Below, piece after piece: positions 1-64,000 of a stretch of DNA of 64,000 nt. This DNA comes from a virus. Below the pieces are notes generated by a model. The model was not told the DNA's origin. It did no database searches and saw only the letters and a program-made list of their open reading frames with translations. Position 1 is the first letter of the stretch. The number at the start of each line of letters is the position of its first letter. The translations under genes and the position numbers were made by a program. The DNA lies in the IMG/VR virus record IMGVR_UViG_3300042879_004902, positions 1-64,000 of that record; one strand, 5' to 3'.

Positions 1-21
1 CAACCAACCGCTTAAACGTTA

Positions 22-945
22 ATGTCTGTTCTCTCACGGTATCTGAACACCGAAAAGTATCAAGGTGAAATGCGTGATCTGGTTAATGCCCAGATCCTCA
101 ATGACAAAACCCAATGTGGTCTCTTCCTGAAAGATACTGCACTCGCACGTATCGGCTGGTCTGGAAACGTTAAGCAGTTTCCTAAAGCTGAAGAGTACGT
201 CCACACGTACAACAATGGCGACAAAAACGAAGGCATCTTCTTTAAGACGCCGCGCATGGTGGTTCTCCACTGTGGTTTCCGTAAAGATGTAACCTTCATC
301 GAAAACTCTGATAAAGGCGGCATCGAAGGTCTCTACCCCAGGGATTCATTTCTGTATGACGATTGGGAAGCGGCTAACCCCAACAAACCAAGCCCCTACA
401 AGCGTCGTCGCCTTGTCCTGATCTTCCTGGTGGACGCAAATGGTGTAGCCGTGCACAAGAAACCGTTGATCCTCTCGATCCACGGTGGTGCATCGAACCT
501 GTTCTGCGACGCTTACTCCACGTTCATCGAGCAGCTTGAATCTGCTTTTGCTGATCGTATGGGTCTTAAGTCTGCTGCAGGTTTCGACCCCAAGCAAACT
601 GCTGCTGCTATCTTCACCCCTACATTTGGCTCGCAGCTTTACGGCGGTGACAAAGCCAAGTCCTGGATTGCTTATCCCGAAAAGTGGGTAACCCCTACTG
701 CTGAAACCGTGGAAGATTTCTTCCCCAAAGCAGAAAATGACATCGATTTCATCGAGAGCGTCTGGGAAACCTGCCCTCCTGAAGTGTACGCCTCCAGCTT
801 CTTCAAGCAGTGTGAAAAGGAGATTGGCTATCACGCCATCAAGCCGGGTCTTGACTTCACCCTTCCGCCCGTTGAGTCCTCAAAAAACTCCCGTGTTCTG
901 CTCGGGGCCAGGGATGAAGACACGGGTGAAATCACCCTTGACTGA
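22..945 (+). CDS. Conserved hypothetical protein, possibly DUF5895-like
   Basis: This 307-residue soluble protein has no signal peptide or membrane segment. It begins MSVLSRYLNTEKYQG and ends in an acidic tail (RDEDTGEITLD). The start and general layout recall a cyanobacterial and cyanophage family annotated as DUF5895, but this is from memory and uncertain. Acidic C-termini occur on phage single-stranded DNA-binding proteins, and it lies at the head of the + strand nucleic-acid gene group, so a DNA-binding role is possible but unproven. A clear intrinsic terminator follows 20 bases after the stop, so it probably closes a transcription unit that began before the window. Confidence 0.8.
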   Translation: MSVLSRYLNTEKYQGEMRDLVNAQILNDKTQCGLFLKDTALARIGWSGNVKQFPKAEEYVHTYNNGDKNEGIFFKTPRMVVLHCGFRKDVTFIENSDKGGIEGLYPRDSFLYDDWEAANPNKPSPYKRRRLVLIFLVDANGVAVHKKPLILSIHGGASNLFCDAYSTFIEQLESAFADRMGLKSAAGFDPKQTAAAIFTPTFGSQLYGGDKAKSWIAYPEKWVTPTAETVEDFFPKAENDIDFIESVWETCPPEVYASSFFKQCEKEIGYHAIKPGLDFTLPPVESSKNSRVLLGARDEDTGEITLD

Positions 946-964
946 TCGTTGATTGTTGTTTGTG

Positions 965-990
965 GCCGGGCCGTTTGGTCCGGCTTTTTT
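965..990 (+). terminator. Intrinsic terminator after the first gene
   Basis: GCCGGGCC, loop GTTT, GGTCCGGC form an 8-bp stem with one G-U pair, followed at once by six T residues. It sits between the stop at 945 and the ATG at 992, so transcription from the first gene should end here. Confidence 0.85.
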
Positions 991-991
991 C

Positions 992-1216
992 ATGGCTAGC
1001 AAATTATCTGAGATCAAGAAGCACTTAAAAAAATATGGGTGGCTCCTAGTAAAAAACGGAACAAATCATTTCATCTATGGCAAAGATGAAAAGATGATCC
1101 TTATACCAAAAGGCAGGAAGATATACTCCAGGAGTTATAAGCAACTCCTGTGGAAGATTGAAGGTAGGACTGATGTCAGTAAAGAGCGTCAGCTCAGTTT
1201 TGATATCGAGTCTTAA
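992..1216 (+). CDS. HicA/YcfA-like small protein (orphan)
   Basis: A 74-residue basic protein beginning MASKLSEIKKHLKKYGW. The pattern helix - GW - K-G-T-N-H-F - strand - I-P-K - later helix matches the HicA/YcfA double-stranded-RNA-binding fold (usual GW..(R/K)..GSH..). HicA toxins cleave mRNA using a histidine in the G(S/T)xH position; N-H-F is present here. No HicB antitoxin gene is adjacent. The start at 992 is chosen because an upstream in-frame start at 953 would read through the terminator hairpin. Its 3' end overlaps a convergent gene by 23 bases. Confidence 0.7.
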   Translation: MASKLSEIKKHLKKYGWLLVKNGTNHFIYGKDEKMILIPKGRKIYSRSYKQLLWKIEGRTDVSKERQLSFDIES

Positions 1217-1439
1217 TCACATCAGCTTCCAGGTTTGCAAGCCTTTTGACCAGGCCACGAATCATTCTTTGACGGAGAACTGCTAAATGCAAAAGCTTCA
1301 ACGCACCTAGCTTGATTTGTTCTATGTCAGTTACAGCTTCAATTTCTTTTGTGAGTTTTGCAATCAAAAACTCATCTTCAAGTGTTGACTCAAAGTTCAT
1401 CGCGTCAAACGGAACTTCAGTCAGCTCAAACTCAGACAT
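1194..1439 (-). CDS. Hypothetical helical protein
   Basis: An 81-residue protein starting MSEFELTEVPFDAMNFE. The N-terminal third is acidic, and the rest is predicted helical with a basic end (RQRMIRGLVKRLANLE). It is a lone leftward gene between + genes and overlaps the HicA-like stop. A longer reading (12 extra residues) exists, but the internal ATG gives a more typical N-terminus. No family is recognised. Confidence 0.55.
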   Translation of the reverse strand: MSEFELTEVPFDAMNFESTLEDEFLIAKLTKEIEAVTDIEQIKLGALKLLHLAVLRQRMIRGLVKRLANLEADVIKTRYQN

Positions 1440-1508
1440 TGTCTTTGAGCATAATGCCCAGTCTACATAGTTCACGCCTTGCTTGTGTTACCACGTATAC
1501 AAAAAAAC

Positions 1509-2201
1509 ATGAACAGCGCACTGACTCTTGAATCCAGCAACGGTAAAACAGGTCCCATTGCAGTCAGCACAACCTCAAGAGCTAGCTGTGCTCCAGGGTG
1601 CCCGCTGTCTGGTGTAAACGGCTGTTATGCAGAGGCTGGTTACTACACCAGGATGCACTGGGATGCTGTAACAGCGGGTACACGTGGACAAGGTCCAGTG
1701 GATTTCATCAACCGCGTTGCTACGCTGCCAGCTGGTTCATTGTTTCGTCACAACGTTGCTGGCGATCTGTGGCCTGGAGTCAGACCGAACCTAATCGATG
1801 GCGTCAGGCTCACCATGCTGGCCGAGGCTTCTCGTCACCTGACAGCTTGGACCTACACGCACCACGAAAGAAACCTGGAAAACCTGTCTGCAATCAGAGC
1901 TGCACTCCGCAGAGGGTTCACCGTCAACCTCTCGACCGAGTCAAAGAAAGATGCAGCCACCTTCTACAAGCGTGGTTATCCGGTTACCTGCGTCGTGCCT
2001 GCGGATTCCCCCAGGTCGTTCAGGTACAAAGAGACTCTGTTCAGGCAGTGCCCAGCAACGGTAGAAGGCTCGACGGTAACGTGTGCGACTTGCGGTGGCG
2101 CCAAGGGTAAACCCCTATGCTCCCTGGCAAACCGTAATTTTGTCATTACTTTTCCCGTCCACGGTTCCCGCTCGAAAGCTGCAGCGTTGCAGTGCAGTTG
2201 A
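1509..2201 (+). CDS. Cysteine-rich phage protein of the Gp37/Gp68-like (DUF7227-type) group
   Basis: About 230 residues. The N-terminal part reads SRASCAPGCPLSGVNGCYAEAG, followed by GTRG, LPAGSLFRHNVAGDLWPG, WTYTHHER and a C-terminal CATCGGAKGKPLCSL cluster. This pattern (C-x3-C-P-L...G-C-Y-A-E, then RHN-GD) is shared by a widespread phage family of unknown function often annotated as Gp37/Gp68-like or DUF7227. The spaced cysteines suggest a metal or iron-sulfur site. ATG 1509 is preferred to 1479 because the extra ten residues are not family-like. Confidence 0.75.
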   Translation: MNSALTLESSNGKTGPIAVSTTSRASCAPGCPLSGVNGCYAEAGYYTRMHWDAVTAGTRGQGPVDFINRVATLPAGSLFRHNVAGDLWPGVRPNLIDGVRLTMLAEASRHLTAWTYTHHERNLENLSAIRAALRRGFTVNLSTESKKDAATFYKRGYPVTCVVPADSPRSFRYKETLFRQCPATVEGSTVTCATCGGAKGKPLCSLANRNFVITFPVHGSRSKAAALQCS

Positions 2202-2252
2202 CTCTCCGGAGGAAAAACCTAGACTGTCACTGCAATCTCGCCTTGTCCTAGG

Positions 2253-2387
2253 ATGGCTAGTAAGTCCCTGAGCGGCTCACCACATAAAGATGGGGTGCCA
2301 AAACGCACCTCGATCGGTCACGGTCGACGTAAGCGCGGCTCATTCAAGGTCCGCAGCCAAAAACCCAATCGTGGGCAAGGAAAGTGA
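2253..2387 (+). CDS. Small basic protein, 44 residues
   Basis: The reading frame begins MASKSLSGSPHKDG and ends in a Lys/Arg/Gly-rich tail (GRRKRGSFKVRSQK). The very high basic charge suggests nucleic-acid binding. It lies between two solid + genes with tight spacing and continues their direction. No family is recognised, and the call depends on composition and position only. Confidence 0.5.
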   Translation: MASKSLSGSPHKDGVPKRTSIGHGRRKRGSFKVRSQKPNRGQGK

Positions 2388-2438
2388 TTACTGGTCCTGG
2401 GCATGACCTAAAAAGGCTCACACACAACACCACCCACC

Positions 2439-3272
2439 ATGTCTACAGTTGCATCTCAACTGACGACTGCGCAACAGCTGATCTACAGCCGTACTCGCAT
2501 CGTCAACTCCACATCAAGGATTAGCCCTGAATTGTATGGCAGCCTTGAACCCAGAGACATCCTTTCAATCTCCCTGCAAGGAGACAAAGTTCACTGCCTA
2601 CTTGCAGATGGAGAGATTGCAGTTGATCGCTCAACTGTTATTGCCAACTTCTGGGAGTACAGGACACGTACACCCTCGTTCTTTGACTACAAGATTTGGC
2701 GCCAGGTAGAAAATCCGGAGGGGTTTTCAGGTGTTGCAGTTGGTGCAATTGATTACTCAATGATTCCAAATCGCATTGCCGTTGATCGACAGGGGGTCCG
2801 CAAGCTTTACTTTGTTAATGAAAACGAAAAGCTGTGCACCTGTGGTTCCTGGCAACAGCTTAATGAGCACAAGTTGGAACTGGAAAAGGAGTTTAAAGAG
2901 CATGGTCAACGTTGCTTTGAACCTACCTGTAAGCATTTAAGGTGGGCTGAAGCCAACACCAAGCTGCAGGCGCTGCGTTACCTGACAAAAGATAACAAAG
3001 GAGAATACAACCCGCGGCTTTGTGTTTACACTTTTGATCACCGCCGTGGCATGCTTCTTTATCGCATCACCTATGACGGAGTAAAAAGTAAAGGTCAATG
3101 GTTTCCAGTTGAAGGCTGGAAAGAAAAAGAAGTCTACGGAAAGGGCGGTATTCCTAGCGGAGAATGCTGGGATACTTTCTTTTCTGCTCTAAGTCAGACT
3201 GAACCATTCAAGCTTGTCAAGTTTTCGCACGGTGTTGCAGGCTTGATGAACAGCACACGTTCCAAAAACTGA
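2439..3272 (+). CDS. SWIM-like zinc-binding protein
   Basis: 277 residues. The middle holds C-T-C-G-S at about residue 133 and C-F-E-P-T-C-K-H-L about 30 residues later, which fits the SWIM zinc-finger pattern CxC...CxH with an insertion. The N-terminal region ([22 protein letters not shown]) looks like a small beta domain. SWIM domains bind DNA or protein partners; the partner here is unknown. It precedes the Gp157 gene by 17 bases, probably in one operon. Confidence 0.7.
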
Positions 3273-3289
3273 TTACCCACAAACACATC

Positions 3290-3886
3290 ATGGCTGACAA
3301 ACAGAGTTACATCCAGTTGGCAGAATCCGTTCAGCACATTACTTTTCTCAAAGATTTTCCTGACGCCAGTGAAGATGAGAAAGCTGAACTCGAAGCGCAC
3401 CTCAAAGATCTTGCTTCTAGGCAAGAGTCCAAGTTTGATTCAATCATTGGATTGATCAAGAAGTGTGATGCTTATATAGATGCATTGCAGAGTGAGCTTG
3501 ATGAGATCAAAACAAATCTTGATGCTTGGAAGAAGAACAAGGAGAAGATTACGAACATTATTAAGTTTGCTTATCAACAAGATTTGATTGGTGGTACGCC
3601 AACAGGTGTCAAGTACCAAGCAACTATTAAGCGCGTTAAACCTAGGTTGGTTGATAACTTTGAACACTGGAGCGATGCGGAAAAAACGGAGTACGGACTG
3701 CGTAAAACAACGACTGTTACACGGATCAAAGATGACGTTGTTGTTGACGTTAAGCAGGAGGATCTTCCTGATAAAACACGAGTCAGGGAATCGTTGACTG
3801 CAGATGACGGGACTGCTCCAGTGTCGTCCCAGCTTGTTCCTGGGTTTGCGTTTGTGTACGAACGTCGTAAGAGGTTGACAAACTGA
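3290..3886 (+). CDS. Siphovirus Gp157-like protein
   Basis: 198 residues. A long coiled coil covers residues about 30-95 (heptads with [22 protein letters not shown]), followed by a small beta-rich C-terminal half. Length and architecture match the Gp157 family (PF05565), found next to single-strand annealing and recombination genes in many phages. Biochemical function is not established. It is transcribed with the SWIM-like gene and is followed by a structured non-coding stretch. Confidence 0.75.
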
Positions 3887-3904
3887 TAAGATAAAAAGCG
3901 GGTT

Positions 3905-4090
3905 CGCGTCAGGCACATAGCCTGAAAGGCGGCCTCTGCTAAGTCCTGGGTTTCCAGGCCAGGGGGATGGCCTCCCCTGCTCGAAGGGTGCAACAAGGAA
4001 CGTTGCATTAAACGAAGGATCCCCTCAGCCACATCGTAGAAGCACTGTTAAGGTGATCGTGGGTGGACATCCTCGCCCTACATTTAATCT
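3905..4090 (+). ncRNA. Candidate structured RNA between Gp157 and a small basic gene
   Basis: This 190-base gap is rich in local inverted repeats: CAGGC/GCCTG (3910-3924), CCTGG-GTTT-CCAGG (3945-3958), AGGGG/CCCCT (3961-3978) and GCAAC/GTTGC (3990-4006). AGGGG can also pair with the later ATCCCCT. No open frame fits. It could be a 5'-leader regulatory RNA for the gene at 4100, a processed small RNA, or chance folding of a G+C-rich spacer. No named family is recognised. Confidence 0.4.
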
Positions 4091-4099
4091 GTATTAATC

Positions 4100-4264
4100 A
4101 TGCCTCAAAAGAAACCCGGCGACCCCGGCCTTTACGCAAACATCCACGCTAAACAAGAGCGCATCAAGCAAGGCAGCGGTGAAACCATGCGCAAGCCTGG
4201 CGAGAAAGGCGCTCCAACAGAAAAAGCATTTAAGGATTCCGCTAAGACTGCAAAGAAAAAGTAA
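4100..4264 (+). CDS. Small conserved basic phage protein
   Basis: 54 residues, MPQKKPGDPGLYANIHAKQE, then RMRKPGEKGAPT and a Lys-rich end. The GLYANIHAKxxRIKxGSGExMRKPGxKGAP pattern occurs in small proteins of many phages, close to structural genes in some. Function is unknown. The net charge is strongly positive, suggesting DNA or capsid-interior association. Confidence 0.75.
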   Translation: MPQKKPGDPGLYANIHAKQERIKQGSGETMRKPGEKGAPTEKAFKDSAKTAKKK

Positions 4265-4340
4265 GTAAAACGATTCTCTAACATTGCTTGTCATTGCAGG
4301 GGTCCAGTGGTTACGCTGTACGCGGACACTGGAGCCCTCA

Positions 4341-4667
4341 ATGACCGAGTTTTACGTTGAGAATTTTGACGATTATTCAGAGATTTTTAAAGAGCACGCG
4401 GGCTACATCGCAGAACTCATGAAGATCCTGGATGATGAAATTGTTTCGATGGGTATACCGCCAGTAGGTAGAACAGAAAAGCTGTTCAGAATGACCCTAG
4501 ATCTGCTTTATCATGTCGATCAATCTTATAAGAAAAAGTATGAGATTGATGAGCCTGAGTTCAAGCTGACAACTTACATGAGTGAAGAAGATGTTATTGG
4601 TGCACTGCGAACTGCAATCAAAGAAGAACTTATTGATCTCAACGGTAACAACAATGGAACCAAATGA
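4341..4667 (+). CDS. Hypothetical acidic protein, 108 residues
   Basis: Begins MTEFYVENFDDYSEIFKEH and is helical and acidic throughout, with DLLYHVDQSYKKKYEID near the middle. ATG 4341 is preferred to 4284 because the longer N-terminus is unlike a normal start. The stop overlaps the start of the next gene by 14 bases, so the two are probably translationally coupled. No family is recognised. Confidence 0.6.
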   Translation: MTEFYVENFDDYSEIFKEHAGYIAELMKILDDEIVSMGIPPVGRTEKLFRMTLDLLYHVDQSYKKKYEIDEPEFKLTTYMSEEDVIGALRTAIKEELIDLNGNNNGTK

Positions 4668-4836
4668 AAAAACGGAAACCAAGCGTTGGACACTTCCTGT
4701 TGATGAGGACGGTGTTCTTATCCTCCCAGATGAACTCTGGGCTGAGTTGGGGTGGAAAGAAGGTGACTCCCTGGAATGGGTTGATCAAGAAGATGGTTCA
4801 TTTCTTCTCGTAAAAGTTGAAGAAAGTGACGAGTAA
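4654..4836 (+). CDS. AbrB/MazE-type swapped-hairpin DNA-binding protein
   Basis: 60 residues. The core VLILPDELWAELGWKEGDSLEWVDQ followed by SFLLVK is the SpoVT-AbrB motif, a dimeric beta-barrel that binds DNA in transition regulators and in MazE/VapB antitoxins. No toxin gene is adjacent; the next gene is a zinc ribbon. A second, diverged member lies at 51136-51318. The start inside the preceding gene is the only ATG that leaves the core intact. Confidence 0.75.
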   Translation: MEPNEKTETKRWTLPVDEDGVLILPDELWAELGWKEGDSLEWVDQEDGSFLLVKVEESDE

Positions 4837-5026
4837 AGATCAACCGGACTGGGTCTGCAACAACTGCGGTGAACAGTTCGGAAAATGGTGGGTCGATGAT
4901 CAATACATCGGCCCTTCTTCTCATTACGCCACGTACCACTCAGGTCCCTGTGATGTCTGTAACCAAGTCAAATACGTTACAGAAGCCAGGGATTTTGGTT
5001 ATCTCAGATCTGACTGGAAGGATTAG
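4826..5026 (+). CDS. Small zinc-ribbon protein
   Basis: Using GTG 4826 gives 66 residues, with CNNCGEQFGKWW and CDVCNQVKYV forming a two-CxxC zinc ribbon separated by about 25 residues. It overlaps the AbrB-like gene by 11 bases. Zinc ribbons of this size in phages often bind nucleic acid or act as transcription accessories; the specific role is unknown. The end overlaps the convergent virion gene by 4 bases. Confidence 0.65.
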   Translation: MTSKDQPDWVCNNCGEQFGKWWVDDQYIGPSSHYATYHSGPCDVCNQVKYVTEARDFGYLRSDWKD

Positions 5027-6336
5027 CGGCTGATCTCTTCAAAGTCCATCGAAGCGTAAATGTTTGCTCCATTTGAACTTGCAGCCGCAACTAACGTCAA
5101 TTCATACGGCGTGCTAGTAAACGGTTCTCGTTCCAGCTGGAACTTAAACAGCGCTTCTTTAAGGATGTCAACTGTGTCGCGGGCTTGGTTGGATGCACTG
5201 GTGTAACCAGAAGCAAGGATGCGTCCGCTAGCAAACGATGTTCCTGTGATGTTGTACTCAACTGCAGAATCTACTCCGGCGCTTACCCACGTACCTCCTG
5301 TTGTTGTTCCGCTTGCAATGACTTGCCAGTTGTAGTTAGCGTTGTTTGTAATGCCCATAATTGAAAGGGCTGTAAGAATGACAATTGCATCTAAACGATT
5401 GGGAGAAGCTTTAAGGCGAATTGAAATTACAGGGTAGTAAGTTCCTGCTGTAGTTAAAACATGGGGTGTAGTAATTGGAGTGCTGATTGCTTTCTGAGCG
5501 CCACGTAATTCGTATCCTCCTTCTGATAAAACAGAAGAGCAAATTTGTTTTAGCGTACTGCTACTTGCTGTTGTTGCTGTGTTTTCAATCTCATAACGCA
5601 GCGGCAGAGAAGCAGTCGTAATGTACGTTGATGCAATTACGTTTGCATGTTGGAACACGTGGCAAGCAACAAACTTGCCGTCAATAACAAAACCCAGCCG
5701 CACACTGCCAAGACCTAACCACTCAATATCCATCCACAGGATTTGAGCTTTGGTAACATCCAAAGTCATTCCGGAGATCCCCGTTCCATCCAAGGGATCA
5801 AGGTTCCAGTTGGATTGAGAAACTCGTGTTTCAGTTACTGTTCCAGTAACAATGCTGCGTTCAACAAAAGAAAGGGAGTTAGCGCCTGTGCCGTTTAGCT
5901 CCAGGTACATGCCATTGTCGTTGCCGTAATAGCCGACACGCTGTCTCAACCCTGTTTTGGCAGGGTTCATTACAAAAGTACTCAGCACCAGCAAAGATTT
6001 GCCGGGTTGGTAAGAAAAAACTTTGGTGGTTTCGCGGTAAACCTTGGAGCCAGATGTAGTCGTTACGGCTAAATCAATTAAACCTTGACTGGCATTAAAC
6101 GTTGTTGTGCCACCAGATGCAGTAGACGTTGCCCACAGCCCGTTTTCTCGGTAACGATGGCTGGAATCAAACAGAGTCAGGGGCGTAGAAACCCGAAGGC
6201 GACCAAAAGAATCAATAGAAGAAGGTTGTGCTGCTGTACCAGAGTCAAGAATGACCCTCAGTGGTTCATCCAATAAACCGGATACCTTAACTACCTCGTA
6301 ACGAGCTTCATCTCTTGGGTCAATAATTGTTGCCAC
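5023..6336 (-). CDS. Virion structural protein, paralogue of the large 29318-32242 protein
   Basis: 437 residues, beta-rich, Ser/Thr/Gly-rich, cysteine-poor. FGRLRVSTPLTLFDSSHRY, SNWNLDPLDGTGISGM and VRLGFVIDGKFVACH have direct counterparts in the 974-residue protein at 29318-32242 (LRVSTPQALIDTDFEY, SQWNLDRCNGTGSAGF, IRFGFKDQNGEVIYCH). The shared blocks suggest one virion fold reused in two lengths, perhaps a tail or capsid surface protein. It stands alone, far from the main structural block, between + strand genes. Confidence 0.75.
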   Translation of the reverse strand: MATIIDPRDEARYEVVKVSGLLDEPLRVILDSGTAAQPSSIDSFGRLRVSTPLTLFDSSHRYRENGLWATSTASGGTTTFNASQGLIDLAVTTTSGSKVYRETTKVFSYQPGKSLLVLSTFVMNPAKTGLRQRVGYYGNDNGMYLELNGTGANSLSFVERSIVTGTVTETRVSQSNWNLDPLDGTGISGMTLDVTKAQILWMDIEWLGLGSVRLGFVIDGKFVACHVFQHANVIASTYITTASLPLRYEIENTATTASSSTLKQICSSVLSEGGYELRGAQKAISTPITTPHVLTTAGTYYPVISIRLKASPNRLDAIVILTALSIMGITNNANYNWQVIASGTTTGGTWVSAGVDSAVEYNITGTSFASGRILASGYTSASNQARDTVDILKEALFKFQLEREPFTSTPYELTLVAAASSNGANIYASMDFEEISR

Positions 6337-6421
6337 GCCGCGCCTGAAAAACTATCTACTCAGTTTAACGGTTGCATTCCAGATTAGAAAGGTTAAGCTG
6401 TTCCTGTTGCTACTCCCTGTC

Positions 6422-6661
6422 ATGCGGGAATCTAAAAAGATTAAGTACAAAGGAAAGCCTTCTGAGATCCTGGAGTCTATCCTTTACGAAGGGTACGAAA
6501 TCAAAAGTCTTAAGCACGGCAACACAGGTCACATTCTATACAGCTCGCCAAGCAAAGAATATGAGTGGGAAAACTGCTGGGGCATGGATCTTCAGACAGC
6601 AAAAAACAATGTGCTGAAGTACAACCAACACCTGACTGAATCTGGTTCGGTGCCAGGGTGA
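6422..6661 (+). CDS. Hypothetical protein, 79 residues
   Basis: Reads MRESKKIKYKGKPSEILESI. Alternating strands and helices (HGNTGHILYSSPSKEYEWEN) suggest a compact alpha/beta fold. It shares its promoter region with the leftward gene starting at 6336, so the two are divergent. ATG 6422 is chosen over 6407, which would add a hydrophobic MLLPV. No family is recognised. Confidence 0.55.
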   Translation: MRESKKIKYKGKPSEILESILYEGYEIKSLKHGNTGHILYSSPSKEYEWENCWGMDLQTAKNNVLKYNQHLTESGSVPG

Positions 6662-6722
6662 AACGCCCGTAGAATCAACACTGTATCGATTTTGTGGTAG
6701 CTGAGAAGTGGTTCGCCCGGTG

Positions 6723-6968
6723 ATGACTGATCTCATGGATGACCTGGCAATGGACATCCATGCTTATCTTCTTGAAATTTCTACCGAATACCAAGGAAAT
6801 AACTACGTCCTGATTCCAATTACGGATGTCGTTAAGAAGTTTCAACGGAATCACCGCACTATCCAGCGGCGCATTGGTGCGCTTAAAGATGAAGGACTTC
6901 TTGTTCCTGTCATCCGCAAAAACACGATTGCGCTCTACCACGTTAAAGAACAGGAGGACCAACCATGA
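6723..6968 (+). CDS. Winged-helix-like DNA-binding protein
   Basis: About 81 residues. PITDVVKKFQRNHRTIQRRIG and ALKDEGLLVPVIRKNTIALYHV read as helix-turn-helix plus wing, as in small MarR-type or primosomal DnaT/DnaD-like repressors. Several starts are possible (GTG 6708, ATG 6723, 6735 or 6750); none has a convincing ribosome site, so the N-terminus is uncertain. Its stop overlaps the next ATG (ATGA). Confidence 0.6.
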   Translation: MTDLMDDLAMDIHAYLLEISTEYQGNNYVLIPITDVVKKFQRNHRTIQRRIGALKDEGLLVPVIRKNTIALYHVKEQEDQP

Positions 6969-7270
6969 CGGATAAGCCGAGTGATAGCAGTCATCTTGAA
7001 GCTCTTTCGTTCCTCCTTTCTTCCTTTACAGACAACGGCAGATCGCTTAGAGCATTTACAGCTAACCCTCAGGAACTAGCTATCACAATCTTGACTGCAG
7101 GTCTGCTTGCCAATTCAAAGCTGATGGTCAGCCCAGAAGATGCGGTCAAATGTGCTTTTGATATTCACTCCAGGATTCAAAAGCACGTGAGCCAGCACCA
7201 GTCAATGACGTTTGCTGCCAACATCGAAAATTGTTTTACGGGATCGCACCCTGAAGTTGAAGGCGATTGA
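6965..7270 (+). CDS. Hypothetical protein coupled to the winged-helix gene
   Basis: 101 residues, mostly helical, with a central hydrophobic helix (LAITILTAGLLANSKLM) and the ending HPEVEGD. The start overlaps the previous stop by four bases, indicating translational coupling. The 3' end overlaps the convergent speD by 35 bases. No domain is recognised. Confidence 0.6.
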   Translation: MTDKPSDSSHLEALSFLLSSFTDNGRSLRAFTANPQELAITILTAGLLANSKLMVSPEDAVKCAFDIHSRIQKHVSQHQSMTFAANIENCFTGSHPEVEGD

Positions 7271-7661
7271 CGCTGTGACCTTCTCTGGATAGCAGCTTCA
7301 TTGAGCCTGCTGTTGCCTTTAAGGATTCTCTTAAACTTCGGCACGCTGCTTCTGGATTGGTGTGGTCACCGCAAGTAAACGCATCAATTGCTGCGTAACC
7401 GTGCTCAGGCCAGGTGTGAATTGAAAGGTGGGACTCGGATAAAAGAGCAACCGCAGTCACGCCCTGGGGTTCAAATTTATGGGAAACCATGTCCAAAAGC
7501 GTTGCTCCAGAAGCATCTGCTGCTTGCGTCATGGCTTCCTTAATGAAGGCTTCATTATCGAGCAGGTTCGGATCGCCGCCCTGTAACTCGTAAATACAAT
7601 GCCGACCTACAACCCCAGGAACTTCATACACCTCTACTGAACCACGCAATTTTCTCTCCAT
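7236..7661 (-). CDS. speD: S-adenosylmethionine decarboxylase proenzyme
   Basis: 141 residues. SpeD decarboxylates S-adenosylmethionine to supply aminopropyl groups for spermidine. The hallmark SESHLSIHTWPEHGYAAIDA is intact. By comparison with the Thermotoga enzyme, Ser77 is the autocleavage and pyruvoyl residue, and His82 and Cys97 (FTCGD) are the conserved catalytic partners. FEPQGVT and ELQGGDPNLL also match the family. ATG 7661 gives the normal prokaryotic length; longer readings run into the opposite-strand nuclease gene. It is a leftward gene among rightward replication genes. Phage speD genes are known in cyanophages, where they may alter polyamine pools. Confidence 0.93.
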   Translation of the reverse strand: MERKLRGSVEVYEVPGVVGRHCIYELQGGDPNLLDNEAFIKEAMTQAADASGATLLDMVSHKFEPQGVTAVALLSESHLSIHTWPEHGYAAIDAFTCGDHTNPEAACRSLRESLKATAGSMKLLSREGHSVNRLQLQGAIP

Positions 7662-7739
7662 TTTACGCAGGGTGTATCGACCTAAAACGTAGACAGGCAC
7701 TGGTTTAGGCGGTACCTTTTGTTGAACTGCTGCACCCTC

Positions 7740-8666
7740 ATGCCCCCTGCGTTGCTTGAAATTCCTGCAGCAGTTCTTGGAAGAGAAGAGCTGGAGCGCA
7801 AAATTCATACAACGTACGATCGGACTGCATCGTATAAGCAGTTCGTGGATTATCGATCGGAAGGAGATACCCGGCTCACCATTAACGGAAGTCGTCACTA
7901 CAAGACTCCGTATGGTGCGCTTCCTTCTGTGACAACAATCCTGTCTGCTACCAGTGGGAACAAAGCTGCACTGGAAAGGTGGGCAAAAAAAAATCCAGGG
8001 GGTAGAGAAGCTGCCGCAGCTAGAGGTACCCGCGTTCACTCCCTGATGGAAGAGTATCTTCTTGGTATCAATAAAGATCCCCAGATTGATAACGAAGAAA
8101 TTGCTGAGTTTTGGAGTGGTCTGCCTGAAAAACTGGACAAGCTTGAACGCGTTTTGTGGGCAGAAAACCCAGCTACTCCAGGAGATTTTGCTTGGACGAT
8201 GGGTGGCGATGGTATCAGCCGTGTTTGGCACCCTGGTGTAAAAGAAGGAGAAAATTGGGGCTGGGCCGGAGCGCCAGATATCGTTGCTGAATACAAAAAC
8301 AAATCAGTTCTGGGAGACCTGAAAACAAGTAACGGACTGTACTTTTCTAGGTGGCCTGGTCCTGAAACTCCTAAGAACGAATACGCAATGCGGCGTTCTG
8401 GGTTTATGAAATACCAGAAGTGCATGATGCAGATGGGTGCTTACGCCATGGCACTGGAGCACACCATTGGAGTTGTGCCGCAGATCCTGATGATTTTTGT
8501 AGCTACACGAGAGCGTTCTCAGGTTTTTGCAGTGCAAGGTGGCACCATTGAAAAGTACAAACAGAAGTGGCTTGATGCTGTTGAGAAATATTACAGTGAA
8601 ATCCTTCCTGCAGAAAAAATGAAAGAGCTTGATATGACCCTTATTGATGGGGACTCTCGGGACTAA
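7740..8666 (+). CDS. PD-(D/E)XK exonuclease (RecB/Cas4-like, MGME1-type)
   Basis: 308 residues. Motifs in order are YGALPSVTTIL, the GTRVHSLMEEYL helix with His100, GAPDIVAEY with Asp180, GDLKTS with Asp193 and Lys195, and the later QMGAYAMAL helix. These make up a RecB-family PD-(D/E)XK site needing a divalent metal. Related phage exonucleases process double-strand ends for recombination or degrade host DNA. The gene lies just upstream of the primase-helicase. ATG 7740 is preferred to TTG 7719. Confidence 0.85.
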   Translation: MPPALLEIPAAVLGREELERKIHTTYDRTASYKQFVDYRSEGDTRLTINGSRHYKTPYGALPSVTTILSATSGNKAALERWAKKNPGGREAAAARGTRVHSLMEEYLLGINKDPQIDNEEIAEFWSGLPEKLDKLERVLWAENPATPGDFAWTMGGDGISRVWHPGVKEGENWGWAGAPDIVAEYKNKSVLGDLKTSNGLYFSRWPGPETPKNEYAMRRSGFMKYQKCMMQMGAYAMALEHTIGVVPQILMIFVATRERSQVFAVQGGTIEKYKQKWLDAVEKYYSEILPAEKMKELDMTLIDGDSRD

Positions 8667-8673
8667 CGGTGAG

Positions 8674-8700
8674 ACGGGAAAATGCAGATGCATTCCCCGT
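8674..8700. repeat. Inverted repeat upstream of the primase-helicase gene
   Basis: ACGGG...CCCGT encloses AATGC-AGAT-GCATT, giving a near-perfect hairpin just after the nuclease stop. No T-run follows, so a terminator is unlikely. A protein-binding site or mRNA processing hairpin are options. The remaining spacer to 8805 shows nothing else clear. Confidence 0.4.
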
Positions 8701-8805
8701 ACATTGGAAGGACAGAAAGACTACAGGATCGATGGCTGCCACGGGCTGCGCCAGGGGCTACTCTCAATCTGATGTCAACCCTCAAAAGCTCGAAATAAAG
8801 ACATC

Positions 8806-11409
8806 GTGACGACAGCAACCCCGGAGCCACAGCGTCCAAGGAAAGGTCTCAAGCCTGGACAGATTGATCTCAGTCTGATACCGGTTGATTGGGCGCTTAC
8901 TCCGCTGCGGGATAAGCGTGCATACGTTGCTGGTTGGACATCTCAACCTTTTTCCATTGAGCAAATCCGCAAGGAGCTGGATGAAGGGCGTGCGACTGGG
9001 GTTGGCCTTCTGAGTGGACAGTGGTCCAATGAATACGCGCTTGTTTGGGTTGATATTGATGGTCCGGATGCCATCCCAGCCTTAGAAGAGCTGGCTGGTG
9101 GTCAACTTGATGTTATTTTCCCGCCCACACTGACTGTTTCATCGGGTAAGCCCGGCAGGCAACGGATGCTTTACAGCGTCCCAACAGCCAAAATTCCGCT
9201 GTTGCCGGATAAAGCAACAATCAAAATCGGGATTCCGTCGTTTGAAATCCTGTTCCGCTCCAGGCAAGGAGCAATTATGGGTGTCCATCCTGAAACGGAA
9301 GGATACTATACAACAACCCACGGTGGCTTTGAGTTTGCTAAGAATCCTCCGGAGCTGCCGGAGTGGATGTATGCCGCAATTGGTCGTGCTTTTCCCACCA
9401 ACAAGTACCGCAAACCTGTAACCGGTGGTGTAGTAACTCAGAGCATCAACATTCACTACGAGGATGGCTCTAAGTTCCAGATGGAAGAAGCCGTCAACGA
9501 GGCCAAGGTTTACCTGGAGCACCTTGACCTTGAACGGGCTATCGATTACGAAGAGTGGTTAGCCGTAGGTATGGCTCTCCACCAGGTGGATGATTGCTTG
9601 CTCAGTTCCTGGATTGAGTGGTCTGCTCAGGCAGAGAACTTTGAGGCGGGTGCTTGTGAAGATAAGTGGCGCACATTTGAACGGCTTCCAGGTGGTCCAA
9701 GTCCTGAAGGTGCTCGTGGTCTGCAGACGCTCAGGGCAAAGGCAAAGGAAGATGGTTACTTAGAGCTTGGTGGTTTTGTTGTTGAATCACCTGAAACTCT
9801 TGCACAGCGTGCTCAAGAATTGTTTGGTGAAGAAGGAGAAGGCGAAGAAGGTGCTTTTGTTCCTGGTATTGCTGGTCTTTTTCAACGGAACATGCGGCAT
9901 CTTTTTGGTGGCCCTGATGAAGATGAGGAAGAGGAAATCAGGAGCACTGCAAAAGGACGTGGTCGTCCAAAAACTCCACCGTCGTCGGAGCTGGCAAATC
10001 TTGTTACCGGAATGGTTAATGAGATTGGTTGGAGGTACGACCCCAAATACGACACCTTTATGTTCTACCACCGCGATCGTGGTATCTGGCGTCGTGAAGA
10101 CTATGCTCAAGAATTTAAGCACACGGTTCAAGATCTGTTTATTCGTGAAGCAATCCCCACGCCAAGTGGTTTTACCTCTCACTTAATCAATGACGTTGTC
10201 AACCTGACTCAGGCGTACATCTCGCAGCCTGATTGGAATGACGACGACGACATGCTGGCTTTCAGTAACGGTGTCCTAGAGATCAGTACCGGTGAATTTT
10301 TGGATCATGACCAGGAAAACTACCTGACCTGGGGTTTGGATTTTGATTATGATCCCAGTGCTGACCCTGGTCCCATCATTGATTGGCTGCGTCGGACGCA
10401 ATACAACGATGAGGATCGGGTCCAGGTGCTCAGGGCCTGGTTAAGAGCTTGTCTGCTCGGGCAGGGCCATGAGCTGCAGCGTTTCATGGAGGTCATTGGT
10501 CCAGGGGGTCGTGGTAAATCGACTTTTGCTAACCTCTGCTGTGCTCTTGTTGGTTCAGGTAATTACGCCAGTACAACGTTGAACCAGCTGGAGCAGAGTC
10601 GGTTTGAGGTGGCATCCATTAAAGGAAAACGGCTGACACTGATCAATGACTCGGAACGTTACGGCGGTTCTGCTCAGATCTTTAAGGCCTTGACCGGTGG
10701 AGATAACCTGCGCTTTGAAGAAAAGAATAAGAATGTGGGTGAACCGTTTGTGTACACCGGCATGGTTATGGTCTGTGCCAACGAACCAATTCAAACTACA
10801 GACAACACTTCGGGTCTTACCAGGAGGAGGCTGACGCTTGAGTTTAATCGTCCCCTCTACGATAAAAACTCGGAAGCCAAGGAGATGATTAAGCTCGATA
10901 ACGGTATTGTAAGAGGCTTATGGAAGCATTATTTACCAGGCTTAGTGAACTGGGTTCTGCAGATGACCGACAAAGAAATGCGGGAATATCTGTTGGATAC
11001 TTATGACAAAGTCCCATCGTTGCGTCGCGTCAGGAATGAAATCCTACTGAACAGTAACAACTTGATTGAGTGGCTGCAGTCAGAAGTTGTGCACGCTCCA
11101 GATCACACCTCTTCTGTTGGTAAGAAGATCCCAGCAGCAAAGGATGCTCCAGAGCGGTACAACAACAGTAATCACCACCTGTATGCAAGCTACTGTTCTT
11201 ACGCGGAAGATACTGGTAGTAAGCCAGTGGGCCAGAAACGGTTTATTGCTTTGCTGTTAGATTGTTGTGTCAACCAGCTTGGCCTGAAAGACGTGCGTCA
11301 GTTCAGCAAGCAAGGTCGTCCATTTATTAAAGGACTTGCTATCCGAGCTGGAGATACCAAGTTTCAGGATTATCCGACTATTCTTCCTGAAGGAATGAAA
11401 GATTCGTAA
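8806..11409 (+). CDS. Bifunctional primase-polymerase / D5-type SF3 helicase
   Basis: 867 residues. An N-terminal AEP-type prim-pol domain (about 15-200) carries the catalytic acidic motif VWVDIDGPD and the later SSGKPGRQRM strand. A PriCT-like helical segment follows (YEEWLAVGMALHQV, about 245-310), then an acidic linker. The C-terminal half is a D5_N/SF3 ATPase with Walker A GPGGRGKST near residue 566, ALTGGD, and a sensor segment MVMVCANEP. It would synthesise primers and unwind DNA at the fork. GTG 8806 is the start that keeps the basic N-terminus. No DNA polymerase gene is in the window. Confidence 0.92.
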   Translation: MTTATPEPQRPRKGLKPGQIDLSLIPVDWALTPLRDKRAYVAGWTSQPFSIEQIRKELDEGRATGVGLLSGQWSNEYALVWVDIDGPDAIPALEELAGGQLDVIFPPTLTVSSGKPGRQRMLYSVPTAKIPLLPDKATIKIGIPSFEILFRSRQGAIMGVHPETEGYYTTTHGGFEFAKNPPELPEWMYAAIGRAFPTNKYRKPVTGGVVTQSINIHYEDGSKFQMEEAVNEAKVYLEHLDLERAIDYEEWLAVGMALHQVDDCLLSSWIEWSAQAENFEAGACEDKWRTFERLPGGPSPEGARGLQTLRAKAKEDGYLELGGFVVESPETLAQRAQELFGEEGEGEEGAFVPGIAGLFQRNMRHLFGGPDEDEEEEIRSTAKGRGRPKTPPSSELANLVTGMVNEIGWRYDPKYDTFMFYHRDRGIWRREDYAQEFKHTVQDLFIREAIPTPSGFTSHLINDVVNLTQAYISQPDWNDDDDMLAFSNGVLEISTGEFLDHDQENYLTWGLDFDYDPSADPGPIIDWLRRTQYNDEDRVQVLRAWLRACLLGQGHELQRFMEVIGPGGRGKSTFANLCCALVGSGNYASTTLNQLEQSRFEVASIKGKRLTLINDSERYGGSAQIFKALTGGDNLRFEEKNKNVGEPFVYTGMVMVCANEPIQTTDNTSGLTRRRLTLEFNRPLYDKNSEAKEMIKLDNGIVRGLWKHYLPGLVNWVLQMTDKEMREYLLDTYDKVPSLRRVRNEILLNSNNLIEWLQSEVVHAPDHTSSVGKKIPAAKDAPERYNNSNHHLYASYCSYAEDTGSKPVGQKRFIALLLDCCVNQLGLKDVRQFSKQGRPFIKGLAIRAGDTKFQDYPTILPEGMKDS

Positions 11410-11525
11410 AGGGTGCGCCCGAGTGTGGTCAGGATCGCCGCTATCGAGCTTTTAATTCTTTGTTGCCATCATAGAAGTTACCTGGGAGATTCTTTTAACA
11501 AGGTATTTTCTAATTGGATTACTGC

Positions 11526-13373
11526 TCACTTTGCCACCCAACCAGTGTTTCCGGTACCTGTCTCTTTGACATAGAGCGTGGTCCCGGTGCCTCCGTTTGT
11601 ACGCAAATACAAGGCGCCAGCAGTTGCAGTAATTGCGCCTTCCGGGCTACCTGCTCCGTTGTATATCCCACGGTCAGACGTACCAAACAAATACCCACCG
11701 TTGTTGGTTATGCGAGCAACGGTATTGGCAAAGCCATCTTGAAAAGCGATGGGAGCTGTTGCGTTGTTTCCTTTAAGCGTCAGAACTGAGCCGTTAGAAT
11801 TAAGCGTCAATGCCGTGCTGGCGTTCAACGTAATGTTGGTTGAAAGCAGGGTTGTCGCAGAGCTGCCGAGGACGGTCGTGGTGGCGTCGCCTATGTTGAC
11901 TGGAATTGCAACCGATGTGGTATTTATGGTGTTTCCGATGAGGATGTTATTGGCGCTTCCTGAATCAATGTTTAAACCATAGGTGTAAACGTCTGTAGCG
12001 TCTTTGCCACTAATTACGTTACCAATAACTGAATTAAAAGTTGAAGTAGAAGTTAGCCGAATGGCGTCAATCAAAGTTGGGTTTGGTTCAGTATCAGTTG
12101 CGCTGGCAAAAATGTGATTACCAGTAACTGTGCAGTACGAAGATCCCAGCAAAGAAATAGCATAATTACAGTTTTGAAAGCTGTTACCAATAATTGAACA
12201 CTTGCTGCAGTTATCAAAACGAACGCCGTCGTCCGTAGACGAGTCATTTGTAATGCCAAGAATCTGGCAGCCACCGGTTACGGTAATGCCTGCTGAGTTT
12301 ATACCGTAGATGGCTGGTCCTGCGTTACTTGACCCCACAAAGTATCCACCGTTGACAGTGATGCAACCGGGGCCATCGGCGCCATCGATCCTAATTCCAT
12401 TGGTTTTGTAGGCATCAATGATGGGAAGGTTAATCTGGACGTCCCAGTTGTAGTCATTTCCGGTTGCTACAATCCAAAATCCATAGCTGGTATTAGCCGT
12501 CTCACACGTATCCGTAAAAATGTCCCTTATGTCTGATCCAACAATGTAGTATCCTGCAGAAGTTGCTGAGCTTGGCGTTCCGTTTCCTACCACGTCACAT
12601 TCAGTGATCTTTATACTAGCTTGCGGTGAAATGCCGCCGCTGGTAAAAGGAGTGCAGTCGAGCACAAAACCTATAAATTTATTTGCAATTGTAAAGCCAG
12701 GGGAAGCCGAATAGTCGTTTAACAGCTGTACAAAACAGCGTTCAATGTATGTTCCAGCCGTGTCGTTACAGTAAAAACCTGTCGACCAGTTGCCTACTCT
12801 TACGTTTTGAACTTTGGCGTTTTGAACGGCTGCTGCACTCGTAGCACCAGAGCCATCTAGGACGACTGCAGCGTCGTTGGGGCCAGGATTTTGCGGAAAA
12901 GTAGGCGTTACAGTGCACCGCAGGTAAAAGTTTTGAATCGTCGAGTATTCATTCAGGTTGCTGCCTGTTATTCCTATTTTAATCGCCGGGCCTGCTGTGG
13001 TTTTGACGAGCACAGGAAGGTTCTCTTCCCCTACCAGGGCTTTGTAGCCATTTAGAAGCTCAAGTGTGCTAGTTATCTTGTATGTGCCCTTGGGAACGAA
13101 GACGGTCTTTCCGGTGTTGATAGCAGCCTGAAAGGCCGCAGTGTCGTCAGTGCCGTTGCCTGCAAAATCAGCGTTTCCTACTGCACCAAAATCCTTGACG
13201 CTGACCACATCAAGTAGCTTGCTATTAACCGTCTGCGCAACTGCACCAGTACCAGACTGCGTAAAACCTAACTTTGTTGCTTCAATTGCCGCATTTCCAG
13301 CAACTTGTGCATTGGTAATTGAGCTATTGCCGGGTACAGCAACTACGTCAGGTTGCTTTCCTATATATGACAC
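11526..13373 (-). CDS. Tailspike with pectate-lyase-type beta-helix
   Basis: 615 residues. A short particle-attachment N-terminus (MSYIGKQPDVVAVPGNSS) is followed by VKDFGAVGN...GTDDTAAFQAAI and VFVPKGTYKI, the classic entry to a right-handed parallel beta-helix (Pectate_lyase_3 group). Repeating NSFQNCNYAISL / NHIFASATD rungs follow. A short C-terminal knob (GTTLYVKETGTGNTGW) is typical of phage tails. Probable role: binding and depolymerising host surface polysaccharide. The catalytic residues cannot be assigned from sequence alone. Confidence 0.88.
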   Translation of the reverse strand: MSYIGKQPDVVAVPGNSSITNAQVAGNAAIEATKLGFTQSGTGAVAQTVNSKLLDVVSVKDFGAVGNADFAGNGTDDTAAFQAAINTGKTVFVPKGTYKITSTLELLNGYKALVGEENLPVLVKTTAGPAIKIGITGSNLNEYSTIQNFYLRCTVTPTFPQNPGPNDAAVVLDGSGATSAAAVQNAKVQNVRVGNWSTGFYCNDTAGTYIERCFVQLLNDYSASPGFTIANKFIGFVLDCTPFTSGGISPQASIKITECDVVGNGTPSSATSAGYYIVGSDIRDIFTDTCETANTSYGFWIVATGNDYNWDVQINLPIIDAYKTNGIRIDGADGPGCITVNGGYFVGSSNAGPAIYGINSAGITVTGGCQILGITNDSSTDDGVRFDNCSKCSIIGNSFQNCNYAISLLGSSYCTVTGNHIFASATDTEPNPTLIDAIRLTSTSTFNSVIGNVISGKDATDVYTYGLNIDSGSANNILIGNTINTTSVAIPVNIGDATTTVLGSSATTLLSTNITLNASTALTLNSNGSVLTLKGNNATAPIAFQDGFANTVARITNNGGYLFGTSDRGIYNGAGSPEGAITATAGALYLRTNGGTGTTLYVKETGTGNTGWVAK

Positions 13374-13390
13374 AGCATTTCATCTTTGCT

Positions 13391-13561
13391 TTATTCTACT
13401 TTACAAGAACAAGACTTACATTTTTTGCAGTTCTTTTTCTTGCTCCAGGTTTTGTCTCCTGGGATTACCTCAGTCCCATACTCAAAGTCATCGTAGTCAG
13501 TCTGGTTACGCAACCAACTGGCAAATTCCTGCATGTATTTTTTGATGAGCTGTGTCGGCAT
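13391..13561 (-). CDS. Small cysteine-rich protein
   Basis: 56 residues, MPTQLIKKYMQEFASWLRNQ, ending KKKNCKKCKSCSCKVE. The CxxCxxCxC cluster at the C-terminus could hold a metal. It ends 17 bases before the tailspike start and begins 1 base after the stop of the next upstream leftward gene, so it fits an operon. Too short for a confident family. Confidence 0.55.
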   Translation of the reverse strand: MPTQLIKKYMQEFASWLRNQTDYDDFEYGTEVIPGDKTWSKKKNCKKCKSCSCKVE

Positions 13562-13562
13562 T

Positions 13563-13922
13563 TTAAGCTTTTTTTAAAAATCCAGGGAGATCTTGCCCAC
13601 CTTCCGGATTCCTAAGTAAACGCTGGCGAAGTTTTTCCCGCATAACAGGATCGTTTGCATTGGGAACACCTTCTACGCTGCGACCAGGAATCTTGGGGTA
13701 GCTTAAATCAAAGCTAGGTGACACAGCTTGCTTTACGCCAGGTTGGCCAAGACGCTGCCGCCACTCTTCAAAAAATCCTTCTGGAGGAGGCGTTCCTGGT
13801 TGGTTCATTTTTTCCAACTCCTCTTTTGGAATCTCCATCCCAGGGCTGCCACCCCAACCCTGCGGTTGCTTGGCAATAAAAGATTGAAGAAGTCGGATTG
13901 GATCGTAAGCAGCTTCAATCAT
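13563..13922 (-). CDS. Hypothetical virion-associated protein
   Basis: 119 residues, Pro/Gly/Arg-rich (QPQGWGGSPGMEIPKEELEK), mostly disordered with a helical C-terminus (VMREKLRQRLLRNPEGG). The start overlaps the preceding leftward gene by four bases. Composition resembles other small proteins in the leftward virion groups. No family is recognised. Confidence 0.6.
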   Translation of the reverse strand: MIEAAYDPIRLLQSFIAKQPQGWGGSPGMEIPKEELEKMNQPGTPPPEGFFEEWRQRLGQPGVKQAVSPSFDLSYPKIPGRSVEGVPNANDPVMREKLRQRLLRNPEGGQDLPGFLKKA

Positions 13923-14836
13923 TTTGCAATTTTCTGTAAAAACTCACGAGTTCGATCACCAACTGGAATTTCTTGAGAAGATGCATTCATTGGATTTGTT
14001 TTCTCTGCTTGTGCAGCAAACAAAGCAGGGGCTCCACGATTTAAATCAACCATTGCACCTTGAACATCCCAAGGGCCGGGCACGGTATTAACAGCTGCAG
14101 AAAAGTTTGTTCCTGCATCAATCTGTTGGGTGCCAGGTGTACCACCAAATAAGCCAGGGCGATTCAACATTGTCTCTACATATCCTCCTTGTTCTTGTGC
14201 ACGCGCTCCAAACTCAGCAATATTCTCAGCAGGAGCAGAAGCTTTACCGCTCTTGGCGTACTCACGCTGAGCCAGCATGGGGTTAGCTCGGGCCCACTCA
14301 GCCATTGGTCCCTGGTAACCCATGGCAGAGATGATCTCCTCCATGTTCCCACGGCCTGCAGCGCTCTGAGAGCGGTAATAGCTCGCCAGGGGAGTGTCGG
14401 TCGGAGCTTTTGTCTGGCCCGCTAACGCCTGCATAGCCGCAAGGTCCTTGGGGGCTCCAGCGCCACGGGAAGCAGCACCAAAATAAGGATCCATTTCGCT
14501 GCTGCCGAAGTAGCGATCAAATTGACCCTGAGGATTCAGAGCGTATTGCTTGTAAAGATCGGATTGAGTGCGGTCAGGTGTTACGCCATCACGGGTGCCA
14601 CGAACAATGGGAGTGGGGCGTTGCCCAGGAAATCCTGCACCTGCACGAAAATTCGCTGCTGCCTGTCCAGCCGCTAACTCAGCCTGTTTGTAGTTAGTGG
14701 GAAGGTTGCGGACGCCAGGTTGCCACATTTTGTCGGGGCGATCAGTTAAACCTTGCACACGATTTAACCAATCAACTGCATCTTGGAGTGGGCCCCAAGG
14801 CTTCCCACCTGTTGGACGACTAATAGGAACAGGCAT
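13919..14836 (-). CDS. Hypothetical Ala/Gly-rich virion protein
   Basis: 305 residues, low-complexity Ala/Gly/Pro/Arg sequence with DRYFGSSEMDPYFGAA and GNMEEIISAMGYQGPMAEW. There are no membrane segments. It leads the small leftward group that ends with the tailspike, so an internal or tail-associated virion role is plausible. No domain is recognised. Confidence 0.6.
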   Translation of the reverse strand: MPVPISRPTGGKPWGPLQDAVDWLNRVQGLTDRPDKMWQPGVRNLPTNYKQAELAAGQAAANFRAGAGFPGQRPTPIVRGTRDGVTPDRTQSDLYKQYALNPQGQFDRYFGSSEMDPYFGAASRGAGAPKDLAAMQALAGQTKAPTDTPLASYYRSQSAAGRGNMEEIISAMGYQGPMAEWARANPMLAQREYAKSGKASAPAENIAEFGARAQEQGGYVETMLNRPGLFGGTPGTQQIDAGTNFSAAVNTVPGPWDVQGAMVDLNRGAPALFAAQAEKTNPMNASSQEIPVGDRTREFLQKIAK

Positions 14837-14885
14837 TTAATTACAACAATCCTTTCTTACAATAATAGTATCGATAAACGTAACA

Positions 14886-15074
14886 ATGGACGTTCTTCAA
14901 ACTTTTGATAACGGAACAACAATTGAATTTGGTGAAGATAATCACGGCAACCAAGTTCATCGCATCTGTACTCCCAGCGGGTCGATGTGCAGGTTTGCAG
15001 AGCCATACCACGTAGCACTCACCTATGCGCAGCAATACGAAGAGTTCTACGCGGTTAAGCCGGACTCAAAGTGA
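14886..15074 (+). CDS. Small hypothetical protein
   Basis: 62 residues, MDVLQTFDNGTTIEFGEDNH, ending in AYAVKP-like sequence. The N-terminal half reads as a beta hairpin. It is divergent from the leftward gene at 14836 and just upstream of the structured RNA region. Function unknown. Confidence 0.55.
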   Translation: MDVLQTFDNGTTIEFGEDNHGNQVHRICTPSGSMCRFAEPYHVALTYAQQYEEFYAVKPDSK

Positions 15075-15100
15075 GTCTTGTTGAGACAGACCTAAGAACT

Positions 15101-15433
15101 GTGTGGGTACTACTTGTGCCAGTACATTCTTAAAGTGCACGGCTATGTACTCTCACAGGTAGAACCCACACTCAGAAACCACCGCTTGGTCCGCCCCAAA
15201 GGGCAGAAATTTGTCTTGAAATGGTAGCGTTGTGAACATTTCGGTGTTTGTGGTTCTCAAGAAATTTCTTTGTTTGGCTGAGATCCCTTGCGGTGCAAGG
15301 GCATCTGATAAACGACCAAGAGGAGTCAAGATTTCGGCTATTTCACTTCCCGTGTAATTTTGTGGGTACTACTCTTGACCGTATATTGGAGGCCCAAAAA
15401 GCCAAAAATGTACGGGCACAGGGCTAACCCACA
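15101..15433 (+). ncRNA. Array of five stem-loops, candidate novel structured RNA
   Basis: No open frame covers this stretch. Instead there are consecutive hairpins: (1) GTGTGGGT...ACCCACAC (15101-15171) with inner TAC/GTA, TGTG/CACA and AGTACAT/ATGTACT; (2) GCCC-CAAA-GGGC (15193-15204); (3) AGAAATTT+CTTGA / TCAAG+AAATTTCT (15205-15269); (4) CCCTTGC-GGT-GCAAGGG (15285-15301); (5) TGTGGGT...ACCCACA (15361-15433) with inner CCGTATATTGG / CCAA...TACGG. Hairpins 1 and 5 share the 5' sequence TGTGGGTACTACT. A short A-run/T-run follows at 15450-15466. Lack of group I or II core motifs argues against an intron. Strand is inferred from the neighbours. The 470-base gap to 15544 holds nothing else. Confidence 0.55.
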
Positions 15434-15544
15434 AAAAGTCTTCTAAGATAAAAAAGGCGTTTTTTTGACTCCTTTTGGTCGTTTATTAAAACCCTTGACA
15501 CGACAGGGGTTTCGACCTACTCTGCACTTGAACACTAAAACCTC

Positions 15545-16711
15545 ATGGAAATTCTGCGTTTTTTCTTTGAGTCCAGCCTGTCCAGCGATGATGCAGTGGC
15601 TTTTGCCAAAGCTGTTCAGATCTGCTTCCACACCCTTGGTGGCGACAGGTGTTGGTGTATGGACAAGAGCAAACACTCTTCTTTTCAGGGGTTTGTCACC
15701 AGTCACGGTTCCCGGTTGCTCTACAAAAACCAAGACGCCAGACCGTTTCTTCTTGCTCTCAGCAACCGCTTCTACAGTGACGACAGGCCAGTTATTGTTC
15801 GCAGGTCCTGCTGCACCTCTAAGTACTGTCTGAACCCCTCCCACGCTTATTACGGCACCAGGAGCGACGTTGCACTTGAAAACGAAACCAAAAAACCACA
15901 AGCAAAAAAACGCCGCACTGTGGTAACAGTAGAAATGGCGGAACAAATGCGTCAATGTCGAGACGCAGGTGAGACTATCCTGAAACTGTCAAGACGATAC
16001 AAGCTGCCTTATCACGTTGCACGTCGCATTTGCAGTGAAAATGCATATTCCAGTTACAACGGAAACTTCAGTACGAAATATTTAGAAAAGTTGTGGCAAA
16101 AAACGATTGAAAACTGCGTGGAAATTTGTAAGAATAATCCAGAAGCATCCCGCTCCTACAACCTGGCGTATCACGTGTCAACTCATCTTGAATGCCCCTG
16201 GCACCGGAAAGGACAATCCAGTCACAAAGGCAACTTTGGCCTCATGGGAGAATGCCTGGACTGCATGGAAGAGATTAAGAAAGGACGCTGCACGGTTGAT
16301 GTGCGGGAGTTTGATCTTGACTGGTATTGGCAGGTCAAGCGCTTCTGGGAACAGGTTGATATTAAATCCAATTACGAGTGTTGGCCTTGGCGCGGAGCAA
16401 CACGTCGGGACAACAAAGAATCGTTGGCGTATTTTCCGTCTCCTTTTCACTCGGGTAAAGTTCATTCCGCTCCCAGGGTTGCTTTTTGGTTGAGCCGTGG
16501 GTACACAGGCAAATATCGAGTCTTTAACAAAAATACGTGCGAGCCCTTTTGCTGCAACCCGTTGCACATTACAATAAGGGAATTGAAAGGCTGCCCTGAT
16601 CCAACGGGTATTGCCGATATACAACTGGTTCATACCAATGTCTTCCAGCACTACAGAAAAAATCTTCAGCAAGAGCAGTCAAATTCTGCCGTCGAACTAC
16701 CACCTTCCTGA
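15545..16711 (+). CDS. Protein with two HNH (His-Me finger) domains
   Basis: 388 residues. An N-terminal half-domain ends CCTSKYCLNPSHAYYGT (about 90-106). A helix-turn-helix-like linker follows (MAEQMRQCRDAGETILKLSRRYKLP). The C-terminal domain runs ECWPWRGATRR...HSAPRVAFWLSRG...CEPFCCNPLHITI, matching HNH_3-type nucleases with C-x-N-P-x-H. A middle CPWHRKG...CLDCMEE pair may bind zinc. Such proteins are usually phage homing or free-standing nicking endonucleases. Its two-domain layout and position directly after a structured RNA are unusual. Confidence 0.75.
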   Translation: MEILRFFFESSLSSDDAVAFAKAVQICFHTLGGDRCWCMDKSKHSSFQGFVTSHGSRLLYKNQDARPFLLALSNRFYSDDRPVIVRRSCCTSKYCLNPSHAYYGTRSDVALENETKKPQAKKRRTVVTVEMAEQMRQCRDAGETILKLSRRYKLPYHVARRICSENAYSSYNGNFSTKYLEKLWQKTIENCVEICKNNPEASRSYNLAYHVSTHLECPWHRKGQSSHKGNFGLMGECLDCMEEIKKGRCTVDVREFDLDWYWQVKRFWEQVDIKSNYECWPWRGATRRDNKESLAYFPSPFHSGKVHSAPRVAFWLSRGYTGKYRVFNKNTCEPFCCNPLHITIRELKGCPDPTGIADIQLVHTNVFQHYRKNLQQEQSNSAVELPPS

Positions 16712-16976
16712 AAAACAATACGTCGGTTGCGTTCGCATCGGCCCCAAAAATTACTACACTCCTTACTACGCTTCAATTGATGAAGCTGCATTGGAGTTGC
16801 GTTGCTTGGAAAAACAACTCAGTTATGAGCTGATTAAAACTGTAGAAGAGGAAGGCTTCTATCCTCATCGCGCTATACTTATGGAAGAAAAGTATCAACA
16901 ATCAGGTAGGACCAACGGTCTTTATACCGGATTGAACATGCAAGATGGCTCGTTATCTGTCGACAGTCCCGAATAA
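16638..16976 (+). CDS. Hypothetical protein overlapping the HNH gene
   Basis: 112 residues, MSSSTTEKIFSKSSQILPSN, with YVGCVRIGPKNYYTPYYASI and DEAALELRCLEKQL. The strand-strand-strand-helix order faintly recalls AP2-like integrase/homing DNA-binding modules, but this is weak. It overlaps the HNH gene by 74 bases and the next gene by 32, so it is probably co-translated. Confidence 0.55.
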   Translation: MSSSTTEKIFSKSSQILPSNYHLPEKQYVGCVRIGPKNYYTPYYASIDEAALELRCLEKQLSYELIKTVEEEGFYPHRAILMEEKYQQSGRTNGLYTGLNMQDGSLSVDSPE

Positions 16977-17619
16977 TCTAGGGTTTTTTAACCTAGGGAC
17001 TGTACAAAGTTATCCAACGGGTGGAACAGGGCCGACAGCATATGGACCTACATCATATTTCGGTTCTGATCCACTCCCTGCGAACGCTGGAGATAGCCTC
17101 TACACTGCTGTTGATCTGGGCAATTTTAGCTCTCCGTTCAGGTCTATAACAATAACCAACTCACATGGTGGCTTATCTCGGCGTCAAACAACATTTTACA
17201 GGCTGAGTTTAACGACACCTAGGGCTATTCAGTTTACCCAGAATTACAGCCAGTTTGCTTACACGGCAAACACAAACAAGAACACCCTGGTAGCCTTCTA
17301 TAAAATTGCAGAAGGCACAAAAAGAGTAGAGCTGCCAATCAACAACTTAGGTTACGTTTACAAAAGCACTGGTCTGGATTACGACAGCGAAGACGTTGAT
17401 TATTCTGACTATCCAATTACCAGGCTCGACCCAGGGGAATACCTTTTTTTAATTACAAACGATATCCGTTACTTAGAAACAACGTATTCGATTACATTAA
17501 ACATTGCTTCAACCGACTGGCGTTATGTATATGAAGGCGTTGATGATGCGTTTGACTTTGGCTTAGTAACAGAAGCGCTAAACACAGAAAGTGTTGACTT
17601 TGGTCTTATCAGGTCTTAA
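16945..17619 (+). CDS. Beta-sandwich protein, possibly virion or secreted
   Basis: 224 residues. The pattern FYRLSLTTPRAIQFTQNYS ... RLDPGEYLFLITND ... TYSITLNI resembles pre-peptidase C-terminal (PPC)-like beta sandwiches. The tail has a repeated DDAFDFGLVTE / ESVDFGLIRS motif. No signal peptide is seen. It is rightward, unlike nearly all other virion proteins here, so its class is uncertain. Confidence 0.6.
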   Translation: MARYLSTVPNNLGFFNLGTVQSYPTGGTGPTAYGPTSYFGSDPLPANAGDSLYTAVDLGNFSSPFRSITITNSHGGLSRRQTTFYRLSLTTPRAIQFTQNYSQFAYTANTNKNTLVAFYKIAEGTKRVELPINNLGYVYKSTGLDYDSEDVDYSDYPITRLDPGEYLFLITNDIRYLETTYSITLNIASTDWRYVYEGVDDAFDFGLVTEALNTESVDFGLIRS

Positions 17620-17643
17620 GCTGTACTGAAATTCAGCAATGCC

Positions 17644-17898
17644 ATGAAAGTCATCACTGTGCAGAAACTTCAAGAGGATCTTGAGGCAATCCTGGATGAC
17701 GTGTCAGACAACAAAGCTATCTATAAAATCCAAACCGAAAACGGCGATCTTATTTTGATGCCTTACGACCACTACGAAGTAATGGCAGACGCATACAAAG
17801 AATGGGTTGACGAACCTAAAAGTAGTTTAAAAGAGGAATTCGACCCTTATCCTTTGCCTGTTATGTATGTTGACGATGCTGAACCTAAACCGCTTTAG
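17644..17898 (+). CDS. Phd/YefM-like antitoxin-type protein (orphan)
   Basis: 84 residues. MKVITVQKLQEDLEAILDDV then IYKIQTENGDLILMPYDHYE follows the Phd/YefM layout: N-terminal beta-helix DNA-binding fold, then a disordered toxin-binding tail. No RelE/Doc-like toxin is adjacent; the next gene is convergent. It may act as a DNA-binding regulator or as an antitoxin against a host toxin. Confidence 0.65.
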   Translation: MKVITVQKLQEDLEAILDDVSDNKAIYKIQTENGDLILMPYDHYEVMADAYKEWVDEPKSSLKEEFDPYPLPVMYVDDAEPKPL

Positions 17899-18551
17899 GC
17901 TTTGACCCAGGTCATGCTGGTGTTTTTACCAGCCAAGTATTGGGCTGAAGGAACTTTTTTCATGCCTCTTGCAATGTACCAAGCATCGCTTCCCATCGGA
18001 GGCTCAGGAGCAGGTGGCGGTGGAGCAGGAGCAGGCGGCGGCGGAGGTGCAGGAGCGGGTGCAGGAGCAGGAGCGGGTGTAGGAGCGGGCGCTGGTGCAG
18101 GAGCAGGCGGTTTCCTTTCTTCTTCAACTTTTTCTACAGCTCTACCGTATTCTTTTTGCGATGCTGTTAACTGCTCTCTTGCAACATTAGCCGCTTCTTT
18201 AAACATGTTCTCCCATTCAACTTGCTGACCTCCTTGAGGCTGCTCGGTGCCTTCCTTTTGTTGCGCAAAAGGTTGCTTAGCTTCTTTTAAGTATCTGTCG
18301 CCAGTTGGAAGCGAGCTGAGATAAGAAGCAATTTCTTGAGTGCGACGACCAGCTTGCCTTGCACCTAGTTCAGCTGGAGTACCAACTTCTTTATACCGCT
18401 CTCCTAAAGCAGCTACCGTATCCGCCTTGATGAGGTCCAGTCTTTTTTCTAAACGCGCATAATCTTCTGGAGGAACAACGCTTCGATACACCGTAGCCGA
18501 AGCTGGCGACGGCATGACAATTTGCGCCGGACTTGGAGGAGTGCTGCCCAC
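17895..18551 (-). CDS. Pro/Ala-rich virion protein
   Basis: 218 residues. An N-terminal helical region (DYARLEKRLDLIKADTVAAL) is followed by a Glu/Gln-rich stretch, then a long PAPAPAP/PPPP tract (about residues 148-180), ending in a short globular tail (GSDAWYIARGMKKVP). Rigid Pro-Ala rods often act as spacers in tails or on surfaces. It follows the small membrane-protein frame at 18557-18682 by five bases. Confidence 0.6.
   Translation of the reverse strand: MGSTPPSPAQIVMPSPASATVYRSVVPPEDYARLEKRLDLIKADTVAALGERYKEVGTPAELGARQAGRRTQEIASYLSSLPTGDRYLKEAKQPFAQQKEGTEQPQGGQQVEWENMFKEAANVAREQLTASQKEYGRAVEKVEEERKPPAPAPAPAPTPAPAPAPAPAPPPPPAPAPPPPAPEPPMGSDAWYIARGMKKVPSAQYLAGKNTSMTWVKA
18005..18112. 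repeat. Simple repeat coding the Pro-Ala tract
   Basis: Tandem GGAGCAGG/GGTGCAGGAGC units on the + strand encode the PAPAPAP run on the - strand. Slippage here would change the rod length in steps. Confidence 0.6.
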
Positions 18552-18556
18552 CTGTT

Positions 18557-18682
18557 TTACTTGACACGTACTTCTATACTGATTTTACTGTCGATGAATC
18601 CGTACAGATGCTGAAGACCGACGAGTCCCAGCGGTCCCAAGATGAGAACCAGAAGAAGTTCAGCCCAAGTGATTCGGCGCAT
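18557..18682 (-). CDS. Small single-pass membrane protein (overlapping frame)
   Basis: 41 residues: MRRITWAELLLVLILGPLGL followed by a short polar tail. It has a positive N-terminus and one hydrophobic segment. It ends five bases before the start of the Pro/Ala-rich gene in the same direction, as expected for an operon. It lies opposite the N-terminus of the + gene at 18608, so one of the two starts must be reconsidered. Could be a holin-like or regulatory membrane peptide. Confidence 0.4.
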   Translation of the reverse strand: MRRITWAELLLVLILGPLGLVGLQHLYGFIDSKISIEVRVK

Positions 18683-19012
18683 GGTAATTGTTATCCCTAT
18701 CTGAACGAGTTTAGCGAATTTATCTCTGGAGTGTCCATCGATGCGTTGAAATACAAGTTGATGACACACCGTCAACGTTTAACCGCAGAAGCAATGTGGG
18801 CAGCAAACAACTACGGTGGATCAAAAGCCAATTGCGCGAAACACCTAAAAGAAATTTACGGCCCTCGCTGGTACAAAGTAGTAAAAATAGAGGATTACAT
18901 GGAGCCAGTCAGGCTGTACTACGAATATGTTCTGATACTGGCGCACCAAAACCAGTGGAATAAACGCCAAGAATTGGCTAAGCTAATCGAAAGCAAGGCG
19001 ACCGAGGTTTGA
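18608..19012 (+). CDS. Hypothetical protein
   Basis: 134 residues from ATG 18608. The first 35 are polar and low complexity (MLKTDESQRSQDENQKK); the folded part begins near YPYLNEFSEFISGVSIDALK and continues with ANNYGGSKANCAKHLKEIYG. A downstream start (GTG or ATG near 18740-18761) would avoid the opposite-strand membrane frame. The next gene starts one base after its stop. Confidence 0.6.
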   Translation: MLKTDESQRSQDENQKKFSPSDSAHGNCYPYLNEFSEFISGVSIDALKYKLMTHRQRLTAEAMWAANNYGGSKANCAKHLKEIYGPRWYKVVKIEDYMEPVRLYYEYVLILAHQNQWNKRQELAKLIESKATEV

Positions 19013-19013
19013 A

Positions 19014-19598
19014 TTGGAGTCCGTAGATTGGTTGGATGTACTGAACCGTACAGAGTACAAGCCTGTTTCTGGCAGCGCCAATACATACCAGAGCTATCGG
19101 TTTTCCAACTTAAACATCAACGAAGTAACTGTAGAAAATTACGAGGAAAAACTTGTTCCTTCGTTAGCCGAACAAGTCAGCATGTTCATTCCACCTTCTG
19201 GTAGCTTTGAAACTCCTGACCTAAGCCGATACTTAGAACTTGTTTGTAGTTACGAAACCAGCACTGCAGACATTATCTTTGGTTTATCTTTGGCTGACCA
19301 AATTCGGTTGACGTTCAGCGATATGAAAACCAGTACAATTTGCGACCGTTACCCAGAAATCAACTTGGCTGAAAAACGAAGGTATCGTTGTGTTGCTGAG
19401 TACCTGATTCGCCAGGGGGAACTGACCAAACTACGAGATGAAAACGGGAAACTCATCAAGAAAATTGGTAACATGCAAAAAGCTGTTGTGCTTTACAAGC
19501 CGTTACCAAAACTGCTTGAAACCTTAAAGAAATCAGGGCTCGGCCATCTCATCAAAAAAATCCAGAAATCCGAACTGGAAGTTAATGCACAATCTTGA
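19014..19598 (+). CDS. Hypothetical protein, TTG start
   Basis: 194 residues, with FSDMKTSTICDRYPEINLAE and a basic helical C-terminus (KLRDENGKLIKKIGN, KKIQKSELEV). TTG 19014 is supported by GAGG seven bases upstream and by tight coupling to the previous stop. No family is recognised. Confidence 0.6.
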   Translation: MESVDWLDVLNRTEYKPVSGSANTYQSYRFSNLNINEVTVENYEEKLVPSLAEQVSMFIPPSGSFETPDLSRYLELVCSYETSTADIIFGLSLADQIRLTFSDMKTSTICDRYPEINLAEKRRYRCVAEYLIRQGELTKLRDENGKLIKKIGNMQKAVVLYKPLPKLLETLKKSGLGHLIKKIQKSELEVNAQS

Positions 19599-20028
19599 TA
19601 AACTAAATCAACTGGAAAAAACCATGAGCACACGCCGCAAAGAAATGATTGCAAAAATGCTGTTGTCAGCCCCAACTGAAACAGAACAAGCAATGATGAA
19701 AGTTGCTATCGAGCGCATCTGTGCCGATATGTGCGAATATTTCAGAGGGTTTTACAGCATTGAAGGCCCCGGAGCAATGGTGTATGTTCCAGAAGCAGAC
19801 GAAAAAGATAGTATGTTTTATTTGACAGTTGAGTGTTTAATGAACGCACTTACTGATTTCAATAAACGAGATATGGAAGGTCCAGCAGAGATAATGAAAA
19901 AAGCTATTGCACGCGCAGAATCTATTGAACCAGACAAAGAATCTCTTTTTATCATTCAAGATGCGCAACAAATGTCCTTGATTCATTACAAACATGACAA
20001 CCAAGAACACAGCTTTATGCGGATGTGA
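19585..20028 (+). CDS. Hypothetical helical protein
   Basis: 147 residues (or 134 from the second Met), mainly alpha-helical, with MKVAIERICADMCEYFRGFY. It overlaps its upstream neighbour by 14 bases and the methyltransferase-like gene by 4, so the three belong to one translation-coupled operon. No domain is recognised. Confidence 0.6.
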   Translation: MHNLDKLNQLEKTMSTRRKEMIAKMLLSAPTETEQAMMKVAIERICADMCEYFRGFYSIEGPGAMVYVPEADEKDSMFYLTVECLMNALTDFNKRDMEGPAEIMKKAIARAESIEPDKESLFIIQDAQQMSLIHYKHDNQEHSFMRM

Positions 20029-20651
20029 ACAAACCAAAAATTCCGTGGCATGAATACAAGAATTTTCTTGGCCGTGTAAAACACATTACTCATGATTGGC
20101 TCACCCCAGTTGATTATTTACCTTATATTGACGCACTACTTGGTGATATTGATCTTGATCCTTGTTCAACACATCATGCAAATGCGCAATTTTTAAGGGC
20201 AAGAAAAGTTTACACTCTAAAAGAAGACGGTCTGAACATCAATGAACCTTGGACTGGTAAGGTTTATCTGTTTCCACCAACCTATGGTCGCTGTTCTTTC
20301 AGTAAAGAACGTGGTACATGGCGCTGGAGTATGAGAGCTTCAGGAGTTTCAAAAGCTCCTTCAGTTATTTGGTTTAGGCGCTTGCTAAAAGAGTGGAAGC
20401 TTCGGAATATCAGCGAAGCTTTGTTTTATACTATCTACCCAGAAATGCTAAGGGTGTGCCCAGAGGTGTGGGATTATCCGATGTGTTTCCCAAAAGACCG
20501 AGCAAATCTAGTTCACGGACACAAGTTATTTACTTTGAAAGCCCCTGTCCATTGGGGGTACTTCATCTATTTACCTCCAATGGATCTTGGCTCAAATCAG
20601 ATAGAGAGGTTTGACGAAATTTTTTCGCACATTGGCAAGGTTATTTACTAG
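20025..20651 (+). CDS. Degenerate Dam-type N6-adenine methyltransferase-like protein
   Basis: 208 residues. The N-terminus WLTPVDYLPYIDALLGDIDL then DPCSTHHANAQF, YTLKEDGLN, and W-T-G-K-V-Y-L follows phage DNA N6-adenine methyltransferases (PF05869: W.TP..., DLDPC..., EDGL...W.G.V). The catalytic NPPY/DPPY is replaced by FPPTYG, so ordinary amino-methyl transfer is doubtful. The second half (RGTWRWSMRASG, PEVWDYPMCFPKDR, GYFIYLPP) is a conserved-looking unit not typical of Dam. It may be an inactive DNA-binding derivative or a repurposed enzyme. Confidence 0.7.
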   Translation: MNKPKIPWHEYKNFLGRVKHITHDWLTPVDYLPYIDALLGDIDLDPCSTHHANAQFLRARKVYTLKEDGLNINEPWTGKVYLFPPTYGRCSFSKERGTWRWSMRASGVSKAPSVIWFRRLLKEWKLRNISEALFYTIYPEMLRVCPEVWDYPMCFPKDRANLVHGHKLFTLKAPVHWGYFIYLPPMDLGSNQIERFDEIFSHIGKVIY

Positions 20652-20862
20652 CCCTGAACGAGTTTTTAAACGAATACGTTCCATCACCAGGGCCAGCAAC
20701 TACGAAACGGTCTTCCGATGCTCTTTCCTGACCTATACCGTCAGCAATTTTACGACGCTTGATGTAACTGGCAACAAACTGCTTGCTTGTTTTGTTGTCG
20801 ACAGCACGTTTTGTTTCTGCGTACCTTGCGTCAACGTCGTATGTTTGGCTAAGCTGTTGCAT
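20641..20862 (-). CDS. Hypothetical small protein
   Basis: 73 residues, MQQLSQTYDVDARYAETKRA, basic and polar, ending YSFKNSFRASK. It is leftward in a rightward operon and overlaps the previous gene by 11 bases. The opposite frame across this stretch is cysteine- and aromatic-rich and looks like a shadow, which favours this strand. No family recognised. Confidence 0.5.
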   Translation of the reverse strand: MQQLSQTYDVDARYAETKRAVDNKTSKQFVASYIKRRKIADGIGQERASEDRFVVAGPGDGTYSFKNSFRASK

Positions 20863-20882
20863 AGAAGTATTCTAGACCCACC

Positions 20883-21170
20883 ATGGCTTGCGGAGAAGCA
20901 ACAGCCCATCAAATCTGTACTGTCTGCGATTCGGTTAAAAACTTGCTGCTGGACAAGAACAAAAAATATGGAGACTCAGCGTTAAACCCTGTTCGTATTT
21001 TCAGTCAAGCAACTGAAATTGAACAACTTCTTGTGCGTATCGACGACAAGCTAAGCCGCATCCAGAAAGGAGCCGGTTTGGTTGCTAACGACGAAGACAT
21101 CATTCAAGATCTAATTGGTTACCTGGTTTTGTTGAAAATTGCTACTTCTAAATTCGCTATTCGCAAATAG
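20883..21170 (+). CDS. DUF1599 / nucleotide-modification-associated domain 1-like protein
   Basis: 95 residues. LLLDKNKKYGDSALNPVRIF, then IDDKLSRIQKG and IIQDLIGYLVLLKIA, matches the phage DUF1599 (Nmad1, PF07659) pattern K-N-x-Y-G-(D/N)-S and D-x(2)-G-Y. The fold resembles all-alpha NTP pyrophosphohydrolases and is linked by genome context to modified nucleotides. Catalysis is not proven. It is divergent from the 20862 gene by 20 bases. Confidence 0.7.
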   Translation: MACGEATAHQICTVCDSVKNLLLDKNKKYGDSALNPVRIFSQATEIEQLLVRIDDKLSRIQKGAGLVANDEDIIQDLIGYLVLLKIATSKFAIRK

Positions 21171-21190
21171 CGAATACAGGGATTGATTAA

Positions 21191-21394
21191 ATGAATTACG
21201 AAGACTTTACTAAAAACTATCCTCTTGAATTGCAGTTAGTTGATGCTTTAGATCAACTTAACTCGTTTTCTACTGTTGCTGCGGAGACTGTTGACCACCT
21301 GGCTTCGTGCTCCAGTAACGAAAAAATCTCCTCATTACCTCTCCAGATTCATCCCAAGCAGAGATCTTTCTCTCTAGATATTCAACAGCTTTAA
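21191..21394 (+). CDS. Doubtful small protein overlapping the lysozyme-like gene
   Basis: 67 residues starting MNYEDFTKNYPLELQLVDAL. The first 30 residues look coding; the last 40 overlap the convergent gene by 125 bases and read like shadow sequence. It may be a real short gene truncated by recombination with the leftward lysozyme-like gene. Confidence 0.3.
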   Translation: MNYEDFTKNYPLELQLVDALDQLNSFSTVAAETVDHLASCSSNEKISSLPLQIHPKQRSFSLDIQQL

Positions 21395-22004
21395 TTTGAT
21401 ACGGAGACCCATTCCAAGTCTCGCAAAGATTGAGCAAACAATACTTGTTTTCACAGGTGTGTTTGAAGTACGTCGTTATTTCTTTGTCCGGCTCTAAGTA
21501 TGTATTCAATTCCGCGCGTCTACGTGCAACAACAATATCGCCACCTGACTGCCAAAGAGTGTTGATGTAAGGGCTCCACTCACGTATGATCTCTTTACGA
21601 GGAGCACCGCTATTAATCAACTGCAGAAGCCTGCTGTTTTTAAATGAAACAATTCCCAAGTTGTAAGCAAAACTTACAAGTGCGGCTTTTTTGTTATCGT
21701 TTAGCCTGACAAAAATGTACGGTTCCAGCTCTTTAGAAAACGCTTTTAAATCTTCTACCAGTTGTTTGTCAATTTTCTCTTTATCTGTTCTATCGTAAAA
21801 ATTAACGGAGCGTTTTCCAAGTTTGCGGCTGCCGTATCCAATGCGCCAAAAATCTTCCCCATACAACTTGTATGCTGCATACCGGTTCATCCCGATGCAA
21901 GTTTGCGGAATGGTGTATTTTTTGATTAGGTCCACTCCTTTTTGCACCAGTAGCGGGTAGACCGTTTTATTTTTCTCGTGTTCCTGTTCTTTTTTATGGG
22001 ACAT
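21270..22004 (-). CDS. GH24 lysozyme-like protein lacking key catalytic residues
   Basis: 244 residues. ALVSFAYNLGIVSFKNSRLL, EWSPYINTLWQSGGDIVVAR and RRRAEL follow T4-type (GH24) lysozymes. The N-terminal catalytic part is altered: where active enzymes have FEG and WTIGYG, this has KKYTIPQT and FWRIGYGS, so the catalytic Glu and the Thr are missing. The tail (HTCENKYCLLNLCETWNGSP) has four cysteines and an extra domain. It may be a virion or cell-wall-binding derivative; an intact GH24 enzyme exists at 34296-35555. Confidence 0.75.
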   Translation of the reverse strand: MSHKKEQEHEKNKTVYPLLVQKGVDLIKKYTIPQTCIGMNRYAAYKLYGEDFWRIGYGSRKLGKRSVNFYDRTDKEKIDKQLVEDLKAFSKELEPYIFVRLNDNKKAALVSFAYNLGIVSFKNSRLLQLINSGAPRKEIIREWSPYINTLWQSGGDIVVARRRAELNTYLEPDKEITTYFKHTCENKYCLLNLCETWNGSPYQIKAVEYLERKISAWDESGEVMRRFFRYWSTKPGGQQSPQQQ

Positions 22005-22380
22005 TCACTGATGCTACGTAGCTTACTTCAGAGTAGGCATCTAGCTCTAAAATGACAACGTAATTTTTAGTAGCGTCTGTTACAGTAACGCCGACGGCTC
22101 CTTTTCCTTTGCCATCTTTTGCAATGTTAGTAAACTTTTTATATCCAGTTGGAGCAGTGCTTGCTGTGTAAGCATCTTCTTGAAAAATTTCTACTGTGTT
22201 AACGCCAGAGGTTTTAACCATGTTTACCGTGATGTCTCCAGTAGAACCTGGATCGATCTTGAATGCACGAAAATTTAAGCCGCCGGTAGAGCCAGCTGTG
22301 CTGTTACCAAGATAAGTGATTTCACTACCTGCATTAACAAAAAAATTATCTAGTGTTGCAGTAATTGTGCGAATTGGCAT
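21994..22380 (-). CDS. Virion beta-protein
   Basis: 128 residues, Thr/Val/Gly-rich beta strands (FRAFKIDPGSTGDITVNMVK, VGVTVTDATKNYVVILELDA). There are no cysteines. It overlaps the lysozyme-like gene by 11 bases. Resembles small tail-surface proteins found next to phage fibre genes; no family assigned. Confidence 0.6.
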   Translation of the reverse strand: MPIRTITATLDNFFVNAGSEITYLGNSTAGSTGGLNFRAFKIDPGSTGDITVNMVKTSGVNTVEIFQEDAYTASTAPTGYKKFTNIAKDGKGKGAVGVTVTDATKNYVVILELDAYSEVSYVASVNVP

Positions 22381-22385
22381 GGCGG

Positions 22386-22601
22386 TTACGAGATTTGTCC
22401 TAAGGTAGAAAAATTAAAATTGATGTTGGCATCAATCCCATGATCCTTGAGAATGCCTAAAAACATTTGACGATCAAGTGCTTTTTGGTGAAGGATCTCA
22501 ATAAACGCTTCTTCCAGTTCATCCCTATCTAGGTTTTGAATTGCAAGGGCAGCAGCGTGGATTGAAAACTCCACATCCATTGGAAGGCCTACAGCGTCCA
22601 T
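22386..22601 (-). CDS. nblA: NblA-like phycobilisome degradation protein
   Basis: 71 residues. The central part, EFSIHAAALAIQNLDRDELE then EAFIEILHQKALDRQMF and LGILKDHG, follows the NblA pattern EF-(S/K)-(L/I)-(R/H)...(V/I)QN(L/M)(S/D)R(E/D)...E(F/L)..E(V/I)L.Q......LF..LLK: two helices separated by a turn, at the usual size. NblA is an adaptor that brings phycobilisomes to Clp protease. Phage copies are known in freshwater and marine cyanophages. It lies six bases from a virion gene, so it may be expressed late or with it. Confidence 0.65.
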   Translation of the reverse strand: MDAVGLPMDVEFSIHAAALAIQNLDRDELEEAFIEILHQKALDRQMFLGILKDHGIDANINFNFSTLGQIS

Positions 22602-22647
22602 GGTTGATCTGAACCGTGTACCTATCCTAACAGCGCTGAATTAAACA

Positions 22648-22806
22648 TCAACAAGAAGGCCGAACCATTTCTGGGAGCGGGCGATAGGTTTGATCCACTG
22701 CAAAATGCGGATCATCAAATGCGCCGTCAAAAACTTTTTCAGAGTTGTCAGGGAATAGTGACGTTACGTATTTTTGCAGGTAGTCTTTTGGTGTAACGTG
22801 ATCCAT
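22648..22806 (-). CDS. Small hypothetical protein
   Basis: 52 residues, MDHVTPKDYLQKYVTSLFPD, acidic, ending RPLPEMVRPSC. It continues the leftward direction upstream of the NblA-like gene. A second leftward frame overlaps its 5' half (22748-22894), and only one of the two may be real. No family recognised. Confidence 0.45.
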   Translation of the reverse strand: MDHVTPKDYLQKYVTSLFPDNSEKVFDGAFDDPHFAVDQTYRPLPEMVRPSC

Positions 22807-22894
22807 GGATTTGCAAGATTTTTCGGATGTAAACAGAACTCATCCCGTAAGCACTCAAAAAAGCTACGGCAAAAGTTAAGACAACAGGTTCCAC
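22748..22894 (-). CDS. Possible small membrane peptide, GTG start
   Basis: 48 residues from GTG: VEPVVLTFAVAFLSAYGMSS then YIRKILQIHGSRYTKR, a single hydrophobic segment followed by a basic tail. AAGGCG lies upstream as a weak ribosome site. It overlaps the neighbouring small frame by 59 bases. The short spacer between 22894 and the divergent + gene at 22944 probably holds promoters for both directions. Confidence 0.3.
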   Translation of the reverse strand: MEPVVLTFAVAFLSAYGMSSVYIRKILQIHGSRYTKRLPAKIRNVTIP

Positions 22895-22943
22895 TTGAAA
22901 GTCGCCTTTAAACTACTATATTGTAAACAGCCTGAGACCCTGA

Positions 22944-23738
22944 ATGGACACGAGTTTTCTTGCTGAAGAACTTATGCACTCAGCCGTAGGAGGTGTAAGC
23001 AAAAGCTTAATTACAAGGACATTTAAAGAGCAGTACGGTTGCACAGAAGAGGAAGTAGAGCAACTAATCCGCTTGTGCCGATTCAAGTCAAAGCCAGACA
23101 GGATTGATTACGACAGGTTTTACGATATTCCTTTGACACTGAAAGCAAAAAAATACTGCTATCCGTTTACGCAGCTTTACGAAATTGCTGGGTTTCTGCC
23201 AGAGAAGGACTGTGAAAAGCTGATTGAGCTAGCAGACGGAAATTTACGGCCGTCTACGGTGGCCGATCCGACTGACACAGGCACTGTTAACGATTACAGA
23301 ACAAGCCATACCGCAGACTTTAATTGTTTCACCGATCCTTTGTTTCTTTCAGTAGATAAACGAATCACGCAAATGCTTGGTCTTTATCCGTTCCTGGGAG
23401 AGACTATGCAAGCGCAGAAATATGAGATTGGCCAGTACTACAAAGAGCACTGGGACTTCTTTAACCCGATTACGGAAGAATATAAAACCTACTGTGAGTG
23501 GATGGGACAGAGAACTTGGACTGCAATGATCTATTTAAATGATGTAAAAGAAGGAGGAGAAACTTACTTCAAACACTTAAAGTTGCGCATTAAACCTAAA
23601 AAAGGAACGCTTATTGCCTGGAATAATCTTTATAGAAACGGCTTACCTAATATGAAAACTATGCACGAAGCTTGTCCACCCGTGAGTGGGCCAAAATATG
23701 TAATCACTAAATGGTTTCGCAGCTGGAGTTTAATTTAG
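22944..23738 (+). CDS. 2-oxoglutarate/Fe(II) oxygenase, prolyl-4-hydroxylase type
   Basis: 264 residues. The double-stranded beta-helix core carries the iron ligands H169-W-D171 (KEHWDFF) and H241 (MHEACPP), with K251 (GPKYVITKWFR) for 2-oxoglutarate. YLNDVKEGGETYF and KKGTLIAWNN are the standard P4H strands. The N-terminal 80 residues are a helical extension. P4H-like enzymes hydroxylate proline or lysine in proteins. In this phage a collagen-like virion peptide (26759-26935) and Pro-rich virion proteins are conceivable substrates, but that link is inference. Confidence 0.88.
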   Translation: MDTSFLAEELMHSAVGGVSKSLITRTFKEQYGCTEEEVEQLIRLCRFKSKPDRIDYDRFYDIPLTLKAKKYCYPFTQLYEIAGFLPEKDCEKLIELADGNLRPSTVADPTDTGTVNDYRTSHTADFNCFTDPLFLSVDKRITQMLGLYPFLGETMQAQKYEIGQYYKEHWDFFNPITEEYKTYCEWMGQRTWTAMIYLNDVKEGGETYFKHLKLRIKPKKGTLIAWNNLYRNGLPNMKTMHEACPPVSGPKYVITKWFRSWSLI

Positions 23739-24079
23739 TTTGCTGAGATTCTGAATGTGACAATAGCATTAGTTCCACCAATTTCTTTGTAGAAATTAGC
23801 ACGAACTTTTTTCATTGGAAATCCATAACTGTTATAAACGTAGTTACCGTTTTCTTTGATAATCTCAGAAAGCAAAGGAGCATACGTCGTTCCATCTAGA
23901 GTTCCCTCAAGTCGGACAACTATACTTTCATCAATGTTAGTTACGTTTACATTAAGAGTGTAGTTTCTTGTCGAAAGATAGTTAATGACATAAACTTCAG
24001 CAGGATCGGTGTATCCAGGAAAATCCAAAGCGTCATAAATAAAAAACGCTGTTTGCTGGTAACTCTCAAAGAAACTCAT
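23735..24079 (-). CDS. Virion beta-protein (tail/fibre module)
   Basis: 114 residues, with YTLNVNVTNIDESIVVRLEG, TLDGTTYAPLLSEI and MKKVRANFYKEIGGTNAIVT. This strand pattern is shared with the immunoglobulin-like module repeated in the C-terminus of the 24141-26759 protein. It probably assembles with the fibre proteins that follow upstream. The end overlaps the oxygenase stop by four bases. Confidence 0.65.
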   Translation of the reverse strand: MSFFESYQQTAFFIYDALDFPGYTDPAEVYVINYLSTRNYTLNVNVTNIDESIVVRLEGTLDGTTYAPLLSEIIKENGNYVYNSYGFPMKKVRANFYKEIGGTNAIVTFRISAN

Positions 24080-24140
24080 TAGCAGTGAATTTTTTTATGA
24101 CTTGATTAACAGTATGCCGTATGTGATTTCAGCATTACTA

Positions 24141-26759
24141 TCAGTCGTGTGCCTTAATTAGGACATAGCCAGGGGTGACGCCTGAGCCAGCTGCGCTCAC
24201 TCTAACGCGCATCAGTGCAGCGTTGATATCAAGCACGGTCAACTGCACCGTGCTACTAGCCACAGCGGTGAGCGGAGTGCCGATTGAATACCAGCTGGCT
24301 CCGTTGTCGTCTGAACCTTCCATCTGAAGCGCAGGGGCGGCGGTGGCAGCACCGATGTTCACCACCAGCTGGGCGCGGTTGCCAGCATCCCTGGTGTCCA
24401 GGCTTGGCGTTGTGCTGTTGAGCGTGGTGAGCACGATCGAGCGGTCGATCAGCTGGCGCACGGCTTCGGAGCTGTTGCTGTTCTGCAGGCGGTTGATCGC
24501 CCTGGTGAACGATGGCGTGGTGCCAGCCACGGACTGCACATAGCGCACCCGGTTACCGACAATCCTGATGAGCGGTGAGCGGTAGATGCCTGTGCCCGTA
24601 ATCCTCGGGAAGTCGTAGACCTTGAACCAGTTGCCGCCCGAATCGTCGGATTCTTCGATCGCCACGTCCAGCGTTGGCGTGGTGCCGCTGACTGCAGTGA
24701 CCGGAATGCTGACGCTGTAGCTGGTGCCAAACGTCGGTGTGAATGCCGCCGTGGTCGTGGTTGTTGTCAACGCCGCTGAGGCCACATCCGCGATGATGCC
24801 AGGCAACGCCAGGTTGGCGGAGGTGACGGCTGCGACGGTGCCGGTGCCGATGTTGGCGGTGACGGTGCCGCTCACCGGCTGGGTGCCCAGCGCACCGCCC
24901 AGCACCTGCACCGGCAGCGCATGGCTGCCGACAGGATCGCTACTGGCTACTCGGATCTTCTGCCGTCCCTGATCCTCAATCTGAATGAATCCTGTCGTCA
25001 GTGTGGTGGTGCTGGCCGGTGCAGTACTGCCGTTCTGCACCACGATGAACAGGTACAGCACCGTCTCAGGATCGGGGACGTTCTCGATCCTGCTGGCTCG
25101 GTTTGTCCACTGGTAGCCGGTGTTACTGGCCACCAGCGCATCAGAGAATCCGGCCGTGAGTACGTCGAAGTTGATCTGCCCGACATGGCCAGGCGATGCA
25201 GTGGTGTTGATCGTGGCGGTGGTGTTGCCGCTGTTCCAGCCGCGACGCTGTGCGTCGAAGCTGGCATTGGTCGCAGTGGTGCCGCTGTACTCCAACTGGA
25301 TGTAGTTCCAGCCGTACAGGGTCAGGGTGCCGCTACCGGATGCTGGCCATGCTGCGACGGTGAAGTTGACTGTGAGCCCTGAGACACTGGCAATGGCATA
25401 GCGGCCTGGGATGCCAGCGGCGCCAGTGATTCGCGACAGTCGCACGCTCTGGCCAACATTGGCCGCTGTGAACGGGTTGGTAGTGGGGAAAGTGACCGTG
25501 ACGCTGGTGGCGCTGTTGATTGTGTAGGACAGCGCCGCACCAATCAAATCAGCCAGCTCAAACCTGAATGTCTGGTTGGCGATCCTCTGAGACAGGATCA
25601 CCTTCTGGCGTGCCAGCAACGAGCCTGAGAACGTATCAATCGAGCGGATCACCGTTTCGCTGTTGGCGGTGGTGCCAGTCGTGATGACAAGGTTTCCGGC
25701 CGACTGGTTCACCGTCATGCCGCTGCCCGTCTGCAGCAGGGTAAACTCCTCAGCCGCTTTGCCGACGATCCCGCTGCCAACTTCAGCAAAGCCCGCACGC
25801 ATGAATGCCGGGTTGCTGTTGGTGACCGGCACAGGCGTGGCCCGCAGCTCGTTGTCCGTCAACCCGCCACCGCCAGCCGGCAACACCACCGGCAGCCGGC
25901 CGCTGTCCAGCGCCGGAAGCTTCCCGTTCACTGCTGCCAGCGTCGTCTCTGTTGCAGCGCCAGTTGGGAGCGGTAGGGCGCTGGCGCTCACCGGCTGCGT
26001 GGCTTGCCAGAACGTGCCAGATACCGGCACTGCAGTGGCTCGCAGCTCGGTGTCAGTCAGCGGGCCAGAGACCGTGGGGGTTCCACTGATAGTGACCGCA
26101 GGAGTTCCAGTGATCGAAACAGTTCCACTGATCGGCTGCGTGGCCTGAAAAAAGGTGCCAGTTACCGGAACTGCTGTGGCTCGGAGTTGCGTGTCCGTAA
26201 GCGGCCCGCTTACGGAAACCGCTGCTGCGCGGAGTTGCGCATCAGTTAACGGTCCTGAGACTGCAGCTGTACCTGTAATTGAAACACTACCGCTGATTGG
26301 TTGCGTAACGCCGCTACCATCCACTGGCATGCGACCGCTTACCAGTGCTGGTGTTTTCCCATCAATGCTGGTTAAACTGCTGTTACCACTTGTTTGATTG
26401 GCTGCAGTAGCTGCGCCTGTTGGCAATGGCAAACTGCTTACACTTGCCAATACAGCAGAAGCACGTAATTCCGAATCCGTAAGGCCGCCAGAGCTTGTAC
26501 CTTCTTCTACAAAAATCTGAAGCCTATCACCAGAACTCATTGCACTGGTATCGTAAGTTAACGCAAGAGTTGTATTACCCCCACCAGTACTAACTGTTCC
26601 CCCTAGAGAATTAACATCAAACTCGTAAATTATAATGTTGTCTGTTACATTTGTAATCAATAAAAATTTTTCTAACGTATACGTACCAGGAATTGTTACT
26701 GTTCCAACAGTAGAAACACCCGGCGTAAAGGTGTAACTTGTAATCAATTTCTTAGCCAT
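24141..26759 (-). CDS. Large repeat-containing tail adhesin
   Basis: 872 residues. The N-terminus is a small beta domain (KLITSYTFTPGVSTVGTVT). Residues about 110-310 are repeats of LTDxQLRATAVPVSGTFxQ and QPISGTVSITG; then come beta sandwiches and two related C-terminal modules (LDVAIEESDDSGGNWFKVYD / LQMEGSDDNGASWYSIG). The LTD(T/N)ELRA..PVPV repeat is common in phage tail fibres. The middle and C-terminal coding sequence is visibly more G+C-rich than the 5' end, suggesting mosaic origin. Confidence 0.75.
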   Translation of the reverse strand: MAKKLITSYTFTPGVSTVGTVTIPGTYTLEKFLLITNVTDNIIIYEFDVNSLGGTVSTGGGNTTLALTYDTSAMSSGDRLQIFVEEGTSSGGLTDSELRASAVLASVSSLPLPTGAATAANQTSGNSSLTSIDGKTPALVSGRMPVDGSGVTQPISGSVSITGTAAVSGPLTDAQLRAAAVSVSGPLTDTQLRATAVPVTGTFFQATQPISGTVSITGTPAVTISGTPTVSGPLTDTELRATAVPVSGTFWQATQPVSASALPLPTGAATETTLAAVNGKLPALDSGRLPVVLPAGGGGLTDNELRATPVPVTNSNPAFMRAGFAEVGSGIVGKAAEEFTLLQTGSGMTVNQSAGNLVITTGTTANSETVIRSIDTFSGSLLARQKVILSQRIANQTFRFELADLIGAALSYTINSATSVTVTFPTTNPFTAANVGQSVRLSRITGAAGIPGRYAIASVSGLTVNFTVAAWPASGSGTLTLYGWNYIQLEYSGTTATNASFDAQRRGWNSGNTTATINTTASPGHVGQINFDVLTAGFSDALVASNTGYQWTNRASRIENVPDPETVLYLFIVVQNGSTAPASTTTLTTGFIQIEDQGRQKIRVASSDPVGSHALPVQVLGGALGTQPVSGTVTANIGTGTVAAVTSANLALPGIIADVASAALTTTTTTAAFTPTFGTSYSVSIPVTAVSGTTPTLDVAIEESDDSGGNWFKVYDFPRITGTGIYRSPLIRIVGNRVRYVQSVAGTTPSFTRAINRLQNSNSSEAVRQLIDRSIVLTTLNSTTPSLDTRDAGNRAQLVVNIGAATAAPALQMEGSDDNGASWYSIGTPLTAVASSTVQLTVLDINAALMRVRVSAAGSGVTPGYVLIKAHD
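25830..26470 (-). repeat. Tandem repeats inside the large adhesin
   Basis: Codes several units of LTDxxLRA(T/A)xV(P/S)V-S-G followed by QPxSGTVSITG-type strands. Unit length varies between about 18 and 35 residues, and the units nearest the 5' end are less regular. Such repeats build elongated beta shafts. Confidence 0.65.
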
Positions 26760-26935
26760 TAGCTTAAAGCAATAACGAAGGGAACGGGGTTTTTGCCAGG
26801 GGCTCCAGCTGGTCCTGTATTTCCGATATCTCCTTTAGGTCCTTGCGGTCCAGCTGTGACAACTTTGACAACTTCTGTTTGTACAGTTTTAACAAGGACG
26901 TTATTAGTTGGAGTTGTTATGAGAATTGTTGTCAT
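26759..26935 (-). CDS. Small collagen-like virion peptide
   Basis: 58 residues: a strand-rich N-terminus (MTTILITTPTNNVLVKTVQT) followed by the collagen-type triplets GPQGPKGDIGNTGPAGAPG and a hydrophobic end. Gly-X-Y runs trimerise in phage fibres. It is coupled on both sides: its start overlaps the upstream stop by four bases, and its stop overlaps the adhesin ATG. The prolines in the triplets make it a conceivable target of the oxygenase at 22944. Confidence 0.65.
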   Translation of the reverse strand: MTTILITTPTNNVLVKTVQTEVVKVVTAGPQGPKGDIGNTGPAGAPGKNPVPFVIALS

Positions 26936-27270
26936 GCTGTGTAACCCTCAGAAACGTAAAAAGTCCCTTCTAAATAATACTCTTTTCTTCCGCTTGGATT
27001 TGTTAATAGCACATCGTAGTAACACTTATCAGGCAAAGAAGTTGTCTGCGTATCTGTAAGACTAAGCAGAATTTGTCCGTTAGGTCTACTTGTATATGTG
27101 ACGGTAAAATCAACGTACTTTGTTGTACGGGTCAAGTCCCAAATTTGAGATGCAGCAGTCCAACCAGTTAAGTTAATGTTGGTGTTTTCTTCATCGATAA
27201 ACTGCAGCGACATGTCATAAACAGCACGCCGCTGTATGGTGTCATCAAATTTGGCTGGGTGGACCGACAT
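26932..27270 (-). CDS. Virion protein, baseplate/fibre connector-like
   Basis: 112 residues, with YDMSLQFIDEENTNINLTGW, ASQIWDLTRTT and RKEYYLEGTFYVSEGYTA. The layout (intended strain-like beta sandwich with T-D-T-Q-T-T-S-L-P) recalls small phage proteins placed before collagen-like fibre genes. No named domain is assigned. Confidence 0.6.
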   Translation of the reverse strand: MSVHPAKFDDTIQRRAVYDMSLQFIDEENTNINLTGWTAASQIWDLTRTTKYVDFTVTYTSRPNGQILLSLTDTQTTSLPDKCYYDVLLTNPSGRKEYYLEGTFYVSEGYTA

Positions 27271-27321
27271 ATTAAAGCTTATTAGCCACTTTTAACTACC
27301 CCAATTTTAAGTGGGAAACAT

Positions 27322-27618
27322 TTAAAAAAACACCCGCACTGGCTGTTCAGGCGTGACGACATAGGCGTCCCACTCCTCAGGCAACTCACCGATGTAGTTG
27401 ACGTGCCAGCCGCTCAGCAGCACGGGTGGGGTAAGCACCTCGCCGGTCTCGGGGTCGTAGGTGCCTCCTGTGTAGATGGGACCGATGACATCCAAGGCGT
27501 GGGTGTGGCTGGCGGTGAGCACCACGGTGTCGCCGTCTTCATTGGTGGTGGTAAGGCCAGCAGCATCCAGCGCAGCCATGCCGGTGAATTCGTCTGGGAA
27601 TCGGAGGTAGTAGGTCAT
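27322..27618 (-). CDS. Small hypothetical tail protein
   Basis: 98 residues from ATG 27618, MTYYLRFPDEFTGMAALDAA, with SHTHALDVIGPIYTGGTYDP and ending PVRVFF. The ATGA overlap with the upstream fibre gene fixes the start. Similar short proteins with the HTHALDVIG-type strand occur after phage fibre genes; function unknown. The spacer 27271-27321 holds a weak AAGTGG inverted repeat. Confidence 0.6.
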   Translation of the reverse strand: MTYYLRFPDEFTGMAALDAAGLTTTNEDGDTVVLTASHTHALDVIGPIYTGGTYDPETGEVLTPPVLLSGWHVNYIGELPEEWDAYVVTPEQPVRVFF

Positions 27619-28868
27619 TGAGTGATTGATGGCAGGTTGGTTAATGCGGTAGCCCATCCGACCACGCGTGCAATGGTGCCGTTGAAATAGCCACCAGCTT
27701 GATTGCTACCGATTCTAATGCGGTTTACAGTTGGCAACGTGCCGGAAGTATCAAGCTGTGAAGCGCCACCGTCAACGCTGAAAGCATAGTTATTAGTGTC
27801 AAATGCGGCTGCCGCGCGGGCGGTCACGCTGGCTGCCACAGTGCCGCCATCTAGATCGGCCACAGTGCTGCCACCGTCAGTTACCAGCAACTTCGGATCG
27901 GTGCCGCTGGTCAGGATCTCAATGCGCTCATTGGCAGTGTTATCATCCAGCGATACCACTGGCCTTGTGCCAGATGCAGGGCTGCGGAACTGCGCAAACA
28001 GGCTACGAACATTGGAACCGATTGACGTGATGGTGGCAACGTCCGCGCTGCGGGTGACTGCGGCGGTGGTGGTGGGGATGTAACTGGTGGGGAAGGCTCC
28101 GGCTTCTAGTTGGGCGCCCCAAATGAACAATCCTTTGGTAACATCACCAGCGTAAGACCTAGCAAAGCTATCATTATTAGCAAAATTGCTTATTCGTGCA
28201 GAAGCGCCCAACGCACATGTGTTAGTCGCGGAACACCTATACCAGCCATTTGCATAGGCTTGGATGCTAGCGGTCACGCCAGCATCAGAACCTTGAACCG
28301 AACCGCTGCCAGAAAGGTTAAAGCGGGCAAATCTGTTTGTAAAAGTAGTAGGCGGGTAGCCAATCTCAAAGTTTCTACCGCCAATGCTTTTGACAAAAAC
28401 AGAGTACGTATAGGCTGTGCTGGTAACAAACGTAAAAGGCATACCATCTTGAACGTGCAAGCCAGTTGCTGCCGTTTCTAGGTATTGATCAGCCGTTGAA
28501 GCACCATCTGGAGCGGTCGTTTGGTTTTGCGACAGGGTGATGTTTGTCGGTGTCAGCCATTGGCTAGTGTCCTCTGAATACGTCAGGCTGTTCGTCCTCT
28601 GCTCCTCCACCAGCAGGCCCAGGCTTTCGCCGGTTGTGGGGTTGTGGTCAAACCTCGGCACATCCACAGCTGCCGTCTGCAGCGTTCCCGCACTGTCGAT
28701 GTAGGTTGCGCTGCTGGCGCGAGTAAACGTAACTAAATTTAGACCAGTTGCAGAATCAACCAGACTTTTTGTAGACGCAAAATTTAAATCTAGAGCAGCA
28801 GATTTAAAAGTATTTGAAACAAAACTGCCAACAGCGGCGCCACGTGCACTAGGAATTGCTAAAAACAT
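27615..28868 (-). CDS. Tail fibre with lectin/LamG-like domains
   Basis: 417 residues. VTFTRASSATYIDSAGTLQT, VPRFDHNPTTGESLGLLVEE and QRTNSLTYSEDTSQW are the signature of phage fibre/head-spike domains followed by a carbohydrate-binding sandwich (YTYSVFVKSIGGRNFEIGYP, GWYRCSATNT). The C-terminal half (FDTNNYAFSVDGGASQLDTS) is concanavalin/LamG-like. Probable role: host-surface binding. Parts of the gene are G+C-rich, like the adhesin at 24141. Confidence 0.78.
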   Translation of the reverse strand: MFLAIPSARGAAVGSFVSNTFKSAALDLNFASTKSLVDSATGLNLVTFTRASSATYIDSAGTLQTAAVDVPRFDHNPTTGESLGLLVEEQRTNSLTYSEDTSQWLTPTNITLSQNQTTAPDGASTADQYLETAATGLHVQDGMPFTFVTSTAYTYSVFVKSIGGRNFEIGYPPTTFTNRFARFNLSGSGSVQGSDAGVTASIQAYANGWYRCSATNTCALGASARISNFANNDSFARSYAGDVTKGLFIWGAQLEAGAFPTSYIPTTTAAVTRSADVATITSIGSNVRSLFAQFRSPASGTRPVVSLDDNTANERIEILTSGTDPKLLVTDGGSTVADLDGGTVAASVTARAAAAFDTNNYAFSVDGGASQLDTSGTLPTVNRIRIGSNQAGGYFNGTIARVVGWATALTNLPSITQ

Positions 28869-28873
28869 ATTTA

Positions 28874-29278
28874 TCAGGAAGTGGTATCACCAGCAAACAA
28901 GTACTCGTTTGCAACAACGCTAATTAATGATGCAACAGAATATTGCCCGCTAGTTTTATTTGCACTGGACCTTAAACGCAAAGTGACGCCTGCACCAGCA
29001 GAAACCGCAACCTGACCTGTACCGTACTGAACAACGCTGCAGTTAAATCCAACGCCTAATCCACTTGGGATTGTTAAAGTAACTGCGGAACCGTTTGTAA
29101 AAACAATGACTTTACCGTTATCTGTTGTCTTTAAAGTATACGTTGTACCTGATTGAGTGTTAATAGCTTGCGCTGTAAACTGATAGTTATCAGCAAAAAT
29201 GCCAGGAACATCAACATAGGAATTAAAAACCATTATCCCGTTGCTTGGGTTAAGTGAAACGTATCCAGAGATGTCCAT
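28874..29278 (-). CDS. Small tail-fibre-type beta protein
   Basis: 134 residues: TYTLKTTDNGKVIVFTNGSA then VTLTIPSG, GFNCSVVQYGTGQVAVSAG. This is the short beta-prism-like module often found at the C-terminus of phage fibres, here as a separate gene. It ends five bases before the lectin-like fibre gene starts. Confidence 0.65.
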   Translation of the reverse strand: MDISGYVSLNPSNGIMVFNSYVDVPGIFADNYQFTAQAINTQSGTTYTLKTTDNGKVIVFTNGSAVTLTIPSGLGVGFNCSVVQYGTGQVAVSAGAGVTLRLRSSANKTSGQYSVASLISVVANEYLFAGDTTS

Positions 29279-29317
29279 AGTAAATTTTTATCTTGAGTCA
29301 ATTTTAAAGCAAGATAA

Positions 29318-32242
29318 TCAAGCTTGTGCTTCTGTCCAGGACATACGCGCCTGGATGGAGTTAGTAGCAACTGAACTTACATTTGTTACCCTAACGGTAA
29401 CCACATCTGGACCATCAGGATAAAGATTCGCAACAGTAGTAGGAACGTTAGCGTTTACGCCACCGCCAAGAATACTTGTACCTAAATCACGAACAAGAGT
29501 AAGTTCCTGTTGAACAACGGATGGAGTGTATACAAAGAATGAGAAGATGCTTTCACCGCCCGTCACAGTTGTGCCAGCTGAATGGTAGGAGACCTGTGCC
29601 AGGCTAGAGCCGCCAGCTGCCGAAAAAGTTCCGGAGCTTACCCGACCATTGAGGATGAGTTCAACGCGGAAGATAGCAGCGGTCCCTGTAGCAGCGATGT
29701 CCATCTGGCGCAACGTAAGCTGCATACGATTAATCAGGTCTCTTGCACCAAGAGCACCGATCAAACCAGAGTCAACGCTTGGTGCCAGGCGAACACTCAT
29801 TAGAGCAACAGTACCGCTTGCAGCAATGTTAGTCAAGGCTGTTGTCATGCCAGCCTGGAATACGAATGATTTGTCGTCGTCGTAACGACCATCCATGATT
29901 ACAGCGGAGCCCCAGTGCGAAAGCGTAGAAGCAAATTGCGCGGGGAAGGATGCAACCTGTACTGGTGCAGTTGCACTATATGTAAAAGTTTGAGCTGTAG
30001 CTGCGCCGCCACCGCTGCTTAAACCACCAGAACCACTGATGTTTGTAACAGCCCTGGTCAAACCAGTAAACGTTGTTGCTGTCTTGCTGTTGTAACGGAT
30101 GTATTCAATTGCAGCACCTGTATTACCCGGCGCAGTAACAATTACAACACCTGACTGCGGAAAGTTAGCGGTGCTTGCAACTGTAAGCGTGCTGAGTTCT
30201 GTGTTAGAAAGAGTTGCAGCTAACGTCGTAAAAAGCGGAATAGTATTGCACTCATAACGAGAGCACATGTTGCCGGAACGCATGTAAGCTTCCGTGTTAC
30301 GGTTGCTGTTAGAAATGCGGTGACAATAAATGACCTCACCGTTTTGATCTTTAAAGCCGAAGCGAATTGCGCCAGCACCGTACCAGGAGTAATCGATATA
30401 CATCATCTGCATCTTTGTAAGATCCAGATTGAATCCGGCGCTTCCAGTGCCGTTGCAACGATCAAGATTCCACTGAGATTGCGAATATCTTTCATCAATA
30501 CGCTTACTGGCAATACAGTTTGAAACGTTTGTAGCAGAACGGTATTCAGGATAAATAACCATTGAAGTATTACTGCTAATCGATTGGACCAAATAGGTCA
30601 TGCCTCGAATAACAACGTAATCACCAGGAACTAACTGCTGTGCAAATTGAGTATTTGTACCGGTTACAGAACCAGAACCGGAGTTTACTGCCAGAGTTCC
30701 AGAAAGCTGTTTCGTACTGCTCCGTTTAACGGCGTACAAGGTTTGTCCATCAAACTCAAAAAAGAATCCGTTTTGTTCATCAAAAAGACCAATACGGCTG
30801 CGAGCGCCGTACCAACCAGAAGGCGAAACAATGATAGCAGAACCTGTAGCTGTAGCAGCACTAGGAGTAGATGCTGCAGTGTAAGTAAAACTCAAGTCAG
30901 TTGGAACAGTTTGGACAAGAAACGTTCCGTTGTAAGCAGTTTCATTGCAACCAGTAACCACAACATAGGGTCCACCTGGGACTGGATAGAGAGTTGATGT
31001 TGAGCCAGCAGCTGCAGTAATAGTTCCAGTTGGTGCGCTTCTTACATCAAACTGGAACACAGTCGGACTAAGAACAGCTTTAACTGTCCAATTGCCATTA
31101 GGAGGGTTGGTAGTCGCTGTTGTACCTGTCACAAAAACAGGGTCACCAACAGCAAAACCGTGCGGGTTTGTCGTTGTGCAGTTGATTGTTAAACTGTTAT
31201 TGATGAATTGTGAATAGGTAAACGCCAGGCCTGCACCAGCGTTAACAGCAATGCCAGTATCAGAGACGTAAGACGGGTTTAAGTTGTGTGGGAATTTAAG
31301 GTTGACAGTGACAGTAGCGCCAGAAGAAGTAATCGAATCTACGTTAAATTCTGGTTTTACGCATGTACCAGTACTGAATTGAATGCCTTTACCGGACTGG
31401 TAACGGAAATAACGACGCGTTTGGCGAATCAGTTGGTTACCTGAATAAGGATAGCCAGCAGTAAAAGCAACGCCACCATCAAACGAACGATGGATAATGC
31501 TTCCGTACGGACGAGGATAAAGGTTGGTAGAACCTGCAGTGTTATTGATTGTGCCTGTTGGAGCGTTGATTACTGCAAAAGTAAACGTATTAGATGTTGG
31601 AGTAGTACGTACAACCCACGAACCGTTAGGTGGGTTTGTTGTTGCAGTAGTGCCAACAACATAAACGGCATCACCGATGCTTAAGCCGTGGGCATTTGTT
31701 GTTGTACAGGTAATAGTTGTAGTCGAAAAAGTAAATGCAGTTGTACCCGTTAACGGAATACCCGAGCCCGTATAAAAGTTACCGCTGAAAATATACGTTT
31801 TTGTTGCGTCAAAAATTGAACCAGCACCAATTGTATTAGTTGCTACATACGTAAAGTTCACACCAGCGCTGACAGTGTTTACTAGGAACCAACCGTCAGC
31901 CAAAGGATTGGTCGTACTCTGGACGTAAATAGGCGTACCGACTGCGGGAGGCGTGGTCGTCAGAACAGTGACAACGCGTGTGCCAGCGCCGGATACACCT
32001 GTAATGGTTAACGGTGTAGTAACGTCATAGAATGCACTGGGCCGGTTACTTAACAGGTTCAGCGATTCCCACTTAGTTGACTGAGTGCTGTATTCAAAGT
32101 CAGTATCGATCAGTGCCTGCGGCGTAGAAACACGCAGTTTGCCCACAGGGTCCTGCAGAGTTTCACTGGGGGCAATCGGAACGGGATTATAGAAACGATC
32201 AGTCCCGTCCGGGAACATGTGCTGAAAAGATGTAGCAGGCAC
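29318..32242 (-). CDS. Large virion structural protein
   Basis: 974 residues, beta-rich. Internal repeats of the type TTTNPHGFAVGDPVFVTGTT then ATTNPPNGNWTVKAV occur at least three times (about residues 85-145, 170-240 and 350-420). The core SQWNLDRCNGTGSAGFNLDL and FGFKDQNGEVIYCH is shared with the 437-residue protein at 5023-6336. A cyanophage tail or surface protein is likely; the exact position in the virion is unknown. A TAGAAT promoter-like site lies 29 bases upstream. Confidence 0.8.
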   Translation of the reverse strand: MPATSFQHMFPDGTDRFYNPVPIAPSETLQDPVGKLRVSTPQALIDTDFEYSTQSTKWESLNLLSNRPSAFYDVTTPLTITGVSGAGTRVVTVLTTTPPAVGTPIYVQSTTNPLADGWFLVNTVSAGVNFTYVATNTIGAGSIFDATKTYIFSGNFYTGSGIPLTGTTAFTFSTTTITCTTTNAHGLSIGDAVYVVGTTATTNPPNGSWVVRTTPTSNTFTFAVINAPTGTINNTAGSTNLYPRPYGSIIHRSFDGGVAFTAGYPYSGNQLIRQTRRYFRYQSGKGIQFSTGTCVKPEFNVDSITSSGATVTVNLKFPHNLNPSYVSDTGIAVNAGAGLAFTYSQFINNSLTINCTTTNPHGFAVGDPVFVTGTTATTNPPNGNWTVKAVLSPTVFQFDVRSAPTGTITAAAGSTSTLYPVPGGPYVVVTGCNETAYNGTFLVQTVPTDLSFTYTAASTPSAATATGSAIIVSPSGWYGARSRIGLFDEQNGFFFEFDGQTLYAVKRSSTKQLSGTLAVNSGSGSVTGTNTQFAQQLVPGDYVVIRGMTYLVQSISSNTSMVIYPEYRSATNVSNCIASKRIDERYSQSQWNLDRCNGTGSAGFNLDLTKMQMMYIDYSWYGAGAIRFGFKDQNGEVIYCHRISNSNRNTEAYMRSGNMCSRYECNTIPLFTTLAATLSNTELSTLTVASTANFPQSGVVIVTAPGNTGAAIEYIRYNSKTATTFTGLTRAVTNISGSGGLSSGGGAATAQTFTYSATAPVQVASFPAQFASTLSHWGSAVIMDGRYDDDKSFVFQAGMTTALTNIAASGTVALMSVRLAPSVDSGLIGALGARDLINRMQLTLRQMDIAATGTAAIFRVELILNGRVSSGTFSAAGGSSLAQVSYHSAGTTVTGGESIFSFFVYTPSVVQQELTLVRDLGTSILGGGVNANVPTTVANLYPDGPDVVTVRVTNVSSVATNSIQARMSWTEAQA

Positions 32243-32270
32243 TGGCTTACTATTAATCTAGGCTGTTTAA

Positions 32271-32279
32271 ATTCTAGCA
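32271..32279 (-). promoter_or_regulatory. Candidate extended -10 promoter for the 974-residue virion gene
   Basis: On the - strand TGC-TAGAAT fits an extended -10 element (TGn-TAnnnT), followed by a leader of roughly 20-25 bases to the ATG at 32242. No clear -35. Similar TAGAAT/TATAAT sites precede other leftward virion genes. Confidence 0.35.
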
Positions 32280-32305
32280 GCGTTGTCAATTAAGCAGAAA
32301 TTCTT

Positions 32306-32761
32306 TTAGCAACCAAGGTTAGATTTAAGCAGCCATTGGAATTTTTTGTGCGCCCGCGCCCGCTCTACTGCCAAATCAAGAGTTAGGTCATCGCCAACAG
32401 CACCGGCTTGTTTTGCAATTTCAGTAAATTTATCTGCTAACAGATCAGAGTTTGCTGCCAGTGTGCTGATCAAACCTTCCTGATCAAAGCAGTCGTCTGG
32501 AACAGCAGGAAGTGTGGAGTAGTTAAGATCTTCAACTGTTTTAGGAGCAGCAATATCCAAAGAACGAAGATGCTCAGCGATTGCATCAAGGCCATCTTGA
32601 AGCTCTTCATACATTGACTCCGTCAGTTTATGGATTGAGTAGAACTTACAGCCGATTAAATTCCAGTGCACAATATACGTCTGATTAAGCAAGTAAGACG
32701 TATCACGCAATGCCTGCACCAATGCAATGTAGCAGCCTGTTTTCTTGTCAGTTTTAGCCAT
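32306..32761 (-). CDS. Dps/ferritin-like protein
   Basis: 151 residues. The four-helix ferritin layout includes HWNLIGCKFYSIHKLTESMY then LDAIAEHLRSL and a C-terminal AHKKFQWLLKS helix. All four Dps ferroxidase ligands are present with exact spacing: His32 and His44 from one subunit, Asp59 and Glu63 from the other. Trp33 is also conserved. Dps proteins oxidise Fe(II) with peroxide and shield DNA. The gene lies between virion genes and a DUF6321-like gene, so the product may protect phage DNA or be packaged. MAKTDKK at 32761 is the better start. Confidence 0.85.
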   Translation of the reverse strand: MAKTDKKTGCYIALVQALRDTSYLLNQTYIVHWNLIGCKFYSIHKLTESMYEELQDGLDAIAEHLRSLDIAAPKTVEDLNYSTLPAVPDDCFDQEGLISTLAANSDLLADKFTEIAKQAGAVGDDLTLDLAVERARAHKKFQWLLKSNLGC

Positions 32762-32766
32762 AAGTG

Positions 32767-33066
32767 TCACCATTTTTCACGATTTGCCCAATATGCGGCT
32801 GAACCTTTGCCTTTAGCAATGTTTTTAGCATGTCGAGCTTTAAAACTTGCACGTTTTTGTTTCATGCGTTCAGACTCACCTTCTTTAGGTTTGCCTGCTG
32901 TTTCTGCACCTTGCTCCCCAAACCGAATGATTTTTTCGCCGCCAGTGACATCTTTCCCGCACGCTTTAACAACATGAGATTTGGTGGGATGCCCTGGAGT
33001 GCGGACAGGTTTATTGCACTGTATGTGTGCTTTGGATAGCTTTTTTGCTTTAGCTCGATCAGCCAT
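32767..33066 (-). CDS. DUF6321-like small basic phage protein
   Basis: 99 residues. The first half has two CxxxxxxxC-type cysteines (HIQCNKPVRTPG, VKACGKDV). The C-terminal KRASFKARHAKNIAKGKGSA then AYWANREKW is the typical end of DUF6321-type proteins. Strongly basic. Widespread in phages near structural genes; role unknown. The Dps-like gene starts five bases after its stop. Confidence 0.75.
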   Translation of the reverse strand: MADRAKAKKLSKAHIQCNKPVRTPGHPTKSHVVKACGKDVTGGEKIIRFGEQGAETAGKPKEGESERMKQKRASFKARHAKNIAKGKGSAAYWANREKW

Positions 33067-33068
33067 TG

Positions 33069-33257
33069 TCAGACCTTGATTACCCCACGGGCTACTTTGT
33101 CATTAACACTGTCAGGAACTTCACCCTTTGTTAACTGATCGAACCTAGACGGAATCCGTCCTTTTTGCAAGGAATCAATGCTGTCGATATAGTTAGCAAG
33201 AAAAACCGTTGAGTCGCGTTTAGCTTGCGATCCATCCGATGTAGGAATCACTGGCAA
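33069..33257 (-). CDS. Small hypothetical protein
   Basis: 62 residues, MPVIPTSDGSQAKRDSTVFL, polar and basic. Its start lies inside the 3' end of the HNH gene (38-base overlap), and its stop is two bases before the DUF6321-like start. No family recognised. Confidence 0.55.
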   Translation of the reverse strand: MPVIPTSDGSQAKRDSTVFLANYIDSIDSLQKGRIPSRFDQLTKGEVPDSVNDKVARGVIKV

Positions 33258-33639
33258 TGTACGGGATAGCAGCGTCAGTCTGCGGTAGCTTTATGGAACA
33301 AGGTTTTTGTTCCATCCATTGTTTTAGTTTACCAAGCCTCTCCTCCGAGTAACATGGGTGACTATCTGTATACCAGACTTCAAGAAGAGTCGACGCTTTC
33401 GACTTGTTGCAGTTTGTACAACAACAAGCTAGGTTGTTTTTTACGTTATGACCACCTCTATGTTTTGGTAAGATATGGTCAATCGTAGCCGTACCTTCGC
33501 TTAATTGTTTATCGCAGTAGGCACATTTCCATTGCCACTCTTCAAAGATGTGCTGTCTGAATTTTCGACGCGCAAGCTTAGGACTGAGAACAATAAGATT
33601 TGCTAAAAGGTCTTGCTCACAGTGGAACATGTCTGTCAT
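33220..33639 (-). CDS. HNH endonuclease
   Basis: 139 residues. WKCAYCDKQLSEGTATIDHI then LPKHRGGHNVKNNLACCCTN and CNKSK give a full HNH (PF01844-type) site: CxxC zinc knuckle, D-H catalytic pair, N, and the second CxxC. Genes of this kind next to tRNAs are often homing endonucleases. Starts further upstream would run into the tRNA-Leu gene on the other strand, so ATG 33639 is chosen. Confidence 0.85.
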   Translation of the reverse strand: MTDMFHCEQDLLANLIVLSPKLARRKFRQHIFEEWQWKCAYCDKQLSEGTATIDHILPKHRGGHNVKNNLACCCTNCNKSKASTLLEVWYTDSHPCYSEERLGKLKQWMEQKPCSIKLPQTDAAIPYIASDSYIGWIAS

Positions 33640-33700
33640 GCATCCATGACAAAACTGTATGGTGCATACACCTGTCTTTTGCGCTATGCTTTTGTCGCCA

Positions 33701-33784
33701 GGGAGCATGGCGGAATTGGTAGACGCAGCGGACTTAAAATCCGCAGGCAGCAACGCTGTGGGGGTTCAAGTCCCCCTGCTCCCA
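33701..33784 (+). tRNA. tRNA-Leu (UAA)
   Basis: Acceptor GGGAGCA (33701-33707) pairs with TGCTCCC (33777-33783), discriminator A. The anticodon loop CTTAAAA gives anticodon TAA. A long variable arm and T-arm GGGGG-TTCAAGT-CCCCC are present. CCA is not encoded. Unlike most cyanobacterial tRNA-Leu(UAA) genes it has no intron, yet an intron of that type sits in the capsid gene. Confidence 0.95.
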
Positions 33785-33786
33785 TT

Positions 33787-33859
33787 GCTGGATTAGCTCA
33801 GTGGTCAGAGCACTCGCCTTGTAAGCGAAAGGCCGTCAGTTCAAATCTGACATTCAGCT
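33787..33859 (+). tRNA. tRNA-Thr (UGU)
   Basis: Acceptor GCTGGAT (33787-33793) pairs with ATTCAGC (33852-33858) with one G-U; the anticodon loop CTTGTAA gives TGT; the T-loop reads TTCAAAT. It follows tRNA-Leu by two bases. Its last base overlaps the stop of the leftward gene at 33859. Confidence 0.92.
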
Positions 33860-34086
33860 TAATCAATTAAAGCGGAGATGTCGTTGCAATCTTCCGCTGG
33901 GTCATATTCAGCATCCTCTAGTAGCTTCAGTAAGAAGTAGTGGAGTTTGTCTGTAACCCAGCGTAAATCTTCATCGCTGACATTGCAAACGATGGCATTA
34001 AGACGAATTTCGCGGGAGGGTTCACGAATGTAATCAGCGATTAGCTCAAGCGCTCGATAACGACCTTTCGTAAACTCTCCCAACAC
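33859..34086 (-). CDS. Hypothetical small acidic protein
   Basis: 75 residues, helical: YRALELIADYIREPSREIRL then DLRWVTDKLHYFLLKLLEDA and an acidic end. It shares its last bases with the tRNA-Thr end on the other strand. Followed upstream by another small helical gene with one base between them. No family recognised. Confidence 0.6.
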   Translation of the reverse strand: MLGEFTKGRYRALELIADYIREPSREIRLNAIVCNVSDEDLRWVTDKLHYFLLKLLEDAEYDPAEDCNDISALID

Positions 34087-34087
34087 C

Positions 34088-34291
34088 TCAAAGAACCTCG
34101 CTGATTGCTTCTGCTTCGTTCATTTTTTGTTCTTCTTTCTGGAAAATTTCCAGCAGCTCCAAAGCACCTTGAACTTTTAAGTACCCTTCTTTAAGAGCAA
34201 AAACATTAGTTTCGGCTTGGCGAATTTGGTTGGCAAGGTCAGCCAGTTGCTCTTTGAGCTTGGGACCCATTTCTTTGATGATTGCTTCCAT
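34088..34291 (-). CDS. Small coiled-coil protein
   Basis: 67 residues, almost entirely one heptad-rich helix (MGPKLKEQLADLANQIRQAE then ALELLEIFQKEEQKMNEAE). It lies four bases after the endolysin gene and may be part of the lysis group or a chaperone-like partner. No domain name assigned. Confidence 0.6.
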   Translation of the reverse strand: MEAIIKEMGPKLKEQLADLANQIRQAETNVFALKEGYLKVQGALELLEIFQKEEQKMNEAEAISEVL

Positions 34292-34295
34292 GAGA

Positions 34296-35555
34296 TCAAA
34301 GTTTTTTAAAGTTTAACCAACACCAGCCACTTCCGCCACCCTCAACAAAAAACCTGGGGTCAGTGTTCTTGAAACTGTAACGAACATTTTTTCCAGCTTC
34401 TGCGCCGGTCTTTGCCCAGCCTCCGTTAACGAGATCAAGCTCTCCATACGGGTCCTGTACCAGCCAGTATCCATCCCCATATCCAGAAATAACCACGAAG
34501 TGACCACTACCAGAAGGATCAGATACAGCTCCATGATGAAGAATACCGGCAACAACAGGTTTGCCTTTGTCGATCTGATCTTTGACATCTTGCTCATCTG
34601 CTGTCTGCGTGAATTTAGCATCAACGTTTAATTCTTTCAAGGCACAGATATGTGGGTAACGCGCTGGACTATCACCGTACTTATTGACAATCTTTAAGTA
34701 ATCTATATCGTCATTAATACCTGGCACATCTAAGTACTTTAAGCACATAGCAATGCTGCTGGATTGGCATTGGCGCCAGCCTTGAGGACCATTATCAACT
34801 TGATAAAAGTAAGGGAAGTTGCGCAGGTAACGAAGATCACCTGTAGTCGCATACGGCTTGACTTCTGTTGTTGTTACAAGTCCCTCCCAATGTTCATCAA
34901 ACACCCACCACTTACCGAGGCCAAAGCCTAATTCAAGAAGCGTGTGTTTATCTTTTTTGTCGAGCACTTTACAGTTTCGAATTGTACGTTTTGCAACAAC
35001 TGAAGACTTTTCATTATTGCTTAATTCTGTCGAAGGAATAGGACGTTTTTTGAACCAGGTTTTTGTGTTGCTAGTAATCTCAACTGTTCCTGTTTTTAAC
35101 TCGGGAGCAGCAGAACAAAAAACTTCAACTTCTTGAGTTCGTCTACGACTCAAACCTTCTAAAATTTTTCCATCTCCTTTGTTCCAGCGGGGCAGCTCTT
35201 CTCTGGCTACTGTGTTTGGATCTTCTCCAGCATTTAGGCGCTTAAGTAGAGTGGATTGACCAAGGGCACCGGAACCGACGTTAAAGCAAAAAGAAACAAG
35301 AGCATCAAATTGATGCTGATTAATCGGCACCTTAACAAGGTTCTCTACTGCTTTTTCTGTGCTGGCAAGATCAGCTTTCAATAAAATTTCTGCATGCGCC
35401 GACGTAATCTGCGTATTCGGTTTAACGTCTGGACCTGTGTGACCGTAACCTACAGTCCAAATCCCTACGGCATCTTTATAGGAGACGCAACGTAAACCTT
35501 CAAAAGCTTTAATTAGTTCGATTCCAGCTTTAGATGTTTTCATTAACGCAGTCAA
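34296..35555 (-). CDS. Three-domain endolysin: GH24 muramidase, SH3-like linker, C39-like peptidase
   Basis: 419 residues. Domain 1 (1-150): T4-type lysozyme with Glu19 (KAFEG), Asp28 and Thr34 (YKDAVGIWTVGYGHT) at the exact T4 spacing, plus RWNKGDGKILEGLSRRR. Domain 2 (about 160-235): SH3-like (WFKKRPIPSTELSNNEK, LGKWWVFDEHWEG), as found with cell-wall peptidases. Domain 3 (about 245-419): papain-like C39_2 fold with Cys263 (WRQCQSSSIAM), His352 (GHFVVISGYG) and Asp368 (LVQDPYGE). The protein could cut both glycan and peptide bonds of peptidoglycan. No signal peptide, so a holin is needed. Confidence 0.88.
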   Translation of the reverse strand: MTALMKTSKAGIELIKAFEGLRCVSYKDAVGIWTVGYGHTGPDVKPNTQITSAHAEILLKADLASTEKAVENLVKVPINQHQFDALVSFCFNVGSGALGQSTLLKRLNAGEDPNTVAREELPRWNKGDGKILEGLSRRRTQEVEVFCSAAPELKTGTVEITSNTKTWFKKRPIPSTELSNNEKSSVVAKRTIRNCKVLDKKDKHTLLELGFGLGKWWVFDEHWEGLVTTTEVKPYATTGDLRYLRNFPYFYQVDNGPQGWRQCQSSSIAMCLKYLDVPGINDDIDYLKIVNKYGDSPARYPHICALKELNVDAKFTQTADEQDVKDQIDKGKPVVAGILHHGAVSDPSGSGHFVVISGYGDGYWLVQDPYGELDLVNGGWAKTGAEAGKNVRYSFKNTDPRFFVEGGGSGWCWLNFKKL

Positions 35556-35577
35556 CTCAACTTACATCTTAATTGAT

Positions 35578-37695
35578 TCAAGCCGTCTCCAGTGTGGTAA
35601 CTTTGTTTTCTAAAGTTTCAATGCGATCCACTGCTTCTTGAAGTGCTTTAATGGCCATCCAATACATTTGTTGTTCTTTAACGCCGAGTTGATCAGGTTG
35701 GCCTTGTGTTGCTTCTTGGAATACTGTAATAACTTCCGGAGAAATTTCAGCAACCTGCTGAGCAATAACACCAAAATTTAAATCACTTTCATTTGACTGA
35801 TCTTTGTACTGATAGCTGACAATTTCCCACTGCTTTAAATGCTCCCACGTACTGTTTGCAGGTAAAATATTTTTTTTAAGATTGATGTCAGAAAGATTGA
35901 CGTTATTTGCTTGAAAATTTGCAATGCCGCCGTTAGATCGAATTGCAGCTCTTGTTGCTGCGTTATCTGTGCATAACAGAAAATCATTTCCAGTACCGTT
36001 TGGAGCAGCGTTGTCATAAGCAATTAACAACCCATCACAATTTGACGCAGTACTATCTACATTGCGAAAGGCGCATCGATGGGAACCTTGCCAACAAAAC
36101 TCGTGCGTTCCAATTGGAGCTACGCTTGTACCAAGTGCTAATGTCCCACTGCCAGTCAATCGCATGCGTTCAACACTTGTAGTTCCAAAAACAAGCGGTG
36201 TTGCACCGTTTGTATAAATTAAACCAGTGCTTGTATTCTGGAACGTTAAAACTCCAAGGTTTGCGTTTGCTTGTCCACCAGTTGTGCCAGTTGCAGTTGA
36301 TCCATACTGTGAGATCGCAGTGCCAATAAATGTAGATCCTGATGTGTAATTTTGTACCTGGGCTTCAATGCGTGCTTCACCACCATTAGTCGCATTACGG
36401 CAAACAATACGATTACCGTCACCAATAACTTCAAATTTGTTTTCAGGACTACTCGTCCCAATTCCCACGCGGCCGGAGCTGTCGATGCGGAGGCGTTCGG
36501 TTGTTGCCGTATTGGTGTAAAAAATAATGTTCCCAGCACCAGAAATGTCCATTGCGGCTTGTGAGCCACCTACATCTCCCAAACGCAACGCAGATGCTGT
36601 TCCGGCACTATCTGCTCCTCTGATAAAAAGAGAGTGATTACCATCGGGCCTGGCAAGACTTAGATCGCCAAACGCACTTGTTGTATCAACTCTAAACTTT
36701 GCACCAACATCAAGGGTTGCTTGAGGATTATTTGTCCCAATCCCCACGTTGCCGGAGCTGTCGATGCGGAGACGTTCGTTCAATCCATCAATACCCTTGG
36801 AGTAAAGTGCAATACAACCTAAGTCGCTATATCCACTAGTGCCTTGAAGGAATGAAATCTTTGCGTTTGTGAGTCCGTATACGCTGGAATAAGACTCAAT
36901 CGAGGAAATAATAGGCGTTCCGCTGCCTGTATTAGTTGAAGATTTAAGAGTAAAAACTGGGACAGCGCCGGCTAAATCGAGTCCGCTAACAGGACTACTC
37001 GTCCCAACACCCACGCGGCCGGAGCTGTCGATGCGGAGACGTTCGGTTGTACCGTCTGCAGTTCTAAACCAATGCTGGTTACTGTCAAAAACAGCTAAAT
37101 TGGCAAGCGTTGGGTGCGAACCACCGTACAATTCAATGTTTGCGCCGTTTCCTGCGCCACCGAATATGGTTAAGTTTCCTGTACTGTTAGAACAATCAAT
37201 AATTCGACTACCACGTATATTTACTCCAGCAACATCAACAGTTAGTGATGATGTGTCAAATGTGACTGTTTTTGTTCCATTAGAAGTAAAACCAGCAGAC
37301 CCTGAAGAAAGACGGTAAAAACCTGTATCCGTATCTTGATCAAATGTAATAGAGGGAACAGTTGCAGTGCCGTCAGGGAAATTTGCTCCAACGTTGATGT
37401 AATCTGCTCCCGCTAAAATAATGCCGAAAAACGTGGCTCCTCCAGCTGGAGCATTTTTAAATACAATGTCTGTTCCTACAAGCCTAAAACCTTCTGTTGC
37501 GGTGTCGTCGGGACGCAAAACAACGCCGTTAACAGAAATCAAGCATTGTTGTGGGTTAATAGGAAACGGTACTGGAGAAGCTCCGCTGACCCTAAGTGGA
37601 AATGTTGTTGTGACTCCGTTAAAAGAAGCCCGAATATCATCAATGTTTAAGTAGCTGCTATAGGCTGCTTGAAGATTGTTACCAAGATAGGCCAC
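35578..37695 (-). CDS. Tail fibre with C-terminal S74 intramolecular chaperone
   Basis: 705 residues. The N-terminus has a fibre attachment region (VNGVVLRPDDTATEGFRLVG). The shaft carries repeated TERLRIDSSGRVGIGTSSP units at several points. The C-terminus, NLSDINLKKNILPANSTWEH then FGVIAQQVAEISPEV and a coiled coil, is a peptidase_S74 domain that folds the trimer and cleaves itself off. Role: receptor-binding fibre. Confidence 0.92.
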   Translation of the reverse strand: MAYLGNNLQAAYSSYLNIDDIRASFNGVTTTFPLRVSGASPVPFPINPQQCLISVNGVVLRPDDTATEGFRLVGTDIVFKNAPAGGATFFGIILAGADYINVGANFPDGTATVPSITFDQDTDTGFYRLSSGSAGFTSNGTKTVTFDTSSLTVDVAGVNIRGSRIIDCSNSTGNLTIFGGAGNGANIELYGGSHPTLANLAVFDSNQHWFRTADGTTERLRIDSSGRVGVGTSSPVSGLDLAGAVPVFTLKSSTNTGSGTPIISSIESYSSVYGLTNAKISFLQGTSGYSDLGCIALYSKGIDGLNERLRIDSSGNVGIGTNNPQATLDVGAKFRVDTTSAFGDLSLARPDGNHSLFIRGADSAGTASALRLGDVGGSQAAMDISGAGNIIFYTNTATTERLRIDSSGRVGIGTSSPENKFEVIGDGNRIVCRNATNGGEARIEAQVQNYTSGSTFIGTAISQYGSTATGTTGGQANANLGVLTFQNTSTGLIYTNGATPLVFGTTSVERMRLTGSGTLALGTSVAPIGTHEFCWQGSHRCAFRNVDSTASNCDGLLIAYDNAAPNGTGNDFLLCTDNAATRAAIRSNGGIANFQANNVNLSDINLKKNILPANSTWEHLKQWEIVSYQYKDQSNESDLNFGVIAQQVAEISPEVITVFQEATQGQPDQLGVKEQQMYWMAIKALQEAVDRIETLENKVTTLETA

Positions 37696-37751
37696 GTTTT
37701 TGAGTCACACTTATTGTTCTATTGTATTTGTGGTTGACGCAAGTCGCCGTG

Positions 37752-38096
37752 TTATGGCGTTTGCTCTAGATAGCTTACAGAAATATCCAGGGCACTTGAA
37801 GTATCCGCACGTGCTCGCAGGATGTCATTTGAACTCAAGATAATTTTGTTACCGTTGATTAATTCAAGGGTAGAGCCGCCAGGAATAGGTGCGTTACGGA
37901 TTAAGTAAACGTCGTCTCCAGTGCTTGTTACTAGATAAACATCTGCACTAGCACTTGATCCAACCTTATTGGAAATAAGAACGCTAAGAACTATAGACGT
38001 TGCTGTGGAGCCAATTGACAAAACGTTTGTTGTTGAGTTGCTTACCGCATCAGTAACCAAACTGGATTTGGTAGCCATTTTAAAAGTATTGGCCAT
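37752..38096 (-). CDS. Virion beta-protein, tail region
   Basis: 114 residues, MANTFKMATKSSLVTDAVSN, with TSIVLSVLISNKVGSSASAD and YLIRNAPIPGGSTLELING. The short beta-sandwich pattern is common in small phage neck/tail proteins that accompany fibres. One base separates it from the next upstream gene. Confidence 0.7.
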   Translation of the reverse strand: MANTFKMATKSSLVTDAVSNSTTNVLSIGSTATSIVLSVLISNKVGSSASADVYLVTSTGDDVYLIRNAPIPGGSTLELINGNKIILSSNDILRARADTSSALDISVSYLEQTP

Positions 38097-38097
38097 A

Positions 38098-38502
38098 TTA
38101 GCTCAGAGCAACTATAAGCGCAAGGTTATCGGAAGAACTAAATCCTCCGGTTACAGAAAGATTTCCTGCGATAGATACATTACCTGGGATAGTAATTGCA
38201 CCAGCCGCATCTGCTGTAAGTCTAGCAACTCCCCCAGTTACAATTGCAAATTGATCCGTGCCGGGGGAAATAAAACCTGTGTTCGGATCTCCAAAGAACT
38301 TTAACGCACAATTGCTTAAAGATCCTGGAAACAATGCAGAGTTGTCTCCATTTTCAAGCATAAGCGGATATCCGCCAGCTTGTGTACCGTCGTGAACAAC
38401 GCAAACATGTTTTGTTGTATCGACAGTAACTTCACCGACAACACCAGTAAAATTGCTGGTTTCAGCTGTAGTGCCGCGTCGAAACTGTACTTGTGTTGCC
38501 AT
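38098..38502 (-). CDS. Mtd-N-like fibre protein
   Basis: 134 residues. MATQVQFRRGTTAETSNFTG then VGEVTVDTTKHVCVVHDGT is the N-terminal attachment domain seen in major tropism determinants and many phage fibres. The remaining part is a short shaft (ITIPGNVSIAGNLSVTGGFS). Probably a fibre or fibre adaptor. Confidence 0.78.
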   Translation of the reverse strand: MATQVQFRRGTTAETSNFTGVVGEVTVDTTKHVCVVHDGTQAGGYPLMLENGDNSALFPGSLSNCALKFFGDPNTGFISPGTDQFAIVTGGVARLTADAAGAITIPGNVSIAGNLSVTGGFSSSDNLALIVALS

Positions 38503-38554
38503 TTTAGAACTTTAAACCGGGCGCACCGGTAGCCGCAAACTACTTCTGAAATTC

Positions 38555-38560
38555 ATTATA
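38555..38560 (-). promoter_or_regulatory. Candidate -10 promoter for the 38502 gene
   Basis: TATAAT on the - strand, 53 bases upstream of the ATG, within the divergent spacer 38503-38601. No convincing -35. Confidence 0.3.
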
Positions 38561-38601
38561 GGTTGTTAAACACTTTAGAATAGGAGAAAAGCAAGCTTCG
38601 C

Positions 38602-38853
38602 GTGGCACCTGACACAATTATTGCAATCTTATCTGGTATCGCAGGTGCGGTTACTGGTTTTTCTAAGGCGTTGTCAAATTTTAATCAAAAAATCAATTTA
38701 AGGTTTGAGTCAATTGAGAAAGATTTGGACAGGCTTGAAGAGCGTGTTCTTCACGATTACGTTTTAAAAGAAGACTTTCTACGCGAAATTGAAGCCGTCC
38801 ATAACAAGCTTGACAGAATTTTAGACTATCTCCTCAGTTTAAATAAAAACTGA
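38602..38853 (+). CDS. Small membrane-anchored coiled-coil protein
   Basis: 83 residues from GTG. The N-terminal hydrophobic segment (DTIIAILSGIAGAVTGFSKA) is followed by a coiled coil (FESIEKDLDRLEERVLHDYV then IEAVHNKLDRILDYLL). One membrane helix plus coiled coil is seen in XhlA-like and other lysis accessory proteins, although XhlA has the opposite order. GGAG lies upstream of the GTG. It is the only rightward gene in the structural block, so it is regulated apart from its neighbours. Confidence 0.65.
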   Translation: MAPDTIIAILSGIAGAVTGFSKALSNFNQKINLRFESIEKDLDRLEERVLHDYVLKEDFLREIEAVHNKLDRILDYLLSLNKN

Positions 38854-39279
38854 CTACACAGCCAACCAAGAAACTGTTGTGGAATTGTACATGAATAAAC
38901 CAGGAACTAAATTGTCGTAGTGTAACTGACCATCAATAGGATTTGCAGGCTTGCCATTACCCCTGGAAGCAACAGCCTTTGGAGTTTGCCAGCTAGTCCC
39001 ATCAAATAATTTATGGATGTAAGTACTAGATGTGTCTAACCAAGATTCACCTTTTGAAAATGAAACAAATCCTGCCGCTGGCGTATTGGGTGCAGTTGCA
39101 CCAATGTAAGTAGGGCCAACTTTAATGAGCCCTGTTGAAGGCGAAGAAGTACTATCAGCGAAGAACAAACCTGGATCGCCAGAGTTGTAATTAATTGCAA
39201 CTTCACCAGTACCTAATCTGATTGGGTAAGGGCGATCATAAAGAACATTAGAACGACGACCGAGAACTTGAATAGCCAT
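38854..39279 (-). CDS. Mtd-N-like tail protein
   Basis: 141 residues from MAIQVLGRR. The pattern RPYPIRLGTGEVAINYNSGD then PGLFFADSTSSPSTGLIKVG matches fibre N-terminal domains that read GE(V/I)AIN..DPGLFF.D. A tail-anchoring or small fibre role is likely. The start overlaps or abuts the 39282 gene stop. Confidence 0.75.
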   Translation of the reverse strand: MAIQVLGRRSNVLYDRPYPIRLGTGEVAINYNSGDPGLFFADSTSSPSTGLIKVGPTYIGATAPNTPAAGFVSFSKGESWLDTSSTYIHKLFDGTSWQTPKAVASRGNGKPANPIDGQLHYDNLVPGLFMYNSTTVSWLAV

Positions 39280-39281
39280 AA

Positions 39282-41582
39282 TCAAACGTTAATGTACAAT
39301 CCGGCATCAACCACTGCATCCTGATCGGTCAGCGGTGAGTAGGTGCTACAGTCAATTGTACTTGTAGAAGAAGCAGGGTCAACAGGATCCCCGTTTAAGT
39401 AAGAACCACTATCAACAAGACCTGACTCAAAATTTTGATTGTAGTTGATTAAAGGTTGATTAAGCGTTCCAAATTTAATATCGTTTATAAGGGTAGGATC
39501 TACATTTAAAAGCTTGCTAAGCATTGAAATCATACGGTTTGTTGTATTTAAAGGTTTACCACTGCGGTCTAATTGATTAGTGTAATCTTTTCGAATGTTG
39601 TCAGTTACCAACATAGTCAAAAGCTGCGGATCGTAATTTGCAACTTGTTGTGGTTGATTGTAATCACCAATAATAGGTTTGTTTCCGGACCACGGCATTC
39701 CTTTTTGTACAAGCATTAATCTTTCTGCTGCTTGTTTTAACTTCTCATTCTCTTTATCAAAGTTACGATAAAAAGTATCTAGATCGTCGCCAATAGGTTT
39801 ATCACTTGGCTCAAGCAACCAGTTTGAAACATATTCATGTTCTCTTAAATTATTGACAGTGCAATAACCGCTAGTTGCATTGGAAAATGGGTAAACAATT
39901 ACAAAACTGTCTTTGTTTAGAACACTTGTAATTGTGTACTCGCCTGATATAGCAGAGCCGCTTGTAAAATCAAGTTGAATTTTAGTGTTTGCTTCTAAGC
40001 CGTGATCTGATGCATAAACTGTAACGTTTGGACCGGTCTGAACATAACGTGCAGTTAAAGCAATCTCCTGGTTTCCTTCATTGTGTTGAAGAGAAAACAT
40101 TGCTGCATAAATGTGTTTGCACCAGCGCAACTGATAGTACATCAAGTTAGGATACGAGGTGACTGCTTTATCTTTGTAATTTGGAAGTTGATAAAAATTG
40201 TTAATTGAAATATAACCTAAGTCAGAAAAACTACCTGGAATGTCTCGGGTATCGGTGATTGTGCCGTCTTTATTTTGGGTTTGACCTGGTTTTGTAGACG
40301 TAATTGCAGTTACAGGAAATTTTCTAGCCTGTACTTCTTTGTACAAGTTATAACCAGAGCGACGAATGTAGTCTTGACAGCCGCACTGCCAACGTAATTC
40401 AGTTGTTAAAAACCTACCAACAGCAAAACCTCTGTGGGCTGGGACAATTGTTTCTGTAATACCGTTTGCAGTTCTTGCTCCATAGCTGTCGTCTCTTTGG
40501 AAAATAATTTCACTTGTTGTTACATCTACACCTGTAACGGTATATCCTACATAGTCATCGTACCTGTAACCGGGGATTAATCTGTTTAACGTCAAGTTAC
40601 CAGAAGTACTGCCGCTGTCAATTGTTGAAAAAGTAAGTTGAGTTGGCGTTATTACTGTAATCTCATATTGCCCAGAAGAAACAACTCCTCCAGTAATAGA
40701 AACAAAAACTTTATTTCCAGTTGACAACCCGTGCTGTGAAGAACAATTCACAGTAACAATTGAACCGGTTCTGGAGTAAGTTGAAATTACTCCTGGATCA
40801 CGTTCTACAATTCGATCGGCAAGCCGTTCTCCTGCAAAAAGAAGGGCTGGCGTAGGCAAAAAACGAAGTTGTACTCTAGTTGAAACCCAACGAGTATCGT
40901 TAAATGTTGTTGAAAGGTGGTATTTTACAGTTCCACTTGTTGTTAGTGGAGAAGCCGAAGTCACCGTAAAAGTGTTTTGCGTTTTACTTACAACAGGAAG
41001 TGTTACGTCTAATGCGCCACCAGATTGAAAATCAAGATAAACGTTTTCACCAACCAAAAACCCATGGTCACTTTTGGTTACTGTTATGGAAGTACCTACT
41101 TGAGCGTAGCTTGCGTTTATAACTTCTCCGAGATAACGAACAGCAAGAATAGGTAAACCAAATTTGTAAAAACTAAATGAGTTGGTATCTCGCATACCAA
41201 CAAATTGCCCGCCTGTTTCTTGATTTATTGACGGAAAAGTAAATACACGCGCAGGGATAAATTCTCCAGGGTACTGTTGATATGCACAGTACACTCTGTA
41301 ATCTCCTCTGGATTTTCGTTCTGATGCAGAAGAACCTAAAACGCTTTGGGTTATTGCGTATAACTCGTAACCGCGTCTCCATCTGGCCCAAAGAGAATCT
41401 TGATCGTAGTACTTAATTCGACTACGAACTTCATCTTTATCCGGCGTAAACTTAAACGGGTTTGCATCTAATGAATATGCAGGTGATTTCCGAAACTGTT
41501 TTGGATCTTCAAAATCACCAAAAGACTTCCCGTTGAAATTTAATTTAGCTGGATTTTTGAATCCGCCAGAATTAAACGGCAT
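39282..41582 (-). CDS. Large tail structural protein
   Basis: 766 residues. The N-terminus is polar (FNSGGFKNPAKLNFNGKSFG). At least three modules share SDHGFLVGENVYLDFQSG / SQHGLSTGNKVFVSITGG / SDHGLEANTKIQLDFTSG followed by a Y-x-I-T strand. The C-terminal quarter is helical with EKLKQAAERLMLVQKGMPW. A neck or tail-tube-type position is suggested by gene order between capsid and fibres. No family is named with confidence. Confidence 0.75.
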   Translation of the reverse strand: MPFNSGGFKNPAKLNFNGKSFGDFEDPKQFRKSPAYSLDANPFKFTPDKDEVRSRIKYYDQDSLWARWRRGYELYAITQSVLGSSASERKSRGDYRVYCAYQQYPGEFIPARVFTFPSINQETGGQFVGMRDTNSFSFYKFGLPILAVRYLGEVINASYAQVGTSITVTKSDHGFLVGENVYLDFQSGGALDVTLPVVSKTQNTFTVTSASPLTTSGTVKYHLSTTFNDTRWVSTRVQLRFLPTPALLFAGERLADRIVERDPGVISTYSRTGSIVTVNCSSQHGLSTGNKVFVSITGGVVSSGQYEITVITPTQLTFSTIDSGSTSGNLTLNRLIPGYRYDDYVGYTVTGVDVTTSEIIFQRDDSYGARTANGITETIVPAHRGFAVGRFLTTELRWQCGCQDYIRRSGYNLYKEVQARKFPVTAITSTKPGQTQNKDGTITDTRDIPGSFSDLGYISINNFYQLPNYKDKAVTSYPNLMYYQLRWCKHIYAAMFSLQHNEGNQEIALTARYVQTGPNVTVYASDHGLEANTKIQLDFTSGSAISGEYTITSVLNKDSFVIVYPFSNATSGYCTVNNLREHEYVSNWLLEPSDKPIGDDLDTFYRNFDKENEKLKQAAERLMLVQKGMPWSGNKPIIGDYNQPQQVANYDPQLLTMLVTDNIRKDYTNQLDRSGKPLNTTNRMISMLSKLLNVDPTLINDIKFGTLNQPLINYNQNFESGLVDSGSYLNGDPVDPASSTSTIDCSTYSPLTDQDAVVDAGLYINV

Positions 41583-41591
41583 TGTCTTGCA

Positions 41592-42383
41592 TCAATAGTA
41601 TCCGCCTTGGACACCTACATAGAAACCATTAGTTAGCGCAGTGGGACCGCTTACTGCTGCATAAAGAGCTTGTCCACGTTGCAACATTAAACCACGAATT
41701 TTAGGCGATGTCAGGCTGTTTGTACTTGTAAAGTTTGCGCCAGCCTGAGGAACTGGGTGGTTAATGAGAGGAAGAACGTTATTAGAGCTGAGGCTAAAAA
41801 ACTGGTTATCGTAAGTTGCGGGGATGCTAGCAACAAATAAAGGAAAGAATTGGTTTGTATTTGTAAGAGTTGCTGCGTTAACAAGATAGAAACAAAAGTC
41901 AAGTGGCAGGTAAGCATTGACATTACCGGTAATTGGTCCTGAGACAGAGGCCGCTGTTGTGCCGGTAAAGGTTGTCAGAGTTACGGAAGTAACTGTAATA
42001 ATTTCATCTGCTGGTAGGCTGCCAGAGCTGTAGCTGGTGTAATCCAGAACAACTTTTTGTCCAATCTGCGCGTTGTGACCAGCTGCAATTGTTACGGTAA
42101 CTGTTGTTCCATTTGCAGAGTAAGTTCCCGTTGTTGGGGACTGCGCGTCAATAGCTGTGTTATTTCGTTTTGCGTATTGAAACCAAATTTCGTCAATGTA
42201 TGCGCCACTGACAGATGTATCAGTTAGAGAGGAATCAACATCAAAAATTTTTGTGGCGTTGCCAACAGATGTCGGCACCAGTGTGGTAGAAAATGTTTGG
42301 CCCGAAGCAACAGTGACAAGAGTGCTTGTAGTTGCTGGACGATCAACCAGCATTGGTTGTTTATTTGAACTAGAAGACGACAC
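41592..42383 (-). CDS. Tail structural protein
   Basis: 263 residues, Ser/Thr-rich beta protein: TVTIAAGHNAQIGQKVVLDY echoes the HG..xG..V strand module of the 766-residue neighbour. It ends VSGPTALTNGFYVGVQGGYY. Starts 26 bases after a TAGAAT promoter-like site. Probably assembles with the neighbour. Confidence 0.72.
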   Translation of the reverse strand: MSSSSSNKQPMLVDRPATTSTLVTVASGQTFSTTLVPTSVGNATKIFDVDSSLTDTSVSGAYIDEIWFQYAKRNNTAIDAQSPTTGTYSANGTTVTVTIAAGHNAQIGQKVVLDYTSYSSGSLPADEIITVTSVTLTTFTGTTAASVSGPITGNVNAYLPLDFCFYLVNAATLTNTNQFFPLFVASIPATYDNQFFSLSSNNVLPLINHPVPQAGANFTSTNSLTSPKIRGLMLQRGQALYAAVSGPTALTNGFYVGVQGGYY

Positions 42384-42408
42384 TGCGTTTTACGTTTCTG
42401 ATTTTTAG

Positions 42409-42414
42409 ATTCTA
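42409..42414 (-). promoter_or_regulatory. Candidate -10 promoter for the tail block
   Basis: TAGAAT on the - strand, preceded by GAC, 26 bases from the ATG at 42383. Same motif and distance class as the sites near 32271 and 13394. Confidence 0.3.
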
Positions 42415-42437
42415 GTCTAGGTCAACAGTTATGGCAT

Positions 42438-42752
42438 TCAGTAGAGAGAGGGAACCCTGATTTCTGCTCTTCCTACATCAGGCAACGACTCTGTAGGTGG
42501 CGTACCAGTTGAGTTTATGAACGCTTGAAGGGCTTCTCCTGCCATACGCGTTTTACGAGGAGCGCCGGTCATACCAGGGCCTGTACTGGCTGCAGATGGA
42601 CGTTCGTAGGGAGGAGCGTTGCGGTTTAGTCCCAGGGTGTAGCCAAGTTTAAAGTCGCCTGGCCTTGCCACGGGAGGCTCATTTTTTCTACTCCAATCGT
42701 CGGGATGCTCCGTAGGCTGCACAAAACGATTAAAGCTGCCAAGACGTCGCAT
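42438..42752 (-). CDS. Small Pro/Arg-rich virion protein
   Basis: 104 residues, MRRLGSFNRFVQPTEHPDDW, with NAPPYERPSAASTGPGMTGA. Mostly disordered. It directly follows the M23-like gene with no gap. No family recognised. Confidence 0.6.
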   Translation of the reverse strand: MRRLGSFNRFVQPTEHPDDWSRKNEPPVARPGDFKLGYTLGLNRNAPPYERPSAASTGPGMTGAPRKTRMAGEALQAFINSTGTPPTESLPDVGRAEIRVPSLY

Positions 42753-43421
42753 CTATCCCAACCCAAATGAGGAATACACATTGGAAGGAGCAGCAGCTGA
42801 TGTCAGCATTTTATAGATCGAGTTAGCCGAAAGGGGCGATTCTTTTTGTTGCTGAAGGTTTTCTTCAATAAAAGAAGTAAGGTAGTCTTTAGAAGATTGT
42901 TTCTTTGGTTGAACGTAGAAGTTGTATGTAACGTTTGTACCAAAAGCGTCAGTTAATTGAGTTTGAGGTTGCGGTTGAACAGTTGTTTGCTGTGTGGGTT
43001 GAAGCTGAGTTTCTTTTCCTCCTTTGGTGTGAAGAAGACGAACTTCGTATCCTTCTGGGGTTGTAATGCTTCCGTACCATTTGCCAGGTTTAAAAGTTCC
43101 TGGGCCCTCCCAGAACAGCTGCTCTCCTCCTGCAATGCCGTAATCAATGCCCTTGTGGTTTGTTGATGCACGATCCGTAGGAGCGACCCTAGGGCCGTAA
43201 CCAGAAGTAATTGCAAATCCCGGAGACCACTTGTCTCCTTGTTGCCGATAGAGCGGTGTACGAGCAGATCCAATTTTTAAACGTTGTAAACCTGAGCGCC
43301 AAGTAGATGGATCAATATACTGACCGTCTTTAAGAACACGAACATCGAGATGTGGGCCAGTAGAAGGGAGAACGTCTTCTCCGCTTTTTGCTACATATCC
43401 GACGTGCATGCTGTTGGTCAT
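42753..43421 (-). CDS. M23-type peptidase-like virion protein with permuted motifs
   Basis: 222 residues. The first 40 residues contain STGPHLDVRV (His24, Asp26), the usual C-terminal motif of LytM/M23 zinc peptidases. A second unit follows with FAITSGYGPRVAP, NHKGIDYG (His89, Asp93) and a late VRLLHTK. The order is thus end motif, then start motif, unlike a normal single M23 domain. The C-terminal tail is Gln-rich then helical. It could be a tail-tip endopeptidase that opens the wall at entry, or a degenerate copy. Confidence 0.7.
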   Translation of the reverse strand: MTNSMHVGYVAKSGEDVLPSTGPHLDVRVLKDGQYIDPSTWRSGLQRLKIGSARTPLYRQQGDKWSPGFAITSGYGPRVAPTDRASTNHKGIDYGIAGGEQLFWEGPGTFKPGKWYGSITTPEGYEVRLLHTKGGKETQLQPTQQTTVQPQPQTQLTDAFGTNVTYNFYVQPKKQSSKDYLTSFIEENLQQQKESPLSANSIYKMLTSAAAPSNVYSSFGLG

Positions 43422-44284
43422 CAGCTCATACCAAAACCAAAGTTCTGAGGAGTGCTTGCAGCGCCAGCAATTGCACTGGCCATGTCAGCAACGCTTAAAT
43501 TGCTACGTCGACCAAGAGCTAAGGTTCGCATAAAATCCATCGGATCAACAGATTTTTTTTGATCTTCGTATGGTAAATAGACGTTGAAAACAATTCCTCC
43601 TGGAGTTTGCATTTGCCGCGCAGAAATTTCTTGGGGCTTTGCTGGTTCTTGCTGCTGCTGTTGCTGTGGAGCTCCTGCAAGAGGATCTCCAAGTGTTTTT
43701 ATTGCTTCTTTATAGAGAGATCCGCCGGGTTTAAACTTAGGAAGAGAAGAGCTAACAGAAGTTCCAAAAGAATCTTTTGCATTAAGTGAAACATTTGGAT
43801 TGCCGCCCAAGACAGTGGCATATGCTTTTGCAATCCCCATGCCAGGTTTATAGCCGCGCTGTTGAAAATATTTTTCAACGTAAGGAAGTTGCTCAGAAAT
43901 AGTCATTGGTTTATCTGGTAAACCAACTTCTTTTCTTGCTCCAGGGCCAAACTGGATTAAGCCACGATATTGACCGCCTGCTCCACCCCAGACGTTCGGC
44001 CGGAACCCAGATTCTTGGTGAACCAATGCACCAAATTCATACGGATCTAATCCCAGACGTTCGGCTGATTTAAATACAGCTTGACGGTCTGCTGATTGTA
44101 ATGTTCCGATGCGTCCGGGTGCCATGACTGATACAGCTGATGAGGATTTAGCGGAAGCTGTTGCTGAGCATAAGTCGAGTGCCAACAGCAACGTCAGCGG
44201 GGCCAGGAAGTGCTTGGATAAACTCAGCGCCTTCCCGATTAAACCGATACCTCGCTTGTTCAGGATTTCGGTAATTGGGGACAT
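43421..44284 (-). CDS. SLT-type lytic transglycosylase-like virion protein
   Basis: 287 residues. Residues 70-170 match goose-lysozyme/SLT folds: GLDPYEFGALVHQESGFRPN with Glu91 as catalytic acid, then YRGLIQFGPGARKE and an AKAYATVLGGNP helix. The N-terminus (IGKALSLSKHFLAPLTLLLA then LDLCSATASA) looks like a signal or membrane segment, but this part overlaps the upstream gene by 137 bases; a start at 44125 would remove it. The C-terminal tail resembles that of the M23-like neighbour (VYLPYEDQKKSVDPMDFM). Likely wall-opening enzymes of the tail. Confidence 0.72.
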   Translation of the reverse strand: MSPITEILNKRGIGLIGKALSLSKHFLAPLTLLLALDLCSATASAKSSSAVSVMAPGRIGTLQSADRQAVFKSAERLGLDPYEFGALVHQESGFRPNVWGGAGGQYRGLIQFGPGARKEVGLPDKPMTISEQLPYVEKYFQQRGYKPGMGIAKAYATVLGGNPNVSLNAKDSFGTSVSSSLPKFKPGGSLYKEAIKTLGDPLAGAPQQQQQQEPAKPQEISARQMQTPGGIVFNVYLPYEDQKKSVDPMDFMRTLALGRRSNLSVADMASAIAGAASTPQNFGFGMS

Positions 44285-44627
44285 AAAGATGAAGGGCTAG
44301 TCGATCCGTCTCGTATAGATAAATTGCCGTCCAGGTTTTTAGCGTGTCCCTAAAATCAGAAGTTGCAATCGTACGATCAACGTCACCAGCGATGCTTTCA
44401 ATACGATTACGAGGAACGGTGTTATTGTTCACGCTACCTGTCATGTCTGTGCGTTTTTCAGCCTCATCGCACCGACCGACCTGTTCGACAATCTTGCTAT
44501 ACCAGAACGAATCTGGGATGTTGTTGACAGCTTCCTCTAGCCGCGCTTGGTCACCAGCGGGGATGGATGTAGTGTTGTACCCCAGGTGCCAGCGGACCTT
44601 TGATTTAAGGAAGGTATCGAGTTGCAT
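44148..44627 (-). CDS. Head-tail connector-type structural protein
   Basis: 159 residues, helical with a short beta end: FLKSKVRWHLGYNTTSIPAG then SFWYSKIVEQVGRCDEAEKR. Position (after capsid and decoration genes, before tail genes) and size fit an adaptor or head-completion protein. No family named. Confidence 0.65.
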   Translation of the reverse strand: MQLDTFLKSKVRWHLGYNTTSIPAGDQARLEEAVNNIPDSFWYSKIVEQVGRCDEAEKRTDMTGSVNNNTVPRNRIESIAGDVDRTIATSDFRDTLKTWTAIYLYETDRLALHLYVPNYRNPEQARYRFNREGAEFIQALPGPADVAVGTRLMLSNSFR

Positions 44628-44649
44628 TAGTTTTTGTTAATGCGTTTTT

Positions 44650-44675
44650 GGGTATCGCAGGCTATAGCTATACCC
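44650..44675. repeat. Inverted repeat between connector and HhH genes
   Basis: GGGTAT...ATACCC with an inner AGCTATAGC palindrome. No T-run follows on either reading, so it is more likely a processing hairpin or protein site than a terminator. Confidence 0.35.
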
Positions 44676-44701
44676 AGTAACACACTAGCACGCGCAAATT
44701 A

Positions 44702-45142
44702 TCACTCTACGCGGACAAGATTTTCTTTAAAAATCTCATCCCAGTCGACGCGTTTAATTGATCGGAGTTGCTCTAACTTCTGGAAACGTTCAGCTGGCAA
44801 CGACGTTTGCAAGTCTTTAATGTCACGGGCTGTCTTAAGTCCGACGCCAGGGAGAGAGTCTGCAATCTGCCGTGCAGTTGCTGTGTTGATATTGATGCGG
44901 ACATCAAGAGGGAAAGTTTCCCGTGTTGTTGGCTTGGCTGGACGAACGCCTTCAGCTTCAAGCTGAGCAGTTAGACGTTCTTCCGTCCGAATTTTTTCGT
45001 TGGTGGCTTCAAGATGAGGCGTCAAGTCGTTTTCTTCGACATAGATAACCTCATCTTGAGAGTCCACACACATTAAGACACCGTCTCCGTGTTTAGAAAC
45101 AACTTCAACGAGTCCGCCAGTCAGTTTGTATTGGTAGAGCAT
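44702..45142 (-). CDS. Helix-hairpin-helix protein in the head block
   Basis: 146 residues. The N-terminal 50 form a small beta domain (YQYKLTGGLVEVVSKHGDGV). The C-terminal part, VRININTATARQIADSLPGV then GLKTARDIKDLQTSLP, is a ComEA-type helix-hairpin-helix that binds DNA backbone non-specifically. A DNA-binding fold among head genes suggests contact with packaged DNA or the connector; this is inference. Confidence 0.75.
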   Translation of the reverse strand: MLYQYKLTGGLVEVVSKHGDGVLMCVDSQDEVIYVEENDLTPHLEATNEKIRTEERLTAQLEAEGVRPAKPTTRETFPLDVRININTATARQIADSLPGVGLKTARDIKDLQTSLPAERFQKLEQLRSIKRVDWDEIFKENLVRVE

Positions 45143-45199
45143 TCCATAGGAGTGACAACTACCAATACAATACCAACATTAACCTTGTTGCGCTACTGA

Positions 45200-46006
45200 T
45201 CAGATGTCGTCGCCACCAATTTGGGAAGCAAAGTCAATCAGACCCTCAATGTCACGCCAAGATACAGCAGCCTGTGGGCGGATGTAGTTCACGCGACACA
45301 CAAGGTAGCCTGCACGTCCAGCATCAAAATCAGCTTGGCTGATGAAGATACCGGCGCCGTTTACCGTTGTGGAGGTAATGGCAGTAGTGTTGAACACCTT
45401 GAAGGTGGTGTCCGAAGTTACTTTGTACATCATGCTGTTGGCAAGGTCGCCAGCAACAATGGTAGAAGTAACGCTAGACGGGAAGGGAAGACCAGCAGCC
45501 GTACCGCCAGACAGGCCCTGAGTAAACAGGGAGCTGGCAGCAGTGATGCTTGATGTAGCAGCGGCAAGACCGTTCAGCTGAGTAGCAGGAATACCAAAAG
45601 GTACGCCAGCGTTGTTAGGACCAAGAACCAGCAGCTCGGAAGTGGTACCACCAATGTTGGCAGTCACAGGATCAGCGGGGAAACCAGTAACTGTGTAGTC
45701 TTGGGCCACCGCGATCGACGCACCCACAACGTAGGTAGGACGAGCTGAAGAAGCTGGCACCACGAGAGAGGTGCGGTTGTCGCGCACACGGTCGTCAGGA
45801 CGACGATCCGGGGAAGGCACGGTGATGTCAAAGCTCTTGAAGTTAGCTTTGTCAGCAGCAAGGTTGCTGATCTTAACGTAGCCAATAGTTTCGTAAGCTT
45901 CAACACCAGGCCAACCAAACACACCCTCGCCGTTGTAACCAGAGAGGCGGTTAACCTGGTTGCCTGGCTGCAAAATTGCGCCAGCGTTTGATTTATAAGT
46001 AGCCAT
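45200..46006 (-). CDS. Head decoration or minor capsid protein
   Basis: 268 residues, MATYKSNAGAILQPGNQVNR, Ala/Thr/Val-rich with YVVGASIAVAQDYTVTGFPA and FISQADFDAGRAGYLVCRVN. It lies 14 bases after the capsid gene stop. Size and place match decoration proteins. No domain assigned. Confidence 0.72.
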   Translation of the reverse strand: MATYKSNAGAILQPGNQVNRLSGYNGEGVFGWPGVEAYETIGYVKISNLAADKANFKSFDITVPSPDRRPDDRVRDNRTSLVVPASSARPTYVVGASIAVAQDYTVTGFPADPVTANIGGTTSELLVLGPNNAGVPFGIPATQLNGLAAATSSITAASSLFTQGLSGGTAAGLPFPSSVTSTIVAGDLANSMMYKVTSDTTFKVFNTTAITSTTVNGAGIFISQADFDAGRAGYLVCRVNYIRPQAAVSWRDIEGLIDFASQIGGDDI

Positions 46007-46020
46007 TGTTAGTTACCTCC

Positions 46021-47159
46021 TCAAACGATGGTGAAAGCTGCGGTGACGAAGTCCTTGTTCAGGTTGGCAAAGCCAGCGTACAGCTGCCAAATCAAGATGA
46101 TAAAGCGGCTGAAGTCATCGTTGTTGTTGATGAGAACCTGAGCGTTGGGGCCACCGATGCCCACGCCAACGGCCTGAGGACCGAAGAACAGAGCAGGAGG
46201 GGTGTTGTGAGACACAGCGCCGAGACCGTCGCCAGTGTCCACAGTGATGGACTTGTCAGCAAAGTTGGTGGACTCGAAGAAACGTACGCCTTCAAAGACA
46301 AAGCCAGAAGGCATGATCGGTTCACCAGCCACGAATTGAGCTTGGCCGTACTGACCGCCGCCATAGATGGAGGCGTTGGGAGCCATGGCACCCATCAAGG
46401 GGTTAGGCTGGCCCATGCCAGGGTAACGAGCCACTTCACGGAAACCTTGGTCAGCACGCAGATCCTTCATGAAGGAGGGATCAGCAATGCAGCGGTAGTA
46501 ACCATCAGCAAAGACGGGCACGTTGCGCTTACGGAGTTGCTTGACAACTTCCAGAAGGTCGGTCTTAACATTGAACTTATAGCGCTCAGAGGCATACTCA
46601 GTAGCGGAATAAGCAGTCAGCGTGGTAGAGCCAGTCCTGATCTTACCGTTGGGGTAGTAGTAACCACCTTGGGTGTCAGAAGAGGCACCACGAGCTTCCG
46701 ATTTCGAAAACTCATCAAGGAACACACGATCGCGCCAGCGGCGATAGTCATCCAGCAGGGTCAGCGAACCAATGGACTGGTGGAACATGTTAAGGTTCCC
46801 GGTGTCCAGCAGCAGACGCTGAGCGGTCATCAGAGTCTCACGAGCAATTTTGAAAGTGCTCGGGAGGTTGGAGTTGTTCGGGTCGGCAGGACCAGTGTAC
46901 TCACGCAGAGAGACGAGCACTTTGTCCTTAACGATGGAGCGGCTATTAGCCGTACCAATCGTTTGGTCTTGGGTACGCTCACGCTGAGTTTTGGTGCCGG
47001 GGTTGCCCCAGAAACGGTACCGGTCTAACTGAACAGTTTGACCAGGCTGTTTAGTGAAGTCGTGGACAACAACAGGCTCGGCTGCCATTTCCACAATATA
47101 AGCCGGGTGGGGACGGTACAGCTCCGCGCCCAACAGCTTGGGAAAATCGTTCTCCTGAT
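46021..47159 (-). CDS. Major capsid protein, N4-gp56-like (exon 2)
   Basis: About 378 residues after the proposed splice, beginning QENDFPKLLGAELYRPHPAY. HPAYIVEMAAEPVVVHDFTK then PGQTVQLDRYRFWG, RERTQDQTIG and KDKVLVSLREYTGPAD match the N4-gp56/DUF4043 capsid group with an HK97-like fold. No ATG precedes ENDFPKLL in frame; the frame is closed upstream by TGA inside the intron. The only internal starts (TTG 47133, ATG 47088) would cut into the conserved part. The N-terminus must therefore come from an upstream exon. Confidence 0.88.
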
Positions 47160-47457
47160 CTCCAGTCTCCTGAAGGGGTGGACTATCTCTTCACCCTGTA
47201 AGGGTGCCGGGCGCTAATGGCGTATTACGAATGAAGCGTCATTCACCGCCTAGTCTCTGCACCTTCCAACTACGTACTTAGTTGGCTTGGCTCAGGATTA
47301 CCCTCGACTTGACGTTAGGGCTTCCCTGAATTCACCCGGTTTTCACTGATCAGTTGCTTGATCAGGCGACAACGTTGACTACTCAGCTAAGGCGGAAAAA
47401 CCTATCAGGATCTGAGTTAGCTATCGATAAACATGTTGGTAATTCAGCGTAAGTTTT
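47160..47457 (-). other. Group I intron (IC3-type core) in the major capsid gene
   Basis: Read on the - strand, the four conserved core elements occur in order: P, TTCAGGGAAGCCC near 47330; Q, AATCCTGAGCCAAGCC near 47300-47283; R, GGAAGGTGCAGAGACTA near 47265-47250; S, AAGAGATAGTCC near 47192-47180. GACTA/TAGTC makes P7; GAATGA-CGCT-TCATTC makes P8; CACCCT-TAC-AGGGTG lies before S. These closely resemble the intron of cyanobacterial tRNA-Leu(UAA). A 5' hairpin TTCAGC/GCTGAA fits P1. There is no endonuclease frame inside. The ends (after ...CAGCT at 47458 and after G47160) are the best in-frame choice but are not certain. Confidence 0.85.
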
Positions 47458-47542
47458 AGCTGAAACCAGGATCTGGAGGATCCTTGGGTACAGTAGTTTC
47501 CGGTTTCCCGTAACCGCTGCTTGCCTGGAACTTCCGTCCCAT
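47458..47542 (-). CDS. Proposed exon 1 of the major capsid gene
   Basis: ATG 47542 opens MGRKFQASSGYGKPETTVPK then DPPDPGFS, 28 codons plus one base, before a TAA inside the intron. Joining T to AT of exon 2 gives Tyr and keeps the frame: ...GFS-Y-QENDFPKLL. The join fits reading phase and intron position, but the segment is short and has no recognised homologue. The U before the proposed 5' splice site does not face G in the simplest P1 pairing, which is a weak point. Confidence 0.5.
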
Positions 47543-47549
47543 TGAAAAA

Positions 47550-47558
47550 ATTATAGCA
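47550..47558 (-). promoter_or_regulatory. Extended -10 promoter at the capsid gene
   Basis: TG-C-TATAAT is a perfect extended -10. Transcription would start at about 47543, one base from ATG 47542, giving a leaderless or nearly leaderless message. No Shine-Dalgarno precedes the ATG, which agrees with that. No -35 match is seen. Confidence 0.5.
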
Positions 47559-47586
47559 ACCCTTTATCAATCCAGATTATTTAAGT

Positions 47587-47850
47587 TCAGTAGTTTACCA
47601 TCTGCGGAGCATTGTGACCGGCAAGCATATTACCTGCTGTATACGACGTTGGCGCCATTGTACCGGTTGCTCGGTAAGGATTGATGTAACCGTCTGCTGG
47701 TTGCAGTGAGATGGAAGAAGCTTGAACTTCAGGGTTAATTCCAGCGGTAGCACTCATCATGCCAAAGGCTGCTGCTGGATCTTCCTGTTGCGCAGTTTTT
47801 TTACGACCTTTTGATTTGCTAACTGCTTTTTTTGCTTTTGCTTTGTCCAT
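47587..47850 (-). CDS. Small basic head-region protein
   Basis: 87 residues. Lys-rich N-terminus (MDKAKAKKAVSKSKGRKKTA) followed by a flexible Ala/Ser/Pro part ending GNMLAGHNAPQMVNY. It might contact DNA inside the head. Its start shares one base with the stop of the next upstream gene. Confidence 0.6.
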   Translation of the reverse strand: MDKAKAKKAVSKSKGRKKTAQQEDPAAAFGMMSATAGINPEVQASSISLQPADGYINPYRATGTMAPTSYTAGNMLAGHNAPQMVNY

Positions 47851-48287
47851 CAGCGGTTACCTTTCTTTTGGGGAGCGGGAGGCATAATACCCATGGGAAG
47901 TTGTCCACGCATAGGCATCATTCGAGACATCATCATTTGCTCACTGGCAAGCATCTGATCTTGTGTAATTTCTGTTGCTTTAACATTACGATCTGTAAAC
48001 AAACCATGTTGCGGCAACGGAGATCCTGGAAGGTTTAACTTTAGGTAGGCAGCATCCAGGTTTTGTGCCATTGGAGGTTGCGGAGCACGAGGATCACCAA
48101 CACCGGTTCCGTCACCCATCATCCGCACAGCAGCAAAATGATCTGTATTACCTGCTTGAACCTGCTGTGCAAGATCGTAACCACCAAAACCAACCAATGA
48201 AGGTGAGCCAATTGGTCCGCCAGCTGTGCCAATACTGGCCAAGAACTGTTGCGTCCTGGCACCTACACTGGCTTTTTTTGATGCCAT
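47850..48287 (-). CDS. Hypothetical head-region protein
   Basis: 145 residues, Met/Gln/Gly/Pro-rich: GFGGYDLAQQVQAGNTDHFA and MMMSRMMPMRGQLPMGIMPP. Low complexity with no clear domain. Lies between scaffold and capsid, after a hairpin that may limit transcription. Confidence 0.6.
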   Translation of the reverse strand: MASKKASVGARTQQFLASIGTAGGPIGSPSLVGFGGYDLAQQVQAGNTDHFAAVRMMGDGTGVGDPRAPQPPMAQNLDAAYLKLNLPGSPLPQHGLFTDRNVKATEITQDQMLASEQMMMSRMMPMRGQLPMGIMPPAPQKKGNR

Positions 48288-48297
48288 TTTTTTAGAA

Positions 48298-48325
48298 ACA
48301 AAAACGGGGCAGCTATTGCTACCCC
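48298..48325 (-). terminator. Intrinsic terminator-like hairpin after the scaffold gene
   Basis: On the - strand GGGGTAGC-AATA-GCTGCCCC (one A/C mismatch) is followed by GTTTTTG. It sits between the scaffold stop and the next leftward start, so it may attenuate transcription into the capsid segment, which has its own promoter. Confidence 0.55.
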
Positions 48326-48380
48326 TTATTTTACAGTTACTATGTTTTCTAATAAACGGATTATATCAACAATCCGAGTA

Positions 48381-49382
48381 TCACTCCATCACCATCAGCT
48401 TCTGACGGAAAGCGTCGGGAGATGCCATGTTCAGATAGCGCCAGGCATTGGAAGGATCACGTTCGGCCAGAGCACCAAAATTGTTCCAGAAGTCGGCTGG
48501 GTTGCCTTGTGCTTGAGGCTGCGGAGGAGCAGGCATCTCAGGGCGCTGAGGAGCCACAGGACGCTGGAACTGTTGACCAACGGCTTGAGGGGCACGGCTG
48601 TAACCAATCTCTTCGTCAGGCACCGGATAGGGGCCATTTTCACCGAAGAACTCACAGGTGTAGTCAGCCAGGACATCCGGATCGGTCAGGATGGTCTCAT
48701 AGGAGCGGTGCTCGTTAGAGAGTTCCTGGAGCAGACCAACAGCCTCAGTGAGCTGCTGGTTGGTAGCAATCAGAGCATCTTCTAACTGACACGCGTAGCT
48801 ATTGAGAATAGCTGGCACGTCAGCACCGAAGTGATCAATGACCTGAAGACTAGCTTCGCTTACCCCGCTTGCGCGGAGTTGGTCCGGGCTGATTTCCTGC
48901 GAAGTTTGGGAATAACCGTTGGAGTAAGCCTGGTTGTTGTTGATCCCAGGCATAGAGGTCGGCATCCCCGCGTTGTTGTACTGGGGAACCGGTTGGGAAT
49001 TGTAGTTGACCGGTGCGACTTGTTGGTTCGCGCTCGATTGTTGACCCTGGAACGGGAATTGGACGGGCGAACTCAGGAGCCCCACTACCCGGTTGAATGC
49101 CTCCTTGTAAGGGTTCTCCGATTGTGGTGCTGTTTGTTGGGGCGCCAGGGATTCCTGGTGGTAGTACGGTGTAGGGCTGGATTGGTAGTTGCTGACCCCC
49201 ATCTGGGCCTGCATTTGCGGGGCTGGGGCCACCGCTTGCTGGTAAGGCGCCACCCATTGGGGAGACGTTGCCACCGCCGGGGCCTGAGCCGCCGTCTGTG
49301 CTACCGGAGCCGCGTAGCTGATCGGCTGGGTCTGGGATACTTGGGGTACCGATTGGATCGGCGCTGCGGTATCGGCCTGCAT
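48381..49382 (-). CDS. Scaffolding-type protein
   Basis: 333 residues. The first 160 are Gln/Ala/Pro-rich and disordered (AAPVAQTAAQAPAVATSPQW). The middle is helical and acidic (VIDHFGADVPAILNSYACQL then EDALIATNQQLTEAV). The end, AQGNPADFWNNFGALAERDP, is a capsid-interaction-like helix. This architecture and its place between portal and capsid indicate a scaffold. The disordered half is coded in the same DNA as the portal C-terminus, in another frame. Confidence 0.75.
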   Translation of the reverse strand: MQADTAAPIQSVPQVSQTQPISYAAPVAQTAAQAPAVATSPQWVAPYQQAVAPAPQMQAQMGVSNYQSSPTPYYHQESLAPQQTAPQSENPYKEAFNRVVGLLSSPVQFPFQGQQSSANQQVAPVNYNSQPVPQYNNAGMPTSMPGINNNQAYSNGYSQTSQEISPDQLRASGVSEASLQVIDHFGADVPAILNSYACQLEDALIATNQQLTEAVGLLQELSNEHRSYETILTDPDVLADYTCEFFGENGPYPVPDEEIGYSRAPQAVGQQFQRPVAPQRPEMPAPPQPQAQGNPADFWNNFGALAERDPSNAWRYLNMASPDAFRQKLMVME

Positions 49383-51117
49383 AGGTTACCTCTTTTTGTA
49401 GGCTTTCGAGAGTTCGGTAAAGGAAGGGAGTGAGATCTAATCTCGGATCCGCAGCCATTGGAAGATTGGGTTGCTGCGGATGTGGTGTTCGCATCTCTTG
49501 ATTGATTAGATCAATAAATGCGGAGTAGGCCCTCTGTACTTCCCCTACCATTCGGAATGGGAAACCGGAGAGCATTCCCGCGATTTCGTCATCCGTTTTT
49601 GAAGGGAATAAATACTTCAGTGCTTCAATGCTATCAACACCTAATTCTTGTAGGTTACGAGTAAAGATAGATTGGTTTAATTTGTCTTGTGCAGTATCTT
49701 CATAAACGGGTCCCATCCAGCGCCAGTTAACTACCCGATCCCCGTCCGGCGCTAATCCAAGAACGCCATCAGGTACTTCTTTTGTTTCCAGGGCAGTGTC
49801 AATAGCTTTTTGAAGTTTTTTTTCATACACTGCTTTTTGTTTGTCGTATTTAATTTGCGCAGCTTCGTCATTAGGATCTTCCGGAGGAGCCGGATATTTG
49901 ATGCCGGAGGCGTACGCCAAAGACTTACGGAAAATCTGTTCCTCCTGGAAGATCATTAATTCAAAACACTTGCACACTCCATAGGTATAAAGTTGTAAGC
50001 ATTTTTTCTTTGCAGTAGCACTTACGCGTCCATAAGCTGATTTAATCTCCGTAGCTGTTACATTTGTAATGCTAAGGTCATCGATACCACCCAAAGCAAG
50101 CCGGATCTCATTACGAAGTTGTTCGGAATACCGAGCTTGATCAGAGCTAACAGCATTGGGAGTAATGAAGCCAACACGATCAGTTGGCTCCAGGTTTGCA
50201 ATGACTCGTGGTACACGCATGCCACTACCTGGACGCCCAATGTATCCAGGAGCCTGGCGACTTACGTTGTCTTGTTTGTACGTTGAACTTGAAAGAAAGA
50301 AGTCTGATTGGAATCCAGATTGACTGGAAATGCTGGGTCTCTGCGCAACATCATTGTCTTGGCTTTCAATAATGTCTTGCTTGGGGCGAGAAGAAAGAAG
50401 AGTAGGGTTGCCAAAGAATGAAAGGTTTGCTCTGATATTTTTAACCATTTCATCGTGAGCAAGAATTTGATTGGATAACCACTCAAATTCACCTACACCT
50501 TCTGTGCCAAAAGCATCGGGATTGTTAAAGACTTCAATGCAAGGAATAAATTCCATTGTATTGATTACAGTCTTTTTTTCGGTTATACCAAACTCCATGT
50601 TTGGCATGTCGAATGTAATTTCTTGTTCGCTGTGGAACTCTTCGATTTCTGTAGCGGTAATGCGAAGCCGCATGTAACGCTTATCCGTATTTAAACCAAC
50701 ACCCTGGAAGCCACGCGAAGCTTTAACTTTGTACGGATAAATGATGATAACTTCTTCTAGTTCACCTTCTGGAGAGTAATAGGTTCGATACGCGTCTTTA
50801 TCAAACCAATAAAGGCGGTACGTTTTTTTGGTAGGACGTATGTAGAAAAGACCTTTTCCGTAGCACAAGAATCGATCCCAAATGGAATCTAGCCTGGCAT
50901 CGAGCTTGTTAAATTTGATGACTTGTTGAATGAAGTCAAACCGTTGAGTACCGAAATTATCTTGCTGCGGATAAAACTCAACTCCCTGACGCACCCCAAA
51001 CATTTTCATTTGGGATAGGTGCGCATTAACCAGCATGGTGTCAGCCGTGCCGGTACCATCGCGGTTTACGACGGCTTTGAGGATAGCGTCGAGTGCGGAT
51101 TTACTACTATCGCTCAT
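48850..51117 (-). CDS. Portal protein
   Basis: 755 residues. The folded part (1-560) has LDSIWDRFLCYGKGLFYIRP, FIPCIEVFNNPDAFGTEGVG, RVGFITPNAVSSDQARYSEQ and LALGGIDDLSITNVTATEIK, typical of podovirus-like portals with wing, stem and crown. The last about 180 residues are Gly/Pro/Ser-rich and disordered (GGSGPGGGNVSPMGGALPAS), ending in a basic tail. The portal ring is the DNA gate and terminase dock. The C-terminal 533 bases overlap the scaffold gene. Confidence 0.88.
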   Translation of the reverse strand: MSDSSKSALDAILKAVVNRDGTGTADTMLVNAHLSQMKMFGVRQGVEFYPQQDNFGTQRFDFIQQVIKFNKLDARLDSIWDRFLCYGKGLFYIRPTKKTYRLYWFDKDAYRTYYSPEGELEEVIIIYPYKVKASRGFQGVGLNTDKRYMRLRITATEIEEFHSEQEITFDMPNMEFGITEKKTVINTMEFIPCIEVFNNPDAFGTEGVGEFEWLSNQILAHDEMVKNIRANLSFFGNPTLLSSRPKQDIIESQDNDVAQRPSISSQSGFQSDFFLSSSTYKQDNVSRQAPGYIGRPGSGMRVPRVIANLEPTDRVGFITPNAVSSDQARYSEQLRNEIRLALGGIDDLSITNVTATEIKSAYGRVSATAKKKCLQLYTYGVCKCFELMIFQEEQIFRKSLAYASGIKYPAPPEDPNDEAAQIKYDKQKAVYEKKLQKAIDTALETKEVPDGVLGLAPDGDRVVNWRWMGPVYEDTAQDKLNQSIFTRNLQELGVDSIEALKYLFPSKTDDEIAGMLSGFPFRMVGEVQRAYSAFIDLINQEMRTPHPQQPNLPMAADPRLDLTPFLYRTLESLQKEVTYAGRYRSADPIGTPSIPDPADQLRGSGSTDGGSGPGGGNVSPMGGALPASGGPSPANAGPDGGQQLPIQPYTVLPPGIPGAPTNSTTIGEPLQGGIQPGSGAPEFARPIPVPGSTIEREPTSRTGQLQFPTGSPVQQRGDADLYAWDQQQPGLLQRLFPNFAGNQPGPTPRKRGKRS

Positions 51118-51135
51118 TGCTGCTTAAGAGTCAGA

Positions 51136-51318
51136 TTATTCTTCAATATCGTAGCCAGCGGAAAGCCGTTTGAGTGTGATGATGTCATCTTCAACCTCAA
51201 CTTCAAACCTTTCATTTGGTTGAAGGGCCATGTCGTGGCACAGCTCATCAGGAAGAGGAATGACTGCAGAACCGTAAGCGTCTTGCTCCAGTTCTACATT
51301 GTAATAGCTGGTAGACAT
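51136..51318 (-). CDS. AbrB/MazE-like small protein between terminase and portal
   Basis: 60 residues. AVIPLPDELCHDMALQPNER then FEVEVEDDIITLKRL follows the swapped-hairpin AbrB pattern (I-P-LP-x-E-L...L..N-x-x-(F/V)-x-V), though acidic overall. It is distantly like the 4654-4836 protein. In the packaging operon it may regulate late genes; no toxin is adjacent. Confidence 0.65.
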   Translation of the reverse strand: MSTSYYNVELEQDAYGSAVIPLPDELCHDMALQPNERFEVEVEDDIITLKRLSAGYDIEE

Positions 51319-51347
51319 TGTGAAGGTGATTTCTTTAGTTTAAATCG

Positions 51348-52871
51348 TCAATACTCTAACTGCAGTGCGCCTCTGGTCATTAAGCCAGTGCACAGCCAAA
51401 TTAAAGCGTCAACGCAGTCGTCGTGAGAGCTTACACCAAAGTTTACGATCTCATCTGTTAAAGCGCCAAATCTGCGAAACCTGTTAAAGATGATTTTACG
51501 CTGCTCAAACAAACCCATGATTCCTCTAAACCGCGCAACTTTATCCCCACGAAAACCTTTTACTGCATGCCAGTTCATGTTGTAAAGCCCGTGTTCGCCT
51601 AAACAAATTCGTTTAAAGTCTGCCTCCAGGGATGCTTGGTATGCGACGGCTTCTGACCAAATGTCAACGTGGCTTCCTGTTGGGAAGTATTGATTCTTAT
51701 CTTTGTGGATGACGCCCCATTCTTCCATCATTTCCATTAAGGCTTCTAGTTTTTCTAGGTTGCCCATAATCCGGAGACGTTTGGAGTCGATGATATGAAT
51801 CTTGTCTCCGACACGCCCACCCATTACAAAAACGGTGTAGTCATTACGTTCTCGTACACCAGCGGAAAGATCGACGCCAACGCCAAGGGTGTCGAATTGT
51901 GTAGCGATGTTTCCTTTAACAATCAAATCTGGCGAAAGAGACAGCTCGCTGGTTTGAACAATTTGGTTTTGATACTGAAAGCTGAATGCAATGGGAGCTT
52001 GGCGACGCCTGTCTTGCAGGTATTCCAATGACCACATTTCGGGCCAGTATGATTCTTCGTCTCCGTGCTCATCTACGGTAATCGCTGATTGAACGATTTG
52101 GACCCAATCATTAGCTGGAGTAAAAGTACTGTTGTGAATGTCGTCGTGCCGGAAACGTGTGCCAAGGCAAATGGCGCGTCCGCCTTCAAACATAGTAGGA
52201 ACAATAACTGAGTTCCAGTTATCTTCCATTGCTGATCGGATGTCGCGGTTTTTAATATCGTCGGCACTCTTAATAGCATCATCGATAATACACAGATGGG
52301 AACGCTTAGAGGTCACAGCACCTTTAAGACCAGCACAACAAACAGTGAATTCTTCTTCACCGGTTGATTTAATGCCTGCAAATTTCCAATCAATACTCCA
52401 GTATTCATTGGAGTTAATTCCTTTGGCAATTTTTACCATTGGAAAAACTTCTTTGTACGCTTTGCTTTCTTCAATAATTCGTTTAATGGCCGCGCTTTTG
52501 GGACGGGCAACATCAACGGTGTATGAGATATAGAGAATTTTTAACGGTTTTTTGTGCAGAGCGTGAACACCAACTGCCCAAGCAGTATAGAGACCTAAGA
52601 TTGTTGACTTTGCTGAACCGCGAGGTGCCAAGATGTCAATGTTTGGTCCACCAATGCCGATTAAACATTCAGTGCTTTCGTTAGTACAGAGATAACGGTG
52701 CCATTCTTTGTGATGTCGTGCTGGCGGTTTGTCACCTACAACGTCACAAAAATAAGCAAAATCTGTACGTGCTCTTTCTACATCAATATTTGTTGTTTTT
52801 TTAACAACGCGTTGTTGTGCTGCTGCACGAGCAGTACGACGGTAAACGGAATAAATGCTAGTGCCTGCCAT
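51348..52871 (-). CDS. terL: Terminase large subunit
   Basis: 507 residues. ATPase: Walker A LAPRGSAKST (81-90), Walker B LCIIDDAI (193-200), and a coupling LGTRFRHDD. Nuclease: RNase-H-like GVGVDLSAGVRERNDYTVFV with the first catalytic Asp, and a C-terminal SHDDCVDALIW with the last Asp pair. The enzyme cuts concatemers and drives DNA into the head through the portal. Confidence 0.95.
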   Translation of the reverse strand: MAGTSIYSVYRRTARAAAQQRVVKKTTNIDVERARTDFAYFCDVVGDKPPARHHKEWHRYLCTNESTECLIGIGGPNIDILAPRGSAKSTILGLYTAWAVGVHALHKKPLKILYISYTVDVARPKSAAIKRIIEESKAYKEVFPMVKIAKGINSNEYWSIDWKFAGIKSTGEEEFTVCCAGLKGAVTSKRSHLCIIDDAIKSADDIKNRDIRSAMEDNWNSVIVPTMFEGGRAICLGTRFRHDDIHNSTFTPANDWVQIVQSAITVDEHGDEESYWPEMWSLEYLQDRRRQAPIAFSFQYQNQIVQTSELSLSPDLIVKGNIATQFDTLGVGVDLSAGVRERNDYTVFVMGGRVGDKIHIIDSKRLRIMGNLEKLEALMEMMEEWGVIHKDKNQYFPTGSHVDIWSEAVAYQASLEADFKRICLGEHGLYNMNWHAVKGFRGDKVARFRGIMGLFEQRKIIFNRFRRFGALTDEIVNFGVSSHDDCVDALIWLCTGLMTRGALQLEY

Positions 52872-52895
52872 GCCCGTAGCATAGCGTACTAATCC

Positions 52896-53381
52896 TCAGG
52901 ATTCTTCTGACAAGATCTTGGTCCAAACACCCATAGAAGCTTCCTGGAGAGGACCTTCAATGGGATCATCTCGAAAGATGGATAACATTTCACGCAATGC
53001 TCGGTCTGCGCCAGCAAGGATTAAACCTTGTTTATCAAGCAAAACCTTTTCGTCGTTCAGTTGTTTAATTGAGCCACGCAGTTCTTTTTGGAGCATTGCA
53101 ATTCTCGACGTGCCCATATCTTGTTTAACCATGCCCATGTCAATGGCATCGCGTAACTTGGCGATGTCACTTTGCATAGAATCAATTTCGTCTTCTAAGA
53201 TAGCGTTAAAGTTTCGTTTTTTGTATTCGTTTTGCGACCACTCATTGCACTCTACAATGCTACCTGTAAACCCGAGAAAACGGGCATACAGGTACATTTG
53301 AATTGGAGAAGATGTACGTTTACAAAATGCAAGAAAGGATTCGCGGTCTTTGTCGGTTAAACTTTGAATCCAGGTTTTCAT
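52896..53381 (-). CDS. Probable terminase small subunit
   Basis: 161 residues, helical: MKTWIQSLTDKDRESFLAFC then a coiled coil (ILEDEIDSMQSDIAKLRDAI, LQKELRGSIKQLNDEKVLL). Size, helical nature and position just before terL fit TerS, though no helix-turn-helix is clear. The start overlaps the repeat protein stop by four bases. Confidence 0.6.
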   Translation of the reverse strand: MKTWIQSLTDKDRESFLAFCKRTSSPIQMYLYARFLGFTGSIVECNEWSQNEYKKRNFNAILEDEIDSMQSDIAKLRDAIDMGMVKQDMGTSRIAMLQKELRGSIKQLNDEKVLLDKQGLILAGADRALREMLSIFRDDPIEGPLQEASMGVWTKILSEES

Positions 53382-54490
53382 GCACGGTATTGGCGTTGCG
53401 CCTGTTCGTAATCTCTGTTCTCTTTATAGCGCCTAAACATCTCTTGTTGCAAGTCAGTTGTACGTTGTTCACCTGCAGTAGTCTGGATTCCTTTACGCTG
53501 CTCTTCTCCAGAAACGCGAGTAGTTGCACGTTCTTGTTCGCCACGAGCACCAACTAAACGCTCCTCACCGCCATAACGTTCAGCTTGTGTTGCACGCTCT
53601 TGTGCTCCGGATTCCCTAAGCAATCCAGTTTCTCCTAAGTACCGTTCTGCTTGGGTTTGACGTTGCTGCGCTCCAGTAGCCCCAATTAAACGTTCTTCAC
53701 CGGTGTACCTTTGAGCCTGTGTTTGACGTTCTTGTTCGCCGGCTGCTGCATAACCTAAACGTTGTTGCTCGCCAGTAACGCCAATTGTGGCACGTTCTTG
53801 CGTTCCACGGGCACCGACCAATCGCTCTTCACCACCATAACGCTCAGCTTGGGTTGCACGCTCTTGCGCACCAGAAACGCCGATTGTTGCACGCTGTTGT
53901 TCACCTGTTGCACCAATTAAACCGGTTTCACCAGCATATCTTTGAGCTTGGGTTGCACGCTGTTGTTCACCTGTTGCACCAATTAAACCGGTTTCACCAA
54001 CATATCTTTGAGATTGAGTTGCACGTTCTTGTTCACCGGCTGCTGCATAGCCGAGACGTTGTTGCTCACCTGTGGTTCCGATTGTGGCACGTTCTTGCGC
54101 TCCACGAGCACCGACCAATCGTTCTTCGCCGCCATAACGTTCAGCTTGGGTTGCACGCTCTTGTGCACCAGCAGTTTCTAAGCCAGTTCGATATTGTTGG
54201 CCTGTTGCACCAATAGTTGCACGTTCTTGTTCGCCAGCGGTAGCTGTTGTTAAACGTTGTTCGGCGCCGGCACTTTGAGTTCGCCTGATGTCTTGACCGG
54301 TAAAAAACTCACTGTTAGTGCGATCAAGTTGGGCGCCTAACTCCATGTTTAAGCGTTGTTGCATTGCCGCTATTTCATCAAGCGCACTTTGCGTACGTAC
54401 AGCTTGAGTTGGTGTAGGAGTAACCGTTGGAGGAGGCGGCGGTGGATTATAAACAATCTGCGGGGGCGGCGGTGATGAGCTGTTTCCCAT
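53378..54490 (-). CDS. Virion protein with long GEQERATQ-type repeats
   Basis: 370 residues. The N-terminus has Pro runs (NPPPPPPTVTPTPTQ). Residues about 80-350 are tandem copies of an approximately 11-residue unit, GEQERATQAQR / YGGEERLVGA / TGEQQRLGYA, grouped into longer blocks. The charge pattern suggests a long helix or beta-roll. Such proteins may be internal virion or ejected proteins. A TATAAT-like site lies 22 bases upstream. Confidence 0.72.
   Translation of the reverse strand: MGNSSSPPPPQIVYNPPPPPPTVTPTPTQAVRTQSALDEIAAMQQRLNMELGAQLDRTNSEFFTGQDIRRTQSAGAEQRLTTATAGEQERATIGATGQQYRTGLETAGAQERATQAERYGGEERLVGARGAQERATIGTTGEQQRLGYAAAGEQERATQSQRYVGETGLIGATGEQQRATQAQRYAGETGLIGATGEQQRATIGVSGAQERATQAERYGGEERLVGARGTQERATIGVTGEQQRLGYAAAGEQERQTQAQRYTGEERLIGATGAQQRQTQAERYLGETGLLRESGAQERATQAERYGGEERLVGARGEQERATTRVSGEEQRKGIQTTAGEQRTTDLQQEMFRRYKENRDYEQAQRQYRA
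53440..54250 (-). repeat. Tandem repeats inside the 370-residue virion protein
   Basis: Units of 11 codons (G-x-Q-x-R-A-T-x-(A/G)...), partly arranged as 33- and 66-codon blocks. The segment coding GAQERATQAERYGGEERLVG recurs three times nearly unchanged, so the array has likely grown by duplication. Confidence 0.75.
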
Positions 54491-54511
54491 TGTCAGTCAG
54501 TCTTTTAATGT

Positions 54512-54517
54512 ATTATA
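54512..54517 (-). promoter_or_regulatory. Candidate -10 promoter for the repeat-protein/terminase group
   Basis: TATAAT on the - strand in the 28-base spacer before ATG 54490. No Shine-Dalgarno is obvious near this ATG. No clear -35. Confidence 0.3.
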
Positions 54518-54518
54518 A

Positions 54519-55157
54519 TCAGGCTGCTCTACCGCGTGGAGCAAGACCTTGAGCGTTTGCCATAGCAGATTTCCAAGCTGCGTCAGAAACGGCAGACAAG
54601 TCACGGCTGAATGCTTGGGATCCAAGATCAGCTTGTTGTTGTGCCATTAAACCACGTGCAGCTACAGAACTAGGAAGATTTTCAACAATTTGCCTACCAA
54701 GATTTCCGTAATAAAAATCTAGAGCCCGCGTTTGTCCTGCAGTTCTTTTAATAGATGCTTCTAGTGGACCAAGCATTGCTAAGTTAGCTGCTTGTTCATC
54801 TGTTCTTATCTCACGAGCAAAATCTCGGTACTTTCTGGTAAGACGATCAAGCTCATTTTCACTAATTGGGCTTGCCGGGTCTGAATAAGTTGGGGGAGTT
54901 AAAACGTTAGAAGAAGGTTCTGCCCCAGGTGAATTAATACCGAAGTTTGCATATTGCCCAAGGTCAACAGCTTTACCGGTTGTAAAATCAATTCCTTTAA
55001 AGGAAGGAAGTTGCGTTTTTGATGGTAGTTGTTTGTATTCATAGTAGTCTGGTGCAGCTCCTGTTGCAATTCCAGGAAAGTATTTTTTCCAGGCAGCGCT
55101 ACTACCAAGCCTGGAAGTGATTGCTTCAAACGGCGTGGAGAAGTCTGCCATTATCAA
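54519..55157 (-). CDS. Probable internal virion protein
   Basis: 212 residues. The C-terminal half is helical (LDRLTRKYRDFAREIRTDEQ then RALDFYYGNLGRQIVENLPS, ARGLMAQQQADLGSQAFSRD). It overlaps the upstream gene by four bases. Composition and the neighbouring genes suggest a protein of the ejected internal set. No family recognised. Confidence 0.62.
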   Translation of the reverse strand: MIMADFSTPFEAITSRLGSSAAWKKYFPGIATGAAPDYYEYKQLPSKTQLPSFKGIDFTTGKAVDLGQYANFGINSPGAEPSSNVLTPPTYSDPASPISENELDRLTRKYRDFAREIRTDEQAANLAMLGPLEASIKRTAGQTRALDFYYGNLGRQIVENLPSSVAARGLMAQQQADLGSQAFSRDLSAVSDAAWKSAMANAQGLAPRGRAA

Positions 55158-55957
55158 AGATAACGATATTGGGTGCCAGCAATTTGACCAATATTAGCTA
55201 GTGCCTGCCCGGCTTGTCCACCAGCAAGTTGTTGGCCTTGCAGTTGCATCTGGGATTGAGTGGCCAACATGGTGCTTAATTGTGCAGCAGCAGCATTGCG
55301 TTGGAAGTCGCGGCGTTTAACAGCATCGCTAGCCTGCAGTTGATAGTCTGCAAGACTGCGAATATTTTGGTTGTTGAGGTCTTGAAGTTGTTTTTGATAT
55401 TGGATATGGGCTTGGAAGTTGCCAAAAGGATCTTGTTGAGGAATAAGACCGGGGTACCCGTATGGGCTGGTATCAGGGGCGGCACCAGTTGGATACTGAG
55501 GACCGCCGCCAAGTTCTTCTGGTTTGAATGTTGCTGCGCGCCCCAGTCCAACAGCACCAAGAGCTGCTTTACCTACACCACCAGCAACGTTTGCAGCTGG
55601 ACCTGATGCATCGCCTGCTAAACCGCCGATAAGGGGCACTGCTGCGGCTGCACTAGCAAGCGGAATTCCGATTTTAGCGGCGTTGCCAAGTGTGGACATT
55701 AACTGTCCTGTCTGTGTACCGGCAAACGCTGCTCCCGCCGGTCCTGTCATAGGAACAGCAAATCGTCCTGCTGCTTTTTCTGTAACACTTTTAATTCCTT
55801 TGCTGCCAAGACCGCCGCCAAAATAACCAAGACCGCCACCAAGCGCAGCTTTACCTAAATCACCTTCTCTTAAGCCAGGGGCTGCACCCATTGCAGCGGT
55901 TACGTACGGGAGCGCTTGCATAGCAAACCTTCCAGCACCAAGTAAAGCAGGCAGCAT
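55154..55957 (-). CDS. Probable internal virion protein with hydrophobic segments
   Basis: 267 residues. The N-terminal half is Ala/Gly-rich with possible membrane segments (TLGNAAKIGIPLASAAAAVP then LIGGLAGDASG, KAALGAVGLGRAA). The C-terminal half is Gln-rich and helical (NFQAHIQYQKQLQDLNNQNI). This mix is common in podovirus ejection proteins. AGAGGA is a good ribosome site before ATG 55957. Confidence 0.65.
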   Translation of the reverse strand: MLPALLGAGRFAMQALPYVTAAMGAAPGLREGDLGKAALGGGLGYFGGGLGSKGIKSVTEKAAGRFAVPMTGPAGAAFAGTQTGQLMSTLGNAAKIGIPLASAAAAVPLIGGLAGDASGPAANVAGGVGKAALGAVGLGRAATFKPEELGGGPQYPTGAAPDTSPYGYPGLIPQQDPFGNFQAHIQYQKQLQDLNNQNIRSLADYQLQASDAVKRRDFQRNAAAAQLSTMLATQSQMQLQGQQLAGGQAGQALANIGQIAGTQYRYL

Positions 55958-55998
55958 GATTTAAATCCTCTTGTTTGTTATTTTAAATGAAATACGCT

Positions 55999-56430
55999 TT
56001 AGCCAAAAAAGCTTCCTGCGCCGCTACCTAAAGAACCTCCGATAGCAGCTCCAGCGGGTCCGCCAACGAGGGCTCCACCAATGGTACCGACTAAGCCCCC
56101 GATTGTTTCACCAAATCCTTTTTTACCAGGTGTACCTGAAAAGTACACTGGCGGTTGTTGTTGCGAGTAAACAACATTTAACTCTGGAGACAAGTTAAAC
56201 GCACCTCCGGAACGAGAGTCACCAAAAGCAGCGCCTCCCCAATCTCTGTATTTGTTATCATCGTCAGACGAACGTCCTTTTAAAAACCCAGAAGCTAAAT
56301 CAAAAGCTTGTTTCCACTTATTGCCACTGTCCCCAGAAGAGTATTTATAGTTTGACGAACCAAAGTCTCCCGTGAATCCTCCTTTTGGTTTGTAGATATA
56401 ATCGTCAGTTTTAAAGAAACTGCTAGCCAT
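55999..56430 (-). CDS. Gly-rich virion protein with C-terminal hydrophobic repeat
   Basis: 143 residues. The N-terminal part is polar and aromatic (YIYKPKGGFTGDFGSSNYKY). The end, GGLVGTIGGALVGGPAGAAI, is a glycine-zipper motif that can insert in membranes. It may form a membrane channel during DNA entry. No family assigned. Confidence 0.65.
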   Translation of the reverse strand: MASSFFKTDDYIYKPKGGFTGDFGSSNYKYSSGDSGNKWKQAFDLASGFLKGRSSDDDNKYRDWGGAAFGDSRSGGAFNLSPELNVVYSQQQPPVYFSGTPGKKGFGETIGGLVGTIGGALVGGPAGAAIGGSLGSGAGSFFG

Positions 56431-56431
56431 C

Positions 56432-58159
56432 TTATTTTACGTAAGGAGTTAATTGTTGCCAGTTTTGTGCGTTGGGTTGGCCCAGGGCTTGGGCAGCTTC
56501 TTGGAAAGATCCGTGTTTATGCTTTAAGTATTCTATTGGATCTTCTTTTTTAACACGACGCTCTGCTGCTTTTTGAAAAAGTTTTTTGGCAGCATAAGCG
56601 GTGCCAATAGCAGCAACGGTTCCAGCTACTGCAAGTCCTGCAATTGTTGCAGTGCTTGGAGCTGTGATACTAGTTGGACGATAAGTAGAACGGAGTTCAC
56701 CTTGTAGTTCAGAAGCCGCTGTGCTTAACTCACCTGTTTTTCTTTTCGCGCGGCTTAAACGTTCTTGAAGAACCATATGCTCTTCTGGGATGTTAAGAAG
56801 ATTGAGTTTTTCTTTTGCCCCAGAGATTAAGCTTTCTTTCCGTTGTTTTAAACCTGCAATTTTACTTTCTAAATAGTTGATGTTTTCTGCGCTGTCGCTA
56901 AAAGAAATTGAGGGTTCTAATTTATGTACCACTTGCCGTTTGTATGATTCAGCTGCGTGACGTTCTGTTTTAGTACGCTTAACTCCCATGCCGCCCTGTT
57001 CTGCTGGCGCTGCCATCATGGCTTCTACACCAGGGTCGTCCATTGTTTTGGGGATTTCTCCTTTTGCACGACCTAATGCATACTCGTATTTTGGAAGAAC
57101 GTTATCAATCTTTCTAAGCTGTGTTCTTGTTTGCAAAGCTTGTTTGTGAACAAGCAGCGATGCTTGATCATTTGGATCTGGACCGTACTGCTCAAGGGTG
57201 CGTACACCTTTTGATTTCATTTCACCTTCAACACGTTTGACAATTTGTTTTGTTTGTAGAAGGCGTTTTTCTACGGGCTCCAGCTTGGTTTCTAACGCTG
57301 CACGTTCTGCTACAGTTTCTGGGCTGTAGTCAACGCCTTTCATGATCCTGGCTTCTTTTACATCCTGAGGAAGTGCTTTGTAAGCGGCAGCAGCAGTGCC
57401 TAGTCCAGCAACTGTACCAAGCAAGCCACTGGCTGTAACAGGAAAGCCTTTAACACGGATCTCAGGATCATTAAGACCTTTGGCTGTGCCGCGAAGCAAC
57501 CCGCCAATAGTTGTAAAAGATTGTCCTTCAGGATCGATTGAAACAAGCTGGCCAGGTTTTGGCTTTGCTTGTTGGTAGCGACGGTATTGAGAATAAGTAG
57601 ATGGAGCTACATCAGGTCTTTCTTCTTTGAAATCTTGGTAAGACAGGAGCTGGCTGCGCTGACCTAATCCGTAACGAAGTCCAATTTCCAGGGGGATGGA
57701 CTGAGGTGTTTTTCCTGTTGGATCTTCTTCTTTTGATTTTGGTGCAACAGCTTTGTAGCCAGCTGGACGTAGACCTTGAGATAGAGGTCCGCGCACTCCG
57801 CTTAACGACATTAAAGCAATGGGCGCTGCAGCCGTTAAGACGGCTCCAGTAACTGGATCAACACCAGCTTTTTGGGAGATAGTTTTACCAAGTTCCCCTG
57901 CCATTCGCGGAACATTGGTATATTTCCAAACAGAACCTAGTGTTTTATTTGTCAGTACATCTGCTACGGCTGTAGCTGCTGCTTTTGCAGGTTCTTTGAC
58001 TGCCGATTGAACTGTATTAACAATGTTACCTAGATTGCTTCCGTATCCGTATTTACTTGTATACAAACCCCCGCGCAACTCTTGTGCAGCATCAGAAAGA
58101 AATTTTCCTGCTGCAGTTAAGCTATTTGTAAGATAGTTGGGGTTTGAGTTTAAGTTCAT
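56432..58159 (-). CDS. Large internal/ejection-type virion protein
   Basis: 575 residues. Hydrophobic stretches (VTASGLLGTVAGLGTAAAAY; ATIAGLAVAGTVAAIGTAYA) alternate with coiled-coil regions (ETKLEPVEKRLLQTKQIVKR, INYLESKIAGLKQRKESLIS). There is no enzyme motif. Gene position and makeup suggest a core protein injected with DNA. Confidence 0.65.
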   Translation of the reverse strand: MNLNSNPNYLTNSLTAAGKFLSDAAQELRGGLYTSKYGYGSNLGNIVNTVQSAVKEPAKAAATAVADVLTNKTLGSVWKYTNVPRMAGELGKTISQKAGVDPVTGAVLTAAAPIALMSLSGVRGPLSQGLRPAGYKAVAPKSKEEDPTGKTPQSIPLEIGLRYGLGQRSQLLSYQDFKEERPDVAPSTYSQYRRYQQAKPKPGQLVSIDPEGQSFTTIGGLLRGTAKGLNDPEIRVKGFPVTASGLLGTVAGLGTAAAAYKALPQDVKEARIMKGVDYSPETVAERAALETKLEPVEKRLLQTKQIVKRVEGEMKSKGVRTLEQYGPDPNDQASLLVHKQALQTRTQLRKIDNVLPKYEYALGRAKGEIPKTMDDPGVEAMMAAPAEQGGMGVKRTKTERHAAESYKRQVVHKLEPSISFSDSAENINYLESKIAGLKQRKESLISGAKEKLNLLNIPEEHMVLQERLSRAKRKTGELSTAASELQGELRSTYRPTSITAPSTATIAGLAVAGTVAAIGTAYAAKKLFQKAAERRVKKEDPIEYLKHKHGSFQEAAQALGQPNAQNWQQLTPYVK

Positions 58160-58689
58160 TACCTCAAGATGTTGCGAACCATTTCATTTGCAGTAGTGGA
58201 CGCATCTTTTGAGCTGTGGTGATACATGAAAGTTGGCGGACTATAGTTACGCGCGTATGCTAATTGAATTTGGTTGTTAACTCTTTGCTGTTCTTCAGCA
58301 GCATGCATTTGCTGCATTGCATACAACTGATGAAAGTCAGCATGGTTTTCTTGGGTAATTTCAGGTTCAATTTGATTTGCAAATTGAGCTGCTGCTGCGC
58401 TACCTAAAATACCACCGGTTGTTGCAGCAGCAAACGCAGGCGTACCAATAGATTGCAATGCTCCAGAAACAGGAACATTTACAGCTGAGTGAACGCCAGC
58501 GTGAATTAGAGATTGAGGAATTGATTGGGCAGGACGTTGACCAACCATCCGAGGAACGATTTGTTGTGCAGCAGCACCTAACGCAGCTTCAGTCCCGATT
58601 GCTTTTCCAATCTGTTTAAGACTGGCGGGATCAGTAAAATATTGCTTTAGGGCACTGCCAGCTGTGCGGATTGATTGCGGAATGTTCAT
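58159..58689 (-). CDS. Virion protein with hydrophobic core
   Basis: 176 residues, Ala/Gln-rich. A central GTPAFAAATTGGILGSAAAA segment may be membrane-active, followed by a helical His/Gln-rich part (HQLYAMQQMHAAEEQQRVNN). Start and stop share bases with both neighbours, so expression is coupled. Confidence 0.62.
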   Translation of the reverse strand: MNIPQSIRTAGSALKQYFTDPASLKQIGKAIGTEAALGAAAQQIVPRMVGQRPAQSIPQSLIHAGVHSAVNVPVSGALQSIGTPAFAAATTGGILGSAAAAQFANQIEPEITQENHADFHQLYAMQQMHAAEEQQRVNNQIQLAYARNYSPPTFMYHHSSKDASTTANEMVRNILR

Positions 58690-59135
58690 CCGATTTGCGT
58701 TCCTGATTCTCCGGGGAATTTACTTGCAGTTTGCGGACTTCTTTCGGAAGATCCTGCAGTAGCGTCTTGTGAGGAGATATACCTAAGTTTATCTGGACCT
58801 ACCCTATCTTCTTCTGAAATTAAACCTCTTTCAACACCTTGGAGATAGCGATTTAAAAAACCTTGTGCAAGAGTGTTGTCTGCTGGATCTTTAAAGTTGG
58901 GTTGATTTGTTCTTGATGCGTTATCAATTTTTACTTGAGATTGATCTGCAATGTCTTGAAAAAATCCGTTACCATAAAAACCTTTGTAGTCAGGGTTTTT
59001 ATCTAGCTTACTTGCAAATGCGTTTTTAAATTGAACAGAAGCGTTTGGCCCCAGGGTTCCAGCATCTGGGTGGAAGCCAGCTCTCCAAGCTTGGTCAGGA
59101 GGAGACGTGTAATCTTTTGAGAACGGTTGTCTCAC
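58686..59135 (-). CDS. Hypothetical virion protein
   Basis: 149 residues, polar, MRQPFSKDYTSPPDQAWRAG, with NPDYKGFYGNGFFQDIADQS and a Ser/Pro-rich end. Four-base overlaps on both sides place it in the virion operon. No domain recognised. Confidence 0.62.
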   Translation of the reverse strand: MRQPFSKDYTSPPDQAWRAGFHPDAGTLGPNASVQFKNAFASKLDKNPDYKGFYGNGFFQDIADQSQVKIDNASRTNQPNFKDPADNTLAQGFLNRYLQGVERGLISEEDRVGPDKLRYISSQDATAGSSERSPQTASKFPGESGTQIG

Positions 59136-59332
59136 TGTTCTTTTTTCTTGCGGAGTTTGCTTAAAGTTTTAGCAAGATTTGCTTGACGAACAGTTTTTTC
59201 GTCGTGTTTTTCTGGGTTAGCAGACACCTCGGCTGCGTATTCTTTAACGCTTTTGCCAGCTGCTTCTGCTTTTTTGGTAAAAGCGCCAGGGTGTTTAATG
59301 GCGCCCTGAATCCATTTCTTATCTTCAGCCAT
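59132..59332 (-). CDS. Small conserved basic phage protein
   Basis: 66 residues: KKWIQGAIKHPGAFTKKAEA then AGKSVKEYAAEV and a Lys-rich end (LSKLRKKKEQ). The WIQ-AI-(K)-(H/K)-PGA(F/L) opening is widespread in small phage proteins of unknown role near head genes. Probably DNA- or capsid-associated. Confidence 0.75.
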   Translation of the reverse strand: MAEDKKWIQGAIKHPGAFTKKAEAAGKSVKEYAAEVSANPEKHDEKTVRQANLAKTLSKLRKKKEQ

Positions 59333-59341
59333 GGTTGGTAA

Positions 59342-59737
59342 TCAGAAAGGAAGAGAGTTTACTCTTTTAGCAATGCTGGCGGCAATTTGCATTTCAGGTA
59401 CAAACGTAGAAGACCGTTCAAAACGCCTTACTTTGTCTGCAGCTTTTTGCGGAAGCCAAGCTTTGGCCATTTCAAAGGCTAAAGTTTTTACTTCGCTAGG
59501 AGTCAGTTTACCATCGGCAACAGTCTGGACGGCAAGTTCAAAAGCTGTATCAACTTGAGATCCTCTCCAGCCGTGAAGGTTTTGGTCGAGGATTGGGTCA
59601 ATGATGTTGTAAGCTTTTTGGACTAGCGGGCCGTAACGAAGCAGTAACCTTGCTCCTCTGGTTTTATTGATTTGCATAGTCAAACCAGTAGCTGCAGCAC
59701 CGATAGCAGCCGCAATGATGGGTTCCAGTAATTCCAT
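59342..59737 (-). CDS. Small membrane-anchored protein, possibly LL-H-type holin-like
   Basis: 131 residues. N-terminal hydrophobic helix (LEPIIAAAIGAAATGLTMQI) followed by a helical soluble part (DTAFELAVQTVADGKLTPSE then VKTLAFEMAKAWLPQKAADK). The order resembles phage LL-H-type holins (one membrane helix, long cytoplasmic tail), but it lies in the head block far from the endolysin. An internal virion role is equally possible. Confidence 0.55.
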   Translation of the reverse strand: MELLEPIIAAAIGAAATGLTMQINKTRGARLLLRYGPLVQKAYNIIDPILDQNLHGWRGSQVDTAFELAVQTVADGKLTPSEVKTLAFEMAKAWLPQKAADKVRRFERSSTFVPEMQIAASIAKRVNSLPF

Positions 59738-59776
59738 GACAACCTCTATTTGTTTTTAATTTAGCAGAAGGTGCTA

Positions 59777-62700
59777 TCAGAAAAGCGACGGTTGGTAGGC
59801 TGCTGCTTTGGAAAGAGCTTTCTGCATTGCCGTCCGTAAATTTTTGCCGGGGCGGGTGCCCATGTATTGCTCAGTAGCAACAGCTTCTTCCAGTGCTGGA
59901 GTAGAGCGAATTTGCGGTGCTACGCCTGCGCCAGGGATTGTTAGTTGTTGGGGCCGCCAATCGTCACGCTGAGTAAAAATTGTAGACGGTGCTTCAAGTT
60001 CAATTGTTTGAGACGCTCCTCTAGTACCTGGCCCAACTTGAGTGTAGCGAGGACCTCTTTCTTCAGGTAATTGTTTAAGTGCTTCTGCAGATGCAATTAA
60101 AGATGCAATTTTTGTTTGACGTTCAGAAGGAGTTAGGTTGGCAGGTTTGTTTGCATATTTAGTTGCGGTTGGGCGTTCTAAAGCTTTTTCAGAATAAATT
60201 AAACCTTCGGGGGTAACTCTTTCTGGGAACTGTTGAGCAAGCATAGTGCGTTCAGACGGGTCAAAAGAACGTGGGTCAATTACATCAGAGCTAACGCCTT
60301 TAAAAGTACGACCTTCTTTTCCCATGATGCGTTGTGGTTCAACTGCAGTACCGCGTACAGGTGTAACAGATCCTGCAGCTAACATCTTTTCTGTAACCGT
60401 ATTAGGGTGCATTAATTCCCCTGTATCAACATGACGGTAAAGGAAAGGAGTTGCTTCTAATTCACTGCCGCTAGAAAAAGAAAGTCCGGATCCACCTGGG
60501 TCGCTTTCCAGTGCTTCACGGCGTCGTCCAACGCCACCAACTTCTTGGCGGCCAGCGCCACCAGCTGCACGCATGCGATACAACTCAGGGGTTGCAACTG
60601 CTTTTTCAGCCGGAACAGCAGACATGCCTACAACATCGCCAGTTGTTTGGCTGACAATAGGAACCATTTTTGTTCCTTGTTGAATTTCCTCTGGGATGGA
60701 GAAAAGAACAGGCATATCTTTTGCTCGGTTTAAACGAGTTGTTGCTTCAGTCCAATCACTGTGCGCATCCATTAAAACTTGTCGTTGCGCTTGAGGAAGT
60801 TGATTGAACATGTTGTTTGTAATTTTGTCAGTCGGTTCTTTTCCAAACTGCTTTAAAATCCCTGCTTTTACATTGTTTAGTGTAGTTTGTTTGCCAATTG
60901 CAATATTTTCAAGAGCTTGAACTTGCGTCGGGTTTGTTGTCATAAACTCATTTGCGTTAGGTTCGCCAGCGCCAACAACACCGAATGGTTTAAAGAAACT
61001 TTTTGTTGGAACAGTTTCGCCGCCAGGGAGTGTGACATTTAAAGGAAGCGCACGTTGTCCAGCCGCTTCTAACAGCTTAGGATCTTCTGTGATGTCGTAC
61101 AGACCTGTAACTTGTTTTAAGAAAGTAAGTGCACGCGGGTCTGTTTCGGCTTCAAGTCCAGCTGCTTTGCGTTGTTGAGGTGTGCCTTCAATTTGCATTT
61201 TGAGTGCAGCAAGTTGTGGCGCTGCTTCTGCTAAACGTTCTTGCCTTGCAATTTCACGTTGTTGTTTTGCTTGCTCGACCCAACCAGCTTTTCCTCCCAA
61301 GTAACCTTGAACTTTGCCGAGAACGCTTTGTTCGCCAGCGGTAACAACACGTGGATCAATTGTGCTCGATTGACGCCAAATTTCACTTGCAGGAGCATAT
61401 TCTTCTCCGCTTAACAGAGAAGAGTAACGACCTTCGGGATAAACTCCTTGTGCTTCACGTGTTGCAATAGCAGCTTCAATATCTCGTGCGCCAGCTAGAC
61501 GTGTAACTTTGGGTGTCAAGAATGCGCCCGTAATGTCACGTTGTTCTGCGGGACCTATTTCACCTGGATAAAATTGTTGTTCAACTGTAGCTGTTTCCCG
61601 ACTTGGACCTTCACCTTGGATACGGACTAAACTGCGTCCGCCTAATTTAGGTGCAGGTACTTCCCCGTGGTGAACAATTCGACCGGAGCCAGAATAGCCG
61701 ATGTTTCTTGCGGGAATGTCTAATTGTTCTTTGACTGTTGGGTTTAAATCTGATGTTTGTTGAGAAGGAGAATAAGTAGGAACAGCAGGGGTGTACTCAC
61801 CAGTCCAAGGATCTGGAGTTGTATGCAGTAAAGAATATTGTTCTGTACTGGGACCAAGTTTTGGTGCTGGGGGTGCTTGATAGACTCCTGCTTGTTCTGG
61901 CGTTACACCTGCTTCTTTAGAACGCAGAGCCATAAGTGTTGCGCCTACACCAGGGATTTCCATCTGGTACGGTTCACTGCTGCGGATAGATTCAGCTGCA
62001 CGTTGAAGTTGCGCAGTAGCTGCTTGACGCCGTGCCTCTTGTACGGTTTCAGTTGCTGGCATTGCATTTTCATACTCAGCCAGTGCAGCACTGCGGAACC
62101 CTGTTTCCCTTGGAGTAAACGTTTGGGATGTAGAAATAATTTCACTTTCCGTTACAGGTTTAACGCCAGTGGAAGCAGTTGTTGTTGGGACAGTTGCTTT
62201 TTCTGGTGTACCGACGTTTGCTCCTTTTGCTGCTTGCAATTCTTGCATAGCATTGGGAATTTGTTCTTGTTGATACCGTTGACTAGTTGTAGGTGGTGTT
62301 ACGTCACCTGTGTTATGAATGGTTTCATTATCAACGGAACGCGAAACCCCTAGTCCCCCTAAGAAGTCCGAAATACGGTTTCCAATATTAGAAGCTTGAT
62401 GCTGTGCAGTATCAATAGCGCCACGAACAGCTTGCCGTGCTTCAGGACGAGTAGCAAGGATTGCACCACCAGCAACTACACCAGTTGCAAGTGCGGCTCG
62501 GCCCAGGTTACGAACTAAGTTGTTGCTGCGGGCATTATCTTCCCGCATATCACGTTGTTGGTTGTCATAATGCTCCCCGGTCATTGTATTGTCCAAGGTG
62601 CCAGCAACTTTAGGAACGTTGTTGTCTGGAGTTACTGGAGAATGTAGAACAGAGTTATTATCTGCAAACTGCGCAGAAACAGGTTGATCGAATACAATTC

Positions 62701-62863
62701 GGCCACCGACGCGTGAACCAGGAGCATTTGCACCGGTCTTGCCCAGGTTTTTAACAAAATCGTAGGCATGCGGCGCCGCAGCCATCTTTTCTTCTGGCGT
62801 TTGCGGATATTTATTGCCTGTAGCGGATGCCCAGAGAGCAAAATCCCTTGGAGAGACGGGCAT
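59777..62863 (-). CDS. Very large virion protein, probable ejection protein
   Basis: 1,028 residues. One likely membrane segment near 110-135 (AALATGVVAGGAILATRPEA). The rest is polar, Pro/Gln/Ala/Thr-rich with coiled-coil stretches (QREIARQERLAEAAPQLAAL then KMQIEGTPQQRKAA). No enzymatic motif was found. It is the first gene of the leftward block and probably part of the internal core. Its C-terminus ends AAYQPSLF. Confidence 0.68.
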   Translation of the reverse strand: MPVSPRDFALWASATGNKYPQTPEEKMAAAPHAYDFVKNLGKTGANAPGSRVGGRIVFDQPVSAQFADNNSVLHSPVTPDNNVPKVAGTLDNTMTGEHYDNQQRDMREDNARSNNLVRNLGRAALATGVVAGGAILATRPEARQAVRGAIDTAQHQASNIGNRISDFLGGLGVSRSVDNETIHNTGDVTPPTTSQRYQQEQIPNAMQELQAAKGANVGTPEKATVPTTTASTGVKPVTESEIISTSQTFTPRETGFRSAALAEYENAMPATETVQEARRQAATAQLQRAAESIRSSEPYQMEIPGVGATLMALRSKEAGVTPEQAGVYQAPPAPKLGPSTEQYSLLHTTPDPWTGEYTPAVPTYSPSQQTSDLNPTVKEQLDIPARNIGYSGSGRIVHHGEVPAPKLGGRSLVRIQGEGPSRETATVEQQFYPGEIGPAEQRDITGAFLTPKVTRLAGARDIEAAIATREAQGVYPEGRYSSLLSGEEYAPASEIWRQSSTIDPRVVTAGEQSVLGKVQGYLGGKAGWVEQAKQQREIARQERLAEAAPQLAALKMQIEGTPQQRKAAGLEAETDPRALTFLKQVTGLYDITEDPKLLEAAGQRALPLNVTLPGGETVPTKSFFKPFGVVGAGEPNANEFMTTNPTQVQALENIAIGKQTTLNNVKAGILKQFGKEPTDKITNNMFNQLPQAQRQVLMDAHSDWTEATTRLNRAKDMPVLFSIPEEIQQGTKMVPIVSQTTGDVVGMSAVPAEKAVATPELYRMRAAGGAGRQEVGGVGRRREALESDPGGSGLSFSSGSELEATPFLYRHVDTGELMHPNTVTEKMLAAGSVTPVRGTAVEPQRIMGKEGRTFKGVSSDVIDPRSFDPSERTMLAQQFPERVTPEGLIYSEKALERPTATKYANKPANLTPSERQTKIASLIASAEALKQLPEERGPRYTQVGPGTRGASQTIELEAPSTIFTQRDDWRPQQLTIPGAGVAPQIRSTPALEEAVATEQYMGTRPGKNLRTAMQKALSKAAAYQPSLF

Positions 62864-62933
62864 TTGACCAAAATACTTTATATATAACCGATTTTAAGCG
62901 TTCTGAACACGTTAAAACGCAGTTAGAACCCTA

Positions 62934-62976
62934 CTGCCGCCTAAAAACAGCCAAAATTGGGTAAAAATTGCGGCAG
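62934..62976. repeat. Inverted repeat in the promoter region of the leftward block
   Basis: CTGCCGC (62934-62940) pairs with GCGGCAG (62970-62976), with an inner CCAA-AA-TTGG. The A+T-rich TATATATAAAG sequence nearer the ATG at 62863 may serve as a -10. The repeat may be an operator or a terminator for rightward traffic. Nothing else is clear in 62864-63094. Confidence 0.4.
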
Positions 62977-63094
62977 CCATCAGACAACAACAGCTGCTGG
63001 GAGGCGGCTGAAGGAAAAAAAGAAAGGTATGAGACTACGTTGAGGTTGGGTCGGAGGTAACAGCCGCAGAGGTAGTTCAAGCGGTGGCGTTGTG

Positions 63095-63110
63095 TTGGAT
63101 TTTAATCCAA
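63095..63110. promoter_or_regulatory. Perfect operator-like palindrome at a start codon
   Basis: TTGGATT-TT-AATCCAA, 7-base arms, whose last base is the A of ATG 63110. Its place suggests control of that gene by a dimeric repressor or by a start-codon hairpin. Confidence 0.45.
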
Positions 63111-63400
63111 TGACCTCCATCAAACCCGCTCCCTGGCCCCGTGACTACGCACGCTTTGAAGCCCTGCCTTGCATCCACTCCATCCTCAAGGGCGCCCGTG
63201 ATGGCGTCGAAGGGGTCGGCATCTTGACCCGCTACGACTGGCTTCCCGAAGGCGTAGACAGCGGGCGATCTTCCACAGGTTGCCAATCGCCTTGGGTCGG
63301 CACCGACACTTGGGGCGACACCTGGATCGAAGCCCGCGCCAACTGGATCAGAGAAGTTGCGCCGCTCCTTCTGCCCGCCCCTCGCTCCGGCTACTTCTGA
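63110..63400 (+). CDS. Hypothetical protein in a G+C-rich patch
   Basis: 96 residues, MTSIKPAPWPRDYARFEALP, with ILTRYDWLPEGVDSGRSSTG and ARANWIREVAPLLLPAP. Trp and Pro are frequent. Base composition is clearly higher in G+C than in most of the window, suggesting recent transfer. The reverse strand also has an open frame of similar length, so direction is not beyond doubt. A GGCCGC-TTCG-GCGGCC hairpin (63410-63425) follows. Confidence 0.5.
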   Translation: MTSIKPAPWPRDYARFEALPCIHSILKGARDGVEGVGILTRYDWLPEGVDSGRSSTGCQSPWVGTDTWGDTWIEARANWIREVAPLLLPAPRSGYF

Positions 63401-63409
63401 CACTCACCG

Positions 63410-63425
63410 GGCCGCTTCGGCGGCC
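63410..63425. repeat. UUCG tetraloop hairpin after the G+C-rich gene
   Basis: GGCCGC-TTCG-GCGGCC, a very stable 6-bp stem. No T-run, so it may protect an mRNA end. The 63426-63788 stretch that follows contains no convincing gene, only small inverted repeats such as GTACA/TGTAC near 63545. Confidence 0.5.
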
Positions 63426-63788
63426 ACTCCCTCCATACCCCCGGTCCGGCAGCTTGACATGCTGTCGCTGATGAGCCTGTCACTCCTATACCATACCTAA
63501 TCCACCCTGAAACACCCTGTCAGCATCCTCACACTACTTTCATGGGTACAAACCCCTGTACTCCCCTTCAAATCCCTTCCAACGCAAGGCTTCTCAGTCT
63601 TGACGCCTGATATTCAGTGGGGGTCGATTTTCAACCGGCAGAGCCTGTGGAATAAGCCACACTTTGTTTACTTCGTTAATTGCGGAACGCGCTTACACAA
63701 TTAACACCGATGATTGCCTCCAGGGTTAACAGCCTTAGATGCAGTCTTCATGACTGTGTAGTTTACAAAACAGCCCGTGATTGAACTA

Positions 63789-63950
63789 ATGATCGGACAT
63801 CCCAGCTTTGCTGAAATGAGCATTCTGGAAGTGTTTAACTATCCGGTAACTTCAGCTCAAATTATGAATCTGGAGTTTCTGTACATTGCTTCACCCCAGT
63901 GGAAACCCGCTTGGAGTGAAGATTTTGCAGTAACCGGTACAGCAGATTAA
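63789..63950 (+). CDS. Small hypothetical protein
   Basis: 53 residues: MIGHPSFAEMSILEVFNYPV then QIMNLEFLYIASPQWKPAWS, ending TGTAD. Its last codons and TAA form the 5' strand of the tRNA-like structure at 63941. No family recognised. Confidence 0.45.
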   Translation: MIGHPSFAEMSILEVFNYPVTSAQIMNLEFLYIASPQWKPAWSEDFAVTGTAD

Positions 63951-63985
63951 GGCGTGAGCCGGGGGATCGAATCCCCCATCTGCTA
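63941..63985 (+). ncRNA. Minimal tRNA-like structure: acceptor and T-arm without anticodon
   Basis: AGCAGAT (63941-63947) pairs perfectly with ATCTGCT (63978-63984), discriminator A at 63985. Directly inside is GGGGG-ATCGAAT-CCCCC (63961-63977), a T-arm with a near-standard loop, stacked exactly on the acceptor. Only 13 bases join the two: T-A (as U8-A9), A, then GGC-GTGA-GCC, a tiny GNRA-capped hairpin. D-arm and anticodon arm are absent. It could be a tRNA-derived att or regulatory site, a functional mimic, or a decayed tRNA. Confidence 0.6.
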
Positions 63986-64000
63986 TTGCATTGAACAGCC

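Follow-up and report, generated by a model that had tools for sequence, protein, structure and literature searches.

The window, the whole 64,000-nucleotide stretch of DNA analysed here, covers a 64,374-base virus record almost completely and holds a non-coding gap between a short conserved open reading frame (ORF) and an HNH endonuclease-like gene. Within the gap lie an upstream hairpin and a large imperfect palindrome, both carrying copies of one half-site. The elements of the locus, and the replication gene upstream, are as follows:

8806–11409 (+), replication protein of 867 aa, with Prim-Pol, PriCT_2, D5_N and DUF5906 (SF3 helicase) domains and a winged-helix-like C terminus
14886–15074 (+), conserved 62-aa ORF of unassigned function, bounding the gap on its upstream side in most relatives
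15075–15544 (no strand), non-coding gap of 470 bases from the 62-aa ORF to the HNH gene, with homologous gaps in 58 distinct loci (tblastn synteny, alignment)
15101–15128 (+), half-site 1, GTGTGGGTACTACTTGTGCCAGTACATT, left arm of the upstream hairpin
15144–15171 (−), half-site 2, inverted, right arm of the upstream hairpin
15273–15300 (−), left mirror of the promoter-like element (reverse complement against the right-hand element of related locus L039, 15303–15331: 90% over 29 nt)
15308–15329 (+), left outer arm P1 of the large palindrome, with paired columns reaching 15333
15340–15348 (+), left strand of the inner helix, around TTTCACTT/AAGTAAA (helix 2 of the covariation analysis)
15360–15387 (+), half-site 3, left arm of the tip hairpin
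15407–15434 (−), half-site 4, inverted, right arm of the tip hairpin
15446–15454 (+), right strand of the inner helix (helix 2 of the covariation analysis)
15465–15486 (+), right outer arm P1′ of the large palindrome, running beyond the originally predicted end
15495–15523 (+), TTGACA-N17-TACTCT element oriented towards the HNH gene; relatives repeatedly show TTGRCR/TTGNYA and a CAGGGTTT-like spacer (alignments)
15545–16711 (+), HNH endonuclease-like gene of 388 aa, with phrog_1872/3593 in its C-terminal part and the palindrome always immediately upstream

The original prediction described 15101–15466 as an array of hairpins with no coding capacity and no group I or II core motifs, and both negative statements are borne out. 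The sole ORFs of the gap (58 and 59 aa) recur only in a 99.5%-identical contig; an Rfam search of the gap at gathering and permissive thresholds returned nothing relevant, and no intron or tRNA was found at 15101–15466. A terminator-like site was sought in the gap and none was found, and a generic sigma-70 scan makes no call at the TTGACA-N17-TACTCT element. Among isolated phages, blastn gave no match, and neither did tblastn with the HNH and tail-like proteins as queries. Elsewhere in the window, adjoining tRNA-Leu(taa) and tRNA-Thr(tgt) genes lie at 33701–33859 (+), a group I intron (Rfam RF00028, 92.7 bits) at 47159–47399 (−) adjoins the major head protein ORF (46021–47133), and a Phd-like antitoxin gene (phrog_375) occupies 17644–17898 (+). 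The G+C content, around 0.46 in the rest of the genome, rises to as much as 0.60 at 24000–26000, within a virion protein ORF (24141–26759).

Folded as RNA, positions 15101–15466 have an MFE of −126.9 (z −5.0; 0 of 100 shuffles as good), and the complementary strand also folds well over chance (z −3.7), as is expected for a DNA palindrome. These coordinates truncate the element: an inverted repeat (15308–15329 with 15465–15486, 95% match over 22 nt) encloses the last hairpin, and this second hairpin is the tip of an imperfect palindrome of approximately 180 bp. With the right arm included, 15080–15500 reaches an MFE of −158.3 (z −6.7), and 15276–15510 folded as single-stranded DNA gives z −7.6. 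The strong fold behind the predicted five consecutive helices therefore stands, but a row of equal helices does not, as a larger helix surrounds the last hairpin.

The two outer hairpins are copies of one another (78% identity over 32 nt), each an inverted pair of a half-site of approximately 28 bp, giving four half-sites in total. They had been predicted to share their TGTGGGTACTACT and ACCCACA strands, and a zero-mismatch search of the window places TGTGGGTACTACT...ACCCACA in these two hairpins only; their inner stems, said to differ while still pairing, do pair but are not unrelated, being copies of the one half-site. A matrix scores the four sites at 33.6–37.2, and no other position in the 64 kb exceeds 11.7; as it was made from those same sites, the informative part is the drop to the next score. 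A second copy of the palindrome was sought in the window and none was found.

IMG/VR searches gave 34 loci with the HNH protein and 69 with the primase. There were 58 distinct gaps, of which 54 were long enough for alignment, with 29 representatives at <88% identity. Where sequence extends, the gene order is 62-aa ORF, gap, HNH gene, next gene, and tail-like gene; one clade has lost the 62-aa ORF or carries a version that escaped recognition. The same palindrome occupies the same place in the 54 aligned relatives, which are uncultured phages related to Synechococcus phage S-EIV1. Its core aligns throughout (kept motifs TTTTACTT..., the tip hairpin, and ...AAGTAAA), and its outer arms are fast-changing yet complementary. 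DNA folding gives z < −3 in 21 of the 29 groups and is weak in some A+T-rich members. Half-sites number two to five per phage—four in the window, five in L039 and L040, four in L029 and L009, and two in the others—and are confined to the gap; among the extra half-sites of L039 and L040 is a lone copy that is inverted.

RNAalifold on the MAFFT alignment returned only 8 pairs, and pairs were therefore picked by a Watson–Crick-only column search, which biases the percentage paired upward. Because this choice of pairs favours structure, both shuffled and slid controls were used, the latter retaining relatedness but not that bias. Across 27 sequences, both-sided changes occur in 41 of 59 pairs, and compensatory cells number 235, against 113 (sd 8) in shuffled and 77–112 in slid controls. 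The conserved structure originally suspected is thus upheld by compensatory changes among homologues, with no conserved protein frame across the region. Long-range pairing of GTAGGG with CCCTAC, which runs up to the HNH start codon, reaches significance in only 7 of 29 groups; in the gaps of L053, L030, L036, and L026, a pair such as GTAGGGGTTG/CAACCCCTAC spans the palindrome and ends just before that codon.

Strong folding, covariation, conserved unpaired stretches, and a strand shared with the HNH gene would all suit a structured RNA, non-coding or regulatory, such as a leader or a guide that serves the nuclease. An RNA helix tolerates G.U but not A.C, whereas in a DNA inverted repeat both are one and the same mismatch seen on opposite strands. 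The two were counted with symmetric scoring, and 117 bacterial SRP RNA copies run through the same script served as the control, SRP RNA being chosen since tRNAs are absent from the related loci (none in the 41 searched). In 29 divergent palindromes of the window lineage, G.U numbers 45 and A.C 51; in 14 palindromes of the S-EIV1 lineage, described below, the figures are 42 and 35. Combined, they stand at 87 versus 86, compared with 275 versus 59, nearly 5:1, in the SRP control (Fisher p = 1e-13), and one-sided changes within clades led to G.U 140 times and to A.C 136 times. The G.U excess expected of a structured RNA family is therefore found in neither lineage. In L097, the plus strand folds much better than the minus strand (−80.6 versus −47.0), and other groups show the reverse.

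It is mainly the G.U count that leads us to conclude that the element is selected as DNA and to reject an RNA gene. Half-sites also recur as modules, and the lone inverted copies in L039 and L040 are as expected of protein-binding sites; these points, together with the lack of an Rfam match or terminator-like site in the gap, make an RNA highly unlikely. The predicted regulatory RNA is consequently disfavoured, and a guide RNA for the neighbouring nuclease finds no support in the HNH gene, which shows no RNA-guided nuclease family. The 388-aa protein has no Pfam, NCBIfam, or PDB match and matches phage HNH PHROGs only; a structure search gave no significant match, and the RuvC–HNH architecture of IscB, looked for in this protein, was not found. 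The locus resembles the IscB/HEARO RNA (OMEGA) arrangement in having a structured region immediately upstream of an HNH gene and differs from it in its protein, its DNA-like mismatches, and its fixed genomic position. The element is a DNA palindrome with repeated half-sites and is very likely functional.

A comparable arrangement exists in a second lineage. By replication protein, the closest cultured relative is S-EIV1 (35% identity over 98% of the protein), whose protein has the same Prim-Pol/SF3 domains as that of the window, namely, Prim-Pol (PF09250), PriCT_2 (PF08707), D5_N (PF08706), and DUF5906 (PF19263). The strongest palindrome of S-EIV1 lies downstream of the primase at approximately 7.8–8.0 kb of the record and has nested arms; a 13-bp half-site, ATCTTACATATCC, is present there in three exact copies and one with 2 mismatches (7716–8118) and nowhere else in 79 kb. 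An S-EIV1 locus devoid of an HNH gene was considered and rejected, as tblastn had missed the gene directly 3′ of the palindrome, which a profile search assigns to phrog_1872 HNH endonuclease. The window and S-EIV1 HNH proteins share only the C-terminal nuclease domain of approximately 80 aa. Searches of this lineage gave 26 loci, 24 of them testable (some contigs are represented twice), and in 22 of the 24, one marginally, the strongest palindrome of the locus lies no more than approximately 1 kb upstream of the HNH gene and, where a primase is present, between the two genes. S-EIV1 and its relatives thus have a palindrome of other sequence than that of the window in the same order of PrimPol/SF3 primase, palindrome, and HNH gene; the sequences differ widely among groups, and the span of approximately 245 bp and the symmetry persist. 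An S-EIV1-like contig (L243, 4100–4310) bears a nearly perfect palindrome spanning approximately 244 bp, the strongest observed in this analysis.

The window primase scores slightly under the cut-off of the P4-family primase model TIGR01613. Its last 180 residues, modelled with AlphaFold, have a mean pLDDT of 64, with most of the relevant part at 75–90, and a helix-helix-wing shape is predicted at residues 105–159 of this segment. A comparison of the model with 350,542 PDB chains ranks the P4 origin-binding domain 1KA8 first (probability 0.89, E 0.07; not significant at E 0.001), a modelled likeness that is suggestive. In L118 (LR797314), an uncultured freshwater phage and distant relative at 33% identity, tandem repeats of approximately 20 bp (TTTGTGCTGTTGG, 13123–13194) directly follow the primase stop codon and are possibly an iteron origin.

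Proteins of this kind have a plasmid counterpart. The Prim-Pol/SF3/winged-helix protein of the Sulfolobus plasmid pRN1 depends on a 100-bp stem-loop that lies downstream of the gene encoding it, and the isolated stem-loop restores replication at this experimentally mapped origin; in related plasmids, the structure is kept with very low sequence conservation (PMC4234260, PMC3869888). The authors proposed the same origin for BPP-1-type phages, whose protein has PriCT_2 (PMC4234260, PMC3869888). Two groups agree on the stem-loop requirement but dispute the mechanism. This origin is the closest precedent. As in the pRN1 family and its proposed BPP-1/BIP-1 counterpart, the window encodes a Prim-Pol and SF3 helicase protein, with PriCT_2 as in BPP-1, and a large non-coding inverted repeat lies downstream of the replication gene, preserving its structure while its sequence diverges. 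It differs from pRN1 in its size (approximately 180–250 bp versus approximately 100), in the repeated half-sites that pRN1 lacks, in the other genes that separate it from the primase, and in the coupled HNH gene; an origin role, mapped in pRN1, is here a proposal. The alpha protein of phage P4 binds repeats (as described in PMC4234260), and the window resembles P4 in its P4-family primase/helicase, in the predicted C-terminal fold, and in half-sites clustered at one site in both orientations, as in the P4 iteron origin. Unlike P4, it has an AEP (Prim-Pol) rather than a Toprim primase and a single nested palindrome locus, with half-site binding putative. The element combines a stem-loop, as in pRN1, with repeats, as in P4, and adds an HNH gene.

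The position between primase and HNH gene in two lineages, together with the functional precedent of pRN1, makes a replication-linked structure the best fit of the three possibilities originally raised. The leading reading, which we put at about even chances, is that the palindrome is the phage replication origin or an accessory initiator-loading site. Under such a scheme, the half-sites would be bound by the predicted C-terminal winged helix of the primase/SF3-helicase protein (8806–11409), which would place its helicase on the palindrome and melt the latter or extrude it as hairpins, with DNA synthesis then primed there, in the way proposed for the pRN1 stem-loop origin and used by P4 alpha at its iterons. 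Several observations weigh against an origin or give it no clear support. In S-EIV1, cumulative GC skew has its extremes at 35.3 and 74.5 kb, with no turn at the palindrome (7.9 kb), and in the window the skew shows no clear pattern. The primase-to-palindrome distance varies from approximately 1.8 to 9.6 kb in the window lineage, whereas the HNH gene is a constant neighbour; in the S-EIV1 lineage, this distance is approximately 1.5–2.8 kb. The primase itself is questionable as the binder, since its C terminus is 73%–86% identical across clades while the half-sites differ, and palindrome divergence tracks the HNH protein better.

That divergence underlies the main rival—possible, though the less favoured—in which the neighbouring HNH protein uses the palindrome as its operator, target, or cutting site. 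This protein, which has an HTH-like middle part, would bind the half-sites and either control its own promoter or nick the palindrome, for example to start replication or to resolve its products. The palindrome lies directly upstream of the HNH gene throughout, S-EIV1 relatives included, and a TTGACA-N17-TAnnnT element stands between it and the HNH start. Palindrome divergence correlates with HNH divergence (r 0.92–0.94), the N-terminal and HTH parts tracking best, and the partial r is 0.68–0.70 given the primase, 0.84 given the tail-like gene, and 0.85 given the overlapping next gene; the palindrome–primase partial r is about 0. Rate differences and linkage may be the source of this correlation, and tight physical linkage alone could produce it; however, the overlapping next gene, nearly as close on the map, tracks the palindrome less (0.72), and linkage may thus not be the whole reason. 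Primase-bearing contigs in which no HNH gene was detected are fragments and cannot separate the primase from its HNH partner. Against the HNH protein as the binder, that of S-EIV1 shares only the nuclease domain, and a simple operator would be expected to span less than 180–250 bp. Some packaging sites and mobile elements also have palindromes with adjacent HNH nucleases, yet a packaging (cos/pac) site, a telomere-like site, or a fixed mobile element with terminal inverted repeats is very unlikely here: the terminase is 36 kb distant, contigs pass through the palindrome rather than ending there, and its position is identical in all relatives, with a single copy in the window.

Origin and nuclease could also be parts of one system. 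A three-part module, which we regard as rather doubtful, would consist of a PrimPol/SF3 initiator, a large palindrome that forms a cruciform and preserves its shape through rapid sequence turnover, and an HNH nuclease that recognises and nicks this palindrome to start or resolve replication. If true, this would be a nuclease-assisted stem-loop origin, undescribed in tailed phages as far as the literature searched shows.

The comparison of G.U with A.C against an RNA control offers a simple separator of DNA palindromes from RNA genes in genome scans. The origins of most uncultured phages are unknown, and an exact comparative candidate is given here; as the lineage includes the cultured isolate S-EIV1, this candidate origin is directly testable. 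The idea of a PrimPol-type initiator paired with a stem-loop origin, drawn from pRN1 and BPP-1, would thereby reach beyond a few replicons and take in dozens of aquatic phages, with a constant HNH nuclease partner added to the pairing.
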